Origin: Cocleimonas flava
GTDB lineage: Bacteria > Pseudomonadota > Gammaproteobacteria > Thiotrichales > Thiotrichaceae
DNA: 64,000 bases
Assembly: GCF_004339015.1 (NCBI RefSeq)
Contig: NZ_SMFQ01000004.1
Span: 310,001-374,000, forward strand
Direction: 5' to 3'
Shown: positions 1-64,000 of the stretch, piece after piece
How the letters are laid out: each line of letters starts with the position of its first letter
How positions within the stretch are numbered: position 1 is the stretch's first letter
Position numbers and translations under genes: made by a program
Notes under the pieces: model-generated
Database searches by the model: none
Told to the model about the DNA's origin: nothing
What the model saw: only the letters and a program-made list of their open reading frames with translations

Positions 1-3000
1 GATAATAAAGGAAGCTTTACAGATTCAATATGAGCTTGTTCCGCTAATGATTGAAGAGTGAACTCATCTCCTTTTGGATTTAACATTTGTATTGCTTGCC
101 AAGCAAACATGGACACCATTAAATCAAATAATGGTAAAACTTCCTGATAATGCCTATCTCTTTGCAGAGTAGATTCATGATCTTTTAAAAACTCAACTGC
201 ATTACTGACTAATACAGCAGGCTCCGCAACCGGAGAAACCGAAGCAGAATCATTAAGAGGCATTAAGAATGGTTGGAATTCATAACACGCTGGTAATAAA
301 GCCGCACTGCGCATCAGCTGGACACCTCTGAAACGACAGTCTTTCAATTCAACTAAGACCGCTCCTTCAGAATCCAGCAATAAATAATCAGCAACTACTG
401 ATTGAGGGCTTTGTTTAGTTACATTCACATGTAAATAAGACAGGTTTTCTATGGACGATGAATAGTAATAGAGCTTACCTATTTGAACAGGTATTAATGC
501 GGCTTGATTTCCGTTTTCAATCTTATTAGAGAAAATATCTACCAGTACCTGAAAACCAGCATCAAGCAAAGCGGGATGTAATAAATATAAACTATTGTCT
601 ATATTTAATTGGCTTTCGCTTTTAATTTTGGCTATAGCACTCAGCGATGAAACCCATACTTCGTCAATTCCCTGAAAGGTTGGACCATAGCTCAAACCAA
701 CTGATTCAGTTAATTTGTAATGCCCTTTGGACGAGATAGTATGATTTGAGTTTGTAACGAAACTATTTAGCGCATAGTTTTCTGGCACTTTCTTATTGGT
801 TTTACCTAACAGCCTACCAACAACATTTTCTGACCACTGACTTTCACTCAGACGATCTCGACTACTAATGATGAAGCTGCCATCTTTAGGAAATAATTTG
901 AAAAGTAATGACTTACCATGATCTAAGACTATTGGAGCTCTGATTTCTAAATTTTCTATTTCCCATTGTTTCTTCTGGTCTTCATCCGTTGAAAACCATT
1001 CTTTAGAAGCTGCTAAAGCCATTTCTACAAAAGCAGCAGCAGGCATCACTGCACCACCATCTACGACATGATCATTCAAATAAGATAAGATTTCGACATC
1101 TACTTGATTTTCCCAGCACGCTTCATGATTCTTTAAGCGATAACCTAATAGAGGGTGCACTCGATCTCTATTTACAAGATCTGATCCTTCCGCAGTCAAA
1201 GAATACCAGTGCCTCTCTTTTTGCCATGGGTAATGAGGCAAATCAACATATTGACTAACTTTTTTAGGAAAAAGAACTGTTTCATCCAAGTTACATCCAG
1301 CCAGATAACAGCTGTAGAGCCCACTTAATAAACCAGTTTTAGTTTCACTTTGACGCTTAATCGTTGTTAATGCCAGAGATGATACATCCTTAGCTCTGCT
1401 ACACTCATTAACGTAAGTTCGAAGTACCGGATGAGGCCCGATTTCAAGATAAACTTGATAACCTTCATCCAACATATTACCCATAGCACTAGAGAAAAGA
1501 ACCGGCTTTCGAATATTCTCCCACCAATAATTTGCATCTAGGTCTTCACCTTTGAATAAGTCTCCACTGACTGTAGAGAAAAATTCTATCTTGGTTTCTT
1601 GAGGCTTCAATTCTTTCAAAGAAGTCTGAATCTCATTTTTAACAGGATCCATAGCACTACTATGAAAGGCATAATCCAAATCGAGAATGCGGCAAAAAAT
1701 ACTATTCTGTTTTAAGTTACTTTCAATTAACTGCAGAGACTCCAACGAGCCAGACAGCGTGACAGATTTGGGGCTATTGATTCCGGCAATTGACACATCA
1801 CTATCAAGAAGTAGTTCTGATATTAATTCATTAGCATCTGATTCACTAATAGCGACTGCAGCCATTCTACCCATGCCACTGGTTTTACCCTGTGCATGGC
1901 TTCTTCTATAGATAACTTCAGTTGCCTGAGATAAATCCAAAGCCCCTGCCGCCCATGCTGCCGCTACTTCACCAACACTATGACCAATAACAGCATCCGC
2001 TTTTAAGCCTTTAGATTCGAGAACTTTAATTACGCCAACTTGTAATGCAAATAATAGAGGTTGAGCAACTTCTGTTAGATGAAGTCGTGAGTTTTCCTCT
2101 GAAGCCTTAAACTCATCGATTAAAGAAATATCATCATAAACATTAATCAACTCATTAATTTTGATTACTGTTTCCAGAAAAAGAGGTTCTTTTTCTAATA
2201 ATTCGCACCCCATTCCTTGCCATTGAGATCCATTACCGGAAAACACAAGCGCAAGTTTCACTCCACCGTCTTTATTCAAAGAGTTTTTGTTGTGAATCTC
2301 TACTTTTGTGCCCGCTGTAGCGCCGGTATGAATTTCCCCTTGAGAATAAGCATGTAAACACTCGACAACTTCTTCTACGGTATCAGCATTTATCGCTAAG
2401 CCATGATCAAACTTCTGACGAGTTTTATAAGCTGAGTATGAAATATCATCGAAATCTTCACTCGCACTCTGTAATAAATCACGATACTGACCAGCCATGG
2501 CTTTTAGTGCATTTTCACTTTTAGCTGAAAGCAATAGAGGAGAATGTGCAGCGTGTTGCTCTTCTTTATTTGCAAGTGCATTACTTACAAGTCCTTTATT
2601 TTTAACTTTTTTCGCATTTGAAGATTTTTTTGTTTTCTCTTTCTTATATTCCTCAACAATAATATGCGCGTTTGCTCCACCAAAACCGAATGAATTAACA
2701 CCCATTAGTAATGGTTTTTTTCGTTCTCTTAATGGTGTAAACGAAGTAACAACGGATAACTTATCAGCTTCAAAATCTATATTAGGGTTAGGTATTTCAA
2801 AGTGTAATGAAGGCGGTATTGCTCTATTTTTTAGACTTAAGATTACTTTTAGTAAACCAGCCATACCAGAAGCTGTTTCAAGATGCCCAAGATTCGTTTT
2901 TGCAGAACCAATAGGCAATGATTTTTTGCGAGGTCTTCCCAGTACTTTTGCCAGCGCTCCAGCTTCTAAGGGGTCACCTACTGCCGTGCCTGTTCCATGC

Positions 3001-3932
3001 GCTTCCAAATAACTAAGATCATTTGGATGAATTCCTGCACGGCTGTAAATCGTTTCTAATAAGCCAGCTTGGCCTTCAGTACTTGGCAATGTGATTCCAT
3101 TTGTACGACCATCACTATTTATCGCCGTGTCAACGATTACAGCATGTATAGGATCGCCATCGGCTTCTGCATCTTCCAAAGGTTTTAAGAATAAAACAGC
3201 AGAGCCTTCAGATCTTACGTAACCATCTCCAGTAGCATCGAAAGCACGACAGCGACCGCGAGGAGATAACATAGAAGCTTTTGAGAAACCGACAAAACCA
3301 AACGGATGAAGCAACATATTCACGCCGCCAGTTATCGCTGAAGGAGCATCACCATTCCAAATAGCATTACATGCCTGATGAAGAGCAACTAAAGAAGATG
3401 AACAGGCCGTATCTACGGAAACACTTGGCCCATGCAAATCATAAATATAGGAAATTCTATTAGATGCAATACTGGCTGTATTACCTGTCATTGAGTAAGG
3501 ATCTAACGAACTCAAATCATCCATGCGGCGATGCGCGTAATCAGTACTCGCTATACCAACGTATACAGCACATTGAGATCCTGCAAGAGACTGCGGAATT
3601 TGTTTGCCGTCTTCTAACGCTTCCCATGTTAATTCTAAAAGAAGACGTTGCTGAGGATCCATCTGTGCCGCTTCACGAGGGGATATCCCAAAGAAAGCCG
3701 CATCAAATTCATCTACTTGTGGCAGAACACCTGCAGCAAAGGTATAACTTTTACCGGGTTCTTTTTTGTTTGGATGTTTGTAAAAATCAGTTCCCCAACG
3801 TTCTGAACTGACTTCTGTGACGACATCTTTACCATTTTTCAACACATCCCAATAAGCATCTGGTGAAGAGGCTTCACCCGGGAAACGACAAGCCATACCG
3901 ACAACGGCAATTTTCTTTTTTACTTCTGACAA
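1..3932 (-). CDS. Type I polyketide synthase, N-terminal part (KS-AT-DH), runs off the left edge
   Basis: This is a modular or iterative type I PKS that would build a polyketide chain by decarboxylative condensation. About 1310 residues are visible and the reading frame is still open at base 1. The ketosynthase (about 5-430) has the active Cys177 in DTACSSSL, His312 in EAHGTGT and His350 in NLGHLE. The acyltransferase (about 550-860) has Ser652 in GHSVGE and a YAFH specificity motif. The dehydratase (about 920-1200) has His955 in an HxxxGxxxxP motif and Asp1124 in a DxxxQ motif. The region after the DH resembles the linker before a methyltransferase in reducing PKSs, but that domain lies outside. 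No ATG fits. I chose TTG at 3932 because AAGGA lies 7 bases upstream and the KS begins right after it; an in-frame stop lies a little further upstream. The P450 gene is upstream on the same strand. Confidence 0.93.
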   Translation of the reverse strand, partial: MSEVKKKIAVVGMACRFPGEASSPDAYWDVLKNGKDVVTEVSSERWGTDFYKHPNKKEPGKSYTFAAGVLPQVDEFDAAFFGISPREAAQMDPQQRLLLELTWEALEDGKQIPQSLAGSQCAVYVGIASTDYAHRRMDDLSSLDPYSMTGNTASIASNRISYIYDLHGPSVSVDTACSSSLVALHQACNAIWNGDAPSAITGGVNMLLHPFGFVGFSKASMLSPRGRCRAFDATGDGYVRSEGSAVLFLKPLEDAEADGDPIHAVIVDTAINSDGRTNGITLPSTEGQAGLLETIYSRAGIHPNDLSYLEAHGTGTAVGDPLEAGALAKVLGRPRKKSLPIGSAKTNLGHLETASGMAGLLKVILSLKNRAIPPSLHFEIPNPNIDFEADKLSVVTSFTPLRERKKPLLMGVNSFGFGGANAHIIVEEYKKEKTKKSSNAKKVKNKGLVSNALANKEEQHAAHSPLLLSAKSENALKAMAGQYRDLLQSASEDFDDISYSAYKTRQKFDHGLAINADTVEEVVECLHAYSQGEIHTGATAGTKVEIHNKNSLNKDGGVKLALVFSGNGSQWQGMGCELLEKEPLFLETVIKINELINVYDDISLIDEFKASEENSRLHLTEVAQPLLFALQVGVIKVLESKGLKADAVIGHSVGEVAAAWAAGALDLSQATEVIYRRSHAQGKTSGMGRMAAVAISESDANELISELLLDSDVSIAGINSPKSVTLSGSLESLQLIESNLKQNSIFCRILDLDYAFHSSAMDPVKNEIQTSLKELKPQETKIEFFSTVSGDLFKGEDLDANYWWENIRKPVLFSSAMGNMLDEGYQVYLEIGPHPVLRTYVNECSRAKDVSSLALTTIKRQSETKTGLLSGLYSCYLAGCNLDETVLFPKKVSQYVDLPHYPWQKERHWYSLTAEGSDLVNRDRVHPLLGYRLKNHEACWENQVDVEILSYLNDHVVDGGAVMPAAAFVEMALAASKEWFSTDEDQKKQWEIENLEIRAPIVLDHGKSLLFKLFPKDGSFIISSRDRLSESQWSENVVGRLLGKTNKKVPENYALNSFVTNSNHTISSKGHYKLTESVGLSYGPTFQGIDEVWVSSLSAIAKIKSESQLNIDNSLYLLHPALLDAGFQVLVDIFSNKIENGNQAALIPVQIGKLYYYSSSIENLSYLHVNVTKQSPQSVVADYLLLDSEGAVLVELKDCRFRGVQLMRSAALLPACYEFQPFLMPLNDSASVSPVAEPAVLVSNAVEFLKDHESTLQRDRHYQEVLPLFDLMVSMFAWQAIQMLNPKGDEFTLQSLAEQAHIESVKLPLL

Positions 3933-4121
3933 TGAACTATCCTTGAGGAGATCTCACATCCTAATTATGTGAGGGATTCTACATGATATTGCACCTTTCG
4001 TGCATAGCTTCTGTCACTTAATTACAGGCTATGTTTATAACAGAAGAATCCAGAGTAACAATAAAAGCCGCACAAACCATTTTTCACTTAATAAATACCA
4101 TATAAATAAAGCGTTAACTCA

Positions 4122-5492
4122 TTAATTTCTATTCTGAATTTTCATTGGTAAACGCCCTTTTGGCCTTAATGTCAGGCGGCACTCATGCTCAACTTTCTGA
4201 TTTTCATCGAGTGACAATCGGAATTTTTGAGCCAAAATAGCAATTGATAAAACAGATTCGATAATTCCGAAATTTTTCGCCAAACACACTCTAGGACCAG
4301 CACTAAAAGGGATATAGGTAAATTTAATTGGCTTAGGCGCATCCGGCATAAAGCGTTCAGGTATAAAATGATCCGGCTTATCCCAATATTTTTTATGACG
4401 TTGAATTAACCATGGAACAATCAACATAATCGAACCCGGTGGTACTTTCTTACCTCGAATAGTATCTCCTTCGAGCGCTTCTCTGGATAAAATTGGAACC
4501 GGCGGATACAAACGCATGGTCTCATCGAGAATCGCGCGTGTATATTTTAGCTTATCAACATCTGCAAATTCAGGCGTTCTTCCTTGCAAAACTTCATCTA
4601 ACTCTGCGTGAAGCTTTTTTTCAACCTCAGGCGCTTGTGAAATCAGGTACCAAGTCCACGCCAACACATTAGCAGTAGTTTCATGACCAGCCATAAATAA
4701 AACAATTAATTCATTGCGAATTTGTTCCTTAGTCATGGTATCGATACCACTTTCAGTCTGGTTTGCTTTTAACAGTTCGGCAACCAATGTCCCGTCATGA
4801 CCACCTTCTTCGGCTTTCGCAATGATTGCATCGACAGCATTATGAATTGTTTTTGCTGCCTTACGCGCCTTGCCCACTTTAGCATTAACATTTGGCCACC
4901 AATCCGGCAATCCGAGAAAATTACTTAATGCCATTTGCTTTACTACTGACTGATAAGCGGCAAAAGCATCAACCACAGCAGCACTATTCTCAGAACCTAA
5001 TTTTTCCCCAAACAAGGTTCTTGCGATGATTTCAGCAGTCAGCTTACCCATCTCTGTGTGAACATTTACCTCTCCACCTTCAGGTACTTTCGCCCATTCT
5101 TCTGCCATTTCATGAATCGTGGAGGTCATCACCCTACTAAACATTTTGATATGTGCAGAATCAAAAAGTGGCATTTGAATTTTGCGTCTACTCGCCCAGG
5201 TATCACCATCACTTATGAACAACCCATCACCCAGTAAAGGCTCAAGCGCTCGTCTCATTTGAGGACTCTTACGCTCATAATTTTCTTTCGCTTCTACGAA
5301 GATATAGCGCACTAAGTCTGGAGAATTCGCAATAAAAATATTCTGCTTCAGAATTTTCCGATGCATAAACTCTACTTCGAATGATTCCTCATCCCAGATA
5401 GAGAGCAAGTCTTGTTGTGCATAGTAAAGCGCTTGAAACGGATTTATTTCTTTAGTATGACGTTTCGGGTATGGCGGTATGAAATCACTCAT
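4122..5492 (-). CDS. Cytochrome P450
   Basis: This is a 456-residue haem-thiolate monooxygenase that hydroxylates or epoxidises an organic substrate using electrons from a reductase not encoded nearby. Visible hallmarks are the I-helix oxygen-binding motif AGHETTA, the ExxR motif in ETMRLYPP, and the haem-binding loop FSAGPRVCLA with its cysteine ligand near the C-terminus. It is a soluble, full-length bacterial P450 with no membrane anchor. It lies 189 bp upstream of the PKS start on the same strand. A tailoring role on the polyketide is therefore plausible, though this is inferred from position only; fatty-acid hydroxylation is an alternative. A hairpin without a T tract (4003-4033) lies between the two genes. 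Confidence 0.93.
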   Translation of the reverse strand: MSDFIPPYPKRHTKEINPFQALYYAQQDLLSIWDEESFEVEFMHRKILKQNIFIANSPDLVRYIFVEAKENYERKSPQMRRALEPLLGDGLFISDGDTWASRRKIQMPLFDSAHIKMFSRVMTSTIHEMAEEWAKVPEGGEVNVHTEMGKLTAEIIARTLFGEKLGSENSAAVVDAFAAYQSVVKQMALSNFLGLPDWWPNVNAKVGKARKAAKTIHNAVDAIIAKAEEGGHDGTLVAELLKANQTESGIDTMTKEQIRNELIVLFMAGHETTANVLAWTWYLISQAPEVEKKLHAELDEVLQGRTPEFADVDKLKYTRAILDETMRLYPPVPILSREALEGDTIRGKKVPPGSIMLIVPWLIQRHKKYWDKPDHFIPERFMPDAPKPIKFTYIPFSAGPRVCLAKNFGIIESVLSIAILAQKFRLSLDENQKVEHECRLTLRPKGRLPMKIQNRN

Positions 5493-5596
5493 AAAATTTT
5501 ATTCTAAGTTTAGAGAGCGGCATAATATTGCCAGCACTAGCATTAAACAAGAGACTTATATCAAATTTAATCGCTTCAACCGTTTAATTTTGACTA

Positions 5597-5628
5597 GGCC
5601 ACCCCCCTACTTTGAGGCGTTTTTTTAC
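5597..5628 (+). repeat. CACCCCCCTACTT-family intergenic repeat, copy 1
   Basis: It carries the core CACCCCCCTACTT followed by GAGGCG and seven T. It lies between two minus-strand genes and points against them, so it cannot terminate either one; this is one of five copies that do not follow a same-strand gene. Confidence 0.85.
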
Positions 5629-5666
5629 ACGTTTTTATGTGTAAGATGCAATCAAATCAGTGTAAT

Positions 5667-6668
5667 TCAAATCATGCCATTCGCTTTAACCATCGCAAAC
5701 ACTTCCCTCAAACCTGTACCATTAGTACCTGAAATATAGACGGGATTCGCTTTACCATTAAATTTCTTTTTGTGTGAAGCATTCCCCTGGAATGGGTAGA
5801 TATAATTTAATTTTTCGAAAGCATACCAGAAGGCTTTTCGAGTCAATTTATTATAATTGAGCTCTTGAGATAATCCTCTTTGCAGAAACAACGGTGACAT
5901 TCCCAGATTTACAACTTCGACACCCTCATCCTTAAAAACTTCGATTGCAGCTAATATAATCGTTGCGCTGGTGCCGTGTGGGACATTATCAGCAATACGA
6001 TCAATATTGTGATAATAAGCAACAACCTTACCGTCTCGATAGATTGGATCAAAGGTAGCAAAAGCTATTAATTTATCATTCTGGTAAGCCCAGAAATACC
6101 GCACATCTTTTTCGGTTTCCGTTCTCAGCGGTCGAACTAGAAAGCTATATTCACTTCCACCTTTATTATTCAACCAACTTTCAGAAATCTGCGAAATCGC
6201 TTGTTGCTCTTCCGTATCTGACATATCAGAAATATTTTTTTCGAATACAGAAACACCTTCACGCTTACATTTATTTTGCCATTGTCTTAGTTTTGCCCGC
6301 TGCTTACCTGCCAGACTAAAGTCTGAAATAGGTATTTCAGTTTCAATACCGAAAATATTTGTTTGATAACCTGCCTCGTCAAGCACTTCTGCAAAACTGC
6401 GAGACGCTTGAACAAAAATCACATCTGAAAATTTATAGAGAAAAGCATCCAGCATTTTTCTGTAGTTGTCAGGATGACAGACGGGATTAGAAAGTACTAT
6501 TTTGCGCTCTTTGCGAGACCAAAACCAATGCTTGAAATCGATATAGGCAATATAGCCAATATCCTCCATAACAAAATATTTCATGCAGGGCTCTAGGCTT
6601 GTATAAGCCATACAATGACTTCCATATTTTTCCAGATAGGGAATCAGTCTGTTTTCACTAGGAGACAA
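5667..6668 (-). CDS. DUF2156 (phosphatidylglycerol lysyltransferase C-terminal-like) protein
   Basis: This 333-residue protein has the look of the DUF2156/LPG_synthase_C family, a double GNAT-like fold related to the catalytic half of MprF-type aminoacyl-phosphatidylglycerol synthases. It starts with the family's typical YGSHCMAY segment, and the C-terminal half has the ATF-DPIYRDGKVVAYYHNIDR core and a YPFQG-KKKFNGK ending. There are no membrane helices, so the flippase half of MprF is absent. The true substrate is unknown; an aminoacyl or acyl transfer is inferred from the family. The start is a TTG at 6668 with no clear ribosome-binding site, chosen because the family begins about 15 residues before YGSH. 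It lies upstream of the P450 and PKS, and downstream of rppH. Confidence 0.8.
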   Translation of the reverse strand: MSPSENRLIPYLEKYGSHCMAYTSLEPCMKYFVMEDIGYIAYIDFKHWFWSRKERKIVLSNPVCHPDNYRKMLDAFLYKFSDVIFVQASRSFAEVLDEAGYQTNIFGIETEIPISDFSLAGKQRAKLRQWQNKCKREGVSVFEKNISDMSDTEEQQAISQISESWLNNKGGSEYSFLVRPLRTETEKDVRYFWAYQNDKLIAFATFDPIYRDGKVVAYYHNIDRIADNVPHGTSATIILAAIEVFKDEGVEVVNLGMSPLFLQRGLSQELNYNKLTRKAFWYAFEKLNYIYPFQGNASHKKKFNGKANPVYISGTNGTGLREVFAMVKANGMI

Positions 6669-6754
6669 GTTAATACTCTTTATTATTTCTATTTTTAGCT
6701 ATTTGATAGCGGACAATAAATTAACTCAGGACAGTGATTAACTGCCCCAAGTAG

Positions 6755-7294
6755 CTAGCCGACTTCTCTGCTATCTTCATCATCTGAATCAATGGTAGAT
6801 GGGTGACCTATTAGCGTCAGAGGAGCAAGTTCTTGTAACGCACGCTCATACACTCTTCGTTTAAAGTATACGACCTCTTTTGCGGGTAGCCAATAATTAA
6901 CCCAACGCCAGCCATCAAACTCAGGCACGTCACATGCCTCCAAATCAACCGAAGAATCATCACAGGTAAGTTTTAACAGGAACCAACGCTGCTTCTGACC
7001 AATACACACTTTTCCATTATTACAACGACGAACCATTTTATTGGGAAGGCGGTAACGCAACCAGTCTTGAGTAGAGCCTACTACCTCAACATGTTTCTCA
7101 CGCAAACCTGTTTCCTCATGCAATTCTCTAAACATCGCTTCAAGTGGCGTTTCACCTTCATCTATACCACCTTGTGGAAACTGCCAGGATGTCTGGCCAA
7201 TTCTTTTTCCCCAAAATACTTCACCATCGCAATTAGATAGAATGATACCAACATTGGCTCGAAAGCCGTCATCATCAATCACGATATTCTCCAA
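6755..7294 (-). CDS. rppH: RNA pyrophosphohydrolase (Nudix)
   Basis: RppH removes pyrophosphate from the 5' end of primary transcripts, producing the monophosphorylated RNA that RNase E prefers. The protein has 179 residues, close to the family's usual length. The Nudix box GX5EX7REUXEEXGU is complete: it starts GGIDEGETP and continues through [10 protein letters not shown]. The N-terminal [20 protein letters not shown] and the WQFPQGG segment are typical of RppH rather than of other Nudix enzymes. It is divergent from the HAD phosphatase gene, with 96 bp between the starts. It is the first of a run of minus-strand genes, but the accessory genes after it need not belong to its transcript. Confidence 0.95.
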
Positions 7295-7390
7295 AACTAT
7301 TAATTAAGTCGATTCTTCCACATCGGCAGTGAATCAGCAAATTTTTAGCGATACAATAAGGGAATTAATATTTAATAAGCAGGAAACAGC

Positions 7391-8044
7391 ATGGCACTAG
7401 CATTATTCGATTTAGACAATACTCTTTTAGATGGGGACAGCGATTATGAATGGGGTAATTTTTTAGTTTCTAAAAAACTTGTAGATGCCGATGAATACGA
7501 AAAAGCAAACACCTACTTTTATGAACAATATAAACAAGGCACATTAGATATCGTTGAGTTTTCAGCTTTTAGCTTTAAACCTTTGTCTTTAATTAGCAGA
7601 GAAGAATTGAATAATTTGCACCAGGAATTTATGCAAACTTATATCTTACCAAGAATAAAACCTCAGACCCCTACAGTATTGAATAAACACAAAAACCAGG
7701 GGGATACCTTGGTCATCATAACTGCGACCAATAGCTTTATCACTCGCCCTATAGCGACTCACTTAGGCATTGAACACCTGATTGCTACCGAACCAAAAAT
7801 TATAGATGGAAAATATACAACTGAAATAGAGGGCATACCCTGTTTTCAAGAAGGCAAAGTTACGCGTTTAAATGACTGGTTGAAAATGAATAATGATTCA
7901 ATGGAGGGAAGTTATTTCTATAGTGATTCAATCAATGACCTACCTTTATTAGAAATAGTAGATACACCTATTGTTGTTGATCCGGATGAAAGATTACGCG
8001 AGGTTGGCACTAAACGAGAATGGGAAATCACCTCATTTAAATAA
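7391..8044 (+). CDS. HAD-superfamily subfamily IB phosphatase (SerB-like)
   Basis: This is a 217-residue phosphohydrolase of the HAD IB group. Motif I is DLDNTLLDGDSD with the nucleophilic first Asp. Motif II is the Thr in VIITATN. Motif IV is the SDSINDLPLL segment that holds the Mg-binding acidic residues. The cap after motif I (residues about 15-80) is helical, as in PSPase/HAD-IB enzymes. The family includes phosphoserine phosphatases and the lysophosphatidic acid/1-acyl-glycerol type hydrolases; the substrate cannot be decided from sequence. It starts at ATG with AGGA 8 bases upstream. It is divergent from rppH and convergent with truA, and a repeat copy with a T-run follows its stop. 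Confidence 0.88.
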   Translation: MALALFDLDNTLLDGDSDYEWGNFLVSKKLVDADEYEKANTYFYEQYKQGTLDIVEFSAFSFKPLSLISREELNNLHQEFMQTYILPRIKPQTPTVLNKHKNQGDTLVIITATNSFITRPIATHLGIEHLIATEPKIIDGKYTTEIEGIPCFQEGKVTRLNDWLKMNNDSMEGSYFYSDSINDLPLLEIVDTPIVVDPDERLREVGTKREWEITSFK

Positions 8045-8054
8045 ACTGAATAAG

Positions 8055-8085
8055 AAGTCACCCCCCTACTTTTAGGCACTTTTTA
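8055..8085 (+). repeat. CACCCCCCTACTT-family repeat, copy 2, 3' of the HAD gene
   Basis: It is the canonical form: AAGT, the core, then TTAGGCAC and a T-run. It begins 10 bases after the stop of the plus-strand HAD gene, in terminator orientation, in the convergent gap before truA. Confidence 0.88.
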
Positions 8086-8117
8086 TAAGATTATTTGCAA
8101 AACCCAATCAGAACTTT

Positions 8118-8900
8118 TCACAAACCATAAAATGGTGGCGAAGCCACTTCAGGCAAATTAAATCTTTCAGGGTATTTAACACTGACAAAATACAAACCAC
8201 AGGCAGGTGCAGTTATTCCTGCCTGTGTTCGATCTTTTATTTCCAGGAGTTCTGTAAACCACTGCGGTGATTTATCGCCAGTTCCCACCAGAAATAAACT
8301 ACCTACAATATTTCTAACCATATGATGCAAAAAAGCGTTGGCGACGATATCAACATAGATATATCGATGATCACGTGTCACTGTGATTTCCTGTAACTCA
8401 CGCATCGCATGTTTTGCCTGACAACCAGCCGCTCGAAAGCTACTGAAGTCATTCTCGCCTAATAATTTGCTTGCAGCATCTTGCATAGCATTTTCATCAA
8501 GATGGTATCGAAACCAGCAAACTTTCTTATCCAATAATGCAGGACGTGTTGGTTGATTCAGAATGATATATCGGTAGCGCCTTGAAAGCGCAGCAAAGCG
8601 CGCATGAAACTCATCATCTACAGGTTGAATCCAGCGCAGCGCAATATCATCAGGCAGATTGGTATTTGTTCCCATAATCCATGCTTTTTCAGTACGCACA
8701 GCATCAGATTCAAAATGTACGATTTGACCTATTCCATGCACACCACTATCAGTTCGACCTGAGCATGTTAAATCTATAGCGTGATTTGCAACCGAGGAAA
8801 GCGCCTTTTCAACTTCACCTTGCACTGAAGGGCCATGCGATAAACGTTGCCAGCCATAATAAGCGGTACCATTGTATTCGATGCATGCTGCGTATTTCAT
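8118..8900 (-). CDS. truA: tRNA pseudouridine(38-40) synthase
   Basis: TruA isomerises uridines 38-40 in the anticodon stem-loop of tRNAs. The protein is 260 residues, the usual length. The catalytic aspartate lies in GRTDSGVHGIGQ; the N-terminal IEYNGTAYYGWQ and the HHMVRNIVGSLFLVG motif in the second half are diagnostic for the family. It lies downstream of fimV on the same strand with 219 bp between. That is the gene order of Pseudomonas, but here a strong terminator-type hairpin separates the two, so independent transcription is likely. Confidence 0.97.
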   Translation of the reverse strand: MKYAACIEYNGTAYYGWQRLSHGPSVQGEVEKALSSVANHAIDLTCSGRTDSGVHGIGQIVHFESDAVRTEKAWIMGTNTNLPDDIALRWIQPVDDEFHARFAALSRRYRYIILNQPTRPALLDKKVCWFRYHLDENAMQDAASKLLGENDFSSFRAAGCQAKHAMRELQEITVTRDHRYIYVDIVANAFLHHMVRNIVGSLFLVGTGDKSPQWFTELLEIKDRTQAGITAPACGLYFVSVKYPERFNLPEVASPPFYGL

Positions 8901-9042
8901 TAATAACTCTCTGATGATGATATGTAAGTATATCGTTTAGTCTGAAGACTATTCTATCTTTTACCAACAGTTTTTCGATGATCCTATGCGATCGTTTTTA
9001 TCTTGTTATTGAGCCAGAACTGCCTATTAATTTCAGACATAA

Positions 9043-9067
9043 AAAAACCGGGCTATGCCCGGTTTTT
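9043..9067 (-). terminator. Rho-independent terminator of fimV
   Basis: A perfect hairpin with arms AAAAACCGGGC and GCCCGGTTTTT and loop TAT. The A/T flanks let it work on both strands. It lies 53 bases after the fimV stop. Confidence 0.9.
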
Positions 9068-9119
9068 GATTTACTATTAAAAATTAGATCAGTTTGTAAG
9101 CATCTAACTCTTTAGTAGC

Positions 9120-12065
9120 TTAGCCATTATTATGAAGTAGTTCTTCAGCTTGGCGTTTTTGCTCATCACTACCTTCTTCCATAACTTCTTCTAAAGTACT
9201 TCTTGCGCCTTCTATATCACCCATGTCGATATATGCTTTTGCAAGATCAATCTTAGTTTCAACTTGTGTTTCTTCGATTACTTCAGAACCTGAGTCCAGA
9301 TCAAGGAATGATAAATTATCATCAAAATCTGCGAGTAAGTTATCATCATCAAGCTTGCTATCTAATGTTTCACTAGCAACTGCTTTGTAAGCATGCTCAC
9401 CTGGCATTATTTTATCAAAGTCATCTGAATCTAATTCTAGATTAAGATTTGTTAGATCATGGCTCTCAGCTCTATCTAAGCCTTCTTCTAGAGAAACTTC
9501 AGAAAAGTCTTCAGCATCTAGTAACTTATCTAAGGAATCATCATCCATTGAGAACTCTAGATCATCTGACTTATCTGTTGCCACATCTAGAATTGAATCT
9601 GATGCTTTTTCAGTCAAGTCATCCATGTCATCGTCAATGTCGATACTAAAGTCATCATCAAGATCTATCATATTCGTATCGTCTGTATCGATGATATCAG
9701 TTTCAAAACCTTCTAGATCACCTACTTCAGCAACTGGATCGATACTATCGTCTTCGCCTAAAATATCGTCTAGATCGAAATCTTCCAGATCATCCAGATC
9801 AGTGTCAATATCATCTAAGTCACCAAGTTCAGACATTTCTTCATCAAAACTTAGCTTCTCTGATTCATCCAGAATAGTGTCTTCGATTAAGTCATCATCA
9901 GATAGTGCGTTTGCCATATCTCCTACAACTTCTTCGGCTTTGTCGCCTGCAGATGCTACTGCTGTTCCGGCTACCATTGCGACTCCTGCTGCAGCTGCTG
10001 CTACACCACTTGCCTTAGGTAACGATGAAGTTTCGTATAATTTGCTATCAGGAAGTAATGCTTTACCCCATTCACAAATTTCGTCCCAGTAATTTTGTTT
10101 ATCGTCTGCATCCAGATCCATGAAGACCTTAGTTGCTTCTTCAAATGCATCCTTCTCACCTGCTGCTTTGTAATTTTCTAGTAGCTTAGCGTGAAGCGCT
10201 GCATTATTCGGGTAACTAGTAATCGCACGTTTTATTTCAGATTCAGCTTGATCATGTAAGCCGTACACTATGTAAACATCCACTTCCTGGATTAAATCAT
10301 CTAATTCGTTATCAGATTCAGCGCTAGTTGGCTCAGGATGATTCTCTTCTACATCAGCATGTGCTTCGATATCTTCATCGTGCATCACAAACTCAGATTC
10401 ATCAATCATTTCGTTGTCATCAACAAACGTTGTTTCATCGTTTGCAAAATCTTCGACTTGATCACCATGCAGACCACTATCAATCATGCTTGAGAAATCT
10501 TCTACTTCCTCACCTTTAGATTTACGACGTCTCATGAAGGCCAGTCCACCTAACAGCGCTAGTAATGAACCACCACCTATACCAAGTGCAGTTGGCGAGC
10601 TGATCATACCCATGATATCGAAAGCTGATTCTTCAGCAGCTTCATTCTTAAACGGTGGCGTTGGTTTTACCTTAGGAGTGATTGGCTCAACCACTTCCGG
10701 TACATTAGCAACTACCGCAGGATCAGGAGTACGAATTATTTCACCGTTCTCATTCGCTAGACTGCCTGCAACTTGTTCCTGAATATCAGTACCTTGATTT
10801 TCAACAACTGGTTGAGGTGTTTCTGATGAATTTACAGGAGTTGTTTCATTATTATTTTCTACTGCCGCATCAACTGTTTGCTCAGTACTCTGCACTGGAG
10901 CAGGCTCACCATTCAGATTAGCTTGTAAACCAGCGAGTTGCTCACTCTTAAGCGTAATCAAACGATTCTTTTTACGTAATAAAGATTCAAGTTCGGAAAC
11001 TCGTGACTTCAATTCTTCGTTTTCATTTTGCTTAGAAGTCAATGACTCCGTTAACATCGCTAACTGCTTATTAAGTTCTGCAACAGAACCTTTACCAGAA
11101 CCTGATGATTCACCAGATGCTTTATTATTCTTACCCATTACTTCTAGGCGGGCTGACTGATTAACAGACTTTGAACTGCCTTTTGCTTTTGCAACTTGCT
11201 CAGCACGTGCCGCTTTCCAAGACCTTGCCTGAGCAACAATCTGAGATTTTGCTGTACGAACAGGAGTGGATCTCGCTTCTTGAATAGAAGGACGAGCCAT
11301 CAGAACACCTGATTTCAGGTTATTCATATTACCCTGGCTAAACGCTCTTCGGTTTTTCTCAAACAAGGCAACCATCATCTGCTCTTTACGTACACCTTGA
11401 TAACCTAACTTGCCAGCAATTTTAGATAATGTATCACCGCGTCTTACGCGATAATTTCTACTCTGTGAAGCTTGTGCAACTCTAGCAGGTGCAGCAGCCG
11501 GTCTTCTGACAGGAGCTCTTTGAGCTTGTGCGGGAGCAGCTGCTCTTACTACGCGACGTGGTTGTTGTTGAACCTGACGTGGTTGAGCAGCGGGTCGTGT
11601 AATGCGACCTTGTGCTCTTGGTTCTGCTCGAACACCTGCGTTGTTACTTGCGATTGCTGTATTAGGTCGCATTAACACTGGCGGATCAAGAAGAACCGTA
11701 TATTCTTTAAGGAGTTGCCCATTTGGCCAGCTGACTTCTAATAAGAAGTTAAGGAACGGCTCATTAATAGGCTGATTAGAACTAACCAGAATAACAGGTC
11801 GGCCATTTTGTACAGTTGTTTTAAAACGAATACTGTTCAAAAACGCTGGTCTATCAATTCCCACTCTATTAAATACATCAGGAGAAGCAACTCTAACACG
11901 TAGACTTTTCGCTTCTGCGACGCTTGTTGAAAGTAAGTTAATTTTACCCTGGAAAGGTTGATTCAAACTGGATTTGGATTCAATCTCACCTAGACTGAGT
12001 GCGTTAGAAGCTGTTGGGATAGCCATTGCCATGCAGATGGCTAGACTTAAGGCTTTCTTATTCAC
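9120..12065 (-). CDS. fimV: FimV/HubP family polar hub protein
   Basis: This is an inner-membrane, peptidoglycan-binding hub that organises the cell pole (type IV pili, chemotaxis or flagellar placement in relatives). The 981 residues start with a signal peptide ending near SNA (residue 22). A conserved N-terminal domain follows, then a Pro/Arg/Gln-rich stretch and a LysM domain at about 204-255 containing YRVRRGDTLSKIAGKLGY. A coiled coil lies at about 330-375, one membrane helix at about 490-512 precedes RRRKSKG, and a long Asp/Glu-rich cytoplasmic region follows. The C-terminal FimV TPR-like domain is at about 930-978 (DLAKAYIDMGDIEGAR). The acidic repeats make the antisense strand look open, but no gene is there. 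It is followed by truA and preceded by asd, the standard order. Confidence 0.95.
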   Translation of the reverse strand: MNKKALSLAICMAMAIPTASNALSLGEIESKSSLNQPFQGKINLLSTSVAEAKSLRVRVASPDVFNRVGIDRPAFLNSIRFKTTVQNGRPVILVSSNQPINEPFLNFLLEVSWPNGQLLKEYTVLLDPPVLMRPNTAIASNNAGVRAEPRAQGRITRPAAQPRQVQQQPRRVVRAAAPAQAQRAPVRRPAAAPARVAQASQSRNYRVRRGDTLSKIAGKLGYQGVRKEQMMVALFEKNRRAFSQGNMNNLKSGVLMARPSIQEARSTPVRTAKSQIVAQARSWKAARAEQVAKAKGSSKSVNQSARLEVMGKNNKASGESSGSGKGSVAELNKQLAMLTESLTSKQNENEELKSRVSELESLLRKKNRLITLKSEQLAGLQANLNGEPAPVQSTEQTVDAAVENNNETTPVNSSETPQPVVENQGTDIQEQVAGSLANENGEIIRTPDPAVVANVPEVVEPITPKVKPTPPFKNEAAEESAFDIMGMISSPTALGIGGGSLLALLGGLAFMRRRKSKGEEVEDFSSMIDSGLHGDQVEDFANDETTFVDDNEMIDESEFVMHDEDIEAHADVEENHPEPTSAESDNELDDLIQEVDVYIVYGLHDQAESEIKRAITSYPNNAALHAKLLENYKAAGEKDAFEEATKVFMDLDADDKQNYWDEICEWGKALLPDSKLYETSSLPKASGVAAAAAGVAMVAGTAVASAGDKAEEVVGDMANALSDDDLIEDTILDESEKLSFDEEMSELGDLDDIDTDLDDLEDFDLDDILGEDDSIDPVAEVGDLEGFETDIIDTDDTNMIDLDDDFSIDIDDDMDDLTEKASDSILDVATDKSDDLEFSMDDDSLDKLLDAEDFSEVSLEEGLDRAESHDLTNLNLELDSDDFDKIMPGEHAYKAVASETLDSKLDDDNLLADFDDNLSFLDLDSGSEVIEETQVETKIDLAKAYIDMGDIEGARSTLEEVMEEGSDEQKRQAEELLHNNG

Positions 12066-12463
12066 TTGTTATTCCCCTTTTATTATTTTTATCAACATTC
12101 TGAATCCATTCATTGCTTCAACAAACTTACGAAACATTCCTGAGACTCATTGCTCCAAACAGAGCTAATGGTTAGTTATATTTATTGTTATCGTATCTAC
12201 TCATAGGTCTTTTAATTATTATTAATACTATGATGTAAATACTCCAGACCCCTAAATACTGGATACTGTGCACAAATATATCAAAATAAGGATGAATCAA
12301 AACTGAACGATTCACTTTATTGTCATTTTTTGTCCTTATTTGTCCTTATATAAAAAAAAACCTGTCAGAAAGTGACAATTTCTGACAGGTTTTAACGTTG
12401 TAAGCTATATAAACCCTACTTATATATAGAGGATCTACTAACACAAACGACTAACAATCTTGT
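12066..12463. other. 398-bp gap between asd and fimV
   Basis: It holds the asd terminator and, next to it, two tandem copies of TTTGTCCTTA (12329-12348). The fimV promoter must lie nearer 12100-12250, but I see no convincing -35/-10 pair. No small gene is evident. Confidence 0.6.
12357..12393 (-). terminator. Rho-independent terminator of asd
   Basis: A 15-bp perfect stem with arms AAAACCTGTCAGAAA and TTTCTGACAGGTTTT and a 7-base loop. A run of A on the plus strand reads as a U-run on the minus strand. It ends the minus-strand leu/asd unit about 70 bases after the asd stop. Confidence 0.92.
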
Positions 12464-13489
12464 TTAAATATAATCTCTGATGAGAACTTCAGCGATCTGA
12501 ATACTGTTTAATGCAGCACCTTTTCGTACATTATCTGCAACAACCCACATATTTAAACCGTTTGAATGAGAAATATCTTCACGAATACGACCCACATACA
12601 CAGGATCGTTATTCGCACCTTCTGATACAGCTGTTGGATAACCGCCATCTTCACGACGATCGATGACTTCTACACCCTCAGTATTCTGTAACAACTCAGT
12701 CGCATACTCCGCCGAGATTTTGTCACGTGTTTCGATATGTACAGCTTCAGAGTGCCCAAAGAAAACAGGAACACGAACCGCTGTCGGATTCACTAAAATA
12801 TCATCGTCCTCCATGATCTTGTTAGTTTCCCAAACCATTTTCATTTCTTCTTTGGTATAACCGTTATCCTGGAAAACATCAATCTGAGGAATAACATTGA
12901 AAGCTATCTGCTTCGGATAAACCTCAACTTTCGCTTCTTTACCGTTTAATAACTGCGCTGTTTGTCCCGCAAGCTCTTCAATCGCTGGTTTACCGGAACC
13001 TGAAACCGCCTGATAAGTGCATACATTAATACGCGTGATTTTTGCCGCATCATGAATCGGTTTTAAAGCGACCAGCATTTGAATCGTCGAACAATTAGGG
13101 TTCGCAATGATTCCACGGTTGGTATATTCAGCAACTGCATGAGGATTAACCTCTGGAACGACCAATGGAATATCGTCGTCATAACGAAATTCAGATGTGT
13201 TATCGATAACAACACAACCTTGAGACGCTGCGATTGGCGCATATTCACGAGAAATTGCGCCACCTGGTGAAAATAAACCGATTTGCACTTTTGAGAAATC
13301 AAACGTCGCAAGATCTTCAACAACCAGACTTTTGTTTCCAAACTTTACACGTTTACCTGCAGAACGCTCACTTGCTAAGGCGTAAACTGTTCCCACTGGG
13401 AAATTACGCTCAGCCAGAATCTCCAGCATTACTTCGCCTACTGCGCCAGTTGCACCGACTACCGCTACATCGTATGTTTTATTAGACAT
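12464..13489 (-). CDS. asd: Aspartate-semialdehyde dehydrogenase
   Basis: It reduces L-aspartyl-4-phosphate to aspartate semialdehyde with NADPH, the branch point to lysine/diaminopimelate, methionine and threonine. The protein is 341 residues. The N-terminal nucleotide-binding motif is VGATGAVGEVML, the active-site Cys133 lies in NPNCST, and the GSGKPAIEEL segment and HSEAVHIET motif are typical. It belongs to the short group of bacterial Asd proteins that carries the usual insertions of gammaproteobacterial paralogues. Its start is 5 bases from the leuB stop, so the two are surely cotranscribed. A strong terminator follows. Confidence 0.96.
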   Translation of the reverse strand: MSNKTYDVAVVGATGAVGEVMLEILAERNFPVGTVYALASERSAGKRVKFGNKSLVVEDLATFDFSKVQIGLFSPGGAISREYAPIAASQGCVVIDNTSEFRYDDDIPLVVPEVNPHAVAEYTNRGIIANPNCSTIQMLVALKPIHDAAKITRINVCTYQAVSGSGKPAIEELAGQTAQLLNGKEAKVEVYPKQIAFNVIPQIDVFQDNGYTKEEMKMVWETNKIMEDDDILVNPTAVRVPVFFGHSEAVHIETRDKISAEYATELLQNTEGVEVIDRREDGGYPTAVSEGANNDPVYVGRIREDISHSNGLNMWVVADNVRKGAALNSIQIAEVLIRDYI

Positions 13490-13494
13490 CTTAA

Positions 13495-14580
13495 TTATCC
13501 TTTTAGGGCAGCAACTACTGCATCGCCCATCTCACTTGTTGAAATCTTTTTCAGACCTTCGCTTTCTACGTAAATATCCGCTGTGCGTAATCCTTGCTTT
13601 AATACAACTTCTACCGCTGCATCGATCTTGTCTGCCAACTCTGCTTTATCTAAAGAGTAACGTAACATCATGCTCACAGACATAATTGTCGCCAATGGGT
13701 TTGCAATATTTTTTCCTGCGATATCAGGTGCTGAACCATGAATCGGTTCGTACATGCCTTTGCCATTTGCATCTAAAGAAGCCGATGGAAGCATGCCGAT
13801 TGACCCTGTTAACATTGCCGCCGTATCAGATAAAATATCACCAAACATATTACCCGTTACCATAACGTCAAACTGCTTAGGATCTTTAACTAACTGCATC
13901 GATGCGTTATCCACATACATATGACTTACTTCAACTTCAGGATATTCCTTAGCAACACGATCAATCACTTCATGCCACAACTCCATCACTTCAAGAACGT
14001 TAGCTTTATCTACTGAACAAAGACGTTTACCACGCTTCATGGCAATCTGGAATGCAGAATGAGCGATACGCTCGATCTCAGACTCTTTATAGATCAATGT
14101 GTTGTAACCTTGGCGCTCACCATTTTCCAATGTGCGAATACCACGTGGCTCACCAAAATAAATACCACCGGTTAATTCACGAACAATCATCATATCCAGA
14201 CCTGCAACAATCTCAGGACGTAACGATGAAGCATCAGCCAACTCTTCATTCAAAATAGCTGGACGAAGGTTTGAGAATAATTGCAGATCAGCTCGAATAC
14301 CTAACAAGCCGCGCTCAGGTCTAAGGTCACGAGGTAACTCTTCGTATTCATAACCACCTACAGCACCCAATAAAATGGCATCGGCTTCTTTTGCTAACAC
14401 TTGAGTAGCTGGAGGATAAGGATGACCAGCAGCGTCATAAGCTGCTCCACCGATATCACCGTTGGTAATTTCCACATCCAAACCAAAATCTGATTTAAGG
14501 GTGTCGATTACTTTGATTGCTTCTGCAACAATCTCTTTACCGATGCCGTCACCGGGAAGTACTAAAATCTTCTGTGTCAT
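13495..14580 (-). CDS. leuB: 3-isopropylmalate dehydrogenase
   Basis: LeuB oxidatively decarboxylates 3-isopropylmalate to 2-oxoisocaproate using NAD, the third committed step of leucine synthesis. The protein is 361 residues and ends [17 protein letters not shown]. The N-terminus has [14 protein letters not shown]. The substrate arginines and metal-binding acids lie in [22 protein letters not shown] and [10 protein letters not shown], and the NAD-binding [15 protein letters not shown] motif is present. It lies between leuD and asd on the same strand. A head-to-head pair of repeats in the 137-bp gap from leuD could reduce read-through from leuCD into leuB. Confidence 0.97.
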
Positions 14581-14652
14581 TTCTCTATCCTTTCCAATCT
14601 TTAAAATTCTTTAATTAGTCGTTTGCTTTATCAACTAAACAACAATATTCAC

Positions 14653-14682
14653 AAAAAGTGCCTATAAGTAGGGGGGTGGCTT
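14653..14682 (-). repeat. CACCCCCCTACTT-family repeat, copy 3 (minus orientation), left half of an inverted pair
   Basis: On the minus strand it reads core, then TATAGGCAC and a T-run, placed 36 bases after the leuD stop. With copy 4 it forms a 17-bp hairpin (14666-14682 with 14688-14704, loop AAATT, one G-T pair). Confidence 0.88.
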
Positions 14683-14687
14683 AAATT

Positions 14688-14719
14688 AAGTCACCCCCCT
14701 ACTTTTGAAGTGTTTTTTT
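14688..14719 (+). repeat. CACCCCCCTACTT-family repeat, copy 4 (plus orientation), right half of the pair
   Basis: It has AAGT, the core, TTGAAGTG and seven T. It points toward leuD, against local transcription. The two halves together make a symmetrical bidirectional-terminator-like structure. Confidence 0.88.
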
Positions 14720-15365
14720 AACTAAACAACCAAGGTGCAGTCTGTTTACGTTTCTCTTCATACGCTTTGATTTCATCGGCATGTTGTAAAGTTAAACCAA
14801 TATCGTCCAGACCATTCAACAAACAATGTTTGCGCACCGGATCAACCTCAAAACTGGTAGCTTCAGTATGCAAATCATCTTTCTCGATCACTTGTTGTTT
14901 TTCAAGATCAATCGTTAGACTGTAGCCTTCCATCATTTCTGTTTCTGAAAATAGCGAATCAACTTTCTCTTCTGATAAAACAATCGGCAAAATGCCATTT
15001 TTAAAGCAGTTATTATAGAAAATATCAGCAAAACTCGGCGCTATTACCGCACGTATTCCATAATCTTCCAGAGCCCAAACCGCATGCTCACGTGATGAAC
15101 CACAACCGAAATTTTCTCGCGCCAATAAAATCGAACCACCTTGGTAACGCGGCTGATTCAAAACAAAGTCTTTCTTAAGTGCACGCTTGGAATGATCCAT
15201 TCCTGGCTCGCCCGTTTTTTCATAACGCCAATCATCAAATAATGTCGGTCCAAAGCCTGTACGGCTAATCGACTTTAAATATTGCTTAGGAATAATCGCG
15301 TCGGTATCCACATTCGAACGATCCAATGGGATCACTAAACCTTTATGTACTGTAAACTTTTCCAT
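14718..15365 (-). CDS. leuD: 3-isopropylmalate dehydratase small subunit
   Basis: LeuD is the swivelling small subunit that pairs with LeuC to isomerise 2-isopropylmalate to 3-isopropylmalate. The 215 residues contain the family signature [18 protein letters not shown] near the N-terminus and the [11 protein letters not shown] motif of the substrate loop. Length is normal for the proteobacterial form. The start lies 2 bases from the leuC stop, so translation of the two subunits is coupled. The last codons end inside the T-run of repeat copy 4 (read on the other strand). Confidence 0.97.
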
Positions 15366-15367
15366 GA

Positions 15368-16798
15368 CTATACCTCCGCTCTTTCTAAGTCGCGCACATC
15401 AGTAAAGTGCCCGTTAATGGCAGCCGCCGCAGCCATAGCTGGACTTACCAAATGTGTTCTTCCGGCTTGTCCCTGACGCCCTTCAAAGTTTCGGTTTGAC
15501 GTCGACGCACAACGCTCACCTGGCTCCAATTTATCGGCATTCATCGCCAAACACATGGAACAGCCCGGCTCTCGCCATTCGAAACCGGCATCAGTGAAGA
15601 TAGTATCCAAACCTTCATCTTCCGCTTGTTTTTTGACTAAACCAGATCCCGGAACAACCATCGCCAAGGTTACGTTATCCGCAACTTTATGCCCTTTAAC
15701 AACCGATGCCGCCTCGCGCATATCTTCGATGCGTGAATTGGTACAAGAACCGATAAAAATCTTATCGACAGCAATCTCATTGATTGATTGCCCTGCTTCA
15801 AGCCCCATGTATTTAAGTGCAGAAGCAATGCCCTGACTTTTAACCGCATCATCTTCTGCCGCTGGATCAGGGACTTTCGCATTTACCGATAGCACCATCT
15901 CAGGTGAAGTTCCCCACGTTACTTGTGGCTCAATACTACCTGCATGAATACGAACGATTTCATCGAATTCTGCATCATCATCTGATTTTAAGTCTTGCCA
16001 TGCTTCAACGGCTTTATCCCAAGTCTCGCCTGTCGGCGCATAAGGACGACCCTTGACGTAATCGATAGTTTTTTGGTCTACCGCGATCATGCCCGCACGC
16101 GCTCCACCTTCGATAGCCATATTACAAACCGTCATACGACCTTCCATAGAAAGATCCATAATGGCTTCACCTGCAAACTCGATCGCACAACCAGTGCCTC
16201 CCGCTGTACCGATTTCACCAATAATGGCTAATACGATATCTTTTGCGGTTACGCCAGGACCAACTTTACCGTCGACACTGACTAACATGTTCTTCATCTT
16301 CTTTTGAATTAAACACTGAGTCGCCATTACGTGTTCAACTTCAGAAGTTCCGATACCGTGTGCCAATGCACCAAACGCACCATGCGTAGACGTATGTGAA
16401 TCGCCACAAACAACCGTCATACCGGGTAAAGTTGCACCCTGCTCTGGACCAATAACATGAACGATTCCCTGACGGATATCATCCATCAAGAATTCATTGA
16501 TTTTGTATTCTTCACAGTTCTTATTCAGTGTTTCAACCTGAATCTTGGCGACAGGATCAGAGATACCCGCCGTACCATTACCGCGATTCGCTTTAGTCGT
16601 CGGTACATTATGATCAGGTACTGCAACAATTGAATTGGTGCGCCATAGATCACGATTTGCCAATCTCAAACCCTCGAAGGCCTGTGGCGATGTAACCTCG
16701 TGAACCAGATGTCTATCGATATACAATAATGAAGTACCGTCTTCTTCACGGACCACATGGGAATCGAATATCTTGTCGTAAAGTGTTTTTCCTGACAT
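15368..16798 (-). CDS. leuC: 3-isopropylmalate dehydratase large subunit
   Basis: LeuC carries the [4Fe-4S] cluster of isopropylmalate isomerase, an aconitase-family enzyme. The protein is 476 residues. Cluster cysteines lie in IGSCTNSR and [11 protein letters not shown]. The VPDHNVPT and [26 protein letters not shown] motifs bind substrate and are intact. It is the first gene of the minus-strand leuC-leuD-leuB-asd set and is divergent from a LysR-type regulator that most likely controls it. The gap between them holds a 10-bp inverted repeat that may be the operator. Confidence 0.97.
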
Positions 16799-16898
16799 AA
16801 AATTTACCTTTCATTAACTAGTCGTAGGGCATTTAAACGTATAAAAAACCAACAGCGCCCAACTTATCTATCATTCGGGCGAGTTTACTCTTAATACT

Positions 16899-16950
16899 TA
16901 TATAACTATAATTGTATATTTTCATAATTTTCATTCCAATTAGTTATATA
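16899..16950. promoter_or_regulatory. Inverted repeat in the leuC/LysR divergent promoter region
   Basis: TATATAACTA (16899-16908) and TAGTTATATA (16941-16950) are perfect reverse complements separated by 32 bp. The position, between divergently transcribed leuC and a LysR gene, is where LysR-family regulators normally bind. Function is inferred. Confidence 0.55.
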
Positions 16951-16969
16951 GGATTTGCTTTTTACTTTT

Positions 16970-17857
16970 ATGGATATTTCAGCTTACAAAGCCTTCATCT
17001 CAGTTGCCGAATTAGGCACCTTTTCTAAAGCGGCGGAACACCTTTATATAACGCAACCGGCGGTTAGTAAACGCATAGCGCTATTAGAAGACCAACTCGG
17101 CAGCAAATTGTTTGATCGTGTTGGTAAACGCGTGATGTTAAACGAAGCGGGTCGCGCCCTGTTACCAATTGCAGAACGCATTCTGCAAGACATGAAAGAA
17201 TCGCAACGCGTTATCGACAACCTCAATGGCCAGGTCAGCGGTGAACTATCACTGGTCACCTCACACCATATCGGCCTGCATCGTCTACCCGATATTTTAA
17301 AAAACTTTACCGAAAGCTACCCACAAGTACGATTAGATTTAGCTTTTATGGATTCTGAAGACGCTTGCCACGAAATTGAAAAAGGCCATTTCGAACTGGG
17401 TGTCGTGACCCTCCCATTAAGTAATTCAAAACGTTTAAAAATCACGCCACTGTGGAATGATCCATTAACGATTGCCGTATCTCCCGATCATCCGCTAGTA
17501 GCAATAGCCAAAGACAAGGCTATTAATCTTTCTGAACTTGCCAAACACAGCGCTATTCTTCCTGCGGTAGGCACTTACACCAGAAGTGTTATCGAGAAAC
17601 CGGTGATACAGAAACAAGGTGCGTTAGATGTGATACTGGAAACCAACTATCTCGAAACCATCCGCATGATGGTCACCATCGGTTTAGGCTGGAGTGCGTT
17701 GCCCAAAACCATGCTCGGCGATGATTTAACGGAGATAAAAGTAAAAGGTCTTAAAATTGAAAGAACACTTGGTATTGTGCAACACGCCAGTCGCAGCTTA
17801 TCGAATGCTGGTAAAGCATTTATAGAGATACTGGAAAAACATACGCCCGACAATTAG
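16970..17857 (+). CDS. LysR-family transcriptional regulator, divergent from leuC
   Basis: This is a 295-residue DNA-binding regulator. The N-terminal winged helix-turn-helix (about 1-62) has the LysR signature FSKAAEHLYITQPAVSKRIALLE, split over two helices. The effector-binding domain follows at about 88-290, with the usual TSHHIGLHRLPDIL and ETIRMMVTIGLGWSALPK segments. A TTG five codons upstream is possible, but the ATG at 16970 begins the normal MDISAYKAF N-terminus. It is divergent from leuCDB, so it is a good candidate activator of leucine genes responding to isopropylmalate, as known for neighbours of this type. Repeat copy 5 begins 4 bases after its stop. Confidence 0.92.
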   Translation: MDISAYKAFISVAELGTFSKAAEHLYITQPAVSKRIALLEDQLGSKLFDRVGKRVMLNEAGRALLPIAERILQDMKESQRVIDNLNGQVSGELSLVTSHHIGLHRLPDILKNFTESYPQVRLDLAFMDSEDACHEIEKGHFELGVVTLPLSNSKRLKITPLWNDPLTIAVSPDHPLVAIAKDKAINLSELAKHSAILPAVGTYTRSVIEKPVIQKQGALDVILETNYLETIRMMVTIGLGWSALPKTMLGDDLTEIKVKGLKIERTLGIVQHASRSLSNAGKAFIEILEKHTPDN

Positions 17858-17861
17858 AGCT

Positions 17862-17946
17862 AAGTCACCCCCCTACTTTTGAATGATATTACGTTATTGT
17901 TTTTTAAAAACTTAAATTGAATTGTGCATAGCTAGGCACTTTTTTG
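17862..17946 (+). repeat. CACCCCCCTACTT-family repeat, copy 5, long variant
   Basis: The core is followed by about 50 extra bases beginning GAATGATATTACGTTATTG before the closing GGCAC and T-run. The insert aligns with that of copy 12 (43081-43166) almost end to end. It lies 4 bases after the LysR stop and runs toward the convergent LRR-kinase gene. Confidence 0.85.
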
Positions 17947-17990
17947 CAGAACAGTTTTGTTAAATACAACTTATCAAGCAAGAATCTAAA

Positions 17991-19259
17991 TTAACCAATA
18001 ATCTTTCGCTCAAGATTCTTGTAAGTTTCGCTGGTTTTATCTTCTTCCCGACACACACTCAATAAATCCTCAATAAAATAATTTAAAGCACGATGTTCAA
18101 TCTGCTTGATTTGCGCCTGTTGTTTTTCATTCAGCATGTGATACATGGTCGCAGCACCAAAGTCTCCAACAATAATATTCGCTTCTTCATCGAACAAAGC
18201 ATTGTGCGCATATAAGTCTCCATGACACACCTGACTGGAATGCAAATGGTGAAAGACATCTTCCATTTGCCCCACTATTTTCTGAATTTGCGCTATCGAC
18301 AAGAAAAAATCATCAGGAAAGGTATCGCGAGTACACGTTTCAAAATTTGGTGGTTGACCCAGATTATCAAAATGCGGCGGAATCAAACTCATGATTAAAG
18401 CGAGACAGCCTTTTCCATTCAACCCGATTTCATTTACTTGAGCCAAAGACTTCACCAGATTTGGATGGTTGCCCACTTTCAAACAGGCATTCAATTCATC
18501 TTTTGGATAACCATCGCTGGTGACTTCGCCTTTAAATACTTTAACCGCAATATCGTTTTGAAACAGGTTATGGTGCTCAGTCTGTTGCTGATTCCAGCGC
18601 GCTTTGGAAATCACGCCAGAAGCTCCACGACCGAGTTCTTCTAGCAATTCATAACTATTTGAAGGTATTTCAGGAGCTGACTTGATCACGATATCCGAAT
18701 AACTAAATGGATTGCCCGAAAATGCAAACCACGCAAGTTTCGGCAAACCCAGCAATTGATCAGGACATTCAGTCAATTGATTCGCTGAGATTCGGACTAA
18801 TTCTAAATTAGTAGATTTCGCTAAAGTTTGCGGTAACTCTGTTAATCGATTACCTGCCAATGCTAATTTTTGGAGTCGAGGTCGCTCGCCCAAAGAATCA
18901 GGCATTTTAGCAATCTGGTTATCCGTTAATATCAACCAACGTAATTTTGGCGGTAATGCGTTCTCAGGAACGTGTTTTATTTTATTCGATTTGAAACCAA
19001 TCATTTCCAGATTCAGGCATTGCCCAAGCACTTCTGGTAATTCTTCGAAGTCATTATCTGAAACAAACAGGATTTTAAGCTTCTGCAACTGCAGCAACTC
19101 TTCGGGTAACGAAGACAGGTTATTATTGGTTAAATCAAGGATTTCCAAACTATCCGCCAGAGATAGAATCTCCATAGGAAATGACGTTAGATTTTCTGAC
19201 AATGATAGACGTTGAATGCCTGAAAGTTCACCAGATTTTAATTGGGAAAGGGTATGCAA
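17991..19259 (-). CDS. Leucine-rich-repeat protein kinase
   Basis: This 422-residue protein fuses about six or seven leucine-rich repeats (residues about 15-180) to a eukaryotic-type protein kinase domain (about 203-400). The LRRs have the pattern LxxLxLxxNxLxxLPxxL. In the kinase, the glycine loop is LGRGASGV (209-216), the ATP-binding lysine is Lys240 in IAVK, the catalytic loop is HGDLYAHN (346-353) with Asp348 and Asn353, and the metal-binding motif is DFG (366-368). All key residues are present, so it should be active. There is no signal peptide or membrane helix, so it is cytoplasmic. Such LRR-kinases occur in scattered Gammaproteobacteria; substrate unknown. It lies alone, convergent with LysR and divergent from the HExxH gene. 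Confidence 0.88.
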   Translation of the reverse strand: MHTLSQLKSGELSGIQRLSLSENLTSFPMEILSLADSLEILDLTNNNLSSLPEELLQLQKLKILFVSDNDFEELPEVLGQCLNLEMIGFKSNKIKHVPENALPPKLRWLILTDNQIAKMPDSLGERPRLQKLALAGNRLTELPQTLAKSTNLELVRISANQLTECPDQLLGLPKLAWFAFSGNPFSYSDIVIKSAPEIPSNSYELLEELGRGASGVISKARWNQQQTEHHNLFQNDIAVKVFKGEVTSDGYPKDELNACLKVGNHPNLVKSLAQVNEIGLNGKGCLALIMSLIPPHFDNLGQPPNFETCTRDTFPDDFFLSIAQIQKIVGQMEDVFHHLHSSQVCHGDLYAHNALFDEEANIIVGDFGAATMYHMLNEKQQAQIKQIEHRALNYFIEDLLSVCREEDKTSETYKNLERKIIG

Positions 19260-19373
19260 AATAATGAATCCAGAAGTGGGTAGAAACGAAAGGGCGGGAG
19301 TTTACTAGAAAACAGAGTAAATAGTGATAGCAATCAAAAAGGTCTCTCTGCTAATTATCAGCTTAGATGTTAT

Positions 19374-19400
19374 CCACCCCCCTACTTATAGCGGATTTTT
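19374..19400 (+). repeat. CACCCCCCTACTT-family repeat, copy 6
   Basis: The core is followed by ATAGCGGA and five T. It lies in the divergent gap about 85 bases upstream of the HExxH gene, so it is not at a 3' end on its strand. Confidence 0.82.
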
Positions 19401-19485
19401 CATTCATCTGGGATAAATAGTGAATCTGTTAAATTACTGCTTACATTAATTTGTATACTAATTAAACAATTTCAAAGAAACAAAA

Positions 19486-20100
19486 ATGCTAATTCTTTTT
19501 GTCGTAAGTCTGTTTTTCTTCTGGATGATTTATCGGGAGATCAAAAGCCATCAAGCACTGGATACCTTTTCCAAAGGTTATATAGCCGTGTTGTTTATAC
19601 TCGGCGTGCTCTCGTGCAAGCCGATTCTCGACCACTGGCGTTTTGAAAGTCTATTATCTTCTAAAGCCACGTTACTGGCTGATGGCAAACCCGCCCATGT
19701 TAAATGCGCTACGGTATTTCAATCGGTCTATGACAAGTTTGGGCTTGCCGGCACAGGCAATCCAGTAACGGGGGAAATCGTACTGCAATACCCGACCTGT
19801 AATGATTTACGTGATTATCTGGAAGATCCTGAAACGGCAAATACAAGAGAAATCACCAGCCTCCATGTGTTCACCCACGAGGCTATGCACGTTCGCGGCG
19901 AAATGAACGAACAAAAAACCGACTGCCAGGCCATCCAAAGAAATGTCAGAGCAGCCAGAATGCTAGGCGTACTGCATCATGTCGCCGAACAAAATGCGCG
20001 AGATTATTACGATGGTGCATATAGGTTTCATCCCTATTTTAGCGAGAAATGCGCGAAGGGTAAGGAGCTGGATGAAAACCTGAGTGAAGCGATTTGGTAA
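19486..20100 (+). CDS. Membrane-anchored protein with HExxH zinc-protease motif, unknown family
   Basis: I do not recognise the family. The 204 residues start with two hydrophobic segments (about 1-15 and 30-43) separated by a short polar stretch, so the protein is membrane-bound. The middle has a possible metallopeptidase active site, HEAMH at 131-135, followed by GEMNE (138-142) whose acidic residue could be a third ligand. Five cysteines (44, 74, 105, 147 and one near the end in EKCAKG) suggest disulphide bonds, so the HExxH domain probably faces the periplasm. It sits alone, with repeat copies both upstream (19374) and 21 bases downstream (20121). Peptidase activity is inferred from the motif only. 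Confidence 0.7.
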   Translation: MLILFVVSLFFFWMIYREIKSHQALDTFSKGYIAVLFILGVLSCKPILDHWRFESLLSSKATLLADGKPAHVKCATVFQSVYDKFGLAGTGNPVTGEIVLQYPTCNDLRDYLEDPETANTREITSLHVFTHEAMHVRGEMNEQKTDCQAIQRNVRAARMLGVLHHVAEQNARDYYDGAYRFHPYFSEKCAKGKELDENLSEAIW

Positions 20101-20120
20101 TCTTTTCGTGCTAAAGACAA

Positions 20121-20152
20121 AAGTCACCCCCCTACTTTGGGGTACTTTTTTT
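20121..20152 (+). repeat. CACCCCCCTACTT-family repeat, copy 7, 3' of the HExxH gene
   Basis: This copy has the best internal pairing: AAGT-C-ACCCC pairs with GGGGTACTT (one bulged C) and a 7-base T-run follows. It is in terminator orientation after the plus-strand gene. Confidence 0.9.
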
Positions 20153-20184
20153 ACGAGTTTCCAAAAATATTAAAGATCACCCAT

Positions 20185-20215
20185 AAAAAAGGGCAACCTA
20201 TTGTTGCCCTTTTTT
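20185..20215 (-). terminator. Rho-independent terminator of the thiolase gene
   Basis: A 13-bp perfect stem, AAAAAAGGGCAAC with GTTGCCCTTTTTT and loop CTATT. It lies 23 bases after the thiolase stop and is symmetrical enough to act on both strands. Confidence 0.9.
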
Positions 20216-20237
20216 GATCAGTTGATTTTGAATGTTT

Positions 20238-21419
20238 TTACAAACGCTCAAATACCACTGCAATTCCCTGACCACCACCAATACACATAGTCACTAATGC
20301 ATGTTGACCATCGACACGCTCAAGCTCGTAAAGTGCTTTAGTTGCAATGAAAGCGCCTGAACAACCGACCGGATGACCTAGTGCAATCGCGCCGCCATTT
20401 GGATTGGTCTTGTCCATATCTAGCTCTAAACCTCTTGCCACTGCGATAGCTTGTGCAGCAAACGCTTCGTTTGATTCTACAACATCCATATCCTGAATCG
20501 TCAAACCTGCTTTTTTCAATGCGAGCTTAGACGCTGGTATCGGGCCTTCACCCATAATCTCATTTGGCACACCTGCAAGGGCGTATGAAACAATTCTTGC
20601 GATAGGTTTCTGTCCCGCTTTTTCTGCAGCTTCTGCTGCGGCGAGAACGAAGAATGCAGCACCATCATTGATACCGGATGCATTACCCGCGGTTACTGTG
20701 CCGTCTTTTTTAAATACGGTACGCATTTTACCTAACGACTCCATGCTGGTACCCGGTCTTACATGCTCATCTGTATCAAACGTCACTTCACCTTTACGCG
20801 TTTTCATGGTGATCGGAACAATCTGCGATTTAAAACGACCTTCTTCGATAGCCTGAGTTGCACGACGATGTGATTCCACTGCCAATGCATCTTGCTCTTC
20901 GCGAGTGATACCCCATTTTTCTGCAAGGTTTTCTGCGGTTACACCCATGTGCCCCACACCGAATGGATCAGTCAGTGCCGATGTCATCATATCAACCAGA
21001 TGCGTATCACCCATACGCGCGCCTGTACGCATCGCAGGAGACATATAAGCGCCGCGTGACATAACCTCTACACCACCACCAACGCCGTAATCACAATCAT
21101 CGAGCATGATGGATTGCGCGGTTGAAACGATTGCCTGAAGGCCAGAACTACACAGGCGGTTAACCGTCATCGCGACAGAATCCATCGGCAAGCCAGCTTG
21201 AATCGCAGCAACACGAGAAACATAGGCATAACGAGAATCGGTAGGGATACAGTTACCTACGGTGACATAATTAATATTTGCAGGATCAACCGTTGAACGG
21301 TTAACCGCTTCTTTCATGACTTGTCCGGCTAATTCATGAGGCTCTATCTGGCTTAACGAACCACCAAAACCACCTACGGCTGAACGAACGGCACTTAACA
21401 CTACGACATCACGACTCAT
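20238..21419 (-). CDS. Acetyl-CoA C-acetyltransferase (thiolase)
   Basis: It condenses two acetyl-CoA to acetoacetyl-CoA, or cleaves 3-ketoacyl-CoA in reverse. The protein is 393 residues, the usual biosynthetic-thiolase length. The nucleophilic Cys lies in NRLCSSGLQAI, the catalytic His in GHPVGCSGA, and the second Cys in CIGGGQGIAV near the C-terminus. It fits the PhaA/AtoB group, and a 3-hydroxybutyrate dehydrogenase gene lies 5 kb to the right, so a role in polyhydroxybutyrate or acetoacetate metabolism is possible. No phaB or phaC is adjacent. It is monocistronic with its own terminator. Confidence 0.93.
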   Translation of the reverse strand: MSRDVVVLSAVRSAVGGFGGSLSQIEPHELAGQVMKEAVNRSTVDPANINYVTVGNCIPTDSRYAYVSRVAAIQAGLPMDSVAMTVNRLCSSGLQAIVSTAQSIMLDDCDYGVGGGVEVMSRGAYMSPAMRTGARMGDTHLVDMMTSALTDPFGVGHMGVTAENLAEKWGITREEQDALAVESHRRATQAIEEGRFKSQIVPITMKTRKGEVTFDTDEHVRPGTSMESLGKMRTVFKKDGTVTAGNASGINDGAAFFVLAAAEAAEKAGQKPIARIVSYALAGVPNEIMGEGPIPASKLALKKAGLTIQDMDVVESNEAFAAQAIAVARGLELDMDKTNPNGGAIALGHPVGCSGAFIATKALYELERVDGQHALVTMCIGGGQGIAVVFERL

Positions 21420-21750
21420 TTTTGATTCTCCTCTTTGTTATTTATTGTCTTAAGTTTCAGTCAAAACTTGGCTGTTAATAAACCATAGCAAACAAATCAT
21501 AAAAAGATTGGATTAACAGCTGATTATAGAGATAAGCACAAAAGCACTGTTTTCTTTTTAATCATTAAACAGCGCTATGCTAGGCTCGGTTAACGTTTAA
21601 ACTCCGCAATATAAGAAAAAACAAGAAATATGAATAAGAAACCAAAACAAGAAAAATAGATAAGAAAAAAAGTAGGTTTCATGTTTCAAAACCTACTTAA
21701 CTACTTAATATTTTTATCAAACGAACATGCCGTGCGTGACAGTTGTTGAA
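21420..21750. other. 331-bp gap between thiolase and MipA-family genes
   Basis: It holds the terminator of the MipA-family gene and the thiolase promoter region, which is very A-rich around 21600-21670. I see no gene or clear -35/-10 pair. Confidence 0.5.
21670..21698 (-). terminator. Terminator of the MipA-family gene
   Basis: Stem AAGTAGGTTT with AAACCTACTT and a 9-base loop; on the minus strand it is followed by a run of T. It lies about 52 bases after the stop. Confidence 0.8.
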
Positions 21751-22551
21751 TTAAAACCAGTAAGTCACACCAAGATTAGCCACTACGTCATAATCCTTAT
21801 CGTTGGTTAATGGACTATTACGCATCGCGTCATCTCGCTTCTCGTACACAAGCCCCGCATCAAATGAAAAGTGCTTGGTGAGATTCAATTGTGATTCCAC
21901 TCCAATATAAGGTGTCGTCGTAGCTGCCGCTTTATAGGCCGCTCGAGATGCTGTCGCTTCAGATGCCTTAACACCGTAATAGTAATCGACGGTTTTGTTA
22001 TTCTGATATTTAACACCGGCAACTCCTGCAACCTTAAACTCACGCTTACCATTCCAGTGTTTTGCATGAGGCTCAATACCCCCAAATTTCAAATCAGCAG
22101 AAAAGCCTTTACTCGCGTATACATCACGGGTCGCCTCAAGCGCCAGTGGACCGTATTTGGTTTTGAGCATGGCACGTGCGCCAAGATCGAGCGATGCTTT
22201 GCGCTTATCCATTCCTTTAAAGAATTTCAGATCTTTGGGATCGATGGCACCATTATTGCTTTTGCCGATAATTTCGACGGCGTATTTATCCGTCTCCAAC
22301 AGACCATAAGACAGCGCTTTGTTATCGATATTAAACTTCTCGCCACGATATTGAAGCCCCAAGGATGCGAAGGCATCGGTATCTTTTTGGTTATAACGAC
22401 CGATTTCATTATCTACATTGAGTGACACACCCCAATCAGCAGATGCGTGAGTTGTCAGTAGGCACATGCAACTTGTAGCGATGATTAAACGTCCTTTTTT
22501 CGCGATAGCTCTAGTAATGCGTTGGTCGATGTTTTTTCTAAAGTGTTTCAT
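21751..22551 (-). CDS. MipA/OmpV family outer-membrane protein
   Basis: This is a predicted outer-membrane beta-barrel of the MipA/OmpV family (266 residues). The N-terminus carries a long basic stretch and a signal peptide ending near HASA (about residue 38). The mature part has alternating hydrophobic strands, including a DLGARAMLKTKYGPLALEA segment typical of the family, and ends in YWF with the terminal aromatic residue recognised by the BAM machinery. Known members scaffold peptidoglycan enzymes or act as porins; which applies is unknown. It is divergent from a glycine-zipper lipoprotein and a two-component system, so it could be a target of that system. Confidence 0.83.
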   Translation of the reverse strand: MKHFRKNIDQRITRAIAKKGRLIIATSCMCLLTTHASADWGVSLNVDNEIGRYNQKDTDAFASLGLQYRGEKFNIDNKALSYGLLETDKYAVEIIGKSNNGAIDPKDLKFFKGMDKRKASLDLGARAMLKTKYGPLALEATRDVYASKGFSADLKFGGIEPHAKHWNGKREFKVAGVAGVKYQNNKTVDYYYGVKASEATASRAAYKAAATTTPYIGVESQLNLTKHFSFDAGLVYEKRDDAMRNSPLTNDKDYDVVANLGVTYWF

Positions 22552-22789
22552 GTTATTTCCTCGTTAATAGTTTTGGATAAAAGTTAAATCTGAATTAAAA
22601 ACTTCGAAGAAATAATAAGATGAAGCACGCCCCTGTTCTGTTGCTGCATGGTTATGCTTTTGTTGTGATTTGTAGCCGAGCAAGGATGTATGTTACAAAC
22701 CGATACATTTCAATAACATTCTATAAACAGACGTTTTGATTGAGTTTGAGCATTATAAGGTTTCACTTTATTCGCTTAGGAAACCCAAA

Positions 22790-23272
22790 ATGAAAACTCA
22801 AAGAATACTCATCTGCGCTGCACCTGTTATCGCTCTGACACTGGTTGCTCTATGTTTAACCGCGTGTTCAGGACAATCTCCCAGGGTAACCCCGGGTAAA
22901 TTAGAGATATCAGAAAATGTCACGACGCATAAAGGCAAAATAACCAATATCATTCAATTATCCGAGAAAGAAGCACCGCCAGAAAAAGTACTAGTAGGCG
23001 TTATCTCAGGTGCTGTCATCGGACACGCGATCAGCGAAAATGGATCTGACGAAGCGCAGGAATTGGTTACGGCTATTGGCGCAATTGTGGGCGAGCATGT
23101 TGTTATGAACAACTATGGGAAAACAATTTACCGTTTACAATTACTTCTCGATAACGGTACGATCAAGGAGGTTTACGTGCGTGGTGGCTCTTATACTATC
23201 GGAAAATATACCAAAGTAACCGTGCATAAACACCATGGAGATATTACTTCGCTCGTATCGTTACAATCATAA
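22790..23272 (+). CDS. Glycine-zipper outer-membrane lipoprotein (SlyB-like)
   Basis: This is a 160-residue lipoprotein. The signal peptide ends with the lipobox LTAC, so Cys is the lipidated residue at about 27. The middle part has a glycine-zipper-like hydrophobic segment, VLVGVISGAVIGHAI, and a second one, AIGAIVGEHVV, as in SlyB/Pcp proteins. The C-terminal part is a small beta domain with YVRGGSYTIGKYTKV. The start is the ATG at 22790 with TAGGAA upstream; an earlier start 18 codons before gives no valid signal peptide. SlyB-type proteins respond to envelope stress or Mg in relatives. The RstAB-like pair lies just downstream, with a repeat between. Confidence 0.8.
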   Translation: MKTQRILICAAPVIALTLVALCLTACSGQSPRVTPGKLEISENVTTHKGKITNIIQLSEKEAPPEKVLVGVISGAVIGHAISENGSDEAQELVTAIGAIVGEHVVMNNYGKTIYRLQLLLDNGTIKEVYVRGGSYTIGKYTKVTVHKHHGDITSLVSLQS

Positions 23273-23298
23273 AAATACGTGCCTGTATTAACTCTTAT

Positions 23299-23329
23299 TT
23301 ACACCCCCCTACTTACGGGCACTTTTTTA
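23299..23329 (+). repeat. CACCCCCCTACTT-family repeat, copy 8, 3' of the lipoprotein gene
   Basis: The core is followed by ACGGGCAC and six T. It lies 26 bases after the lipoprotein stop in terminator orientation, separating it from the response-regulator gene. Confidence 0.86.
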
Positions 23330-23414
23330 TTGCACGAATACTCCTGTACTCTTATGGTAATAATTGAAGTAATAATGAATCAGTTTACATAACTGTAATT
23401 AGCAATAACCAACA

Positions 23415-24173
23415 ATGAATACTGAAAGCAAAACGATCAAACCCTATAACGACATCTTACTGGTAGAAGATGATGTCAGGCTGTCTTCATTAATCGCAGA
23501 ATACCTTAGCCAGAATGGCTTAAAGGTTGCAACGCAATTGCGAGGAGATGATGCGGTTGACGACATTATTCAACAACAACCGGATTTAGTAATACTGGAT
23601 ATTATGCTACCAGGACTAGATGGTTTTGAAGTCTGCAAACAAGTGCGTGGAAAATATTCTGGCCCCATCTTGATGATGACCGCTAAAGACGAAGAGATCG
23701 ATCAAGTGGTTGGACTGGAAATTGGCGCGGATGATTATGTGGTAAAACCGGTACAACCCAGATTGTTGTTAGCGCGTATAAGAGCTTTATTGCGCCGAAG
23801 TTCACCCCTCGCTGAGACAGAAAAACATCAAAATAAAACGGCAAACAAACTCGATTTTGATTCATTGGTAATTACCAAAAGCTCGCGCAGCGTCACCATC
23901 AACACAAAATCTGTTGAGCTCACCACAACCGAATTTGATTTGCTCTGGTTATTGGCTAGTCAGGCTGGAGAAATTCTCAGCCGAGATCAAATTAGCGAAG
24001 CGCTCTCTGGTATCGAATATGACGGATTAGATCGATCTATTGATATACGCATTTCACGATTACGTAAGTTGCTTGGTGATAACACCAGTAAACCACAAGG
24101 CATAAAAACAGTCCGTGGCCAGGGCTATCTTTTTGTGGCTGATGGCTGGGCGTCACTGCATAGCCAGGCTTGA
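23415..24173 (+). CDS. OmpR-family response regulator (RstA-like)
   Basis: This is a 252-residue transcriptional regulator. The receiver domain (about 12-125) has the acidic pair in LVEDDVRL, the phosphorylated Asp62 in LDIMLPG, the conserved Thr in MMTAKDE and the Lys in VVKPVQP. The DNA-binding winged helix (about 150-248) has the OmpR/PhoB pattern TTTEFDLLWLLASQAGEILSR, with RGQGYLFV at the end. The wording LVEDDxxLxxLIAEYL and RGDDAV resembles RstA. It lies 3 bases before the kinase gene and surely acts with it. Confidence 0.92.
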   Translation: MNTESKTIKPYNDILLVEDDVRLSSLIAEYLSQNGLKVATQLRGDDAVDDIIQQQPDLVILDIMLPGLDGFEVCKQVRGKYSGPILMMTAKDEEIDQVVGLEIGADDYVVKPVQPRLLLARIRALLRRSSPLAETEKHQNKTANKLDFDSLVITKSSRSVTINTKSVELTTTEFDLLWLLASQAGEILSRDQISEALSGIEYDGLDRSIDIRISRLRKLLGDNTSKPQGIKTVRGQGYLFVADGWASLHSQA

Positions 24174-24176
24174 TCA

Positions 24177-25943
24177 ATGATTAAATTATTCATCACTCTG
24201 TACATTATGGTACTGGCATCTTTTGGCCTTTTCATCGGCTCTGGTGTAATGCTGGACTATTTGGGCGATAAACTCATCGCCAGCAGCAATATCGAAAGAG
24301 ATATAACGCAGGGTACATTTAATTTACTCGATCAATCTATTCATGGATTAAACGAAGGTCAAACCAGAGACTTGATTAAAGAGTATCAACGCAAATTTGG
24401 CGATGAGTTTGGCATAACAGATATTTCACAGATAACGCTGGATAAGAAACAAACCGTTAAACTTCAAACAGGTGAAATCGTAATCCTCGATCATTCGACA
24501 CATTCTGATGATTCATCTGACCTTGTAGAAATGGGAACTGATGAAGATATTAAGAATAAAAATGAGAACGAACACGAAGACGAAGACGCTCATAATATCC
24601 TGTATCGAAAAATACCAGAGTCGGACAAAGCCTGGAGAATAAATCTGGATATAGACTCTGCAGTTGCCATTAACGACCAAGGAGTAAGTACCACAATAAA
24701 AGGCGGGCAATACGCTGAAGGCATGCTGTATTTGATACAGAAAAAACTTTCTCAAGTTCCCTTAAAACAGTGGCCCGATGTGATCAAAGAGATTCAAATG
24801 CACTTTGGTCTTACGCTTAAATTAACTAATCTTGATGACATCAAAAAATCACTTAGCAACCCAGCTGAACAATTAGTAAATTTATTAGAAGGAAAAGTTA
24901 TAAACAGCACCCAAGGGAGCAATTACACGACTTTTGTACAAAAAATAAATGCCGACATCCTAAGCAAATATCCAGACAATGGATCAAGCGCTAATCAAAA
25001 TTTAGCGATTCAGGTCGGCCCCATAGAAATCCCGTGGTTTATCCGTAACTTGCCAACTCTGATCATACTTGCATTTGTTTTATCCATTGCAACAGCATTG
25101 TTTCTTTGGCTGTTGCCGCTTTGGTCTAATTTACAAAAAATCAAAAAGGCTGCCATTGAATTTGGAAACGGCAATTACGATACCCGTATTCCTACTCGTA
25201 AACGCTCATCGATTGCTGATGTTACGACTGCATTCAACAGCATGGCAGAACGTACTCAAGACAGTATTCGATCTCAAAAAGAGCTCACTTCTGCGGTTTC
25301 ACACGAGCTAAGAACTCCCGTAGCACGCATGAGATTTGCTCTGGAAATGCTGGAAAACACGGATGATCAAAAAGCCAAACTGCGTTACAGCTCTGATATC
25401 AATGATGATATCGACGAACTAGATCAACTACTCGAAGAGCTTTTAAGTTATGCCCGCTTTGACCAATCAACTACACGCTTAAATGTACGTATGGAAAAAT
25501 TATCTCACTGGCTTACGGAGAGTATGAATAAGCTCATGCCATTGGCTAACGATAAAAACCTTAATTATCAAATTATTGGCATAGGCGCTAACGAAAGCGC
25601 ATCTTTTGAACCACGTTTATTGTCCAGAGTCTTGGATAATTTGGTGCAAAACGCCATTCGTTACGCGCAACACAACATTGAAGTGACTTTGTGCAAAGAT
25701 AATGACCATTACTTGCTTATCGTCGAAGACGATGGTTGTGGTATCCAAAAGCAACAGCGAACAAAAGTGTTCGAAGCTTTTTCACGTCTGGATGCAAGTC
25801 GAGACAAAGCCACCGGAGGCTTCGGTTTGGGCTTAGCGATTTCAGATAAAATCATCAAAGCCCATAACGGAGAAATCAAAATTCGAGAATCTGCATTAGG
25901 AGGAGCAAGATTTGAAGTCTATTGGCCACTTAAGATACAGTAG
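24177..25943 (+). CDS. Sensor histidine kinase (RstB-like) with a long periplasmic domain
   Basis: This is a 588-residue membrane kinase. The first membrane helix is at about 5-25, a periplasmic domain of about 260 residues follows, and the second helix is at about 290-312. Then come HAMP (about 313-365), HisKA with the phosphorylated His376 in SHELRTPVARMR, and a HATPase domain with N, G1 and G2 boxes (QNAIRYA, DDGCGI, GFGLGLAI). The HisKA wording matches RstB. The sensor part is about twice as long as in Escherichia coli RstB. It has an Asp/Glu/His-rich insert near residues 104-143 (DHSTHSDDSSD and ENEHEDEDAHN) that could bind metal ions or polycations; this is inference. Repeat copy 9 follows. 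Confidence 0.9.
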   Translation: MIKLFITLYIMVLASFGLFIGSGVMLDYLGDKLIASSNIERDITQGTFNLLDQSIHGLNEGQTRDLIKEYQRKFGDEFGITDISQITLDKKQTVKLQTGEIVILDHSTHSDDSSDLVEMGTDEDIKNKNENEHEDEDAHNILYRKIPESDKAWRINLDIDSAVAINDQGVSTTIKGGQYAEGMLYLIQKKLSQVPLKQWPDVIKEIQMHFGLTLKLTNLDDIKKSLSNPAEQLVNLLEGKVINSTQGSNYTTFVQKINADILSKYPDNGSSANQNLAIQVGPIEIPWFIRNLPTLIILAFVLSIATALFLWLLPLWSNLQKIKKAAIEFGNGNYDTRIPTRKRSSIADVTTAFNSMAERTQDSIRSQKELTSAVSHELRTPVARMRFALEMLENTDDQKAKLRYSSDINDDIDELDQLLEELLSYARFDQSTTRLNVRMEKLSHWLTESMNKLMPLANDKNLNYQIIGIGANESASFEPRLLSRVLDNLVQNAIRYAQHNIEVTLCKDNDHYLLIVEDDGCGIQKQQRTKVFEAFSRLDASRDKATGGFGLGLAISDKIIKAHNGEIKIRESALGGARFEVYWPLKIQ

Positions 25944-25993
25944 ACTAAATTCAATTTATTAGTGTCTAATTTCTAGCTATTGTAGAGATTAAA

Positions 25994-26026
25994 AAGCCAC
26001 CCCCCTACTTTGGGGCACTTTTTTTA
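25994..26026 (+). repeat. CACCCCCCTACTT-family repeat, copy 9, 3' of the kinase gene
   Basis: AAGCCACCCC can pair with GGGGCACTT around the CCTACTTT loop, then a 7-base T-run. It lies about 50 bases after the kinase stop in terminator orientation. Confidence 0.9.
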
Positions 26027-26034
26027 CGCTATCT

Positions 26035-26082
26035 AAATATAGTTAAAAATATAGTTAAAAATATAGTTACAAATATAGCTAC
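26035..26082. repeat. Four tandem 12-bp repeats upstream of the VOC gene
   Basis: Units read AAATATAGTTAA twice, then AAATATAGTTAC and AAATATAGCTAC, with no spacer. The array ends 26 bp before the VOC start codon. It may be a promoter-region variable repeat or a multi-site operator. Confidence 0.9.
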
Positions 26083-26108
26083 ATTAGTTATTAAACCGAG
26101 GAATTCTC

Positions 26109-26483
26109 ATGATCATCGACCACATCGGTATTGCAATTTCAGATTATGAAAAAAGTCTGGCTTTTTACACCAAGGCCTTGGCGCCTTTAGAACTCTTTCT
26201 GGTAATGGAAGTTGAAGGTTGGGCAGGATTTGGCAATAGCAAAGAAAAGGCAGAATTCTGGTTTGGTCCAGACGAGAAAGTACAGAGCCCAATGCATATC
26301 GCATTTTTAGCTGAGAGTCGCCAAAAGGTGGGCGAGTTTTATACTGCTGCAATAAAAGCAGGAGCAACATGCAACGGCGAGCCAGGAATTAGAGAAATCT
26401 ACCACCCCAATTATTATGGTGCGTTTGTGATTGACCCGGACGGGCATAATATCGAGGCTGTTTGCCACAGCCCCGAACAGTGA
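26109..26483 (+). CDS. VOC (glyoxalase/bleomycin-resistance) family protein
   Basis: This is a 124-residue member of the vicinal-oxygen-chelate superfamily, a single beta-alpha-beta-beta-beta pair. It starts IDHIGIAISDYEKSLAFYTKAL, with the first metal-ligand His at residue 4. It ends GAFVIDPDGHNIEAVCH, with Glu in the last metal-binding strand. This is the common small-glyoxalase form, not the true lactoylglutathione lyase. Substrate cannot be decided. The ATG has GAGGAAT 5-10 bases upstream. It converges on bdhA with 19 bp between the stops, and four tandem 12-bp repeats lie just upstream. Confidence 0.88.
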   Translation: MIIDHIGIAISDYEKSLAFYTKALAPLELFLVMEVEGWAGFGNSKEKAEFWFGPDEKVQSPMHIAFLAESRQKVGEFYTAAIKAGATCNGEPGIREIYHPNYYGAFVIDPDGHNIEAVCHSPEQ

Positions 26484-26502
26484 TTTACTAGAAGAAAGGC
26501 TT

Positions 26503-27258
26503 CTATTTAGCCGTCCAACCGCAATCGATTTTCCAGTTAGAACCGGTAATTGATGAGCCTTTATCAGAACACATAACAAGTACCAGATTAGCTACTTCAT
26601 CAGGCTCTATCAAACGTTTAATTGCAGCAGGTTCGAGCATAACTTTTTCAACCACTTCTTCTGGCGTTATATTGCGTGTTTGCGCCTGATCTGCAATCTG
26701 GTTTTCTACTAAAGGCGTACGCACATAAGCAGGGCTAAGTGCATTAACAGTAATACCGTACTCCCCACCTTCTAAAGCCGCTGTGCGCGTTAAACCAATC
26801 AAACCATGCTTAGCCGATACATACGCCGATTTAAACGGTGAAGCAATCTCACCATGCACAGAAGCGATATTGATAATACGTCCCCATTTTTGCTTTTGCA
26901 TGGTTGGCCATGCATAGCGCGTTAAGAGGAAAGGTGCAGTCAGTAAAATATGAATCATTTCATCCCAGGTATCTTCGGGAAAATCTTCAATAGGTGAAAT
27001 ATGCTGATAGCCACCGTTGTTTACCAGCACATCAATTCGACCAAATGTTTTTAAGGTTTCATCGATAAGGTTTTTACAGGACTCACGGCTAGCTAAATTA
27101 GTCATGGTAAAATGACAGCCTAAATCAGCCGCCAACTGGTGACCAGTATCCTCATTTAAATCTGCGATAACGACATCATAGCCTTCACCAATTAACGCCT
27201 CGACACACGCTTTACCAATACCGCTTGCTCCGCCCGTAACTATTGCACATTTTTTCAT
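26503..27258 (-). CDS. bdhA: 3-hydroxybutyrate dehydrogenase (SDR)
   Basis: This is a short-chain dehydrogenase of 251 residues that interconverts 3-hydroxybutyrate and acetoacetate with NAD. The cofactor loop is VTGGASGIGKA, the catalytic Ser lies in INIASVHG, and the Tyr/Lys pair is in SAYVSAKHG. Segments YQHISPIEDFPEDTWD and PAYVRTPLVENQIADQA match the 3-hydroxybutyrate dehydrogenase subgroup rather than generic SDRs. A small oddity is NNGG in place of the usual NNAG near residue 90. It follows the fusA gene on the minus strand beyond a terminator, so it is read from its own promoter. Confidence 0.87.
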   Translation of the reverse strand: MKKCAIVTGGASGIGKACVEALIGEGYDVVIADLNEDTGHQLAADLGCHFTMTNLASRESCKNLIDETLKTFGRIDVLVNNGGYQHISPIEDFPEDTWDEMIHILLTAPFLLTRYAWPTMQKQKWGRIINIASVHGEIASPFKSAYVSAKHGLIGLTRTAALEGGEYGITVNALSPAYVRTPLVENQIADQAQTRNITPEEVVEKVMLEPAAIKRLIEPDEVANLVLVMCSDKGSSITGSNWKIDCGWTAK

Positions 27259-27313
27259 TATTAAATCCCTATAAGACGTAAATTATTTAATTGCCATAAA
27301 AATATAGCAAAAA

Positions 27314-27337
27314 AAAGCCCCGACGAATCGGGGCTTT
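27314..27337 (-). terminator. Rho-independent terminator of fusA
   Basis: Stem AAAGCCCCGA with TCGGGGCTTT and loop CGAA, a stable tetraloop, with A and T flanks. It lies 40 bases after the fusA stop. Confidence 0.92.
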
Positions 27338-27377
27338 ATTAATACAAACTATATAAACACGAATGTTTAAGAGTGTA

Positions 27378-29471
27378 TTACTTCTTCTTTGCTTCAGCTC
27401 TTTCGTGAGCTTCTTTGATAACTTCTTCAGCAACATTCTTCGGACAAGGCATGTAGTGTGAGAACTCCATAGAGAACTGACCACGACCAGATGTCATTGT
27501 ACGTAAATCACCGATGTAACCAAACATTTCAGATAGAGGCGCATCAACTTTGATACGTACACCTGTTGGACCTGGCTCTTGTGACTTGATCATGCCGCGA
27601 CGACGATTCATATCACCAATAACATCACCAACGTGATCTTCTGGAGTGAATATATCGATCTTCATGATAGGCTCGATTAATTGAGCACCCGCTTTAGGCA
27701 TAGTCTGACGGAAAGCACCTTTTGCTGCTAATTCAAATGCCATCGCAGATGAGTCAACCGCATGGTAAGCACCATCCATAAGCGTTACTTTTAGGTCCAA
27801 ACAAGGGTAACCCGCAAGTACACCATTATCCATCATACCCAAGAATGCTTTTTCAATTGCAGGCCAGTATTCACGAGGAACATTACCACCTGTTACTTTA
27901 GATTCGAACACATATCCTTCACCAACTTCTGCAGGCTCAAGGATGTAGTCGATTTTACCGAACTGACCAGAACCACCAGATTGCTTCTTGTGTGTATAGC
28001 TGTCTTCAACGCGCTGTGTAATTGTTTCACGGTATGCAACCTGTGGCTTACCTACTTCAACATCTACACCGTGAGTACGCTTAAGGATATCGATTTTGAT
28101 ATCTAAGTGAAGCTCACCCATTCCTCTAAGAATTGTTTCACCTGAATCTTCGTCAGTCTCAACGCGGAATGAAGGATCTTCTGCAACCATTTTACCAATC
28201 GCAACACCCATCTTCTCAGAACCACCTTTATCTTTTGGTGATACTGCGATAGAAATAACCGGATCAGGGAAAACCATTGCTTCAAGTGTAGAAGGATGCT
28301 TTGGATCACAAAGTGTGTGACCTGTTTGAACATTCTTCATACCAAGAACAGCAACGATATCACCTGCTTGTGCAGATTCTAATTCGATACGATCATCAGC
28401 TGACATTTCAACGATACGACCAATTCTTTCAGTCTTACCTGTGAATGAATTCAATACAGTAGAACCTTTCTCTAGTTTACCTGAGTAAACACGTAAGAAA
28501 GTTAATGCACCGTAACGGTCATCCATGATTTTGAATGCTAAAGCACGTAATGGCTCATCAGCGCTAACAATTGCATATTCGCCTGTCTCTTCACCTTCTT
28601 CATCCGTTAACGGCTGAGGATCAACTTCAGTTGGATCTGGAAGATAATCAACAACTGCATCAAGCACTAACTGAATACCTTTGTTCTTAAATGCAGAACC
28701 TGTGTAAGTTGGGAAGAATGCTAGATCACGAGTACCTTTACGGATACATTTTTTGATAACGTCCATATCAGGCTCGTTGCCTTCAAGGTACTGTTCCATT
28801 GCATCATCGTCTTGCTCTACAGCAGTTTCAATAAGCTTTTCACGGTATTCTTCTACCTGATCAACCATATCTGCAGGAACATCCTGGATCTCGTATTTTA
28901 ATGGATCGTCAGAACCATCCCATACCCAGGCTTTACGTGTAAGTAAGTCAACAACACCTTTGAAGTTGTCTTCAACACCAATAGGAAGAACCATCACTAA
29001 AGGATGCGCACCCAGTACGTCTTCAACCTGCTTTACAACTCTGAAGAAATCAGCACCAATACGGTCTAATTTATTTACAAAGATAATACGAGCAACTTCT
29101 GATTCATTTGCATAACGCCAGTTAGTTTCTGACTGAGGCTCAACACCACCAGATGCACAGAATACACCTACGCCACCATCTAATACCTTAAGTGAACGAT
29201 ATACTTCAACCGTAAAGTCAACGTGACCCGGGGTATCGATGATATTCATGCGGTGATCTTTCCAGAATGCACTTACCGCAGCTGACTGGATTGTAATTCC
29301 GCGCTCTGCTTCTTGTTCCATGAAGTCGGTAGTAGATTCACCATCGTGAACCTCACCAATCTTGTGAATTTTACCTGTAAGACTCAGGATACGTTCTGTT
29401 GTAGTTGTTTTACCTGCATCAACGTGTGCGAAGATGCCGATATTACGATATTTTGATAGGTCTGCTGACAT
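27378..29471 (-). CDS. fusA: Elongation factor G, stand-alone copy (probable EF-G2)
   Basis: This translational GTPase moves tRNAs and mRNA on the ribosome, or with RRF splits ribosomes. The 697 residues have G1 AHVDAGKT, G2 in [10 protein letters not shown]3 DTPGHVDF and G4 NKLD, then domains II-V with SGGSGQFGK and a [15 protein letters not shown]-terminal region. The gene is not in a str operon (no rpsL, rpsG or tuf beside it) and has its own terminator. With its [14 protein letters not shown] start and [12 protein letters not shown] segment it resembles the second EF-G of Pseudomonas and Vibrio. Whether another fusA exists in this genome cannot be seen from the window. Confidence 0.92.
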
Positions 29472-29876
29472 GACTATACTCTGTGTTATTACTCTTAATT
29501 AAAAGTTGTAGTCAGGCTGTATATGAATCACAGCAATAACTACGCTTTGTTTAATGCTTATATTTTTTAGTGGCCGTATCAAATCAGCACACCAAATTAT
29601 AGGCGAGTCGAAAAAACGCGATATTATATAGTAAAGCACTTATATGACATAGGAAAAAGAACAATCATTTTCTGTTTTTTTCTAACGGGTTTACTTCACA
29701 GAAAACTTATCCAGATAGCCAACTCAATATTAGCTTCATTAATCAGTTTATTCTTGAGCTTCGCTCCTTTAGAATTCCCCAATAAATAACCACCAAGCAT
29801 TGTCGATTTTAAACATGAACTAGATTCATATTATGATTGATTAACATCTAAATAACATCAACTCACCGGATAAAAA
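29472..29876. other. 405-bp divergent gap between fusA and pepA
   Basis: It must hold both promoters. On the minus strand two TATAAT-like boxes (29596-29601 and 29623-29628) could serve fusA, but neither has a good -35. A 34-codon open frame on the minus strand (29696-29800) has no support as a gene. pepA usually faces lptF here in relatives; lptF is absent. Confidence 0.45.
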
Positions 29877-31376
29877 ATGCAATACACAATAAATAATTCT
29901 GACTCTCCAGCAAACAATCAAGACGATTGTATTGTCCTGCCTGTCTTTAGCGCCGATGAGAGCGCTGAACTTCACCTGGCTGCGAAGAAAGTAGATAAAG
30001 CCTGCTCTGGAAAAATAAGCAAATTCATTGATACTGGAGACTTCAAGGGAACCCTTGAAGAGACTCATATATTTTATGCACTGGATGGCGTTAAAGCTGC
30101 AAGAGTAATGCTCGTGGGTTGCGGTGATAAAGATAAATTTGACACAACAAGTCTCAATAAAGCAACCAAGGCAGCAGCAAAAGCACTCAAGTCATCAACC
30201 CTATCTTCTGTAAGTCTTTATCTTGCTGATGCCTTCAAACCGAAGGAAGTACAAAACGCGGTTACTCAAATTATCATTGCCTACGCAGACAATGAATACC
30301 AATTACTTGATTATAAAAGCGAGAAGAAAGACCCAAGCAAATTAGATAAAGTTAGCATCTCATTTACCAAACCATCAGATAAACTTTCTGAAAAAGCAGA
30401 GCTTGGTATCCAGCATGGAGCATCAATTGCGAAAGGTATGAAGCTATCACGCGATCTCGCCAATCATCCGGGCAACGTTTGCACCCCTACCTATATTGCC
30501 GATGAAGCAAAAGCTGTCGCTAAGGATTATTCATCAATCAGCATTGAAATCCTCGAAGAAGCTGACATGGAAAAACTTGGTATGGGGTCATTTTTATCTG
30601 TCAGCAAAGGCAGTGACCAACCTGGAAAAATGATTGTTCTTGAATACAAAGGCGCTAAGGACAAAAAGCAGGCACCAATTGCGCTAGTTGGCAAAGGAAT
30701 AACATTTGACACAGGCGGAATTTCTTTGAAACCTGGTGCAAACATGGATGAAATGAAATTCGACATGTGTGGCGCTGCAGGAATGTTAGGCACTTTAAAA
30801 GCCTGTGCTGAGATGAAATTACCTTTAAATGTTGTTGTCGTTTTAGCTGCGGCAGAAAATATGCCGAGTGGCAGAGCATCTAAACCTGGCGATATCGTTA
30901 CGTCTATGGCTGGAAAGACGATCGAAGTATTAAACACAGATGCTGAAGGTCGATTAGTCCTATGTGATGCCCTCACCTATGTTGGTAAATATAAGCCAGA
31001 AGTTGTAATTGATGCTGCAACACTTACCGGCGCCTGTATCGTAGCGCTAGGACATCATATTTGTGCGGTTCTATCAAACGATGATGATTTAGCGGGAGAC
31101 ATCATAGACGCAGGAAACTCTATTAATGACCGCGCGTGGCAATTACCGATGGGAGAAGACTACAAAAAGCAATTAAAAAGCTCTTTCGCCGATTTAGGCA
31201 ATATTGGTGGACCACCAGCAGGAACAATTACAGCTGCATGTTTTCTAGCAGAATTTACTAAAGATTATAAGTGGGCTCATCTGGACATTGCAGGAACAGC
31301 CTGGTCAGGAAAAGACTCCACCGGAAGACCTGTTCCATTGCTATCACAATATCTTATTAACAGAGCTTTCAATTAA
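29877..31376 (+). CDS. pepA: Leucyl (cytosol) aminopeptidase
   Basis: This is an M17 metallo-aminopeptidase of 499 residues that removes N-terminal leucine and other residues from peptides; the enzyme also acts as a DNA-binding regulator in Escherichia coli. The catalytic core has the signature NTDAEGRLVLCDALTY, the metal-binding KGITFDTGGISLKPG and the GTAWSGKDSTGRP C-terminal motif. The less conserved N-terminal domain covers about 1-160. Its start codon follows CCGGATAAAAA. HolC follows 71 bp downstream on the same strand, the order found in many Gammaproteobacteria. Confidence 0.96.
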   Translation: MQYTINNSDSPANNQDDCIVLPVFSADESAELHLAAKKVDKACSGKISKFIDTGDFKGTLEETHIFYALDGVKAARVMLVGCGDKDKFDTTSLNKATKAAAKALKSSTLSSVSLYLADAFKPKEVQNAVTQIIIAYADNEYQLLDYKSEKKDPSKLDKVSISFTKPSDKLSEKAELGIQHGASIAKGMKLSRDLANHPGNVCTPTYIADEAKAVAKDYSSISIEILEEADMEKLGMGSFLSVSKGSDQPGKMIVLEYKGAKDKKQAPIALVGKGITFDTGGISLKPGANMDEMKFDMCGAAGMLGTLKACAEMKLPLNVVVVLAAAENMPSGRASKPGDIVTSMAGKTIEVLNTDAEGRLVLCDALTYVGKYKPEVVIDAATLTGACIVALGHHICAVLSNDDDLAGDIIDAGNSINDRAWQLPMGEDYKKQLKSSFADLGNIGGPPAGTITAACFLAEFTKDYKWAHLDIAGTAWSGKDSTGRPVPLLSQYLINRAFN

Positions 31377-31447
31377 ACAGACTGCTACCTATTCTGTTAC
31401 TTATTTAAAGTGATTCATTTGAAACAAAAACATAGCCTCGAAAATAC

Positions 31448-31900
31448 ATGACCGAAATAAACTTCTACGTCAGCAAAGAACAAGGACTAGAACATAGACT
31501 TGCTGTTGCATATCGTTTAATTAATCTGGCGATGAGTAGAAATCTTTGTGTTCATATTCATACAGGCTCTGAATCACTGAGTAAGAAAGTAGATGATTTT
31601 TTATGGAGGAATGAGGCTACAAGCTTCATTCCTCATTCAATTATTTCTACCGAAGACAGCTCTACAGATGCTGATAAGAAAAATAGCAAACCAGACAAAA
31701 TAAGTATTTCTCACAATTTTGAGCCTATTGAAAACTGTGACTATCTAATAAATATGTCGATAGAACGTCCTTCATTTTTCTCAAGGTTTACTAAAGTTGC
31801 TGAAATATTGGACACTGAGGATGAAATAATAACCGCCGGTCGCAAACGATATTCCTTCTATCGAGATCGCGGATATACTCTTGGATACCATAAGCTATGA
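31448..31900 (+). CDS. holC: DNA polymerase III chi subunit
   Basis: Chi links the clamp loader to SSB through the psi subunit. The 150 residues begin INFYVSKEQGLEHRLAVAYR and have the CVHIHTGSESLSKKVDDFLWR and FEPIENCDYLINMS segments of the family. An acidic/Ser-rich insert of about 15 residues (STEDSSTDADKKNSKPDK) in the middle is longer than usual. The gene sits between pepA and an 85-residue unknown protein. ValS, which usually follows holC, is not here. Confidence 0.9.
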   Translation: MTEINFYVSKEQGLEHRLAVAYRLINLAMSRNLCVHIHTGSESLSKKVDDFLWRNEATSFIPHSIISTEDSSTDADKKNSKPDKISISHNFEPIENCDYLINMSIERPSFFSRFTKVAEILDTEDEIITAGRKRYSFYRDRGYTLGYHKL

Positions 31901-31921
31901 CTTTCGATTTATCGATTTATA

Positions 31922-32179
31922 ATGAAAATAACCCCAAATATACCAATGGTGACCAACCTGGTTGTTGCTGGTGATCCCAGACTCAAAGCTAAAGCTGTTG
32001 CAGCTAAAAAAAAGAGTATGCGTTCGAGCACCTTACATATTGATGAATTAAATCAAAGAATAGACGAACTTGAAACAGCAATTGGTCAGGATAAGTCGGG
32101 ACCTATTGGTAGAGCTTTTGCTATAAGGGCAGAAACTAATAGAAAGCCTAAATCCAAAAGAAAAGTTAACACTGAATAA
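31922..32179 (+). CDS. Small basic protein of unknown function downstream of holC
   Basis: I do not recognise this 85-residue protein. It is rich in Lys and Arg (KAKAVAAKKKSMR and a C-terminal NRKPKSKRK). A central amphipathic helix, HIDELNQRIDELETAI, with heptad-like leucines suggests a coiled coil. There is no signal peptide. It starts 21 bases after the holC stop on the same strand, so cotranscription is likely. The basic ends would fit nucleic-acid binding, but that is a guess. Confidence 0.65.
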   Translation: MKITPNIPMVTNLVVAGDPRLKAKAVAAKKKSMRSSTLHIDELNQRIDELETAIGQDKSGPIGRAFAIRAETNRKPKSKRKVNTE

Positions 32180-32385
32180 ATAAAAAAAAATGATAAACCA
32201 ATTTTCATATACCAGACATAAATCAAAAAAATATAATTACATTTTAGTTACAATAAATGCCTAATTTTATAAGATTAATATGAACATTTTACCCCAACAA
32301 GCGCACTGATATTAAACCATAACTTTTGAAATCAAATAGATTTCGAATAGTCATTTATAAGCAAATTTGATAGGATATCACTGCT

Positions 32386-33462
32386 ATGAAAAATCTTGCC
32401 ATACATCAGGCTTTACGTCTGGACAAATACCCTGAAGAAATGGCATGGCTTTGTTTTCCCGATTCCGAACTACCAGAAGGCACTACTGAGCTACTCCGCT
32501 TATGTACCTCAAAAAAACAATTAGAAGAATTTGCGAACGTACATAACCTAGAAAGTGGCGAACTTCATCATGCCCTGCTTAACTTTGTAGAAAAAGCGAT
32601 GGTAATAGATGGCAACAGTGATGAGAAAATACTGGGAACGAAATTAGTCAATTCTACATTTACCAATCGCAACCAATCAGAAGAAACATTAAAGCTGCAC
32701 TACCAACTTTTAATGAAAATTTTTCACCCCGATGTAAATTCAGACCCTAAAGCTACACACTTTTCAACGCTAGTTACCAATGCCTACACAAACTTAAAAC
32801 AAAAGCGTAGCGATCAAGAAGAATTAATCACCGTATCTGAATACCGAAAACCACCTAAAAGTTTTTATAATGCAACTCAGAAAACAGAGATGCAAATTTC
32901 CAATACAAGAAGTGCAATGGCCGTACTTTCAGCCATCACCATCTTCACTTTAGTGGCAATGATAGGACATTTTTATGATCCTGCAAACCCGGAACTTATC
33001 ACCACTAATATAGAAAACCCAATTCAAGATCCAGAATCTATCGGGCAAACTAATCCAATTAGAAAAGCAGCGATTAACACGGCAATTGAAGTTTCTGACA
33101 GCAATCTGCAGTCTATGCTTCGAAAGCTCGAAAGTGCCTATGAAGATGGTCGCGTTGATATCATCAAACCAATACTTGCCAATACACCTGAAATAAAGAA
33201 TCAAACAGATCAGCAACTCACTGATAAATTAGAAACGCTTTTTGAAATCACCAGTGAAAGAAAAATGGTGCTATTTGATTTTGACTGGAAAAATACTTCT
33301 GGTGAAGTCCAAGGCAAAGGAAAGTTTCTTTCTCGTTACCACCTAAAAGGTGAAGAGCGATGGCTAACCAGAGAAGGTATCGCTACAATTACCCTTTTAA
33401 AAGACGGAAATAAATTAAGCATTAATCAGCTAGAGCTAGAAAACAGTTCGATTGAACAGTAA
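32386..33462 (+). CDS. Membrane protein with atypical J-domain
   Basis: The 358 residues have no clear N-terminal family. A J-domain-like segment lies at about 100-140, with the essential HPD tripeptide at 114-116 in MKIFHPDVNSD. A single membrane helix at about 176-196 follows, and then a periplasmic part with a C-terminal beta domain of about 90 residues (KMVLFDFDWKNTSGEVQGKGKF). The J-domain would therefore be cytoplasmic and could recruit DnaK to the membrane. DnaJ zinc fingers are missing. The gene starts 206 bp after the small basic protein. The specific client is unknown. Confidence 0.75.
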   Translation: MKNLAIHQALRLDKYPEEMAWLCFPDSELPEGTTELLRLCTSKKQLEEFANVHNLESGELHHALLNFVEKAMVIDGNSDEKILGTKLVNSTFTNRNQSEETLKLHYQLLMKIFHPDVNSDPKATHFSTLVTNAYTNLKQKRSDQEELITVSEYRKPPKSFYNATQKTEMQISNTRSAMAVLSAITIFTLVAMIGHFYDPANPELITTNIENPIQDPESIGQTNPIRKAAINTAIEVSDSNLQSMLRKLESAYEDGRVDIIKPILANTPEIKNQTDQQLTDKLETLFEITSERKMVLFDFDWKNTSGEVQGKGKFLSRYHLKGEERWLTREGIATITLLKDGNKLSINQLELENSSIEQ

Positions 33463-33521
33463 TTAATTTTCCCACCCTCGTTTAGATATTTTATTATTAA
33501 CTTTTTCAGTTACAGCGGCAT

Positions 33522-34013
33522 ATTATCAACGTTTTATATATTTCTGACATTCAAGTCAGCTCACTTCAAAAGCTCCTTAGCAAGTATAAGCTAGAACTTA
33601 AAATCACCAGCTCTTCCGAAGAAATACCAGGCAGTTACTGGGGAGACTCTGAAGCCGGTCTAATCAACAACCAACTATTTGTTCGTAACGACACCCCTCT
33701 GCACTCAGCCCTTCATGAAGCTTGTCATTTTATTTGCATGGATCGTCAACGTCGAGAAAACCTCGATACGAATGCAGAAGGTGATTATGATGAAGAAAAT
33801 GCAGTATGCTATTTACAGATACTGTTAGCCGATGAAATACCAGAAATGGGCAGACTAAAAATGATGTCGGATATGGATGAATGGGGCTATACATTCAGAC
33901 TTGGTTCCGCTAAAAACTGGTTTGAGAAGGATGCAGAAGATGCTCTTGAATGGTTAATTGCATTCCATTTATTAGATTCTTCGAACCAACCTAATTATCA
34001 GTTACGACAATAG
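33522..34013 (+). CDS. Small HExxH protein, apparently initiated at ATT
   Basis: The frame encodes about 163 residues. An ATG at 33738 would drop the conserved first half, including the possible zinc-peptidase motif HEACH (33714-33728). The full frame reads INVLYISDIQVSSLQKLLSK at the front, then PGSYWGDSEAGLI, SALHEACHFICMD and EENAVCYLQILLADEIPEMG. The pieces look like one conserved domain, with Glu in EENAVCY as a possible third ligand. No ATG, GTG or TTG in any frame lies between the stop of the previous gene and the motif in a usable position. ATT at 33522 (infC-like) is the best candidate. No clear ribosome-binding site is seen. The family name is not known to me. Confidence 0.7.
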   Translation: MINVLYISDIQVSSLQKLLSKYKLELKITSSSEEIPGSYWGDSEAGLINNQLFVRNDTPLHSALHEACHFICMDRQRRENLDTNAEGDYDEENAVCYLQILLADEIPEMGRLKMMSDMDEWGYTFRLGSAKNWFEKDAEDALEWLIAFHLLDSSNQPNYQLRQ

Positions 34014-34082
34014 AACCGCACGACCTTTTCTAATCTGAAACAGAATAATACTCGTTACATGCTAGCAACATACCGTACTTTT

Positions 34083-34574
34083 CTATTTAGTATCCCTTTC
34101 AAATTTTCGCAATAAAGCAGAGGCATACACTGCAATACCCTCCTCTCTACCTGCAAAACCTAAACCTTCAGTAGTCGTTGCTTTGATGCTAATTCTATCA
34201 AGTGATACACCAAGGTCTTCGGCAATAACTTGTCTCATCGTTAATATATTCGGCGCCATTTTTGGACTCTGTGCCACTATCGTACAATCACAATTTGATA
34301 GCTTATAGAATCGTGAAGTTACCAATTTGTAAACACTCTTAAGTAGCACTCGACTATCAATATTTTTAAAATCAGAATCATTATCCGGAAAGTGCTGACC
34401 GATATCGCCCAACGCTAGTGCACCAAGTAAAGCATCACACAAAGCATGAATAAGAACATCACCATCCGAATGCGCTAAAAGCCCACGTGTGTGCTCTATT
34501 GTTACACCACCTAATACAATGTGATCGCCTTCTGTAAAAGCATGCACATCATACCCATTACCAATTCTCATCAT
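34083..34574 (-). CDS. ispF: 2-C-methyl-D-erythritol 2,4-cyclodiphosphate synthase
   Basis: IspF forms the cyclic diphosphate in the MEP pathway of isoprenoid synthesis. The 163 residues have the zinc-binding DVHAF near the N-terminus and the [21 protein letters not shown] core; the [33 protein letters not shown] and terminal motifs are all intact. It ends the ftsB-ispD-ispF set on the minus strand, 89 bp after ispD. Confidence 0.97.
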
Positions 34575-34663
34575 CAGCCATTACCCGTAATTTATTGTGT
34601 TTTTATCTATATGTTTCTGTTTATGTGTTTTTTATTTGCAGTACATTCTTTTAAATTAAGTTA

Positions 34664-35392
34664 CTAGTCATATGCACACCTATCTCTAAGGATAAAAGCG
34701 GCATACTGCATGTCTGAAGGATAGGTCACTTTAATATTGTCATGCCCGCCATTTACCAACTGCGGATGTTCACCAAGCGCCTCAAATGCTGATGCTTCAT
34801 CGGTAACGGCAATAGATTTATTTTTACAAAATTCTAAAGCTCTCATTAAAGGGCCAAGCTTAAATAACTGTGGTGTTAATGCATGCCAGAGGTTTTCTCT
34901 TGACTCTGTGTGTGAGATTTTTGCTTGATCAGAAAAACTTCGTTTCATCGTATCACGCACAGGTGTCGCCAAAATGCCGCCAACACTTTCACTTGAACGA
35001 ATTTCAAGCAAAGCATCAATATCTAACTGTGACACACAAGGTCGAGCCGCATCGTGCACCATCACCCAGTTATCATCATCGAGTTTTTCTAACACTCTTA
35101 GATATTCAAGTGCCTGTTCAACCGAATCACTTCGCTCTGCCCCACCTTCAACGGTATAGATAGGCGTAGTTGTTGATTTGATGTTTAATTGATTCCAATA
35201 GGGATCATCCGAACTCAAGGCAACGATGATACCTGCGACATGAGGATGATTGATAAAACACGAAAGCGTATGCTCGAGGATCGTTTTACCTTCAATTTTC
35301 AGGTACTGCTTTGGTGTCTCAGCCTCCATTCTGGAGCCTACACCTGCAGCAGGAATCACGACCCAAACAGATGAGAGGCTTGTATCAGTCAT
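34664..35392 (-). CDS. ispD: 2-C-methyl-D-erythritol 4-phosphate cytidylyltransferase
   Basis: IspD attaches CMP to methylerythritol phosphate using CTP. The 242 residues begin with the nucleotide-binding PAAGVGSRMEAETPKQYLKIEG; VHDAARPCVS, ILATPVRDTMKR and TDEASAFEALG are the conserved blocks. The start overlaps the end of ftsB by 8 bases, so translation of the two is coupled. PyrG, which makes its CTP, lies 3 kb upstream on the same strand. Confidence 0.97.
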   Translation of the reverse strand: MTDTSLSSVWVVIPAAGVGSRMEAETPKQYLKIEGKTILEHTLSCFINHPHVAGIIVALSSDDPYWNQLNIKSTTTPIYTVEGGAERSDSVEQALEYLRVLEKLDDDNWVMVHDAARPCVSQLDIDALLEIRSSESVGGILATPVRDTMKRSFSDQAKISHTESRENLWHALTPQLFKLGPLMRALEFCKNKSIAVTDEASAFEALGEHPQLVNGGHDNIKVTYPSDMQYAAFILRDRCAYD

Positions 35393-35780
35393 TACCTGTT
35401 TTGATATCTATACTAGAAGAGTCATTTCCAGAGTGTTTAGTAGTTGAATCTTTTTCAGCGCCATCTTCTGCTTCACCCTTAACATTCTCAGATTTTTTCT
35501 TAGGCTCCGGTTGAAGCACTACTTCGAAAAAAGTTTCACCCTTTTTAGTCATCCCAAGTTCGCTACGTGCTCGTTCTTCCAATGCATCTTTCCCAGAAGC
35601 GACATCATCTAGCTCTGCCTGGATTTTACGAATCTGCTCTTTCTTCTCAGCATTTGATTGTTCTTGAACTACTTTGCGGTTTTCCAGCTTCCACAGATGC
35701 GGATAACTACCTGGACCAACCCATAAGCCAGCCAAGAGCAGCACAAGAAGCAATGAAAAGATAATTAACAAGGCCTTCAT
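35385..35780 (-). CDS. ftsB: Cell division protein FtsB
   Basis: FtsB is a bitopic divisome protein that binds FtsL and FtsQ and triggers FtsWI. The 131 residues start with one membrane helix (about 3-21), then a periplasmic coiled coil (about 30-60, with NAEKKEQIRKIQAELDDV) and the ARSELGMTKKGETFFEVV block. A 35-residue acidic and Ser/Lys-rich tail (EPKKKSENVKGEAEDG and beyond) makes it longer than the usual 90-105 residues. A good promoter lies 40 bases upstream, so it is the first gene of ftsB-ispD-ispF. Confidence 0.92.
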   Translation of the reverse strand: MKALLIIFSLLLVLLLAGLWVGPGSYPHLWKLENRKVVQEQSNAEKKEQIRKIQAELDDVASGKDALEERARSELGMTKKGETFFEVVLQPEPKKKSENVKGEAEDGAEKDSTTKHSGNDSSSIDIKTGND

Positions 35781-35820
35781 AGATCGGTTTCTAATAGTAA
35801 AATGGGAAATACTTTAACGC

Positions 35821-35849
35821 AGTATAATCTACCCCGGTTTTTTCAACAA
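35821..35849 (-). promoter_or_regulatory. Sigma70-type promoter for ftsB-ispD-ispF
   Basis: On the minus strand TTGTTG (35849-35844) and TATACT (35826-35821) are 17 bases apart. The -10 box lies 40 bases before the ftsB start. The spacer contains one arm of a TACCCCG/CGGGGTA inverted repeat. Confidence 0.65.
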
Positions 35850-35902
35850 ACACGGGGTAAATTAATGATTTTTAGTTCTTAAACTAACGCTTTATATAAC
35901 GA

Positions 35903-37225
<1,323 letters not shown>

Positions 37226-37251
37226 TTATTAAATTCGAATTCTATTAATGG

Positions 37252-37285
37252 AAAAAAAGTGCCCACAAGTAGGGGGGTGTCTTTT
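37252..37285 (-). repeat. CACCCCCCTACTT-family repeat, copy 10 (minus orientation), 3' of kdsA
   Basis: On the minus strand it reads the core, GTGGGCAC and seven T. It lies 42 bases after the kdsA stop, so it would terminate kdsA before eno. The short gap (116 bp) must then also hold an eno promoter. Confidence 0.88.
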
Positions 37286-37326
37286 TATTCTCTTATTTGG
37301 CTTATTCGTTTTTGCAAGACTTTAAC

Positions 37327-38160
37327 TTAGAGCGTTTCTTCCAAAAACGGCGCAGACTTAACAGCCTGATCAATCTTGAGTAGCATTTCTAGCAATTCAC
37401 GCATACGACCTGTTGGCCATGAATTTGGGCCATCACTTAAGGCTTCATCAGGGTTTGGATGTGACTCCATAAATACGCCGGAAACGCCTGCTGCTATAGC
37501 AGCTCTTGCTAACACTGGCACATGCTGACGTTCGCCATCAGATCTATCGCCTTTACCACCCGGCTGTTGTACAGAATGTGTTGCATCAAATACCACTGGG
37601 CAACCTGTTTCACGCATCGTCGCTAAACCGCGCATATCAGACACTAAAGTATTGTAACCAAAAGTGTATCCACGCTCGCACACCATGATCTGTTCGTTGC
37701 CCGTCGCTTTTGCTTTATCCACGACATTTTTCATATCCCAAGGTGCAGTAAATTGACCTTTTTTGATATTCACAGGTAATCCCTGTTTTGCCACATTTTG
37801 AATAAAGTTTGTTTGGCGACATAGTAGTGCCGGCGTTTGTAACACATCGACTACTGAAGCAACTTCATCCAGCGGCGTGTCTTCATGAACATCAGTAATG
37901 ATAGGCAAGCCAAGCTCAGTTTTTACTTTTTCGAGGATGCGTAAACCCTCTTCCATACCAGGACCACGATAGCCATTGATTGATGAGCGATTCGCTTTAT
38001 CAAATGACGCTTTGAATATATAAGGAATGCCTAGCTCGTCTGTCATTTCTTTTAAACTAGCCGCAATTTCCAGAGTTAGTTTTTCAGATTCGACAATGCA
38101 AGGGCCTGACAACAAGAAGAAAGGCTTATCTGGTCCAACGTCAAAATTACACAATTTCAT
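37327..38160 (-). CDS. kdsA: 3-deoxy-8-phosphooctulonate synthase
   Basis: KdsA makes KDO-8-phosphate from arabinose-5-phosphate and PEP, the first step to the lipopolysaccharide inner-core sugar. The 277 residues have [23 protein letters not shown] and GPGMEEGL near the start, and [19 protein letters not shown] plus [12 protein letters not shown] in the middle. It belongs to the metal-independent type judged by the Asn in FDKANRSS. It lies 23 bases after pyrG on the same strand, so the two are probably cotranscribed. Confidence 0.97.
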
Positions 38161-38183
38161 ATTATTTCCTAGCTTACCTGGTA

Positions 38184-40258
<2,075 letters not shown>

Positions 40259-40963
40259 ATGAAAAAACGCGCTCCACAAAAAAAGAATCCCAATCTTCAT
40301 TTGCTCTGGCCAACTCCTATCCTGATTAAGAAATTCGGCCAACACCAAAAAGTAAATAAAGAGCTACTAGAACTGTTCGGCAAACATCGCAGCGCGCATC
40401 AAACAGTTAAGTCAGAGATGTATGCCAGCTCTGATGATATCTATGCACACTACAAGGATAATCCCGCGATTCAAAAACTGGTTAAATTCATTATGGACGG
40501 TGTTTTTGAGATAGCCAGTGAAGTGAATGCACCTTATTGGGGACAACCTAAAGACATTAATATCGAAATCACGGGATTATGGTTTCAAGTGGCTAATGGA
40601 CACACTTTTCATGAAACACACGTTCATGGAAACTGCGCTTGGTCTGGGGTCTATTATGTACAATCCGGAGATGCAGATAAATCAGCTGAGGATGTAGAGA
40701 AAGGCAAAATGCCGAACGGTGTTACCCGTTTTTATGGTCCTAACATGGAAGCGACTGCAGGCGGTCATGGCGAATTTGGCAATGTTTACTTACAAGACAC
40801 GCATTTTGACTCATACCCGGAAGATGGCAAACTGGTTGTTTTTCCGCCGCATATCAAACATATGCCTTTTCCTTATTCTGGTGAAGAAGATCGTGTCATT
40901 GTCTCTTTCCACGCACGAATTCATAACCCAGACGGATTTAAATATGGGTATACAAACGCTTAG
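40259..40963 (+). CDS. TIGR02466-type putative 2OG-Fe(II) oxygenase
   Basis: This 234-residue protein resembles the TIGR02466 family of predicted 2-oxoglutarate/Fe(II) oxygenases with a double-stranded beta-helix. The iron-binding His lies in HVHGN after ITGLWFQVANGHTFHETH. The second half carries VVFPPHIKHMPFPYSGEEDRVIVSFHARIHNPDG, whose His and Arg are typical of the family. The start at 40259 gives MKKRAPQKK; an in-frame ATG 32 codons earlier would add a tail unlike the family. Substrate unknown. It converges on a solute-binding-protein gene with 20 bp between the stops. Confidence 0.78.
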   Translation: MKKRAPQKKNPNLHLLWPTPILIKKFGQHQKVNKELLELFGKHRSAHQTVKSEMYASSDDIYAHYKDNPAIQKLVKFIMDGVFEIASEVNAPYWGQPKDINIEITGLWFQVANGHTFHETHVHGNCAWSGVYYVQSGDADKSAEDVEKGKMPNGVTRFYGPNMEATAGGHGEFGNVYLQDTHFDSYPEDGKLVVFPPHIKHMPFPYSGEEDRVIVSFHARIHNPDGFKYGYTNA

Positions 40964-40983
40964 AAATAATTGCTAAGCCACAG

Positions 40984-41781
40984 TTAAACTTTTTCAGGCA
41001 ACCAGGGTGGCAGTCTCACATCCCATTGTTTAAAAATTGCGCGTAATTCTCCGCTTTCGACAAGGGTCTTCATTCTTTTTTCGTAAATCTTTATTAACTC
41101 TCTGGATCTTTTAGAATTGTTGAATCTGGGGTATGTATCTATGGTATAGGCGACTTCTTTTCCAATATTGCTCATATCCGGGTTATTTTCTTTTATATAA
41201 TTATCAGTCGTTAGCGAGTCATCCAGAAAATAATCGACCCTGCCCGCCCTCAACAGTTCCCAACCCTGTTTTAACGTACCAATTTCACTCCATTCGACTT
41301 TTACATCAAGGTATTTGTGGAAACCATAACCATACATCCAGATAACTTTTTTGTTTTCAATCGATTTTTGACCGCTCCAGTCAAACTTGTTTTTATCAAA
41401 AAGAGCAAGTGTATAGCTCATGTTCATGGGTTGCTTAGGATAAATAAAATCAGACAACTGAGGTGTTAAATAGGCATTCACCATAAAATCATAGTGACCT
41501 GATTTTACCTCATGGGTAGCTCTCCTCCATGGCGCAATGATAAATTCTAGTTGAATGCCTTCAGGCTCATAGATTTTCCTGAAGAGATCAAAATATAATC
41601 CAGTGCCATCCTCATTGGTATATCTATCCCAGGAAGGCGTGATCATTTTGACGGTTTTTATAACAGCGCTGTTAACAGACTTGTCATCAGCAGTAAGTTC
41701 CAAGGCAACACTAGAGACAAGCGAAGTATGAATAAACTGGATAAAAATAAATAAAACAATATGGGAGAAACGTAGTTTCAT
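40984..41781 (-). CDS. Periplasmic solute-binding protein, family 3-like
   Basis: This 265-residue protein has an N-terminal signal sequence (about 1-24, ending near SSVA) and the two-lobed bacterial SBP family 3 layout: TGLYFDLFRKIYEPEGIQLEF, then APWRRATHEVKSGHYDFMVNAY, and a lobe II with AGRVDYFLDD. No permease or ATPase lies beside it, so it is probably an orphan binding protein of the type found in many Gammaproteobacteria, where some feed signalling rather than transport. Ligand unknown; amino acids are usual for the family. Confidence 0.8.
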   Translation of the reverse strand: MKLRFSHIVLFIFIQFIHTSLVSSVALELTADDKSVNSAVIKTVKMITPSWDRYTNEDGTGLYFDLFRKIYEPEGIQLEFIIAPWRRATHEVKSGHYDFMVNAYLTPQLSDFIYPKQPMNMSYTLALFDKNKFDWSGQKSIENKKVIWMYGYGFHKYLDVKVEWSEIGTLKQGWELLRAGRVDYFLDDSLTTDNYIKENNPDMSNIGKEVAYTIDTYPRFNNSKRSRELIKIYEKRMKTLVESGELRAIFKQWDVRLPPWLPEKV

Positions 41782-41939
41782 TTAACACTCTTGACTCATA
41801 GTAGGAATATAAAATGCTGTAAAAAATTTATTTTATAATCTTTGAACAACATTTTCTATTTTTACCAGAGATTTAATGGCTTTTATGACAGATAAATCAA
41901 TAACTAAGAAGTTATTAGTAAGATAATCAGGTCTTAAGG

Positions 41940-42260
41940 TTAATTTAAAACAAAAGCAATCGCATAGACCACTAAGCCAATGACAATTGTTTTAAACGTA
42001 TGCTTAGTCACCCATGCCGTAATGACAGCAGCTACCAAGGCATACAAATAAGGATTAGTAAAAGCCAAATCCAGTTCCCCCTCATGAACCAGACTTGTTT
42101 GTGAAATAATCGCGGTAAGCACGGCAATAGGAACAAACTCTAATGCACGCCCCAACAAAGGTGGTATTTTAAATTTTCCCGCCATGGCGATTGGTAGATA
42201 TCTGGGGATAAATGTTAGCGCCATCATGCCAATAATTAGCAACCATTCATTCATTCGCAT
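41940..42260 (-). CDS. azlD: Branched-chain amino acid exporter small subunit
   Basis: AzlD is the small partner of AzlC in LIV-E type amino acid export. The 106 residues contain about four hydrophobic helices, and TFIPRYLPIAMAGKFKIPPLLGRALEFVPIAVLTAII is the family hallmark (split here by charged turns). Its start overlaps the azlC stop by 14 bases; a second ATG two codons in is also possible. Translation is coupled to azlC. Confidence 0.9.
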   Translation of the reverse strand: MRMNEWLLIIGMMALTFIPRYLPIAMAGKFKIPPLLGRALEFVPIAVLTAIISQTSLVHEGELDLAFTNPYLYALVAAVITAWVTKHTFKTIVIGLVVYAIAFVLN

Positions 42261-42996
42261 TGTCCTTGTTAGGTCCTATTTCCACACTATCGTGCACGAC
42301 TTTTGCATACTCATCGCGAGACAAAAACAACCCCACTAAAATCGCCAACAAAGATGAGAACAACAAGCCTGTTTGATGCGGCCAGCTAAACGTCAGCAAT
42401 GCAGAAATAAACGCCGTTCCCGCACACGCCCACTGTGCTTTGTTTTGCAAAATTGGCACAACAATACCCACAAAAGCCACCACCATGGCAACATCCAAAC
42501 CCCACTTTGTAAGATCTGGGACCTGTTGCCCAAGAAACACGCCAATCAAGGTGCAGCATTGCCAATTAAAATACATGGCAAAAGCGGCACCTAAATAATA
42601 TCGGTGAAAATGTGCCATTTTGGGTTCATCTAGCAATCGCTTACTCAAGGTTGCATAAGCTTCATCAGTTAACCAAAACGACATAATTAAGCGCAACTTT
42701 TGTGGTAGTTCACCCACTAAAGGCATCATACTAATCGAGTACAACATGTGCCTGAGATTAACGATAAATACTGTCAGTAAAATAACAGGTAAGGCTGCAC
42801 CTACACCGACTAATGTTGCCGCTACAAATTGTGAAGAGCCAGCGAAAACGAACAGCGACATGCCAATAGTTGCCAGAGTAGAAAGCCCATTTGCCTGGGC
42901 CAATGCACCATAGACAATACCAAAAGGTGCGGCAGCTATGAGTAACGGAATGATATCCCGCGCACCTTGCCAAAATAATTTCTTGGTTTCTTTCAT
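42247..42996 (-). CDS. azlC: Branched-chain amino acid exporter large subunit
   Basis: AzlC is the larger membrane subunit of the branched-chain amino acid exporter (YgaZ type). The 249 residues have about seven or eight helices, with GARDIIPLLIAAAPFGIVYG and FAGSSQFVAATL in the first half. A start at TTG 43032 would add 12 residues; I prefer the ATG at 42996, which gives the usual MKETKKLFWQ N-terminus, though neither has a good ribosome-binding site. It overlaps azlD. The gap upstream holds long repeat copy 12. Confidence 0.88.
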   Translation of the reverse strand: MKETKKLFWQGARDIIPLLIAAAPFGIVYGALAQANGLSTLATIGMSLFVFAGSSQFVAATLVGVGAALPVILLTVFIVNLRHMLYSISMMPLVGELPQKLRLIMSFWLTDEAYATLSKRLLDEPKMAHFHRYYLGAAFAMYFNWQCCTLIGVFLGQQVPDLTKWGLDVAMVVAFVGIVVPILQNKAQWACAGTAFISALLTFSWPHQTGLLFSSLLAILVGLFLSRDEYAKVVHDSVEIGPNKDNANE

Positions 42997-43080
42997 AGAG
43001 CGCAAGTGTAGTGCATGAGAACGATTCAACAAGGTACAATTTTAATTTTTTTGATTCTGACAGTTCAATCTTAAATAGCT

Positions 43081-43166
43081 AAGCCACCCCCCACCTTTGA
43101 ATGATATTAGGTTTTTGTTGTTTGAAAACGAAAATAGAATTTATGCTTTGCGGGGGCTCTTTTTTA
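43081..43166 (+). repeat. CACCCCCCTACTT-family repeat, copy 12, long variant
   Basis: It starts AAGCCACCCCCCACCTTTG with the core slightly changed, continues with GAATGATATTAGG and an insert of about 50 bases, and ends GGGGGCTC with six T. It aligns over its whole length with copy 5 (17862-17946). It lies in a divergent gap, 70 bases upstream of the DUF1330 gene. Confidence 0.82.
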
Positions 43167-43236
43167 ACAATCATGAAAAATAATCAGATTTTTAGACTAG
43201 AATCTCCTAAACAATTAAATAAAGACGAGGTTGAGG

Positions 43237-43551
43237 ATGGCAGATGTACCTGTATATATGGTGGTGAATTTACATATCACTGATAAAGATGAATACCGAA
43301 AATATGAGAAAAGTTTTTTCCCTATTCTGAAAAAATATGGCGGAGAGTTTTTAACCTATGATGATTCTGCAGAAACGCTAGAAGGCACTATACCTCGCGA
43401 AGGGCGCATGATTCTTTTCACTTTTCCCTCAGAACAAGCTGCCAAAGACTGGTACGCCGATGCGGATTATCAGGCAATTTCTGAACATCGCCGTGCGGGT
43501 ACCAATATGGAATTTTTAACGATGGTTAAGGGTTTACCACCTCGCGATTAA
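43237..43551 (+). CDS. DUF1330 protein
   Basis: This is a small cytoplasmic protein of about 104 residues with a ferredoxin-like dimeric alpha-beta barrel, the DUF1330 family. It has VYMVVNLHITDKDEYRKYEK, then FPSEQAAKDWYADADYQAISEHRRAGT, which is the family's most conserved block. The start is ATG at 43237 after GAGGTTGAGG; an in-frame TTG two codons before is less likely. Function is unknown. Repeat copy 13 follows 26 bases after the stop. Confidence 0.85.
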   Translation: MADVPVYMVVNLHITDKDEYRKYEKSFFPILKKYGGEFLTYDDSAETLEGTIPREGRMILFTFPSEQAAKDWYADADYQAISEHRRAGTNMEFLTMVKGLPPRD

Positions 43552-43577
43552 ACACACTGCTTGATGAAAAATAAAAT

Positions 43578-43610
43578 GGTCACCCCCCTACTTATAGGGG
43601 GTTTTAGTTT
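43578..43610 (+). repeat. CACCCCCCTACTT-family repeat, copy 13, 3' of DUF1330
   Basis: Here ACCCCC pairs perfectly with GGGGGT around CTACTTATA and a T-run follows, so this copy is a normal intrinsic terminator. Orientation matches the gene it follows. Confidence 0.9.
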
Positions 43611-43635
43611 ATATCGACGCTACATTTATATTGCT

Positions 43636-44307
43636 TCAAAGCAGTCCACGCTCAGCAAATGAAACAATGTCATCACCAATAATAAAGTGATCGAGCACAC
43701 GAACATCTATCAGCTGGAGCGCATCTTTAAGTTTTTGGGTAATGAGATTATCGCTTTGACTGGGTTCAGCCACACCTGAAGGGTGATTATGCGCGAGTAC
43801 AATTGCAGCAGCATTATGATGCAATACCCGTCTAATCACTTCTCTAGGGTGAACACTAGCTGCATCAATCGTGTCTCTAAACAGCTCTTCGTATTCAATG
43901 ACTCGATGTTTATTGTCCAGAAACAAACAGGCAAAAACTTCGAACGGATATTGCTGAAGGCGAGACTGTAAGTACTTTTTAACATCGCTGACATTGCTCA
44001 TCGCATCGCCGCGATGAATTTTTTCTTCAAGGTAACGACGGCTCATCTCGACTACTGCCTGCATTTGTACAAACTTTGCCTGACCTAGTCCTTTCCCCTG
44101 ACAAAAACTTTTTTCATCAGCACTCAATAGTGGACTTAAACCACCACTTTCGGCGAGCAAGTCGCGAGCAAGATCGACTGCTGTTTTTCCTTTTATCCCC
44201 GTACGTAAAAATATCGCTAACAACTCAGCATCTGTTAATGCAGCAGCTCCTTTAACCAGTAATTTTTCACGAGGTCTATCTTCTACAGCCCAATCAGTTA
44301 TTGCCAT
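43636..44307 (-). CDS. radC: RadC-family JAB-domain protein
   Basis: RadC (YicR) is a 223-residue protein with an N-terminal helix-hairpin-helix region ([37 protein letters not shown], split by charged turns) and a C-terminal MPN/JAB metal-binding domain. The zinc-binding motif is intact in [18 protein letters not shown] (H-x-H-x10-D). Its cellular role is disputed; radiation repair is not supported. It is divergent from coaBC, as in many Gammaproteobacteria. Confidence 0.95.
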
Positions 44308-44408
44308 AAGTACGGGGGTATCCTTTTACTTTGCGTATTAAACGAATCAAGACAAATAAATGAATTCAATTCATCTCGTCATGTAACATGCAAAATTCTC
44401 AGGTAATT

Positions 44409-44417
44409 TGGTATAAT
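44409..44417 (+). promoter_or_regulatory. Extended -10 promoter of coaBC
   Basis: TGGTATAAT is a perfect extended -10 box. Transcription would begin about 7 bases after it, near 44424, only about 4 bases before the coaBC start codon. No ribosome-binding site fits in that leader. Confidence 0.6.
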
Positions 44418-44427
44418 TAGCGTAATT

Positions 44428-45651
44428 ATGTCATTTATAACGAATAAACAAATACTTATAGGGATAAGCGGTGGTATTGCCGCTTATAAAACTGCTGAAT
44501 TAGCGCGCCAGCTAATCAAAAATGGGGCTGACGTCAGGGTGTGCATGACAAAGGCAGCCTGCGAATTCATCACGCCACTCACACTTCAAGCACTCAGCGG
44601 CAATCCTGTGCATACTGACTTGTTAGATGTCGATGCAGAAGCCGGAATGGGTCATATTGAACTCGCACGCTGGGCTGATCTCATTATGATCGCTCCCGCC
44701 AGTGCAGATTTCATGGCGCGCATTACCCACGGTCATGCCAATGATTTGCTCTCCACGATTTGTCTGGCGACCGATGCGCCAATTCATCTGGCGCCAGCAA
44801 TGAATCGATTAATGTGGGCGAATGCAGCAACTCAACATAATGCTCAGACTTTACAATCACGCGGCATTACTTTACACGGACCGGCTGAAGGCGAACAGGC
44901 TTGTGGTGAAACTGGCGCTGGTCGTATGCTAGAACCGCAACAGCTAACTGATGTTTTGCTCTCCTTAGAAAATATAGAAGATCCAAAAGACCTAACGGAA
45001 AAGCCCCTTGCTGGTAAAACCGTTTTATTAACAGCTGGCCCTACTCGTGAAGCCATTGACCCTGTGCGTTACATAACTAACCGGAGCTCGGGAAAGATGG
45101 GTTATGCCATCGCCAGCGCTGCACAGAACATGGGAGCAAAGGTTATTCTGGTATCAGGTCCTGTTGCTTTAGAAGCGCCAAATGGAGTGGAAAGACATTT
45201 AGTCGAGTCTGCAAAAGAAATGCATGCGAAAACATTATCGCTGGCAGATAAGGCAGATATTTTTATCGCGACCGCTGCTGTGGCAGATTATTCACCTGCC
45301 AATATAGCCGATCAGAAAATCAAAAAATCTGAAGATGATTTATCGTTAAAACTGGCTTACAACCCTGACATTTTATTTGATGTATCTCATCAATTCCCTA
45401 ATCTATTTAGTGTAGGCTTTGCTGCAGAAACCGAGCATTTAGTTGAGCATGCAAAAGCAAAAATGCAACGTAAGAAACTGGATATGATTGTTGCGAATCA
45501 TGTCGGTGCAAACAAAGCATTCGACAAGGACACCAATCAGGTAGAAATTATTGTAAAAGATGGTGACCACGACAAGCAGATTTCTATTCCTGAAATGGAC
45601 AAGTCAGAATTAGCATTCAAAATCATGAATGTGATTGCAGAAAATGCTTAA
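44428..45651 (+). CDS. coaBC: Bifunctional phosphopantothenoylcysteine decarboxylase/synthetase
   Basis: CoaBC (Dfp) joins cysteine to phosphopantothenate with CTP and decarboxylates the product, two steps of coenzyme A synthesis. The 407 residues have the flavin-binding decarboxylase (about 1-190), with ISGGIAAYKTAELARQL, the active-site His in MGHIELARWAD and APAMNRLMW. The synthetase part (about 200-405) has TAGPTREAIDPVRYITNRSSGKMG and ATAAVADYSP. The start fits the family exactly, but its promoter box lies so close that the mRNA may be leaderless. Dut follows 104 bp later. Confidence 0.97.
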   Translation: MSFITNKQILIGISGGIAAYKTAELARQLIKNGADVRVCMTKAACEFITPLTLQALSGNPVHTDLLDVDAEAGMGHIELARWADLIMIAPASADFMARITHGHANDLLSTICLATDAPIHLAPAMNRLMWANAATQHNAQTLQSRGITLHGPAEGEQACGETGAGRMLEPQQLTDVLLSLENIEDPKDLTEKPLAGKTVLLTAGPTREAIDPVRYITNRSSGKMGYAIASAAQNMGAKVILVSGPVALEAPNGVERHLVESAKEMHAKTLSLADKADIFIATAAVADYSPANIADQKIKKSEDDLSLKLAYNPDILFDVSHQFPNLFSVGFAAETEHLVEHAKAKMQRKKLDMIVANHVGANKAFDKDTNQVEIIVKDGDHDKQISIPEMDKSELAFKIMNVIAENA

Positions 45652-45755
45652 CCTTATTTAACTATCGTTAAAGTTTTATTAAACCAATTTTTAATTTTCG
45701 ACACTAAGCTTTACAAACATGTCGAAAAGCATGCAAACAAGGGCTAAACACAAAA

Positions 45756-46223
45756 ATGCACGAACCAAATTATATCGTAGACTATAAAATTCTTGATGAT
45801 CGTATCGGAGATACAATCCCTTTACCTTCATACGCAACATTGGGCTCTGCAGGAATGGACTTAAGAGCCTGTATAGACGAAGCGTTAGTGGTTAAACCTG
45901 GCGATACGCATTTAATTCCAACCGGTATAGCCATTCATATCGAAGATCCAACGCTGGCTGCAACCATTTTACCGCGCTCTGGTCTGGGTCATAAACACGG
46001 CATCGTATTAGGCAACTTAGTGGGTCTAATTGACTCTGATTACCAAGGTCAACTTTTTATATCTTGCTGGAATCGTGGTGACACCGAATACACCATCGAA
46101 TCTGGAGACCGCATTGCGCAATTAGTAATAATTCCCGTGATTCAGGCAAAACTAAATCTGGTTGAGTCTTTTGACGATAGCGAACGAGGAACTGGTGGCT
46201 TTGGACACTCTGGTCAAAAATAA
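45756..46223 (+). CDS. dut: dUTP diphosphatase
   Basis: Dut splits dUTP to dUMP and pyrophosphate, keeping uracil out of DNA. The 155 residues carry all five motifs, including [47 protein letters not shown] and the C-terminal [11 protein letters not shown] loop. It belongs to the Pseudomonas-like coaBC-dut-algC-argB set. The last 10 codons overlap the start of algC. Confidence 0.97.
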
Positions 46224-47616
46224 CGAAATCAATAAAGACATTTTCAAAGCCTATGACATTCGCGGTCAAATAGGCAAAGAATGGTGTTCAGGAAATAATT
46301 TTCATGACGCCTTTCTGATTGGACAAGCAATTGGCAATCAACTTTTAGAATTTGATTCACCCAATATCATCATAGGCCGAGATGGCAGACTATCCAGCGA
46401 AGCTATCGCCCAACAATTAATCAAAGGCCTTCTAGGCTCTGGCTGCAATGTTATTGATATAGGTTTAACGGCAACACCTGTTGTCTATTTTTGCTTAAAC
46501 CAACTTGATATTACCAATGCTATTATGATCACTGGCAGTCATAGCCCATCTGATCATAACGGTATAAAAATCGTTTACGACTCTCACCCCTTATCCACTG
46601 CAGCGATTGAGTCTTTGTATGTTGATATTACTGAAAACGATTACCCAATAGTCACTCCAGGAAAGCTGAAAACATTCGAATCAGCCAATGATCAATACCA
46701 GCAGGCGATCAGCGAAGATATATCAATCCAGCGAAAACTGCGAGTTGGGATTGATTCAAGCAATGGCGCCACCTCGCTATTTTCTGAGAATCTTTTTAAT
46801 AATTTGGGCTGTGACGTCTACCCCCTATTTTGTGAATTGGATGGAACATTTCCCAATCACTCGCCTGACCCTACGACACCTGAAAATCTTACCTATTTAA
46901 TTCAACACGTTAAAGAAAACAATCTCGATGTTGGTATTGCCTTTGACGGAGATGGTGATCGCATGATTGCTGTAGATAATCTGGGCAATATTTTATGGCC
47001 GGATAGAATCATGATTTTGCTGGCACAACATATCCTTCAATCTTTTCCGGGTAGTCGCATAGCCTACGAAATCAAGTGTAGTTATTTACTCCCCAAAGCC
47101 ATTCGTAAAGCCGGTGGGCAAGCAGCAATTTGTGCTAATGGCCACTCAAAAATAAAACTTGAGATGAAGCGTTTAAATGCGATTATGGGTGGGGAATTTA
47201 GTGGGCACATTATTCTACGCGATCGCTGGAATGATTTTGATGACGCTCCTTATGTGGCAGCCCGACTTCTAGAAATTCTATCAAATACCACACAAAGCAG
47301 CGCTGAAGTATTTGCTGAAATCCCTAATCAATTTGCTACAGAAGAATACAAACTTAAATTTTCTAATTGCGCTGAATCAAATGCGCTAATTAAAAAGTTT
47401 ATTCAACATGCATCTTTTCCCGGTGCTGAACTCAATCTTATTGATGGCCTAAGAGTCGAATATGAGGACGCCTGGGCTTTCATTCACGCCTCAAATACCA
47501 GTTCCAGTATTGGTTTGCGTTTCGAAGGCGCGACCGAACAAAGATTACTTGAAATAAAAAACCAATTTAGAACAGTATTTACGCTGATTGAATATCACCA
47601 TCCCCTGCCTTTTTAG
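46195..47616 (+). CDS. algC: Phosphomannomutase/phosphoglucomutase
   Basis: This alpha-D-phosphohexomutase interconverts 1- and 6-phosphates of mannose and glucose for exopolysaccharide and lipopolysaccharide precursors. Four domains are seen: [14 protein letters not shown] at the front, the phosphoserine in [16 protein letters not shown], the Mg-binding DGDGDR (domain 2), the sugar-binding GGEFSGHI (domain 3), and [16 protein letters not shown] at the end. The phosphoserine loop has SHSPSD rather than the usual SHNPPD. No ATG fits. GTG at 46195 (GAGGA 4 bases before) or TTG at 46201 are the best starts; both overlap dut. ArgB follows. Confidence 0.9.
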
Positions 47617-47686
47617 TTATAATCCCGATCTATTAATACCTTCCCGTACTGTAGATACATTTCAACAGTATTTAGAAATGATTTAA

Positions 47687-48595
<909 letters not shown>

Positions 48596-48636
48596 GTTAA
48601 CAACAGTTATATGCCAGCAAAGACCTTTTTGATTGA

Positions 48637-49002
48637 TTACCTGGGAGGTCTATCTGAAATCAACTTTGCTTCAGGCACTGACTCGATTATCGCGCTAACA
48701 ATATCGAGTATTACACCTTTAACTGGACGAACTGATATCCAGAGTAGATTCATTTTAAGGTTTAAATCCGCAAAAACGACCACTTCCTGATAACGATGTA
48801 AAACAGCGTTTAGTTTATCTAGTGTTTGTTTTTGATGATCAGAGGATGCCGCTTTTAACCTAGGAATCATAATCATGAAATCCCCCAGATAATTCCCATA
48901 TTCATCTTTTGTGGGAACACGTTTCCATAACGGTGAATTAGGCTTTAACTCTAACGTTTGTTTGAGATTATGCTGCTGTTTATGATTAAGCGAATTGCTC
49001 AT
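48637..49002 (-). CDS. Conserved-looking protein of unknown function, 121 aa
   Basis: I do not recognise this family. The 121 residues have no signal peptide or membrane helix. The middle has a hydrophobic strand pattern (EVVVFADLNLKMNLLWISVRP) followed by an amphipathic helix (GVILDIVSAIIESVP), suggesting a small alpha-beta domain. A WKRVPTKDEYGNYLGDFMIM segment before it is also strand-like. The gene lies downstream of iscR on the minus strand but beyond a hairpin at 49104-49136, so cotranscription is uncertain, and it is convergent with argB. Confidence 0.6.
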   Translation of the reverse strand: MSNSLNHKQQHNLKQTLELKPNSPLWKRVPTKDEYGNYLGDFMIMIPRLKAASSDHQKQTLDKLNAVLHRYQEVVVFADLNLKMNLLWISVRPVKGVILDIVSAIIESVPEAKLISDRPPR

Positions 49003-49103
49003 ATATTTAGTATAAAAGCAGATTAGTTTAATTTCAGAAGTTTTTTGAAGAACTCAAAAGAATATGTATTTAACCAGGATTAATGGGTTAACCACATAAA
49101 GAC

Positions 49104-49136
49104 CAATGCATCGCGACTACTAATCGAGATGCATTG
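49104..49136. terminator. Hairpin 3' of iscR
   Basis: CAATGCATC and GATGCATTG pair perfectly around a 15-base loop. It lies 33 bases after the iscR stop; no T-run follows, so it may be a weak or Rho-assisted terminator, or an mRNA end stabiliser. Confidence 0.5.
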
Positions 49137-49168
49137 TTGTATATTGTATATTATGGATTAAGACAGGC

Positions 49169-49651
49169 TTAACTTGCCTTTGAAACAGGCGGGAACATAT
49201 TAGCAATACGACTTGCTGTCGAATCCATTCTTCGTGAAATTTTACGCACTTCAGGATCTTTTATAAATTCCGACAAGCTAATTCCATCGAGAAACTCGTA
49301 GAGTCTTTCGCTCAAATCATTCCATAAATGATGGGTTAGACAACGCTCACCTTTATTGCAATCAAGATTTCCTTTGCAACGTGTGCTATCAATAGATTCA
49401 TCAACAGCGACGACAATATCTGCAACACTGATTTGGTTAGCGGGTTTACCTAAACGATATCCGCCACCTGGGCCGCGTACACCTTCAACCAGACCTGTCT
49501 GTCGAAGCTTGGCAAAAAGTTGCTCTAAATAAGAAAGTGATATTCCCTGGCAGTTTGAGATGTCGGCTAATGTCACAGGGCCATCCCTGTCGTGGATAGC
49601 CAAATCCATCATTGCGGTAACTGCATAACGCCCTTTTGTTGATAATTTCAT
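49169..49651 (-). CDS. iscR: Iron-sulfur cluster regulator IscR (Rrf2 family), not next to isc genes
   Basis: This 160-residue Rrf2-family repressor senses [2Fe-2S] supply. The winged helix is at about 1-80 (KGRYAVTAMMDLAIHD, then ISLSYLEQLFAKLRQTGLVEGVRGPGGGYRLGK). The cluster ligands CKGNLDCNKGERCLTH have the exact C-x5-C-x5-C-x2-H spacing of IscR. The C-terminal part is WNDLSERLYEFLDGISL. Unlike the usual arrangement, no iscS or iscU follows: the next minus-strand gene is an unknown one behind a hairpin. A good promoter and an IscR-type box lie just upstream, pointing to autoregulation. Confidence 0.93.
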   Translation of the reverse strand: MKLSTKGRYAVTAMMDLAIHDRDGPVTLADISNCQGISLSYLEQLFAKLRQTGLVEGVRGPGGGYRLGKPANQISVADIVVAVDESIDSTRCKGNLDCNKGERCLTHHLWNDLSERLYEFLDGISLSEFIKDPEVRKISRRMDSTASRIANMFPPVSKAS

Positions 49652-49720
49652 GTCGATCTCCGGGTTGGTGTAGGACCTTAACGTCAGAAAGACTGCAAGA
49701 GATGCATTCGAATTGCACTA

Positions 49721-49745
49721 ATACCCTACTAATTTACTAAGGATT
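49721..49745. promoter_or_regulatory. Candidate type 1 IscR-binding site upstream of iscR
   Basis: On the plus strand ATACCCTACTAATTTACTAA followed by GGATT matches the type 1 IscR consensus (ATASYYGACTRWWWYAGTCRRSTAT) at about 20 of 25 positions by eye. It overlaps the downstream edge of the iscR -10 box. Confidence 0.6.
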
Positions 49746-49770
49746 TTAAACAACCAAGGATTTTTGTCAA
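49743..49770 (-). promoter_or_regulatory. Sigma70-type promoter of iscR
   Basis: Minus-strand TTGACA (49770-49765) and TAAAAT (49748-49743) are 16 bases apart. The predicted start of transcription falls inside the IscR-like box, as expected for a repressed promoter. Confidence 0.68.
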
Positions 49771-49865
49771 GTATTAGCGCTGACCATTTACGCAATTAAT
49801 TTGATCTACTAATCAATTAATTTTCTGGATTAATTCAATATTATTAAATAAAAACTGTTTTTATG

Positions 49866-52009
<2,144 letters not shown>

Positions 52010-52055
52010 GACAGTATTACTGAAGACAAACCTACAGTATTAATAGATAAGGACC

Positions 52056-52088
52056 TAAAAAAACGCCCGTAAGTAGGGGGGTGCCTAA
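52056..52088 (-). repeat. CACCCCCCTACTT-family repeat, copy 14 (minus orientation), 3' of the DsrE-like gene
   Basis: On the minus strand it reads the core, ACGGGCG and seven T. It lies 87 bases after the DsrE-like stop and about 47 bases from the pgm stop, in a convergent gap. Confidence 0.87.
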
Positions 52089-52099
52089 GCAAGTTAGTA

Positions 52100-52132
52100 T
52101 TGAAGCTGAGTAGTTATACTACCCAGCTTCAA
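52100..52132. terminator. Long hairpin in the pgm / DsrE-like convergent gap
   Basis: TTGAAGCTGAGTAG (52100-52113) pairs with CTACCCAGCTTCAA (52119-52132) around TTATA, with one A-C mismatch. No T-run follows on either side. It probably works together with repeat copy 14, 12 bases away. Confidence 0.6.
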
Positions 52133-52174
52133 ATCACATTAGTCGATGAAACAAGCTAATCATCACGCTTATAA

Positions 52175-52660
52175 TCAAGGCTTGATGTAAGTGTAACCTT
52201 GCATTTGTAGCTTTGATAATTCTGCAACACCACTCGGTACTATCTCCGACTCTTCAACGTTGTACAAATCATCACTGACGCTAACTTTTCTGCCTTTCAC
52301 GGTATTGTTACACACATTAAACACAACACCCTGATCTTTTAATCCATCAATTCTGGCGGTCATTTTATCCGTTGCATTTGCATGTTTGAATTTAGGTAAA
52401 CCTTCGAGTGAATCTGGCTCCAACAATAACGCCAATCCATTACCGTGCAAAACTACTTTAATATCCATATTTTCTGCACCGACAGCATTAATATGATTCT
52501 GAATATTCACTAATGCACCTCTTTGCTGTTTCGGATTATCATAATTTATGTGGTAAACCACTTTTTGCTTTCCATAACCATTTTCAGCCGCATTGACTGT
52601 AGAAAAACTGGTTATCGTTAAAAATACTAAAGCTAAAATACTGGTCATTATTTTTTTCAT
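52175..52660 (-). CDS. Secreted DsrE/DsrF-like protein
   Basis: This 161-residue protein has a signal peptide (about 1-24, ending NAAE) and a single DsrE-like alpha/beta domain (KVVYHINYDNPKQQRGALVNIQNHINAVG, then IKVVLHGNGLALLL). The single cysteine in VVFNVCNNTVKG is in the place where sulfur-carrier or persulfide cysteines sit in this family. It probably acts in the periplasm on sulfur compounds, but no other sulfur gene lies beside it. It is transcribed away from the Sir2 gene. Confidence 0.8.
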   Translation of the reverse strand: MKKIMTSILALVFLTITSFSTVNAAENGYGKQKVVYHINYDNPKQQRGALVNIQNHINAVGAENMDIKVVLHGNGLALLLEPDSLEGLPKFKHANATDKMTARIDGLKDQGVVFNVCNNTVKGRKVSVSDDLYNVEESEIVPSGVAELSKLQMQGYTYIKP

Positions 52661-53076
52661 GGTCGATCTCCTAACGGGTTAATATTCATTGTTTGAGTAT
52701 CTAAATCTAAGCGAGCTTCGGTATTTATTATTGATGGCATTTCACTCTACCGATAAGTAAAAAAGCCTTCATACCCTATTTTTTGTATAGATAAAGCCTG
52801 AATATACGTCAAGCCCTACTCCCATATCAAATGACTGAAGCAACACCTGAGCGATCAAAATGGCTTTAGAAACATTCACCAGGGTTGATTCAACATCACT
52901 GTCTGCAAAACATTCTGTAAGAATGTACGTTTAGAATTTGTTTTTATATGCAGAAAGTTGTAAAAGTCTTCATAAAATTAGTCATGTTTCTATACTTTTA
53001 AACCTGTCTCTATACTATAGACGTATAAGCGACTGTTTTATTCCATAATTTTAATAATTAAGACTCATTTTAATTT
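52661..53076. other. 416-bp divergent gap before the Sir2 gene
   Basis: It contains GTTTCTATACT (52986-52996) and GTCTCTATACT (53006-53016), near-identical units 20 bp apart, each with a TATACT -10-like box on the plus strand. These may form two promoters or an operator for the Sir2 gene. I see no small gene. Confidence 0.5.
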
Positions 53077-53937
53077 ATGCCTCAAGAAAGCACGAATACC
53101 CAATATTCAAACACTGATCAGCTCATTACTGCGTTAAAAAACAAACGCAATATCTGGGTACTCAGTGGTGCAGGAATTAGTGCTCCATCCGGAATTCCTA
53201 CCTATCGAGATAACAAAGGCAATTGGCAGGCCGGAAATCCTATTCAACATAATGAGTTTATAACCCAGGAATCATTCAGAAAACGCTATTGGGCACGAAG
53301 CATGGCTGGCTGGATTATTACGGGGCATGCAAAACCAAATGCGGCTCATCAGGCTATTACCCAATTGCAAGAAAGCGGACGTGTATCAAAAATTGTGACT
53401 CAGAATGTTGATAGACTTCACAGCAATGCTGGCGCTAAAGAGGTTATCGACTTACACGGACGGATAGATCAAATAATTTGTCTGGATTGTAACGACATCA
53501 GTAGACGCGCAGATTATCAACCAAGATTAGAAGAATCCAATCCCGCGTTAAACAGCTATATTGAACGTATCAGCAGCAAAGCATTGCCTGATGGCGATGC
53601 GAATATCGATGACTATGCGACCGATACGGTGAACATTCCACCTTGTGAAAAATGCGCTGGCACATTGATGCCAGATGTTGTTTTTTTTGGCGGCATTGTA
53701 CCTAAAGAACGCGTTGAGCTAGCCTTTAAAACCTTGGCAGAAGCTGATTGTTTATTGGTGATTGGCAGCTCACTGAAAGTATTTTCCGGTTTTCGATTCC
53801 CGCGTTGGGCACATCAAAATAATCTGCCGTTATACGCTATTAATCAAGGCGAAATGCGAGGAGAAGAAATGTTTGATCTGGTTGTTCCAGAATCCTGCGA
53901 AGAGATTCTGCCAGAACTGGTTAATCAACTAATCTAA
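53077..53937 (+). CDS. Sir2-family NAD-dependent protein deacylase
   Basis: This sirtuin removes acyl groups from lysines of proteins using NAD. The 286 residues have the NAD loop SGAGISAPSGIPTYR, QNVDRLHSNAG, the catalytic His in DLHGRID, and the zinc-binding pairs CLDC and CEKC about 58 residues apart. The insert between the pairs (NPALNSYIERISSKALPDGDANIDDYATD) is longer than in CobB. VVFFGGIVPKERV and GSSLKVFSGFRFP follow. This is close to the Gammaproteobacterial long Sir2 group and not a defence-type Sir2, as no partner gene is visible. Repeat copy 15 follows. Confidence 0.92.
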   Translation: MPQESTNTQYSNTDQLITALKNKRNIWVLSGAGISAPSGIPTYRDNKGNWQAGNPIQHNEFITQESFRKRYWARSMAGWIITGHAKPNAAHQAITQLQESGRVSKIVTQNVDRLHSNAGAKEVIDLHGRIDQIICLDCNDISRRADYQPRLEESNPALNSYIERISSKALPDGDANIDDYATDTVNIPPCEKCAGTLMPDVVFFGGIVPKERVELAFKTLAEADCLLVIGSSLKVFSGFRFPRWAHQNNLPLYAINQGEMRGEEMFDLVVPESCEEILPELVNQLI

Positions 53938-53946
53938 ATACTCTGA

Positions 53947-53977
53947 TTCACACCCCCCTACTTTCAGCGGTTTTTTT
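53947..53977 (+). repeat. CACCCCCCTACTT-family repeat, copy 15, 3' of the Sir2 gene
   Basis: The core is followed by TCAGCGG and seven T. It begins 9 bases after the Sir2 stop in terminator orientation; the possible stem here is only two or three pairs. Confidence 0.86.
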
Positions 53978-54086
53978 GTTAAGACGAAAAACTAAAATAG
54001 CTGAAATGAGACAACAACATTGAATAGTCGAATACCTGTTTACTTAATCTACTATCACTTCTGTTTTCTTTTTTACGGACATTGTT

Positions 54087-55007
54087 ATGGACATTAACAG
54101 CGAATACATAGAACTATTCACAGACATAGCTCAGCAAATCGAGCTACCAAAGATTGAAGGTTTCTGCTTACCGCAATCGGATAACGATTACGAAAATACA
54201 AATCAAGAACACAATAAAAAAGATATCGTTACTATCGATAAGAATCTAAAAAAGAAAGACGAATTTGGTGTGGTCATTTTAGAAGATGGCAGTGCCGGCG
54301 CTTTTTATACCAGTTTAGATGACACGCTCATTCAACTGGAAAACCACTTGGAAAACATCTATTCAAACATCAAAGACGAAAACCAGAGCACACTGAGTCT
54401 TATCAAAAAGTTTAATAGTCATTCACTGCATGAAAGAGCAATCGCTTTGGGCGCAATCAATGCGGTTAGCCAATTTATTATGGATAAAGCGGGTTATATT
54501 CCAACCAATAAAAATAACACCAGTACTGGAATTGATCAGGCCAGGCAGGGAGAACGGATCGGCATGATTGGTTACTTCTCACCGTTAATCAAAAGATTGA
54601 CCAAAAAAGGTATTGAGGTACTCGTACTTGAAAAAAATCCAGGTCGCGTAGAATTACAGGCAGGTGTGGTTTTAACCGAAAATGTAAAAGACCTGACCAG
54701 CTGCCAGCATATTCTGTGTACTGCTTCTACGCTCATCAATTACACGCTGGATGAGGTGTTATCACACAGCAAACAAGCAAAGTCGTTCAGCCTTATTGGC
54801 CCGAGCGGCAGTAGCCTTCCTGATATTTTATTTGAGCGTGGGGTAAATGCCATTGGCGGATATCATTTCACCGACATTCCCGCTTTGAAACTGGCATTAG
54901 CTAACAAAGAATCATGGGGGCATGCGGGTAATAAATACCAGTTAACCCCTGAAGATTATCCAGGTGTTGAAACGCTATTAAATAGGATTAAAAACAAGGC
55001 TAAATAA
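54087..55007 (+). CDS. DUF4213/DUF364 protein
   Basis: This 306-residue protein belongs to the DUF364 group, described as putative heavy-metal chelation proteins. The N-terminal DUF4213 part lies at about 1-140, with HSLHERAIALGAINAVSQ. The C-terminal Rossmann-like part (about 165-295) has GERIGMIGYFSPLIKRLTKKGIEVLVLEKNPGR, then LTSCQHILCTASTLINYT and LIGPSGSSLPDILFERGVNAIGG. Two cysteines in SCQHILC may be relevant. A 20-residue Asn/Asp/Lys-rich insert near residues 28-48 is unusual. No metal transporter or molybdenum gene is adjacent. It is followed by repeat copy 16. Confidence 0.83.
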   Translation: MDINSEYIELFTDIAQQIELPKIEGFCLPQSDNDYENTNQEHNKKDIVTIDKNLKKKDEFGVVILEDGSAGAFYTSLDDTLIQLENHLENIYSNIKDENQSTLSLIKKFNSHSLHERAIALGAINAVSQFIMDKAGYIPTNKNNTSTGIDQARQGERIGMIGYFSPLIKRLTKKGIEVLVLEKNPGRVELQAGVVLTENVKDLTSCQHILCTASTLINYTLDEVLSHSKQAKSFSLIGPSGSSLPDILFERGVNAIGGYHFTDIPALKLALANKESWGHAGNKYQLTPEDYPGVETLLNRIKNKAK

Positions 55008-55012
55008 AATTG

Positions 55013-55045
55013 TAAGTCACCCCCCTACTTACAGGCCTTTTTTTA
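55013..55045 (+). repeat. CACCCCCCTACTT-family repeat, copy 16, 3' of the DUF364 gene
   Basis: AAGTCA, the core, then ACAGGC and seven T. It begins 6 bases after the stop; its T-run reaches the stop of the convergent minus-strand gene. Confidence 0.88.
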
Positions 55046-55390
55046 CAGATCTTTTTTCTTGCGCATAAATAGTAAGAAAACAAGAATCAAAACGATATTA
55101 AGTATATTCAAACCCACCAAAGCAAAGAACAAACTGGTGATTGGCAATGTTTCAAGCTGAGCGTTTGCCACACTGTTTTTATAACGAAGTTTTAATGCTA
55201 ACTGCCTTTCTTGAAGCTTCTTGGAGTCTATTTCATCCTGACTGATTAAATCGTCTAACAACTGCAACTGGGATGATTGGCTTATCATCGCTCCCGACCT
55301 TTCACCTATAGGCAAAAAATCTGGGGCTTTGAAGACAATCGCCATAGATAACAGGGATGTAAATAGTATCCAGCCCAGTAATATCTTCAT
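55043..55390 (-). CDS. Small two-helix membrane protein of unknown function
   Basis: The 115 residues have one hydrophobic helix at the N-terminus (about 3-20) and one at the C-terminus (about 84-108, followed by RKKKDL). A middle region between them has a coiled-coil character (QLQLLDDLISQDEIDSKKLQERQLALKLR, split into heptads). The family is unknown to me. It is preceded by parC with 54 bp between, on the same strand, so it may be the last gene of that unit. Confidence 0.6.
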   Translation of the reverse strand: MKILLGWILFTSLLSMAIVFKAPDFLPIGERSGAMISQSSQLQLLDDLISQDEIDSKKLQERQLALKLRYKNSVANAQLETLPITSLFFALVGLNILNIVLILVFLLFMRKKKDL

Positions 55391-55443
55391 AATTTATCTA
55401 TCGCTATCAATATGGGTATTGCGCTACTCACTTGTATCGAGCG

Positions 55444-57831
55444 CTATTCAGCCTCTAAATGACTCACATTACGATAACCTTGTGGCAAAAGTTTACCCCG
55501 CTTACCGCGTTCAGCCTGATATTCAATCACTTCGGCGCCTTGTATTGTTTTATGCTTTTTGCCCGCATGAATAATCAATTTAGCACCTTGTGGGAAAGCG
55601 ATCATCGCCACTACACTTTCTTCGCCTTCTTTAAGGCGCTTGCTCGGCACATTGATGATTTTATTGCCTTTTCCGCGAGGTAGCTGCGGTAATTCATGGG
55701 CATTAATAATCAATAAATACCCTTCGCTAGTTACTGCCGCAATCATATCCGTTTCGATATCACTAATTACCGAAGGGTTAATGATTTTTGCACCTGCATT
55801 ACCCAAACTCACAGTCGCCTTGCCGGCTTTTGCACGACTTAGCATGTCTTCGAACTTACAGATGAAACCGTAACCGAAACTGCTTCCTAGCAAGAAATAT
55901 TCTTCATTTTTTCCCATTAAGGAATAATTGAAAGTAGCGCCTTCTGCGGGTTTGAAACGCCCACTGAGTGGATCACCCTGCCCGCGCGCGGATGGTAATG
56001 TATGGGCTGCTAGCGTATAGCTTCGACCCGTACTATCAAGCAAAACAACTTGTTGATTTGATCGCCCTTGCGCTGAAGCTTGATATTTATCGCCTTGTTT
56101 ATAGCTCAAGGAATGCGGATCAATATCGTGACCTTTGGCCGCTCGAATCCATCCCATTTGTGACAATACAACTGTAACAGGCTCTGAAGGGATTAATGCA
56201 TTTTCATCAAGAACTTGTGATGCTTCACGTATAACAATCGGCGAACGACGATCATCGCCGTATTTCTCTGCGTCTTCTTTGAGCTCTTTCTTGATTAATG
56301 ACGTCAGCTTGTTAGGAGAATCCAATAAGCCCTGTAGCTCATCACGTTCTTTAATTAACTCATCTTGTTCTGCGCGAATCTGGAATTCTTCCAGTTTTGC
56401 CAAATTACGTAAGCGTAAGTTAAGTACTGCTTCTGCCTGAATATCACTGAGAGAAAAGCGCTCCATCAGGATTGGTTTAGGCTCGTCATTCTCTCGAATG
56501 ATTCTGATGACCTCATCTATATTAAGGTGAGCCGTTAATAAGCCTTCTAATATGTGTAAGCGTTCAAGAACTTTGTTTAAGCGCCATTCGATTCGCTTGA
56601 TAACCGTAGCACGACGGAATTCTAACCATTCAGACAATACGGCTTTCAGGTTTTTAACTTGTGGCTTACCGTCAATACCGATCATATTCATATTGACGCG
56701 GTAATTGCGCTCAAGGTCGGTACTGGCAAATAGATGTGACATCAACTGGTCGATATCGACACGATTCGAACGCGGTGTAATCACTAATCGCGTTGGATTT
56801 TCGTGATCTGACTCGTCGCGTAAATCTGCCACCATTGGCAATTTCTTTGCACGCATTTGTTGCGCAATTTGCTCTAAAACTTTGCCGCCAGAAGCCTGGA
56901 ATGGAAGCGCGGTAATGATCACATCTCCATTTTCTTTTTCCCAGACTGCACGTTGTTTTATGCTTCCTTTGCCCGTTTCATATATTGAAGCAATTTCTTC
57001 AGGCGTACTGATTATCTCTGCATTCGTTGGGTAATCAGGCCCTTTGATGAATTCACTTAGCTCTTCAATGGAAGAGGTTTTCTTCTTCAGTAATTGCAAA
57101 CAGGCATTAACCACTTCACGCAAGTTATGTGGCGGGATATCGGTCGCCATACCAACGGCAATTCCTGAACCACCATTTAGCAAAACATTAGGTAAACGTG
57201 CTGGTAATAATGATGGTTCTTTTAAAGTGCCATCAAAATTGTCAGCCCATTCAACCGTTCCCTGCCCTAATTCCTGCAACAAGACTTTTGCATAAGGTGT
57301 TAATCGAGATTCGGTGTAACGCATAGCAGCGAAGGATTTTGGATCATCCTGCGAACCCCAGTTACCCTGACCATCAACCAATGGATAACGATAGGAAAAT
57401 GGCTGAGCCATCAGCACCATCGCTTCATAACAGGCGGAATCACCATGCGGATGAAATTTACCCAATACATCACCAACGGTACGTGCTGATTTTTTATGTT
57501 TGGAAGCGGCAGATAGGCCCAGCTCCGACATCGCATAGACGATACGTCGTTGAACAGGTTTTAAACCATCACCAATATTGGGCAGAGCTCGATCCAAAAT
57601 AACGTACATGGAATAATCGAGATAGGCTTTTTCAGTGTATTTTTCTAGCGACAATCTTTCTATACCATCGTCGAAAGAACCTCCGCCACTGCCAGAGCCT
57701 CCATTCCCACCAAGGCCATCTCCATTATTGCCAGCGATGCTTTCATCGTCTATCTCTTCGCTATCGATCTGTTTGTCTTCCATATCTTCTGTATCAGCGC
57801 CTAATAGGTCTAATTGTGTTTCATCTACCAT
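55444..57831 (-). CDS. parC: DNA topoisomerase IV subunit A
   Basis: ParC cuts and rejoins DNA to decatenate chromosomes, with ParE. From ATG 57831 it has 795 residues. The catalytic Tyr lies in [10 protein letters not shown]. The quinolone region [16 protein letters not shown] has the wild-type Ser and Glu. The C-terminal beta-pinwheel begins near residue 500. The first 55 residues are an acidic segment ([20 protein letters not shown]) and a glycine linker ([11 protein letters not shown]) not present in Escherichia coli ParC. A start at 57864 is possible but would overlap the upstream gene; the ATG just after its stop is preferred. ParE is not in the window. Confidence 0.94.
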
Positions 57832-57832
57832 T

Positions 57833-58621
57833 TCAAATATTTTTCCAAGATTTTGAAAATTCAAGCAAGTGTTCTTTGCCAGAGTTATCTAACTTTTCTT
57901 TTAACAGCGTGTACTCAGCATCTAATTCATCGTTATCCAACTCTCCGCGCATCAGTTGATAACGCAAATAAACCAGATAGGTGTTGAGTACATCTGTTTC
58001 GCAATAGTTGCGAATCCCACTCAAATTCCCCTTTTGATATTCATCCCACACCACAGAGCCATCCATTCCCATTTTTCCGGGAAACCCTAAGAGCATCGCA
58101 ATATCTTGCAAAGATGCCGCCGCATTATGATTATAACTAGCAAGCACATCCATTAAATCGGTGTGACGCTCGTGATAACGACTTAGATAGTTGTCGTAAC
58201 GAAACGCACTATTGTTATCCCCCTTTTCCCAGTAACCGGGCGCACTAACTTTATTTTTTAACGTTCTGTAGTGAATCACGGGTAAATCGAACCCCGTGCC
58301 ATTCCATGAAACTATCGTCGGAGTTCGCTGCTCTATTTCTTTAAAGAACAATGATAGTAAATCGGCTTCACTACTATTTTCATCACCCAGACTTCTGACC
58401 AATACTTCATGCCCCATATCATCGCCCATACCACGATAAACGACTGAGATAGCCACAATTTTTTGCAAATGAAGTGGCAGAAAGTCACTGCCTGTTTTTT
58501 GCTTTCGTAAGTGAAATAACGCTTTTGCAGTACTTTCATCATCCAGCCCTTGAAGGTCATGGATAATTTTTCCACCTGCGATATCGGGTACTGTCTCTAT
58601 ATCAAATACCAGTACATTCAT
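57833..58621 (-). CDS. Predicted 3'-5' exonuclease, PolB-like
   Basis: This 262-residue protein matches the DNA_pol_B_exo2 family, related to the proofreading domain of family B polymerases. It begins FDIETVP (Exo I acidic pair), has [15 protein letters not shown] (Exo II), [11 protein letters not shown] and the Exo III-like [16 protein letters not shown]. All metal-binding acids are present, so it should be active. It overlaps the cysM stop by 4 bases (ATGA) and ends immediately before the parC start, so the three genes form one transcript. Its substrate is not known. Confidence 0.88.
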
Positions 58622-59514
58622 GAAGGAAAAACTCCTGTTGATATGTATCGATCACCTCTGTCACAGATTATGGCAACAATGATGGCATTGCTAACTTGCT
58701 CTGATAATTTTAGGGCAGATGCAACCGCGCCACCTGAAGAAACACCGCAGAAGATACCTTCTTCGGTAGCCAGTCGAAGCATGGTGGATTCTGACTCTTT
58801 CTGGGTGATGTCGATTTCAATATCTACCACGCTAGCGTCGAATATTTCAGGGATATATTCTGGAGACCAGCGTCTGATTCCAGGAATTTCTTCATCATTC
58901 GTTTTAGGACGGACTCCTACAATTTTTACGTCTTTATTTTGTTCGTGCAAATAACGACCGGTACCTGTAATTGTTCCTGTTGTTCCCATTGCACTGACAA
59001 AATGTGTTACTTCGCCTTGAGTATCTCGCCAGATTTCAGGGCCTGTGGTTTCGTAATGCGCTAAAGGATTGTCTTGATTGGCAAATTGATTCAGCAACAG
59101 GCCTTCTCCATCCTGTTGCATCTGCATGGCTATATCTCGTGCGCCTTCCATGCCACCTTCTTCTTTAGTGACTAATCTGAGTTCAGCACCATAAGCTTTC
59201 ATTGATGCGCGTCTTTCGGCGCTGAGACTCGCAGGCATCAACAATTTCATTTTGTAACCACGCATAGCTGCAACCATTGCCAAGGCAATGCCTGTATTGC
59301 CACTGGTCGCTTCAATTAATGTATCGCCAGGCTTTATATCACCACGCTCTTCTGCACGCTTAATCATGCTGTAAGCCGCTCTGTCTTTAACTGAGCCCGC
59401 AGGATTATTCCCTTCTAATTTTGCAAGAATCGTATTCGAAGTGTTGCCAGGTAATCTTTGCAGTCTTACCAACGGTGTATTGCCAATAAGGCTTTCAATA
59501 ATTGGATATTCCAT
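58618..59514 (-). CDS. cysM: Cysteine synthase B
   Basis: CysM makes cysteine (or S-sulfocysteine) from O-acetylserine and sulfide or thiosulfate with PLP. The 298 residues have the lysine in NPAGSVKDRAAYSM, the asparagine loop TSGNTGIALAMVAA, and GTTGTITGTGRYL for phosphate binding. SGGAVASALK is near the end. The sequence follows CysM rather than CysK in the IGNTPLVRLQRLPG and EGNNPAGS segments. It overlaps the exonuclease gene by 4 bases. A repeat separates it from acpS upstream. Confidence 0.95.
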   Translation of the reverse strand: MEYPIIESLIGNTPLVRLQRLPGNTSNTILAKLEGNNPAGSVKDRAAYSMIKRAEERGDIKPGDTLIEATSGNTGIALAMVAAMRGYKMKLLMPASLSAERRASMKAYGAELRLVTKEEGGMEGARDIAMQMQQDGEGLLLNQFANQDNPLAHYETTGPEIWRDTQGEVTHFVSAMGTTGTITGTGRYLHEQNKDVKIVGVRPKTNDEEIPGIRRWSPEYIPEIFDASVVDIEIDITQKESESTMLRLATEEGIFCGVSSGGAVASALKLSEQVSNAIIVAIICDRGDRYISTGVFPS

Positions 59515-59554
59515 CTGTGTTTCCCTGTGCCCCTCGTTAAAACTAGGAGTATAA

Positions 59555-59586
59555 ATAAAAAGTGCCTATAAGTGGGGGGGTGTATT
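59555..59586 (-). repeat. CACCCCCCTACTT-family repeat, copy 17 (minus orientation), 3' of acpS
   Basis: On the minus strand it reads CACCCCCCCACTT (one base changed), ATAGGCAC and a T-run. It lies 76 bases after the acpS stop and 41 bases before cysM, dividing the rnc-acpS unit from cysM-parC. Confidence 0.85.
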
Positions 59587-59661
59587 TTAAATAATAATGC
59601 TGATCTGGTTTCGGTTCGCCTAACTTAGCTAAACGTGTCTTAATCGATAACTAATGTTTAT

Positions 59662-60042
59662 CTAGCTTTCTAAGATAACATAAGCAACTGCATATTTTTT
59701 CTCATCGCTGAGTGTAATATGGTGCTTCTTTACACCGAGCTTGTTGGCAATGGCTAATGTTTCCCCATAAAGCGTTAATACTGGCTGACCATCTTTGGTG
59801 TTGCTAATTTCAATATCATGAAATGACACCCCGCCAGCGATACCTGTACCCAAAGCTTTGGATACTGCCTCCTTTGCGGCAAAACGCCTTGCGACATACG
59901 AAACAGGGTTTTTAAACTCCTTATAAACCTCTAATTCGTTTTCATGCAGAATTCGCTCTATAAACCCGGTCGGAAACTTATCCATCAATCGTTTGATTCG
60001 TTTGGTTTGAACGATATCTGTACCTATACCTATAATTCCCAT
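59662..60042 (-). CDS. acpS: Holo-[acyl-carrier-protein] synthase
   Basis: AcpS moves phosphopantetheine from CoA to acyl carrier protein. The 126 residues have GIGTDIVQTKRI with the metal-binding Asp, and ARRFAAKEAVSKALGTGIAGG with the Glu, both conserved. HITLSDEKKYAVAYVILE closes the protein. It is 14 bases from pdxJ on the same strand, the normal pdxJ-acpS pair. CoaBC elsewhere in the window supplies the CoA pathway; a PKS carrier protein would normally use a different Sfp-type enzyme. Confidence 0.97.
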   Translation of the reverse strand: MGIIGIGTDIVQTKRIKRLMDKFPTGFIERILHENELEVYKEFKNPVSYVARRFAAKEAVSKALGTGIAGGVSFHDIEISNTKDGQPVLTLYGETLAIANKLGVKKHHITLSDEKKYAVAYVILES

Positions 60043-60056
60043 ACGTGTAAGACTAT

Positions 60057-60812
60057 TTAACCTAAATCTCTTGCTTCTCGCATGATTTGTAGCATTTGAC
60101 GGGTTGCTCGACTAATACCCACAAAGACTGCACGCGAGACAATGGAATGCCCGATGTTTAATTCTCTAATCTCGGGAATTTTAGCGATCACGGTTGTATT
60201 CGAATAATCTAATCCATGACCTGCATTGACTTGTATACCAAGTGAGTGAGCAAATTCTGCTGCTTCAACAATCCGATCAAACTCACGAGCTTGTGCATCA
60301 CCTTGCGCATTTGCATAGGTTCCTGTGTGCAGTTCGATAACAGGGGCACCCACATCATTAACACGTTTAATCTGCTCGATATCAGGTTCGATGAATAATG
60401 AAACACGGATTCCTTGTTCTGATAATGTTTTAGTACATTTTTGAATACGATCAAATTGTCCAATGATATCCAGACCGCCTTCAGTAGTTAGCTCCTCTCG
60501 CTTTTCAGGTACAATACATGCATCTTCAGGGTTAACGTCACAAGCAATACCAACCATTTCATCGGTTGCAGCAAGCTCTAGATTCATGCGGACATTTATC
60601 TGTTTGCGGATATCGTAGACATCTTGATCCTGAATATGACGGCGATCTTCTCTTAAATGAATAGTAATCGCATGAGCGCCTGCTTCTTCTACTAAAAAAG
60701 CCGCCTCTAATATATCAGGATACGCTGTTCCTCTAGCCTGTCGTAACGTTGCGATATGATCGATATTTACCCCAAGCTCTAATTCTTCGTGTATTGCCTT
60801 ATCCTGCATCAC
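60057..60812 (-). CDS. pdxJ: Pyridoxine 5'-phosphate synthase
   Basis: PdxJ makes pyridoxine phosphate from deoxyxylulose phosphate and 3-amino-2-oxopropyl phosphate. The 251 residues form a TIM barrel with LGVNIDHIATLRQARG, AGAHAITIHLREDRRHIQ (His and Glu), VNAGHGLDYSNT and LNIGHSIVSRAVFVG, all diagnostic. Its product feeds PLP enzymes such as CysM two genes on. It lies downstream of recO with 163 bp between, on the same strand. Confidence 0.97.
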   Translation of the reverse strand: MMQDKAIHEELELGVNIDHIATLRQARGTAYPDILEAAFLVEEAGAHAITIHLREDRRHIQDQDVYDIRKQINVRMNLELAATDEMVGIACDVNPEDACIVPEKREELTTEGGLDIIGQFDRIQKCTKTLSEQGIRVSLFIEPDIEQIKRVNDVGAPVIELHTGTYANAQGDAQAREFDRIVEAAEFAHSLGIQVNAGHGLDYSNTTVIAKIPEIRELNIGHSIVSRAVFVGISRATRQMLQIMREARDLG

Positions 60813-60975
60813 ATTCCTTCTTTTATTTAATCTAAGTTTTTTTTAACTTTTTTCTATACGCTTATATAAGATGAGACACGACAAAGTCAAAGCTATCGAT
60901 TCGTCTACGCTTATTTGTGTTGAATTATAGGTTAAATCCTTCAAAGGGTGAATGTTTTCAGTATTTCTCTTATTG

Positions 60976-61665
60976 CTATAGTTTCAATAATTTACGCGTA
61001 TTTATGACTCGAGGAGATAAGCTAGAAATTACCTTATCTAAAAAGGGCCTCAACTCTGCCCAATACTTGACGTCCATTGATTGCATATCTTTTATTTGAT
61101 GAAGTAATTGGGCATGAATAATCGGGATATCTGAACTTACGGGATAATTCATATCTATTTCTGTAATGCCTTCTGCAGAGGAGAACGAATACTTAACATT
61201 CTGCTTAATCGCTTCCTCTGATAATTCGATATTATCAATTGGAAAACCCATGATATGTAACATATATACTTCAAATCGCATCAGTATTTGACGGTTTATT
61301 TGAGTATCACCGAGTTTATGCAATGTGTATTTATAAGCTGAAAAAAGCTCATTCTGAGGCATATGTTGTTGAGTGAGCAATAACAGGAGTTCATTCAAAT
61401 AAAGTCCCATCATCAATTCTGAGGGAGGAATCTCATGTCGGCCACGTTCATCAGCTTCGACCAAGGTCTGAACGTCGCCTTTACCTATCCATTGCAAATG
61501 AAGATATCTGAATGGTTCAGTATTTCCTTTAACAATTTTACCGCGTTTTTTTGCGGGTCGAGCGACACAACAGATACGCCCATAATCTTCCGTGAATATA
61601 TCGAGCAATAAACTAGTATCACGAAATGGGCGCCTATTTAATACATAACCAAAGGATTTTTGCAT
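60976..61665 (-). CDS. recO: DNA repair protein RecO
   Basis: RecO helps load RecA on gaps, with RecR and RecF. The 229 residues have an N-terminal OB fold (FGYVLNRRPFRDTSLLLDIFTEDYGRICCVARPAKKRGK, in beta strands) and a helical C-terminal part (LLLLLTQQHMPQNELFSAYKYTLHKLG). The zinc-finger cysteines of some RecO proteins are absent, as in other gammaproteobacterial RecO. It lies 37 bases after era, in the standard rnc-era-recO order. Confidence 0.93.
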   Translation of the reverse strand: MQKSFGYVLNRRPFRDTSLLLDIFTEDYGRICCVARPAKKRGKIVKGNTEPFRYLHLQWIGKGDVQTLVEADERGRHEIPPSELMMGLYLNELLLLLTQQHMPQNELFSAYKYTLHKLGDTQINRQILMRFEVYMLHIMGFPIDNIELSEEAIKQNVKYSFSSAEGITEIDMNYPVSSDIPIIHAQLLHQIKDMQSMDVKYWAELRPFLDKVISSLSPRVINTRKLLKL

Positions 61666-61702
61666 TTCAAATACTTAGAAATCAGTATTTGAGAAATACT
61701 GG

Positions 61703-62644
61703 TTATAATTCACGATTAGAAATAATACCTAATTCGTTTAAATGCCTTGGGTTGTTTTGCCAGTTTTCTTCAACTTTGACCCATTGTTTGAGCATTACTT
61801 TTTTCATCAAAAACTCTTCCAGTGACCGACGAGCTCCCTGGCCAATACGCTTTAAGGTTTCTCCTTTTTTACCAATGATGATGCCTTTCTGATTTTTCCT
61901 ATCCGTCCAAATAACCACTTCAATTGTTACCAAGTCGTCAGTCTCTTCGTATCTCTCAATTTCAACAGCTGTGGTGTAAGGTAACTCTTCGTGTAAATTG
62001 AGCACCAACTGTTCGCGAATTAATTCTCCACAGATGAAGCGCACTGATTTATCGGTAATATAATCTTCAGGGTAGATAAACTCAGACTTTGGTATTACTT
62101 TTAGCAATGATTCAATAACAATATCGGTATTGATCCCTTTCGCCGCAGATACTGGAATCAATTCGGCAAAATCTCTTTTTTTAGACACCATTTGCAAGAA
62201 CTCAAAGAGTCTTTCTTTCTCTTTGATACGATCCACTTTATTGATTAAAAGTAACACCGGTTTAGTTGTATGCTTTAGTCGGCTGATGACAAAATCATCT
62301 TCTTCTGTCCACTTCAGCGCTTCAACGATAAAAATAATAGCATCCACATCTTCTACAGCAGCAACGGCCTCACTATTCAATGTTCTATTGAGTAGGTTTT
62401 TAGAATTTAAATGGATACCTGGAGTATCTGTAAATATGATTTGGTAACCGGGATGAGTGTCGCCTTGTACCTCTGTCACAATCCCGCGAATATTAGTTCT
62501 CGTGGTTTGAGGCTTATTTGCGATAGCAGAGATTTTATAACCGACCAAATGATTAAGTAGCGTGGATTTGCCAACATTTGGACGACCTATAATAGACACG
62601 GTTCCACATTGCGTATCTACAGGATTTATCACTTCACGACTCAC
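61703..62644 (-). CDS. era: GTPase Era
   Basis: Era is a GTPase that binds the 3' end of 16S rRNA and helps assemble the small subunit. The 313 residues have the G domain with G1 GRPNVGKST, G3 DTPGIH, G4 NKVD and the G5 SAAKG. A C-terminal KH domain (about 205-290) has GKKGETLKRIGQGARRSLE. Its start overlaps the rnc stop by 4 bases. Translational coupling is typical of this operon. Confidence 0.97.
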   Translation of the reverse strand: MSREVINPVDTQCGTVSIIGRPNVGKSTLLNHLVGYKISAIANKPQTTRTNIRGIVTEVQGDTHPGYQIIFTDTPGIHLNSKNLLNRTLNSEAVAAVEDVDAIIFIVEALKWTEEDDFVISRLKHTTKPVLLLINKVDRIKEKERLFEFLQMVSKKRDFAELIPVSAAKGINTDIVIESLLKVIPKSEFIYPEDYITDKSVRFICGELIREQLVLNLHEELPYTTAVEIERYEETDDLVTIEVVIWTDRKNQKGIIIGKKGETLKRIGQGARRSLEEFLMKKVMLKQWVKVEENWQNNPRHLNELGIISNREL

Positions 62645-63336
62645 TTGGTTTTTTCCTTTTTCTTAGAGAATAGTTCTTTCACAATATCATATGCATTTTG
62701 AGCAGCTTGTTGCTCTGCTTTCCGTCTGGAACTTGATATCCCTTTGGTCTCAATATCCAGAGATTCTATAATACACTCTGCCGTAAATACCTGACGATGG
62801 TCATCACCACTTGTATCTATCAAAGCATAACTTGGGATTTCTAATTTACGAGATTGCAAAAGTTCTTGCAGGCGACTTTTCGGATCTTTCAACGAATCTT
62901 CAGAAGGTAGTTCATCAAAACGGTTAGTATATATTTTCAATACAAAACGTTTAGCTTCCTCAATACCCTTTTCAAGATAGACACTGGCAATAACAGCTTC
63001 CAGAGTATCAGATAAAATAGACTTTCGCCTAAATCCCCCACTCTTTAATTCCCCTGCGCCCAAACGCAAAAAATCGCCCAACGATAACTCGTTAGCGATT
63101 TCAGCTAAAGTATTTTCATTCACTAAAGAAGCGCGAAGGCGAGATAGATAACCTTCAGAAGCACGAGGCATTCTTACATACAGCTCATGCGTAATAATAA
63201 CGCCTAAAACGCTATCACCCAAAAACTCCATCCGCTCGTTATGTGTATTATTAGCACTTCTGTGGGTCAACGATTGCACAAAGCAATCAGTTGCCATGTG
63301 TTTATGACCTAAAAGGTCTATAAGTTTTGATCTCAT
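62641..63336 (-). CDS. rnc: Ribonuclease III
   Basis: RNase III cuts double-stranded RNA, including rRNA precursors. The 231 residues have the catalytic signature NERMEFLGDSVLGVIIT, with the two metal-binding acids, and SDTLEAVIASVYLEKG. The C-terminal dsRNA-binding domain (about 155-225) has DPKSRLQELLQ and GISSSRRKAEQQAAQNAY. It is followed directly by era (4-base overlap) and preceded by a DUF4845 gene with 70 bp between. Confidence 0.97.
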   Translation of the reverse strand: MRSKLIDLLGHKHMATDCFVQSLTHRSANNTHNERMEFLGDSVLGVIITHELYVRMPRASEGYLSRLRASLVNENTLAEIANELSLGDFLRLGAGELKSGGFRRKSILSDTLEAVIASVYLEKGIEEAKRFVLKIYTNRFDELPSEDSLKDPKSRLQELLQSRKLEIPSYALIDTSGDDHRQVFTAECIIESLDIETKGISSSRRKAEQQAAQNAYDIVKELFSKKKEKTK

Positions 63337-63406
63337 AAATATCAGATTTATACAAAAAAATGATATTTATCTTATCACGCACTCTTAAGTAGAACTAAAA
63401 CATAGT

Positions 63407-63901
63407 TTAGTTAAGATTTAATTTTTCTCTCTCACGACTAGCTTTTAAATCATTTGAATCAATATCGACTTTCGCATCAGGCTCACCCAATATCACAGAA
63501 TGTTTAAACTTGATTAAAAAATTTAAATTATAAAACCAGTTTTCCGGAACATCATAAGTAACAGTAAGTACTTTTCTATTGTTACCTTTTTTTAACTTGG
63601 TTAATGTAAATGGGTTCTTAATTCTCTTTGATTTATCTTTGCTACCATAATAACTATATTCTAGGCTTCTTAAATTATTTAAATTTAAATATTTTTCAAC
63701 TTTGGAGTAAATGACTCTTTTATCTGCATTTTTAATTCCTGGCTCCGAAGCTATATTCTTCATCAAACCTTTCACACTATTAAATTCCACATAATAAGGT
63801 GCTACTTTAACAACCGCACTAGCTAATAATATTGCAACTCCAGCTGCTAACAACCAAGAAACCATTGTTGCACCACGTTGCTTATTTTTATTAATTTTCA
63901 T
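63407..63901 (-). CDS. DUF4845 membrane protein
   Basis: This 164-residue protein belongs to DUF4845. One membrane helix at about 12-34 follows a basic start (KINKNKQRGATMVSWLLAAG), with most of the protein outside. The middle part has strands and helices (APYYVEFNSVKGLMKNIASEPGI and VLTVTYDVPENWFYNL, in separate pieces). Such genes usually lie between lepB (signal peptidase I) and rnc, and lepB would be to the right of the window edge. Function unknown. The upstream 99 bp hold no visible gene. Confidence 0.88.
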   Translation of the reverse strand: MKINKNKQRGATMVSWLLAAGVAILLASAVVKVAPYYVEFNSVKGLMKNIASEPGIKNADKRVIYSKVEKYLNLNNLRSLEYSYYGSKDKSKRIKNPFTLTKLKKGNNRKVLTVTYDVPENWFYNLNFLIKFKHSVILGEPDAKVDIDSNDLKASREREKLNLN

Positions 63902-64000
63902 TTTATTATCTCTTTAGAATTACAACTTTATTCGAAGATAATATGACATAAACATAGTGAAGCTAAGCTTAACAATTTAACTACAGAGAAATTAATCGAC

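Follow-up and report, generated by a model that had tools for sequence, protein, structure and literature searches.

Translation from AUU- and AUC-type codons has been described for a small group of bacterial genes. In Escherichia coli, infC and pcnB start at AUU (PMC9410913), in Streptomyces infC starts at ATC and sigR at GTC, the latter under IF3 (PMC5472188), and in Staphylococcus aureus cvfC1 starts at AUU and ccpN and infC at AUA (PMC13009471). Three such non-canonical sites in S. aureus all carry extended Shine-Dalgarno motifs, and reporters of cvfC1, ccpN and citZ gave a reduced yield from AUU or AUA starts (PMC13009471); a low near-cognate yield under IF3 has also been reported for infC and sigR (PMC5472188). 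Gene predictors look for ATG, GTG and TTG, so that genes of this kind readily escape notice (PMC5472188), and Borrelia pncA, with its AUU start, shows how their proteins come to be truncated in databases (PMC13398362). Here we describe a gene for an HExxH protein in Cocleimonas flava which we consider likely, from comparison of its sequence with those of relatives, to be real, conserved and translated from a near-cognate codon, AUC at 33525 (AUU in the nearest relative). Read in this way, its start is a new member of the small group above.

The window, that is, the whole stretch of DNA analysed, comprises 64,000 nucleotides of contig NZ_SMFQ01000004.1, and all positions given here are counted from its first letter (Table 1). 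A stop-to-stop listing of its open reading frames contains a plus-strand frame, 33501-34013, that stays open for 170 codons after an in-frame TAA, up to the stop at 34011-34013. A sequence-only reading of this DNA had remarked that the frame is open back to 33501, that it holds no ATG, GTG or TTG ahead of the active-site motif, and that PGSYWG and HEACH both lie upstream of the only ATG. Each of these remarks was borne out: the first in-frame ATG, GTG or TTG is the ATG at 33738, 3' of HEACH, and the conserved coding region is preceded by no standard start codon. The same reading had the protein begin at ATT ATC AAC; the three codons do stand at 33522, 33525 and 33528, but the ATT is the less favoured start, being ACC in the nearest relative. 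In the window, ATG, GTG and TTG are absent from all three frames between the TTG at 33452 and the TTG at 33679 (33453-33678). We had considered this gap as a sign of selection against competing starts and dropped the idea; it is given no weight because it is not conserved in the nearest relative, which has TTGs there.

Table 1. Coordinates of the HExxH gene, its motifs and its upstream context in the window
Feature	Position	Strand	Remark
HExxH protein coding sequence, 162 codons and stop	33525..34013	+	most likely start ATC 33525-33527, from alignment
In-frame TAA, upstream limit of the frame	33498..33500	+	
ATT, start proposed by the sequence-only reading; aligned codon ACC in nearest relative (L031)	33522..33524	+	
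First in-frame ATG, 3' of HEACH; unlikely start	33738..33740	+	
PGSYWG motif	33627..33644	+	
HEACH, predicted metal ligands H64 and H68, with E65	33714..33728	+	invariant in 72 aligned sequences
R76-R77, 12 and 13 residues past H64; spacing identical in EpmC	33750..33755	+	71/72 family, 16/16 EpmC, 0/13 M78
E90-E91, invariant; candidate third metal ligand	33792..33797	+	role suggested by YfcM Glu98 (PMC4231759)
ACAGCGGCATA, 11 bases directly before the proposed start, identical in nearest relative (L031)	33512..33522	+	weak predicted anti-Shine-Dalgarno pairing, in the range of random positions
Gene with weak DnaJ-like domain	32386..33462	+	Pfam DnaJ E 1.4e-05, 25.5 bits, cut-off 27.8

The nearest ortholog (L002, the same locus as L031; contig NZ_CANLZW010000016) lies in a separately assembled Cocleimonas genome, whose source record reads uncultured Cocleimonas, and its protein is 88% identical to that of the window. 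It likewise has no ATG, GTG or TTG between the upstream stop and PGSYWG. Around the proposed start the window reads CAG CGG CAT ATT ATC AAC GTT TTA and the relative CAG CGG CAT ACC ATT AAC GTT TTA. Over the 70 codons before ATG 33738 the two genes show 24.5 silent and 13.5 replacement differences (dN 0.088, dS 0.897, dN/dS about 0.10), distributed 10/3/25 over codon positions 1/2/3, and the ratio after ATG 33738 is also about 0.10 (0.030/0.289). Because of this silent excess, the third-position bias and the like ratio on the far side of 33738, we conclude that the codons preceding the first ATG are under purifying selection and behave as protein-coding sequence in the two species. HEACH, RR and EEN are retained and the frame is open in both. 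The lack of a standard start is thus conserved, together with purifying selection, in an independent genome, the comparison being one of two closely related species.

It could be argued that an ancestral start codon has disappeared from the gene in the window species and in its sister, leaving a young pseudogene that is not or barely translated. The gene lacks both a standard start and a Shine-Dalgarno sequence, TTG is the sole option in four other genomes of the genus, a sign that the start may have weakened generally, and a sample of two genomes is compatible with a gene weakened recently. We nevertheless regard such a decay as improbable: dN/dS is about 0.10 before as well as after ATG 33738, the open frame and the HEACH, RR and EEN motifs have been kept in both species, and the loss would have had to occur before the species split, or twice, yet without ensuing decay.

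How the rest of the family starts was assessed in 110 loci, which gave 102 distinct proteins (window included) after removal of eight duplicates. An in-frame ATG precedes the conserved region in 65, a GTG in 27 and a TTG only in five, while four have none and one is truncated; the count is generous, in that codons as far back as the preceding stop were all accepted. The four without a standard start are the window, its nearest ortholog, L093 and L094, of which L094 is no evidence because it is a contig artefact, its frame being cut 13 codons before the motif. L093 is another relative that lacks a standard start at the expected place; a CTG at -39 could serve. The survey also bears on initiation at ATG 33738 itself, which would yield a shorter protein of 91 residues. 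This ATG is the first standard in-frame start in the window, and the ATG aligned with it is the first in the nearest relative too, but a start there would remove PGSYWG and HEACH, conserved across the family, and with them a part of the protein that is under purifying selection. Moreover, there is no Shine-Dalgarno sequence before it (+1.5 kcal/mol), a standard codon precedes the motif in 97 of the 102 distinct proteins, and no relative was seen to start at the equivalent of 33738. An internal start is accordingly very improbable.

Within the genus, a search returned 12 genomes, five of them with an ATG available, one with a GTG, four with TTG only and two with none; outside it, TTG only or none was found in 3 of 90 proteins, one of them the artefact. 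Judging by the codons on offer, the start is weak more widely within the genus. As to whether relatives use a rare codon, as the sequence-only reading had suggested checking, the two closest of the 12 genomes appear to do so, four others have TTG only and the rest ATG or GTG.

The position of the start was narrowed down by alignment. Where a protein has a sole NTG within -45 to -31 of PGSYWG, in 28 of 42 cases this codon falls in the interval -34 to -38, five of them at -34. ATC 33525 occupies position -34 (ATT in the relative) and ATT 33522 position -35. We favour ATC 33525 as the start candidate over ATT 33522, since the latter aligns with ACC in the relative; a third candidate, ATT 33540 at position -29, is less likely, although ATT is kept there in the relative. 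Structure prediction from 33525 onwards gave a pLDDT of 93.9 overall and of 94 for residues 1-10, with a pTM of 0.90. A rare start, an assembly frameshift and a decayed start had all been put forward for this gene; we retain the first, one codon later than proposed, and disfavour the other two.

From these data we infer initiation at 33525, low expression and sensitivity to IF3. The ribosome would start at AUC 33525, where the initiator tRNA presumably inserts methionine, and the weak codon probably holds expression low and makes it sensitive to IF3; because IF3 rejects AUC-type codons, yield would be low and would rise where IF3 is limiting or inaccurate. No Shine-Dalgarno sequence is visible before ATC 33525 by duplex energy. 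The value obtained with the anti-Shine-Dalgarno, -1.7 kcal/mol, is uninformative because it falls within the range of random window positions (median -0.1, lower quartile -2.5); 4 of the 12 window genes checked also have a duplex energy near zero, and infC, computed at two loci, has -5.8 kcal/mol. Predicted RNA structure round the start is unremarkable (z -0.12 for 33505-33545 and -0.08 for 33463-33600); a z of -2.08 for 33490-33560 was not used as evidence.

Upstream lies a gene with a weak DnaJ-like domain, whose stop is separated from ATC 33525 by 62 bases and a homolog of which precedes the HExxH gene in 12/12 genus genomes. The start of the HExxH gene is possibly coupled to translation of this neighbour. 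That the constant neighbour instead feeds ribosomes into the HExxH frame by readthrough or frameshifting seems more improbable still than an internal start: the relative frame of the two genes, phased by hand, differs between the window and its nearest relative, stops intervene, and ATG, GTG and TTG are absent from all frames of the window over 33453-33678. Least probable of all is a sequencing or assembly error that erased an upstream ATG, for which nothing specific speaks and which is disfavoured because a standard start is equally missing from an independent assembly that differs at many silent sites. The DnaJ-like gene has a likely membrane segment by eye, and homologs of 22-26% identity stand upstream in four other loci.

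Near-cognate initiation from AUC 33525 was compared with the two genes that provide the classical precedents. In the genus, the start position of infC, as read from the sequence, is ATC followed by GCT or GCA in 10/10 loci read (12 fetched; L117, around G000:C3:930842-931042, is one of the ten), and no NTG occurs between this ATC and the upstream stop in the codons read at any of the ten. For pcnB, an in-frame ATG stands near the conserved start in 11/11 loci. The sequence-only reading had cited AUU starts in infC and pcnB as serving autoregulation; the precedents in E. coli are sound (PMC9410913), but autoregulation of the infC type is not implied here because the product is not IF3. Regulation of the HExxH gene by IF3 is possible. 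The gene thus resembles infC in having a near-cognate start (AUU, AUC or AUA there, ATC within the genus), whereas infC has a clear Shine-Dalgarno sequence of its own and feedback of its product on the start, and the HExxH gene has neither. With sigR of Streptomyces (GTC, repressed by IF3) it shares a non-NTG start in a gene that does not encode IF3 (PMC5472188), although dependence on IF3 was demonstrated for sigR and is only proposed here. The conserved near-cognate starts of cvfC1 (AUU) and ccpN (AUA) in S. aureus likewise belong to genes outside translation initiation (PMC13009471); these have strong extended Shine-Dalgarno motifs, which the HExxH gene does not. It would offer a clean, conserved near-cognate case in an enzyme rather than in an initiation factor, with the infC ATC as a positive control within the genus.

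To see how rare the feature is, 454 kb of the window genome and 500 kb of genome G007, about a tenth of each, were compared for orthologous frames of at least 75% protein identity, which left 112 pairs, of which three at an edge were dropped and 109 scored. The HExxH gene stood alone among them (1/109): in both genomes its first NTG comes 75 residues into the conserved alignment, and no other pair exceeded 25 residues in both; the runners-up were one frame with 22 residues and then infC with 18. A local comparison of 58 pairs agreed with this apart from a single other late case, a 72-codon frame at 29571-29786, whose short match in G007 is 63% identical and so falls under the 75% cut of the larger comparison. 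Lying upstream of the gene at 29877-31376, this frame is perhaps conserved noncoding sequence and not a gene.

The HExxH protein belongs to a compact family present in 71 of the 274 genomes sampled from the class. In an alignment of 72 of its 101 proteins, H64, E65, H68, E90, E91 and Q98 are invariant, and PGSYWG and WGYTFRLGSA are signatures of its own. Searches of Pfam, PHROGs and NCBIfam gave no useful match to the protein, and neither Pfam nor NCBIfam holds a model for the family; a sequence profile retrieved one match only from the PDB (E 0.5), and Foldseek with the predicted structure found nothing at E 0.001 or better. Among literature titles there was no description of the family or of a second EF-P hydroxylase, the family being nameless and hence hard to search.

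One described likeness is to EpmC (YfcM), which hydroxylates EF-P after EpmA has attached beta-lysine and holds its metal by His59, His63 and Glu98 (PMC4231759). The motif SxLHExxHx7RR is common to the family and EpmC with identical spacing, a conserved Glu follows later, and the proteins are of similar size. The RR pair at +12/+13 is a feature of the family and of EpmC that M78 does not have (counts in Table 1), and a Ser at -3 occurs in 72/72 family members, 16/16 EpmC and 1/13 M78 proteins. The family may be related to EpmC as a variant not described before. We tentatively propose, as a reading somewhat short of an even chance, that the gene encodes a metal enzyme of EpmC type, with a 2-His-1-carboxylate site that probably holds iron, whose substrate would be EF-P or some other component of the translation machinery. 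The likeness has clear bounds. EpmC carries GYWY/PDGR and VEVKPQ motifs that are absent by eye from the family, and an Asp at +17 in 16/16 sequences compared with 38/72 in the family. Its third ligand, a Glu in the VEVKPQ helix, is followed seven residues on by an acidic residue, whereas +7 from the invariant E90/E91 is L97/Q98, and the stretch before the candidate ligand is shorter, placing it 12-13 residues earlier than in EpmC. None of the 72 members matched PF04315 (EpmC) at E up to 1, so that membership of EpmC by Pfam fails, and no match to this model was found in G000.

Profile and structure comparisons point in more than one direction. With hhalign, the family matched EpmC at P 6.1e-06 over 32 columns (16 loci; 5.8e-05 in a first run with 13 of 15 EpmC loci), M78/IrrE at 7.8e-05 over 83 columns and YbeY at 0.24 (13 of 25 YbeY loci usable, the other 12 having been left out as not recovered by motif). 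This test is insensitive, because EpmC against YbeY, reported to be structurally alike, gave only P 0.2. In VIA-align, BepA (Z 5.7), abylysin (5.0) and E. coli YfcM (5.0) were all tied, and IrrE/PprI entries reached 3.3-3.8; the YfcM alignment, with 106 residues at an rmsd of 4.0 spanning residues 8-159, is a weak fold match tied with those to other HExxH proteins, and such middling Z values may reflect only a shared arrangement.

An alternative of about even probability, judged separately, is that EF-P hydroxylation is not the role of the product, which would instead be a small zinc metallopeptidase or a different metalloenzyme of zincin fold (M78/IrrE-, M48- or YbeY-like). The tied structural matches are consistent with this, as is the shared HExxH fold of M78/IrrE, whose alignment extends over 83 columns compared with only 32 for EpmC. 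Against it, the Ser, Leu and Arg pair that flank HExxH are common to EpmC but hardly to M78, where RR at +12/+13 is absent (0/13), and only two of the 72 members match PF06114 (M78), at best with E 0.1 and none above the cut-off. Gene neighbourhood cuts both ways. In six or more of the 71 genomes that carry the HExxH gene, from three families of the class (f57, f155 and f157; L160-L165), a lower bound because it was read from the best-scoring epmA places only, it lies directly behind epmA on the same strand, which argues against the zincin alternative; yet among the 110 loci an epmA match in the flanks (up to 1.5 or 3 kb) was found only at L089 (the same record as G191:C1), the gene having other neighbours elsewhere. 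In f57 the ATG of the HExxH gene closely follows the epmA stop, a Shine-Dalgarno-like stretch lying in the interval, and the three epmA neighbours tested against NCBIfam are EpmA above cut-off. In a midpoint-rooted tree of 78 sequences, the three epmA-adjacent groups fall into more than one clade.

Returning to the EpmC-like reading, we analyzed the distribution of the EF-P modification genes. EpmA above cut-off was found in 66 of the 71 family-bearing genomes and in 153 of the 203 others (Fisher P 0.001, uncorrected for relatedness); the EpmA-negative set consists of 51 clearly weaker genomes and the next four (G303, G192, G131 and G095), matching the 219 over the cut-off. Among the family-bearing genomes below it, G040 and G113 (62% and 81% complete) have EpmA-search scores only at the level taken for lysyl-tRNA synthetase, and three further genomes also fall short of the EpmA cut-off. 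We regard this co-occurrence as weak evidence for an EpmC-like role. EpmB above cut-off is absent from 14 of the 71 (three more are borderline), including the two f157 genomes with an epmA neighbour. The family itself is absent from 16/16 EpmC genomes sampled (hypergeometric 0.007, confounded by lineage), and two genomes that do bear it, G047 and G073, have sub-cut-off PF04315 matches (E 6.7e-4 and 2.1e-4) on contigs other than that of the family gene. The window genome has an EpmA-type match (E 5.8e-103) and an EpmB-type match (E 5.7e-131) but no EpmC.

A 2019 survey of EF-P genomes counted 358 EpmA proteins and only 143 EpmC proteins (PMC6544042), and many bacteria therefore attach beta-lysine without the known hydroxylase. 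The HExxH family is a testable candidate for the missing hydroxylase in such EpmA-only bacteria, a lead whose weight is lessened by the description, in the same survey, of EpmC hydroxylation as negligible for EF-P function (PMC6544042). That the gene is indeed the missing EF-P hydroxylase of Gammaproteobacteria without EpmC, and that its AUC/AUU start puts EF-P modification under IF3 in Cocleimonas, we consider unlikely; if true, the start would tie how strictly initiation codons are selected to how elongating ribosomes cope with polyproline stalls.

Beyond the epmA-adjacent groups, a TcdA-like gene (ThiF/MoeB-type, by eye) is found no more than 300 bases from the HExxH gene in 29 loci, many of them from Methylophaga (for example, L044, L045 and L048-L051). 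Neighbours elsewhere were taken, from their sequences, to be tcdA-like, leuS-like and rdgB-like, and the gene names pepA, holC, ispF, tcdA, leuS and rdgB are presumed readings of the sequences.
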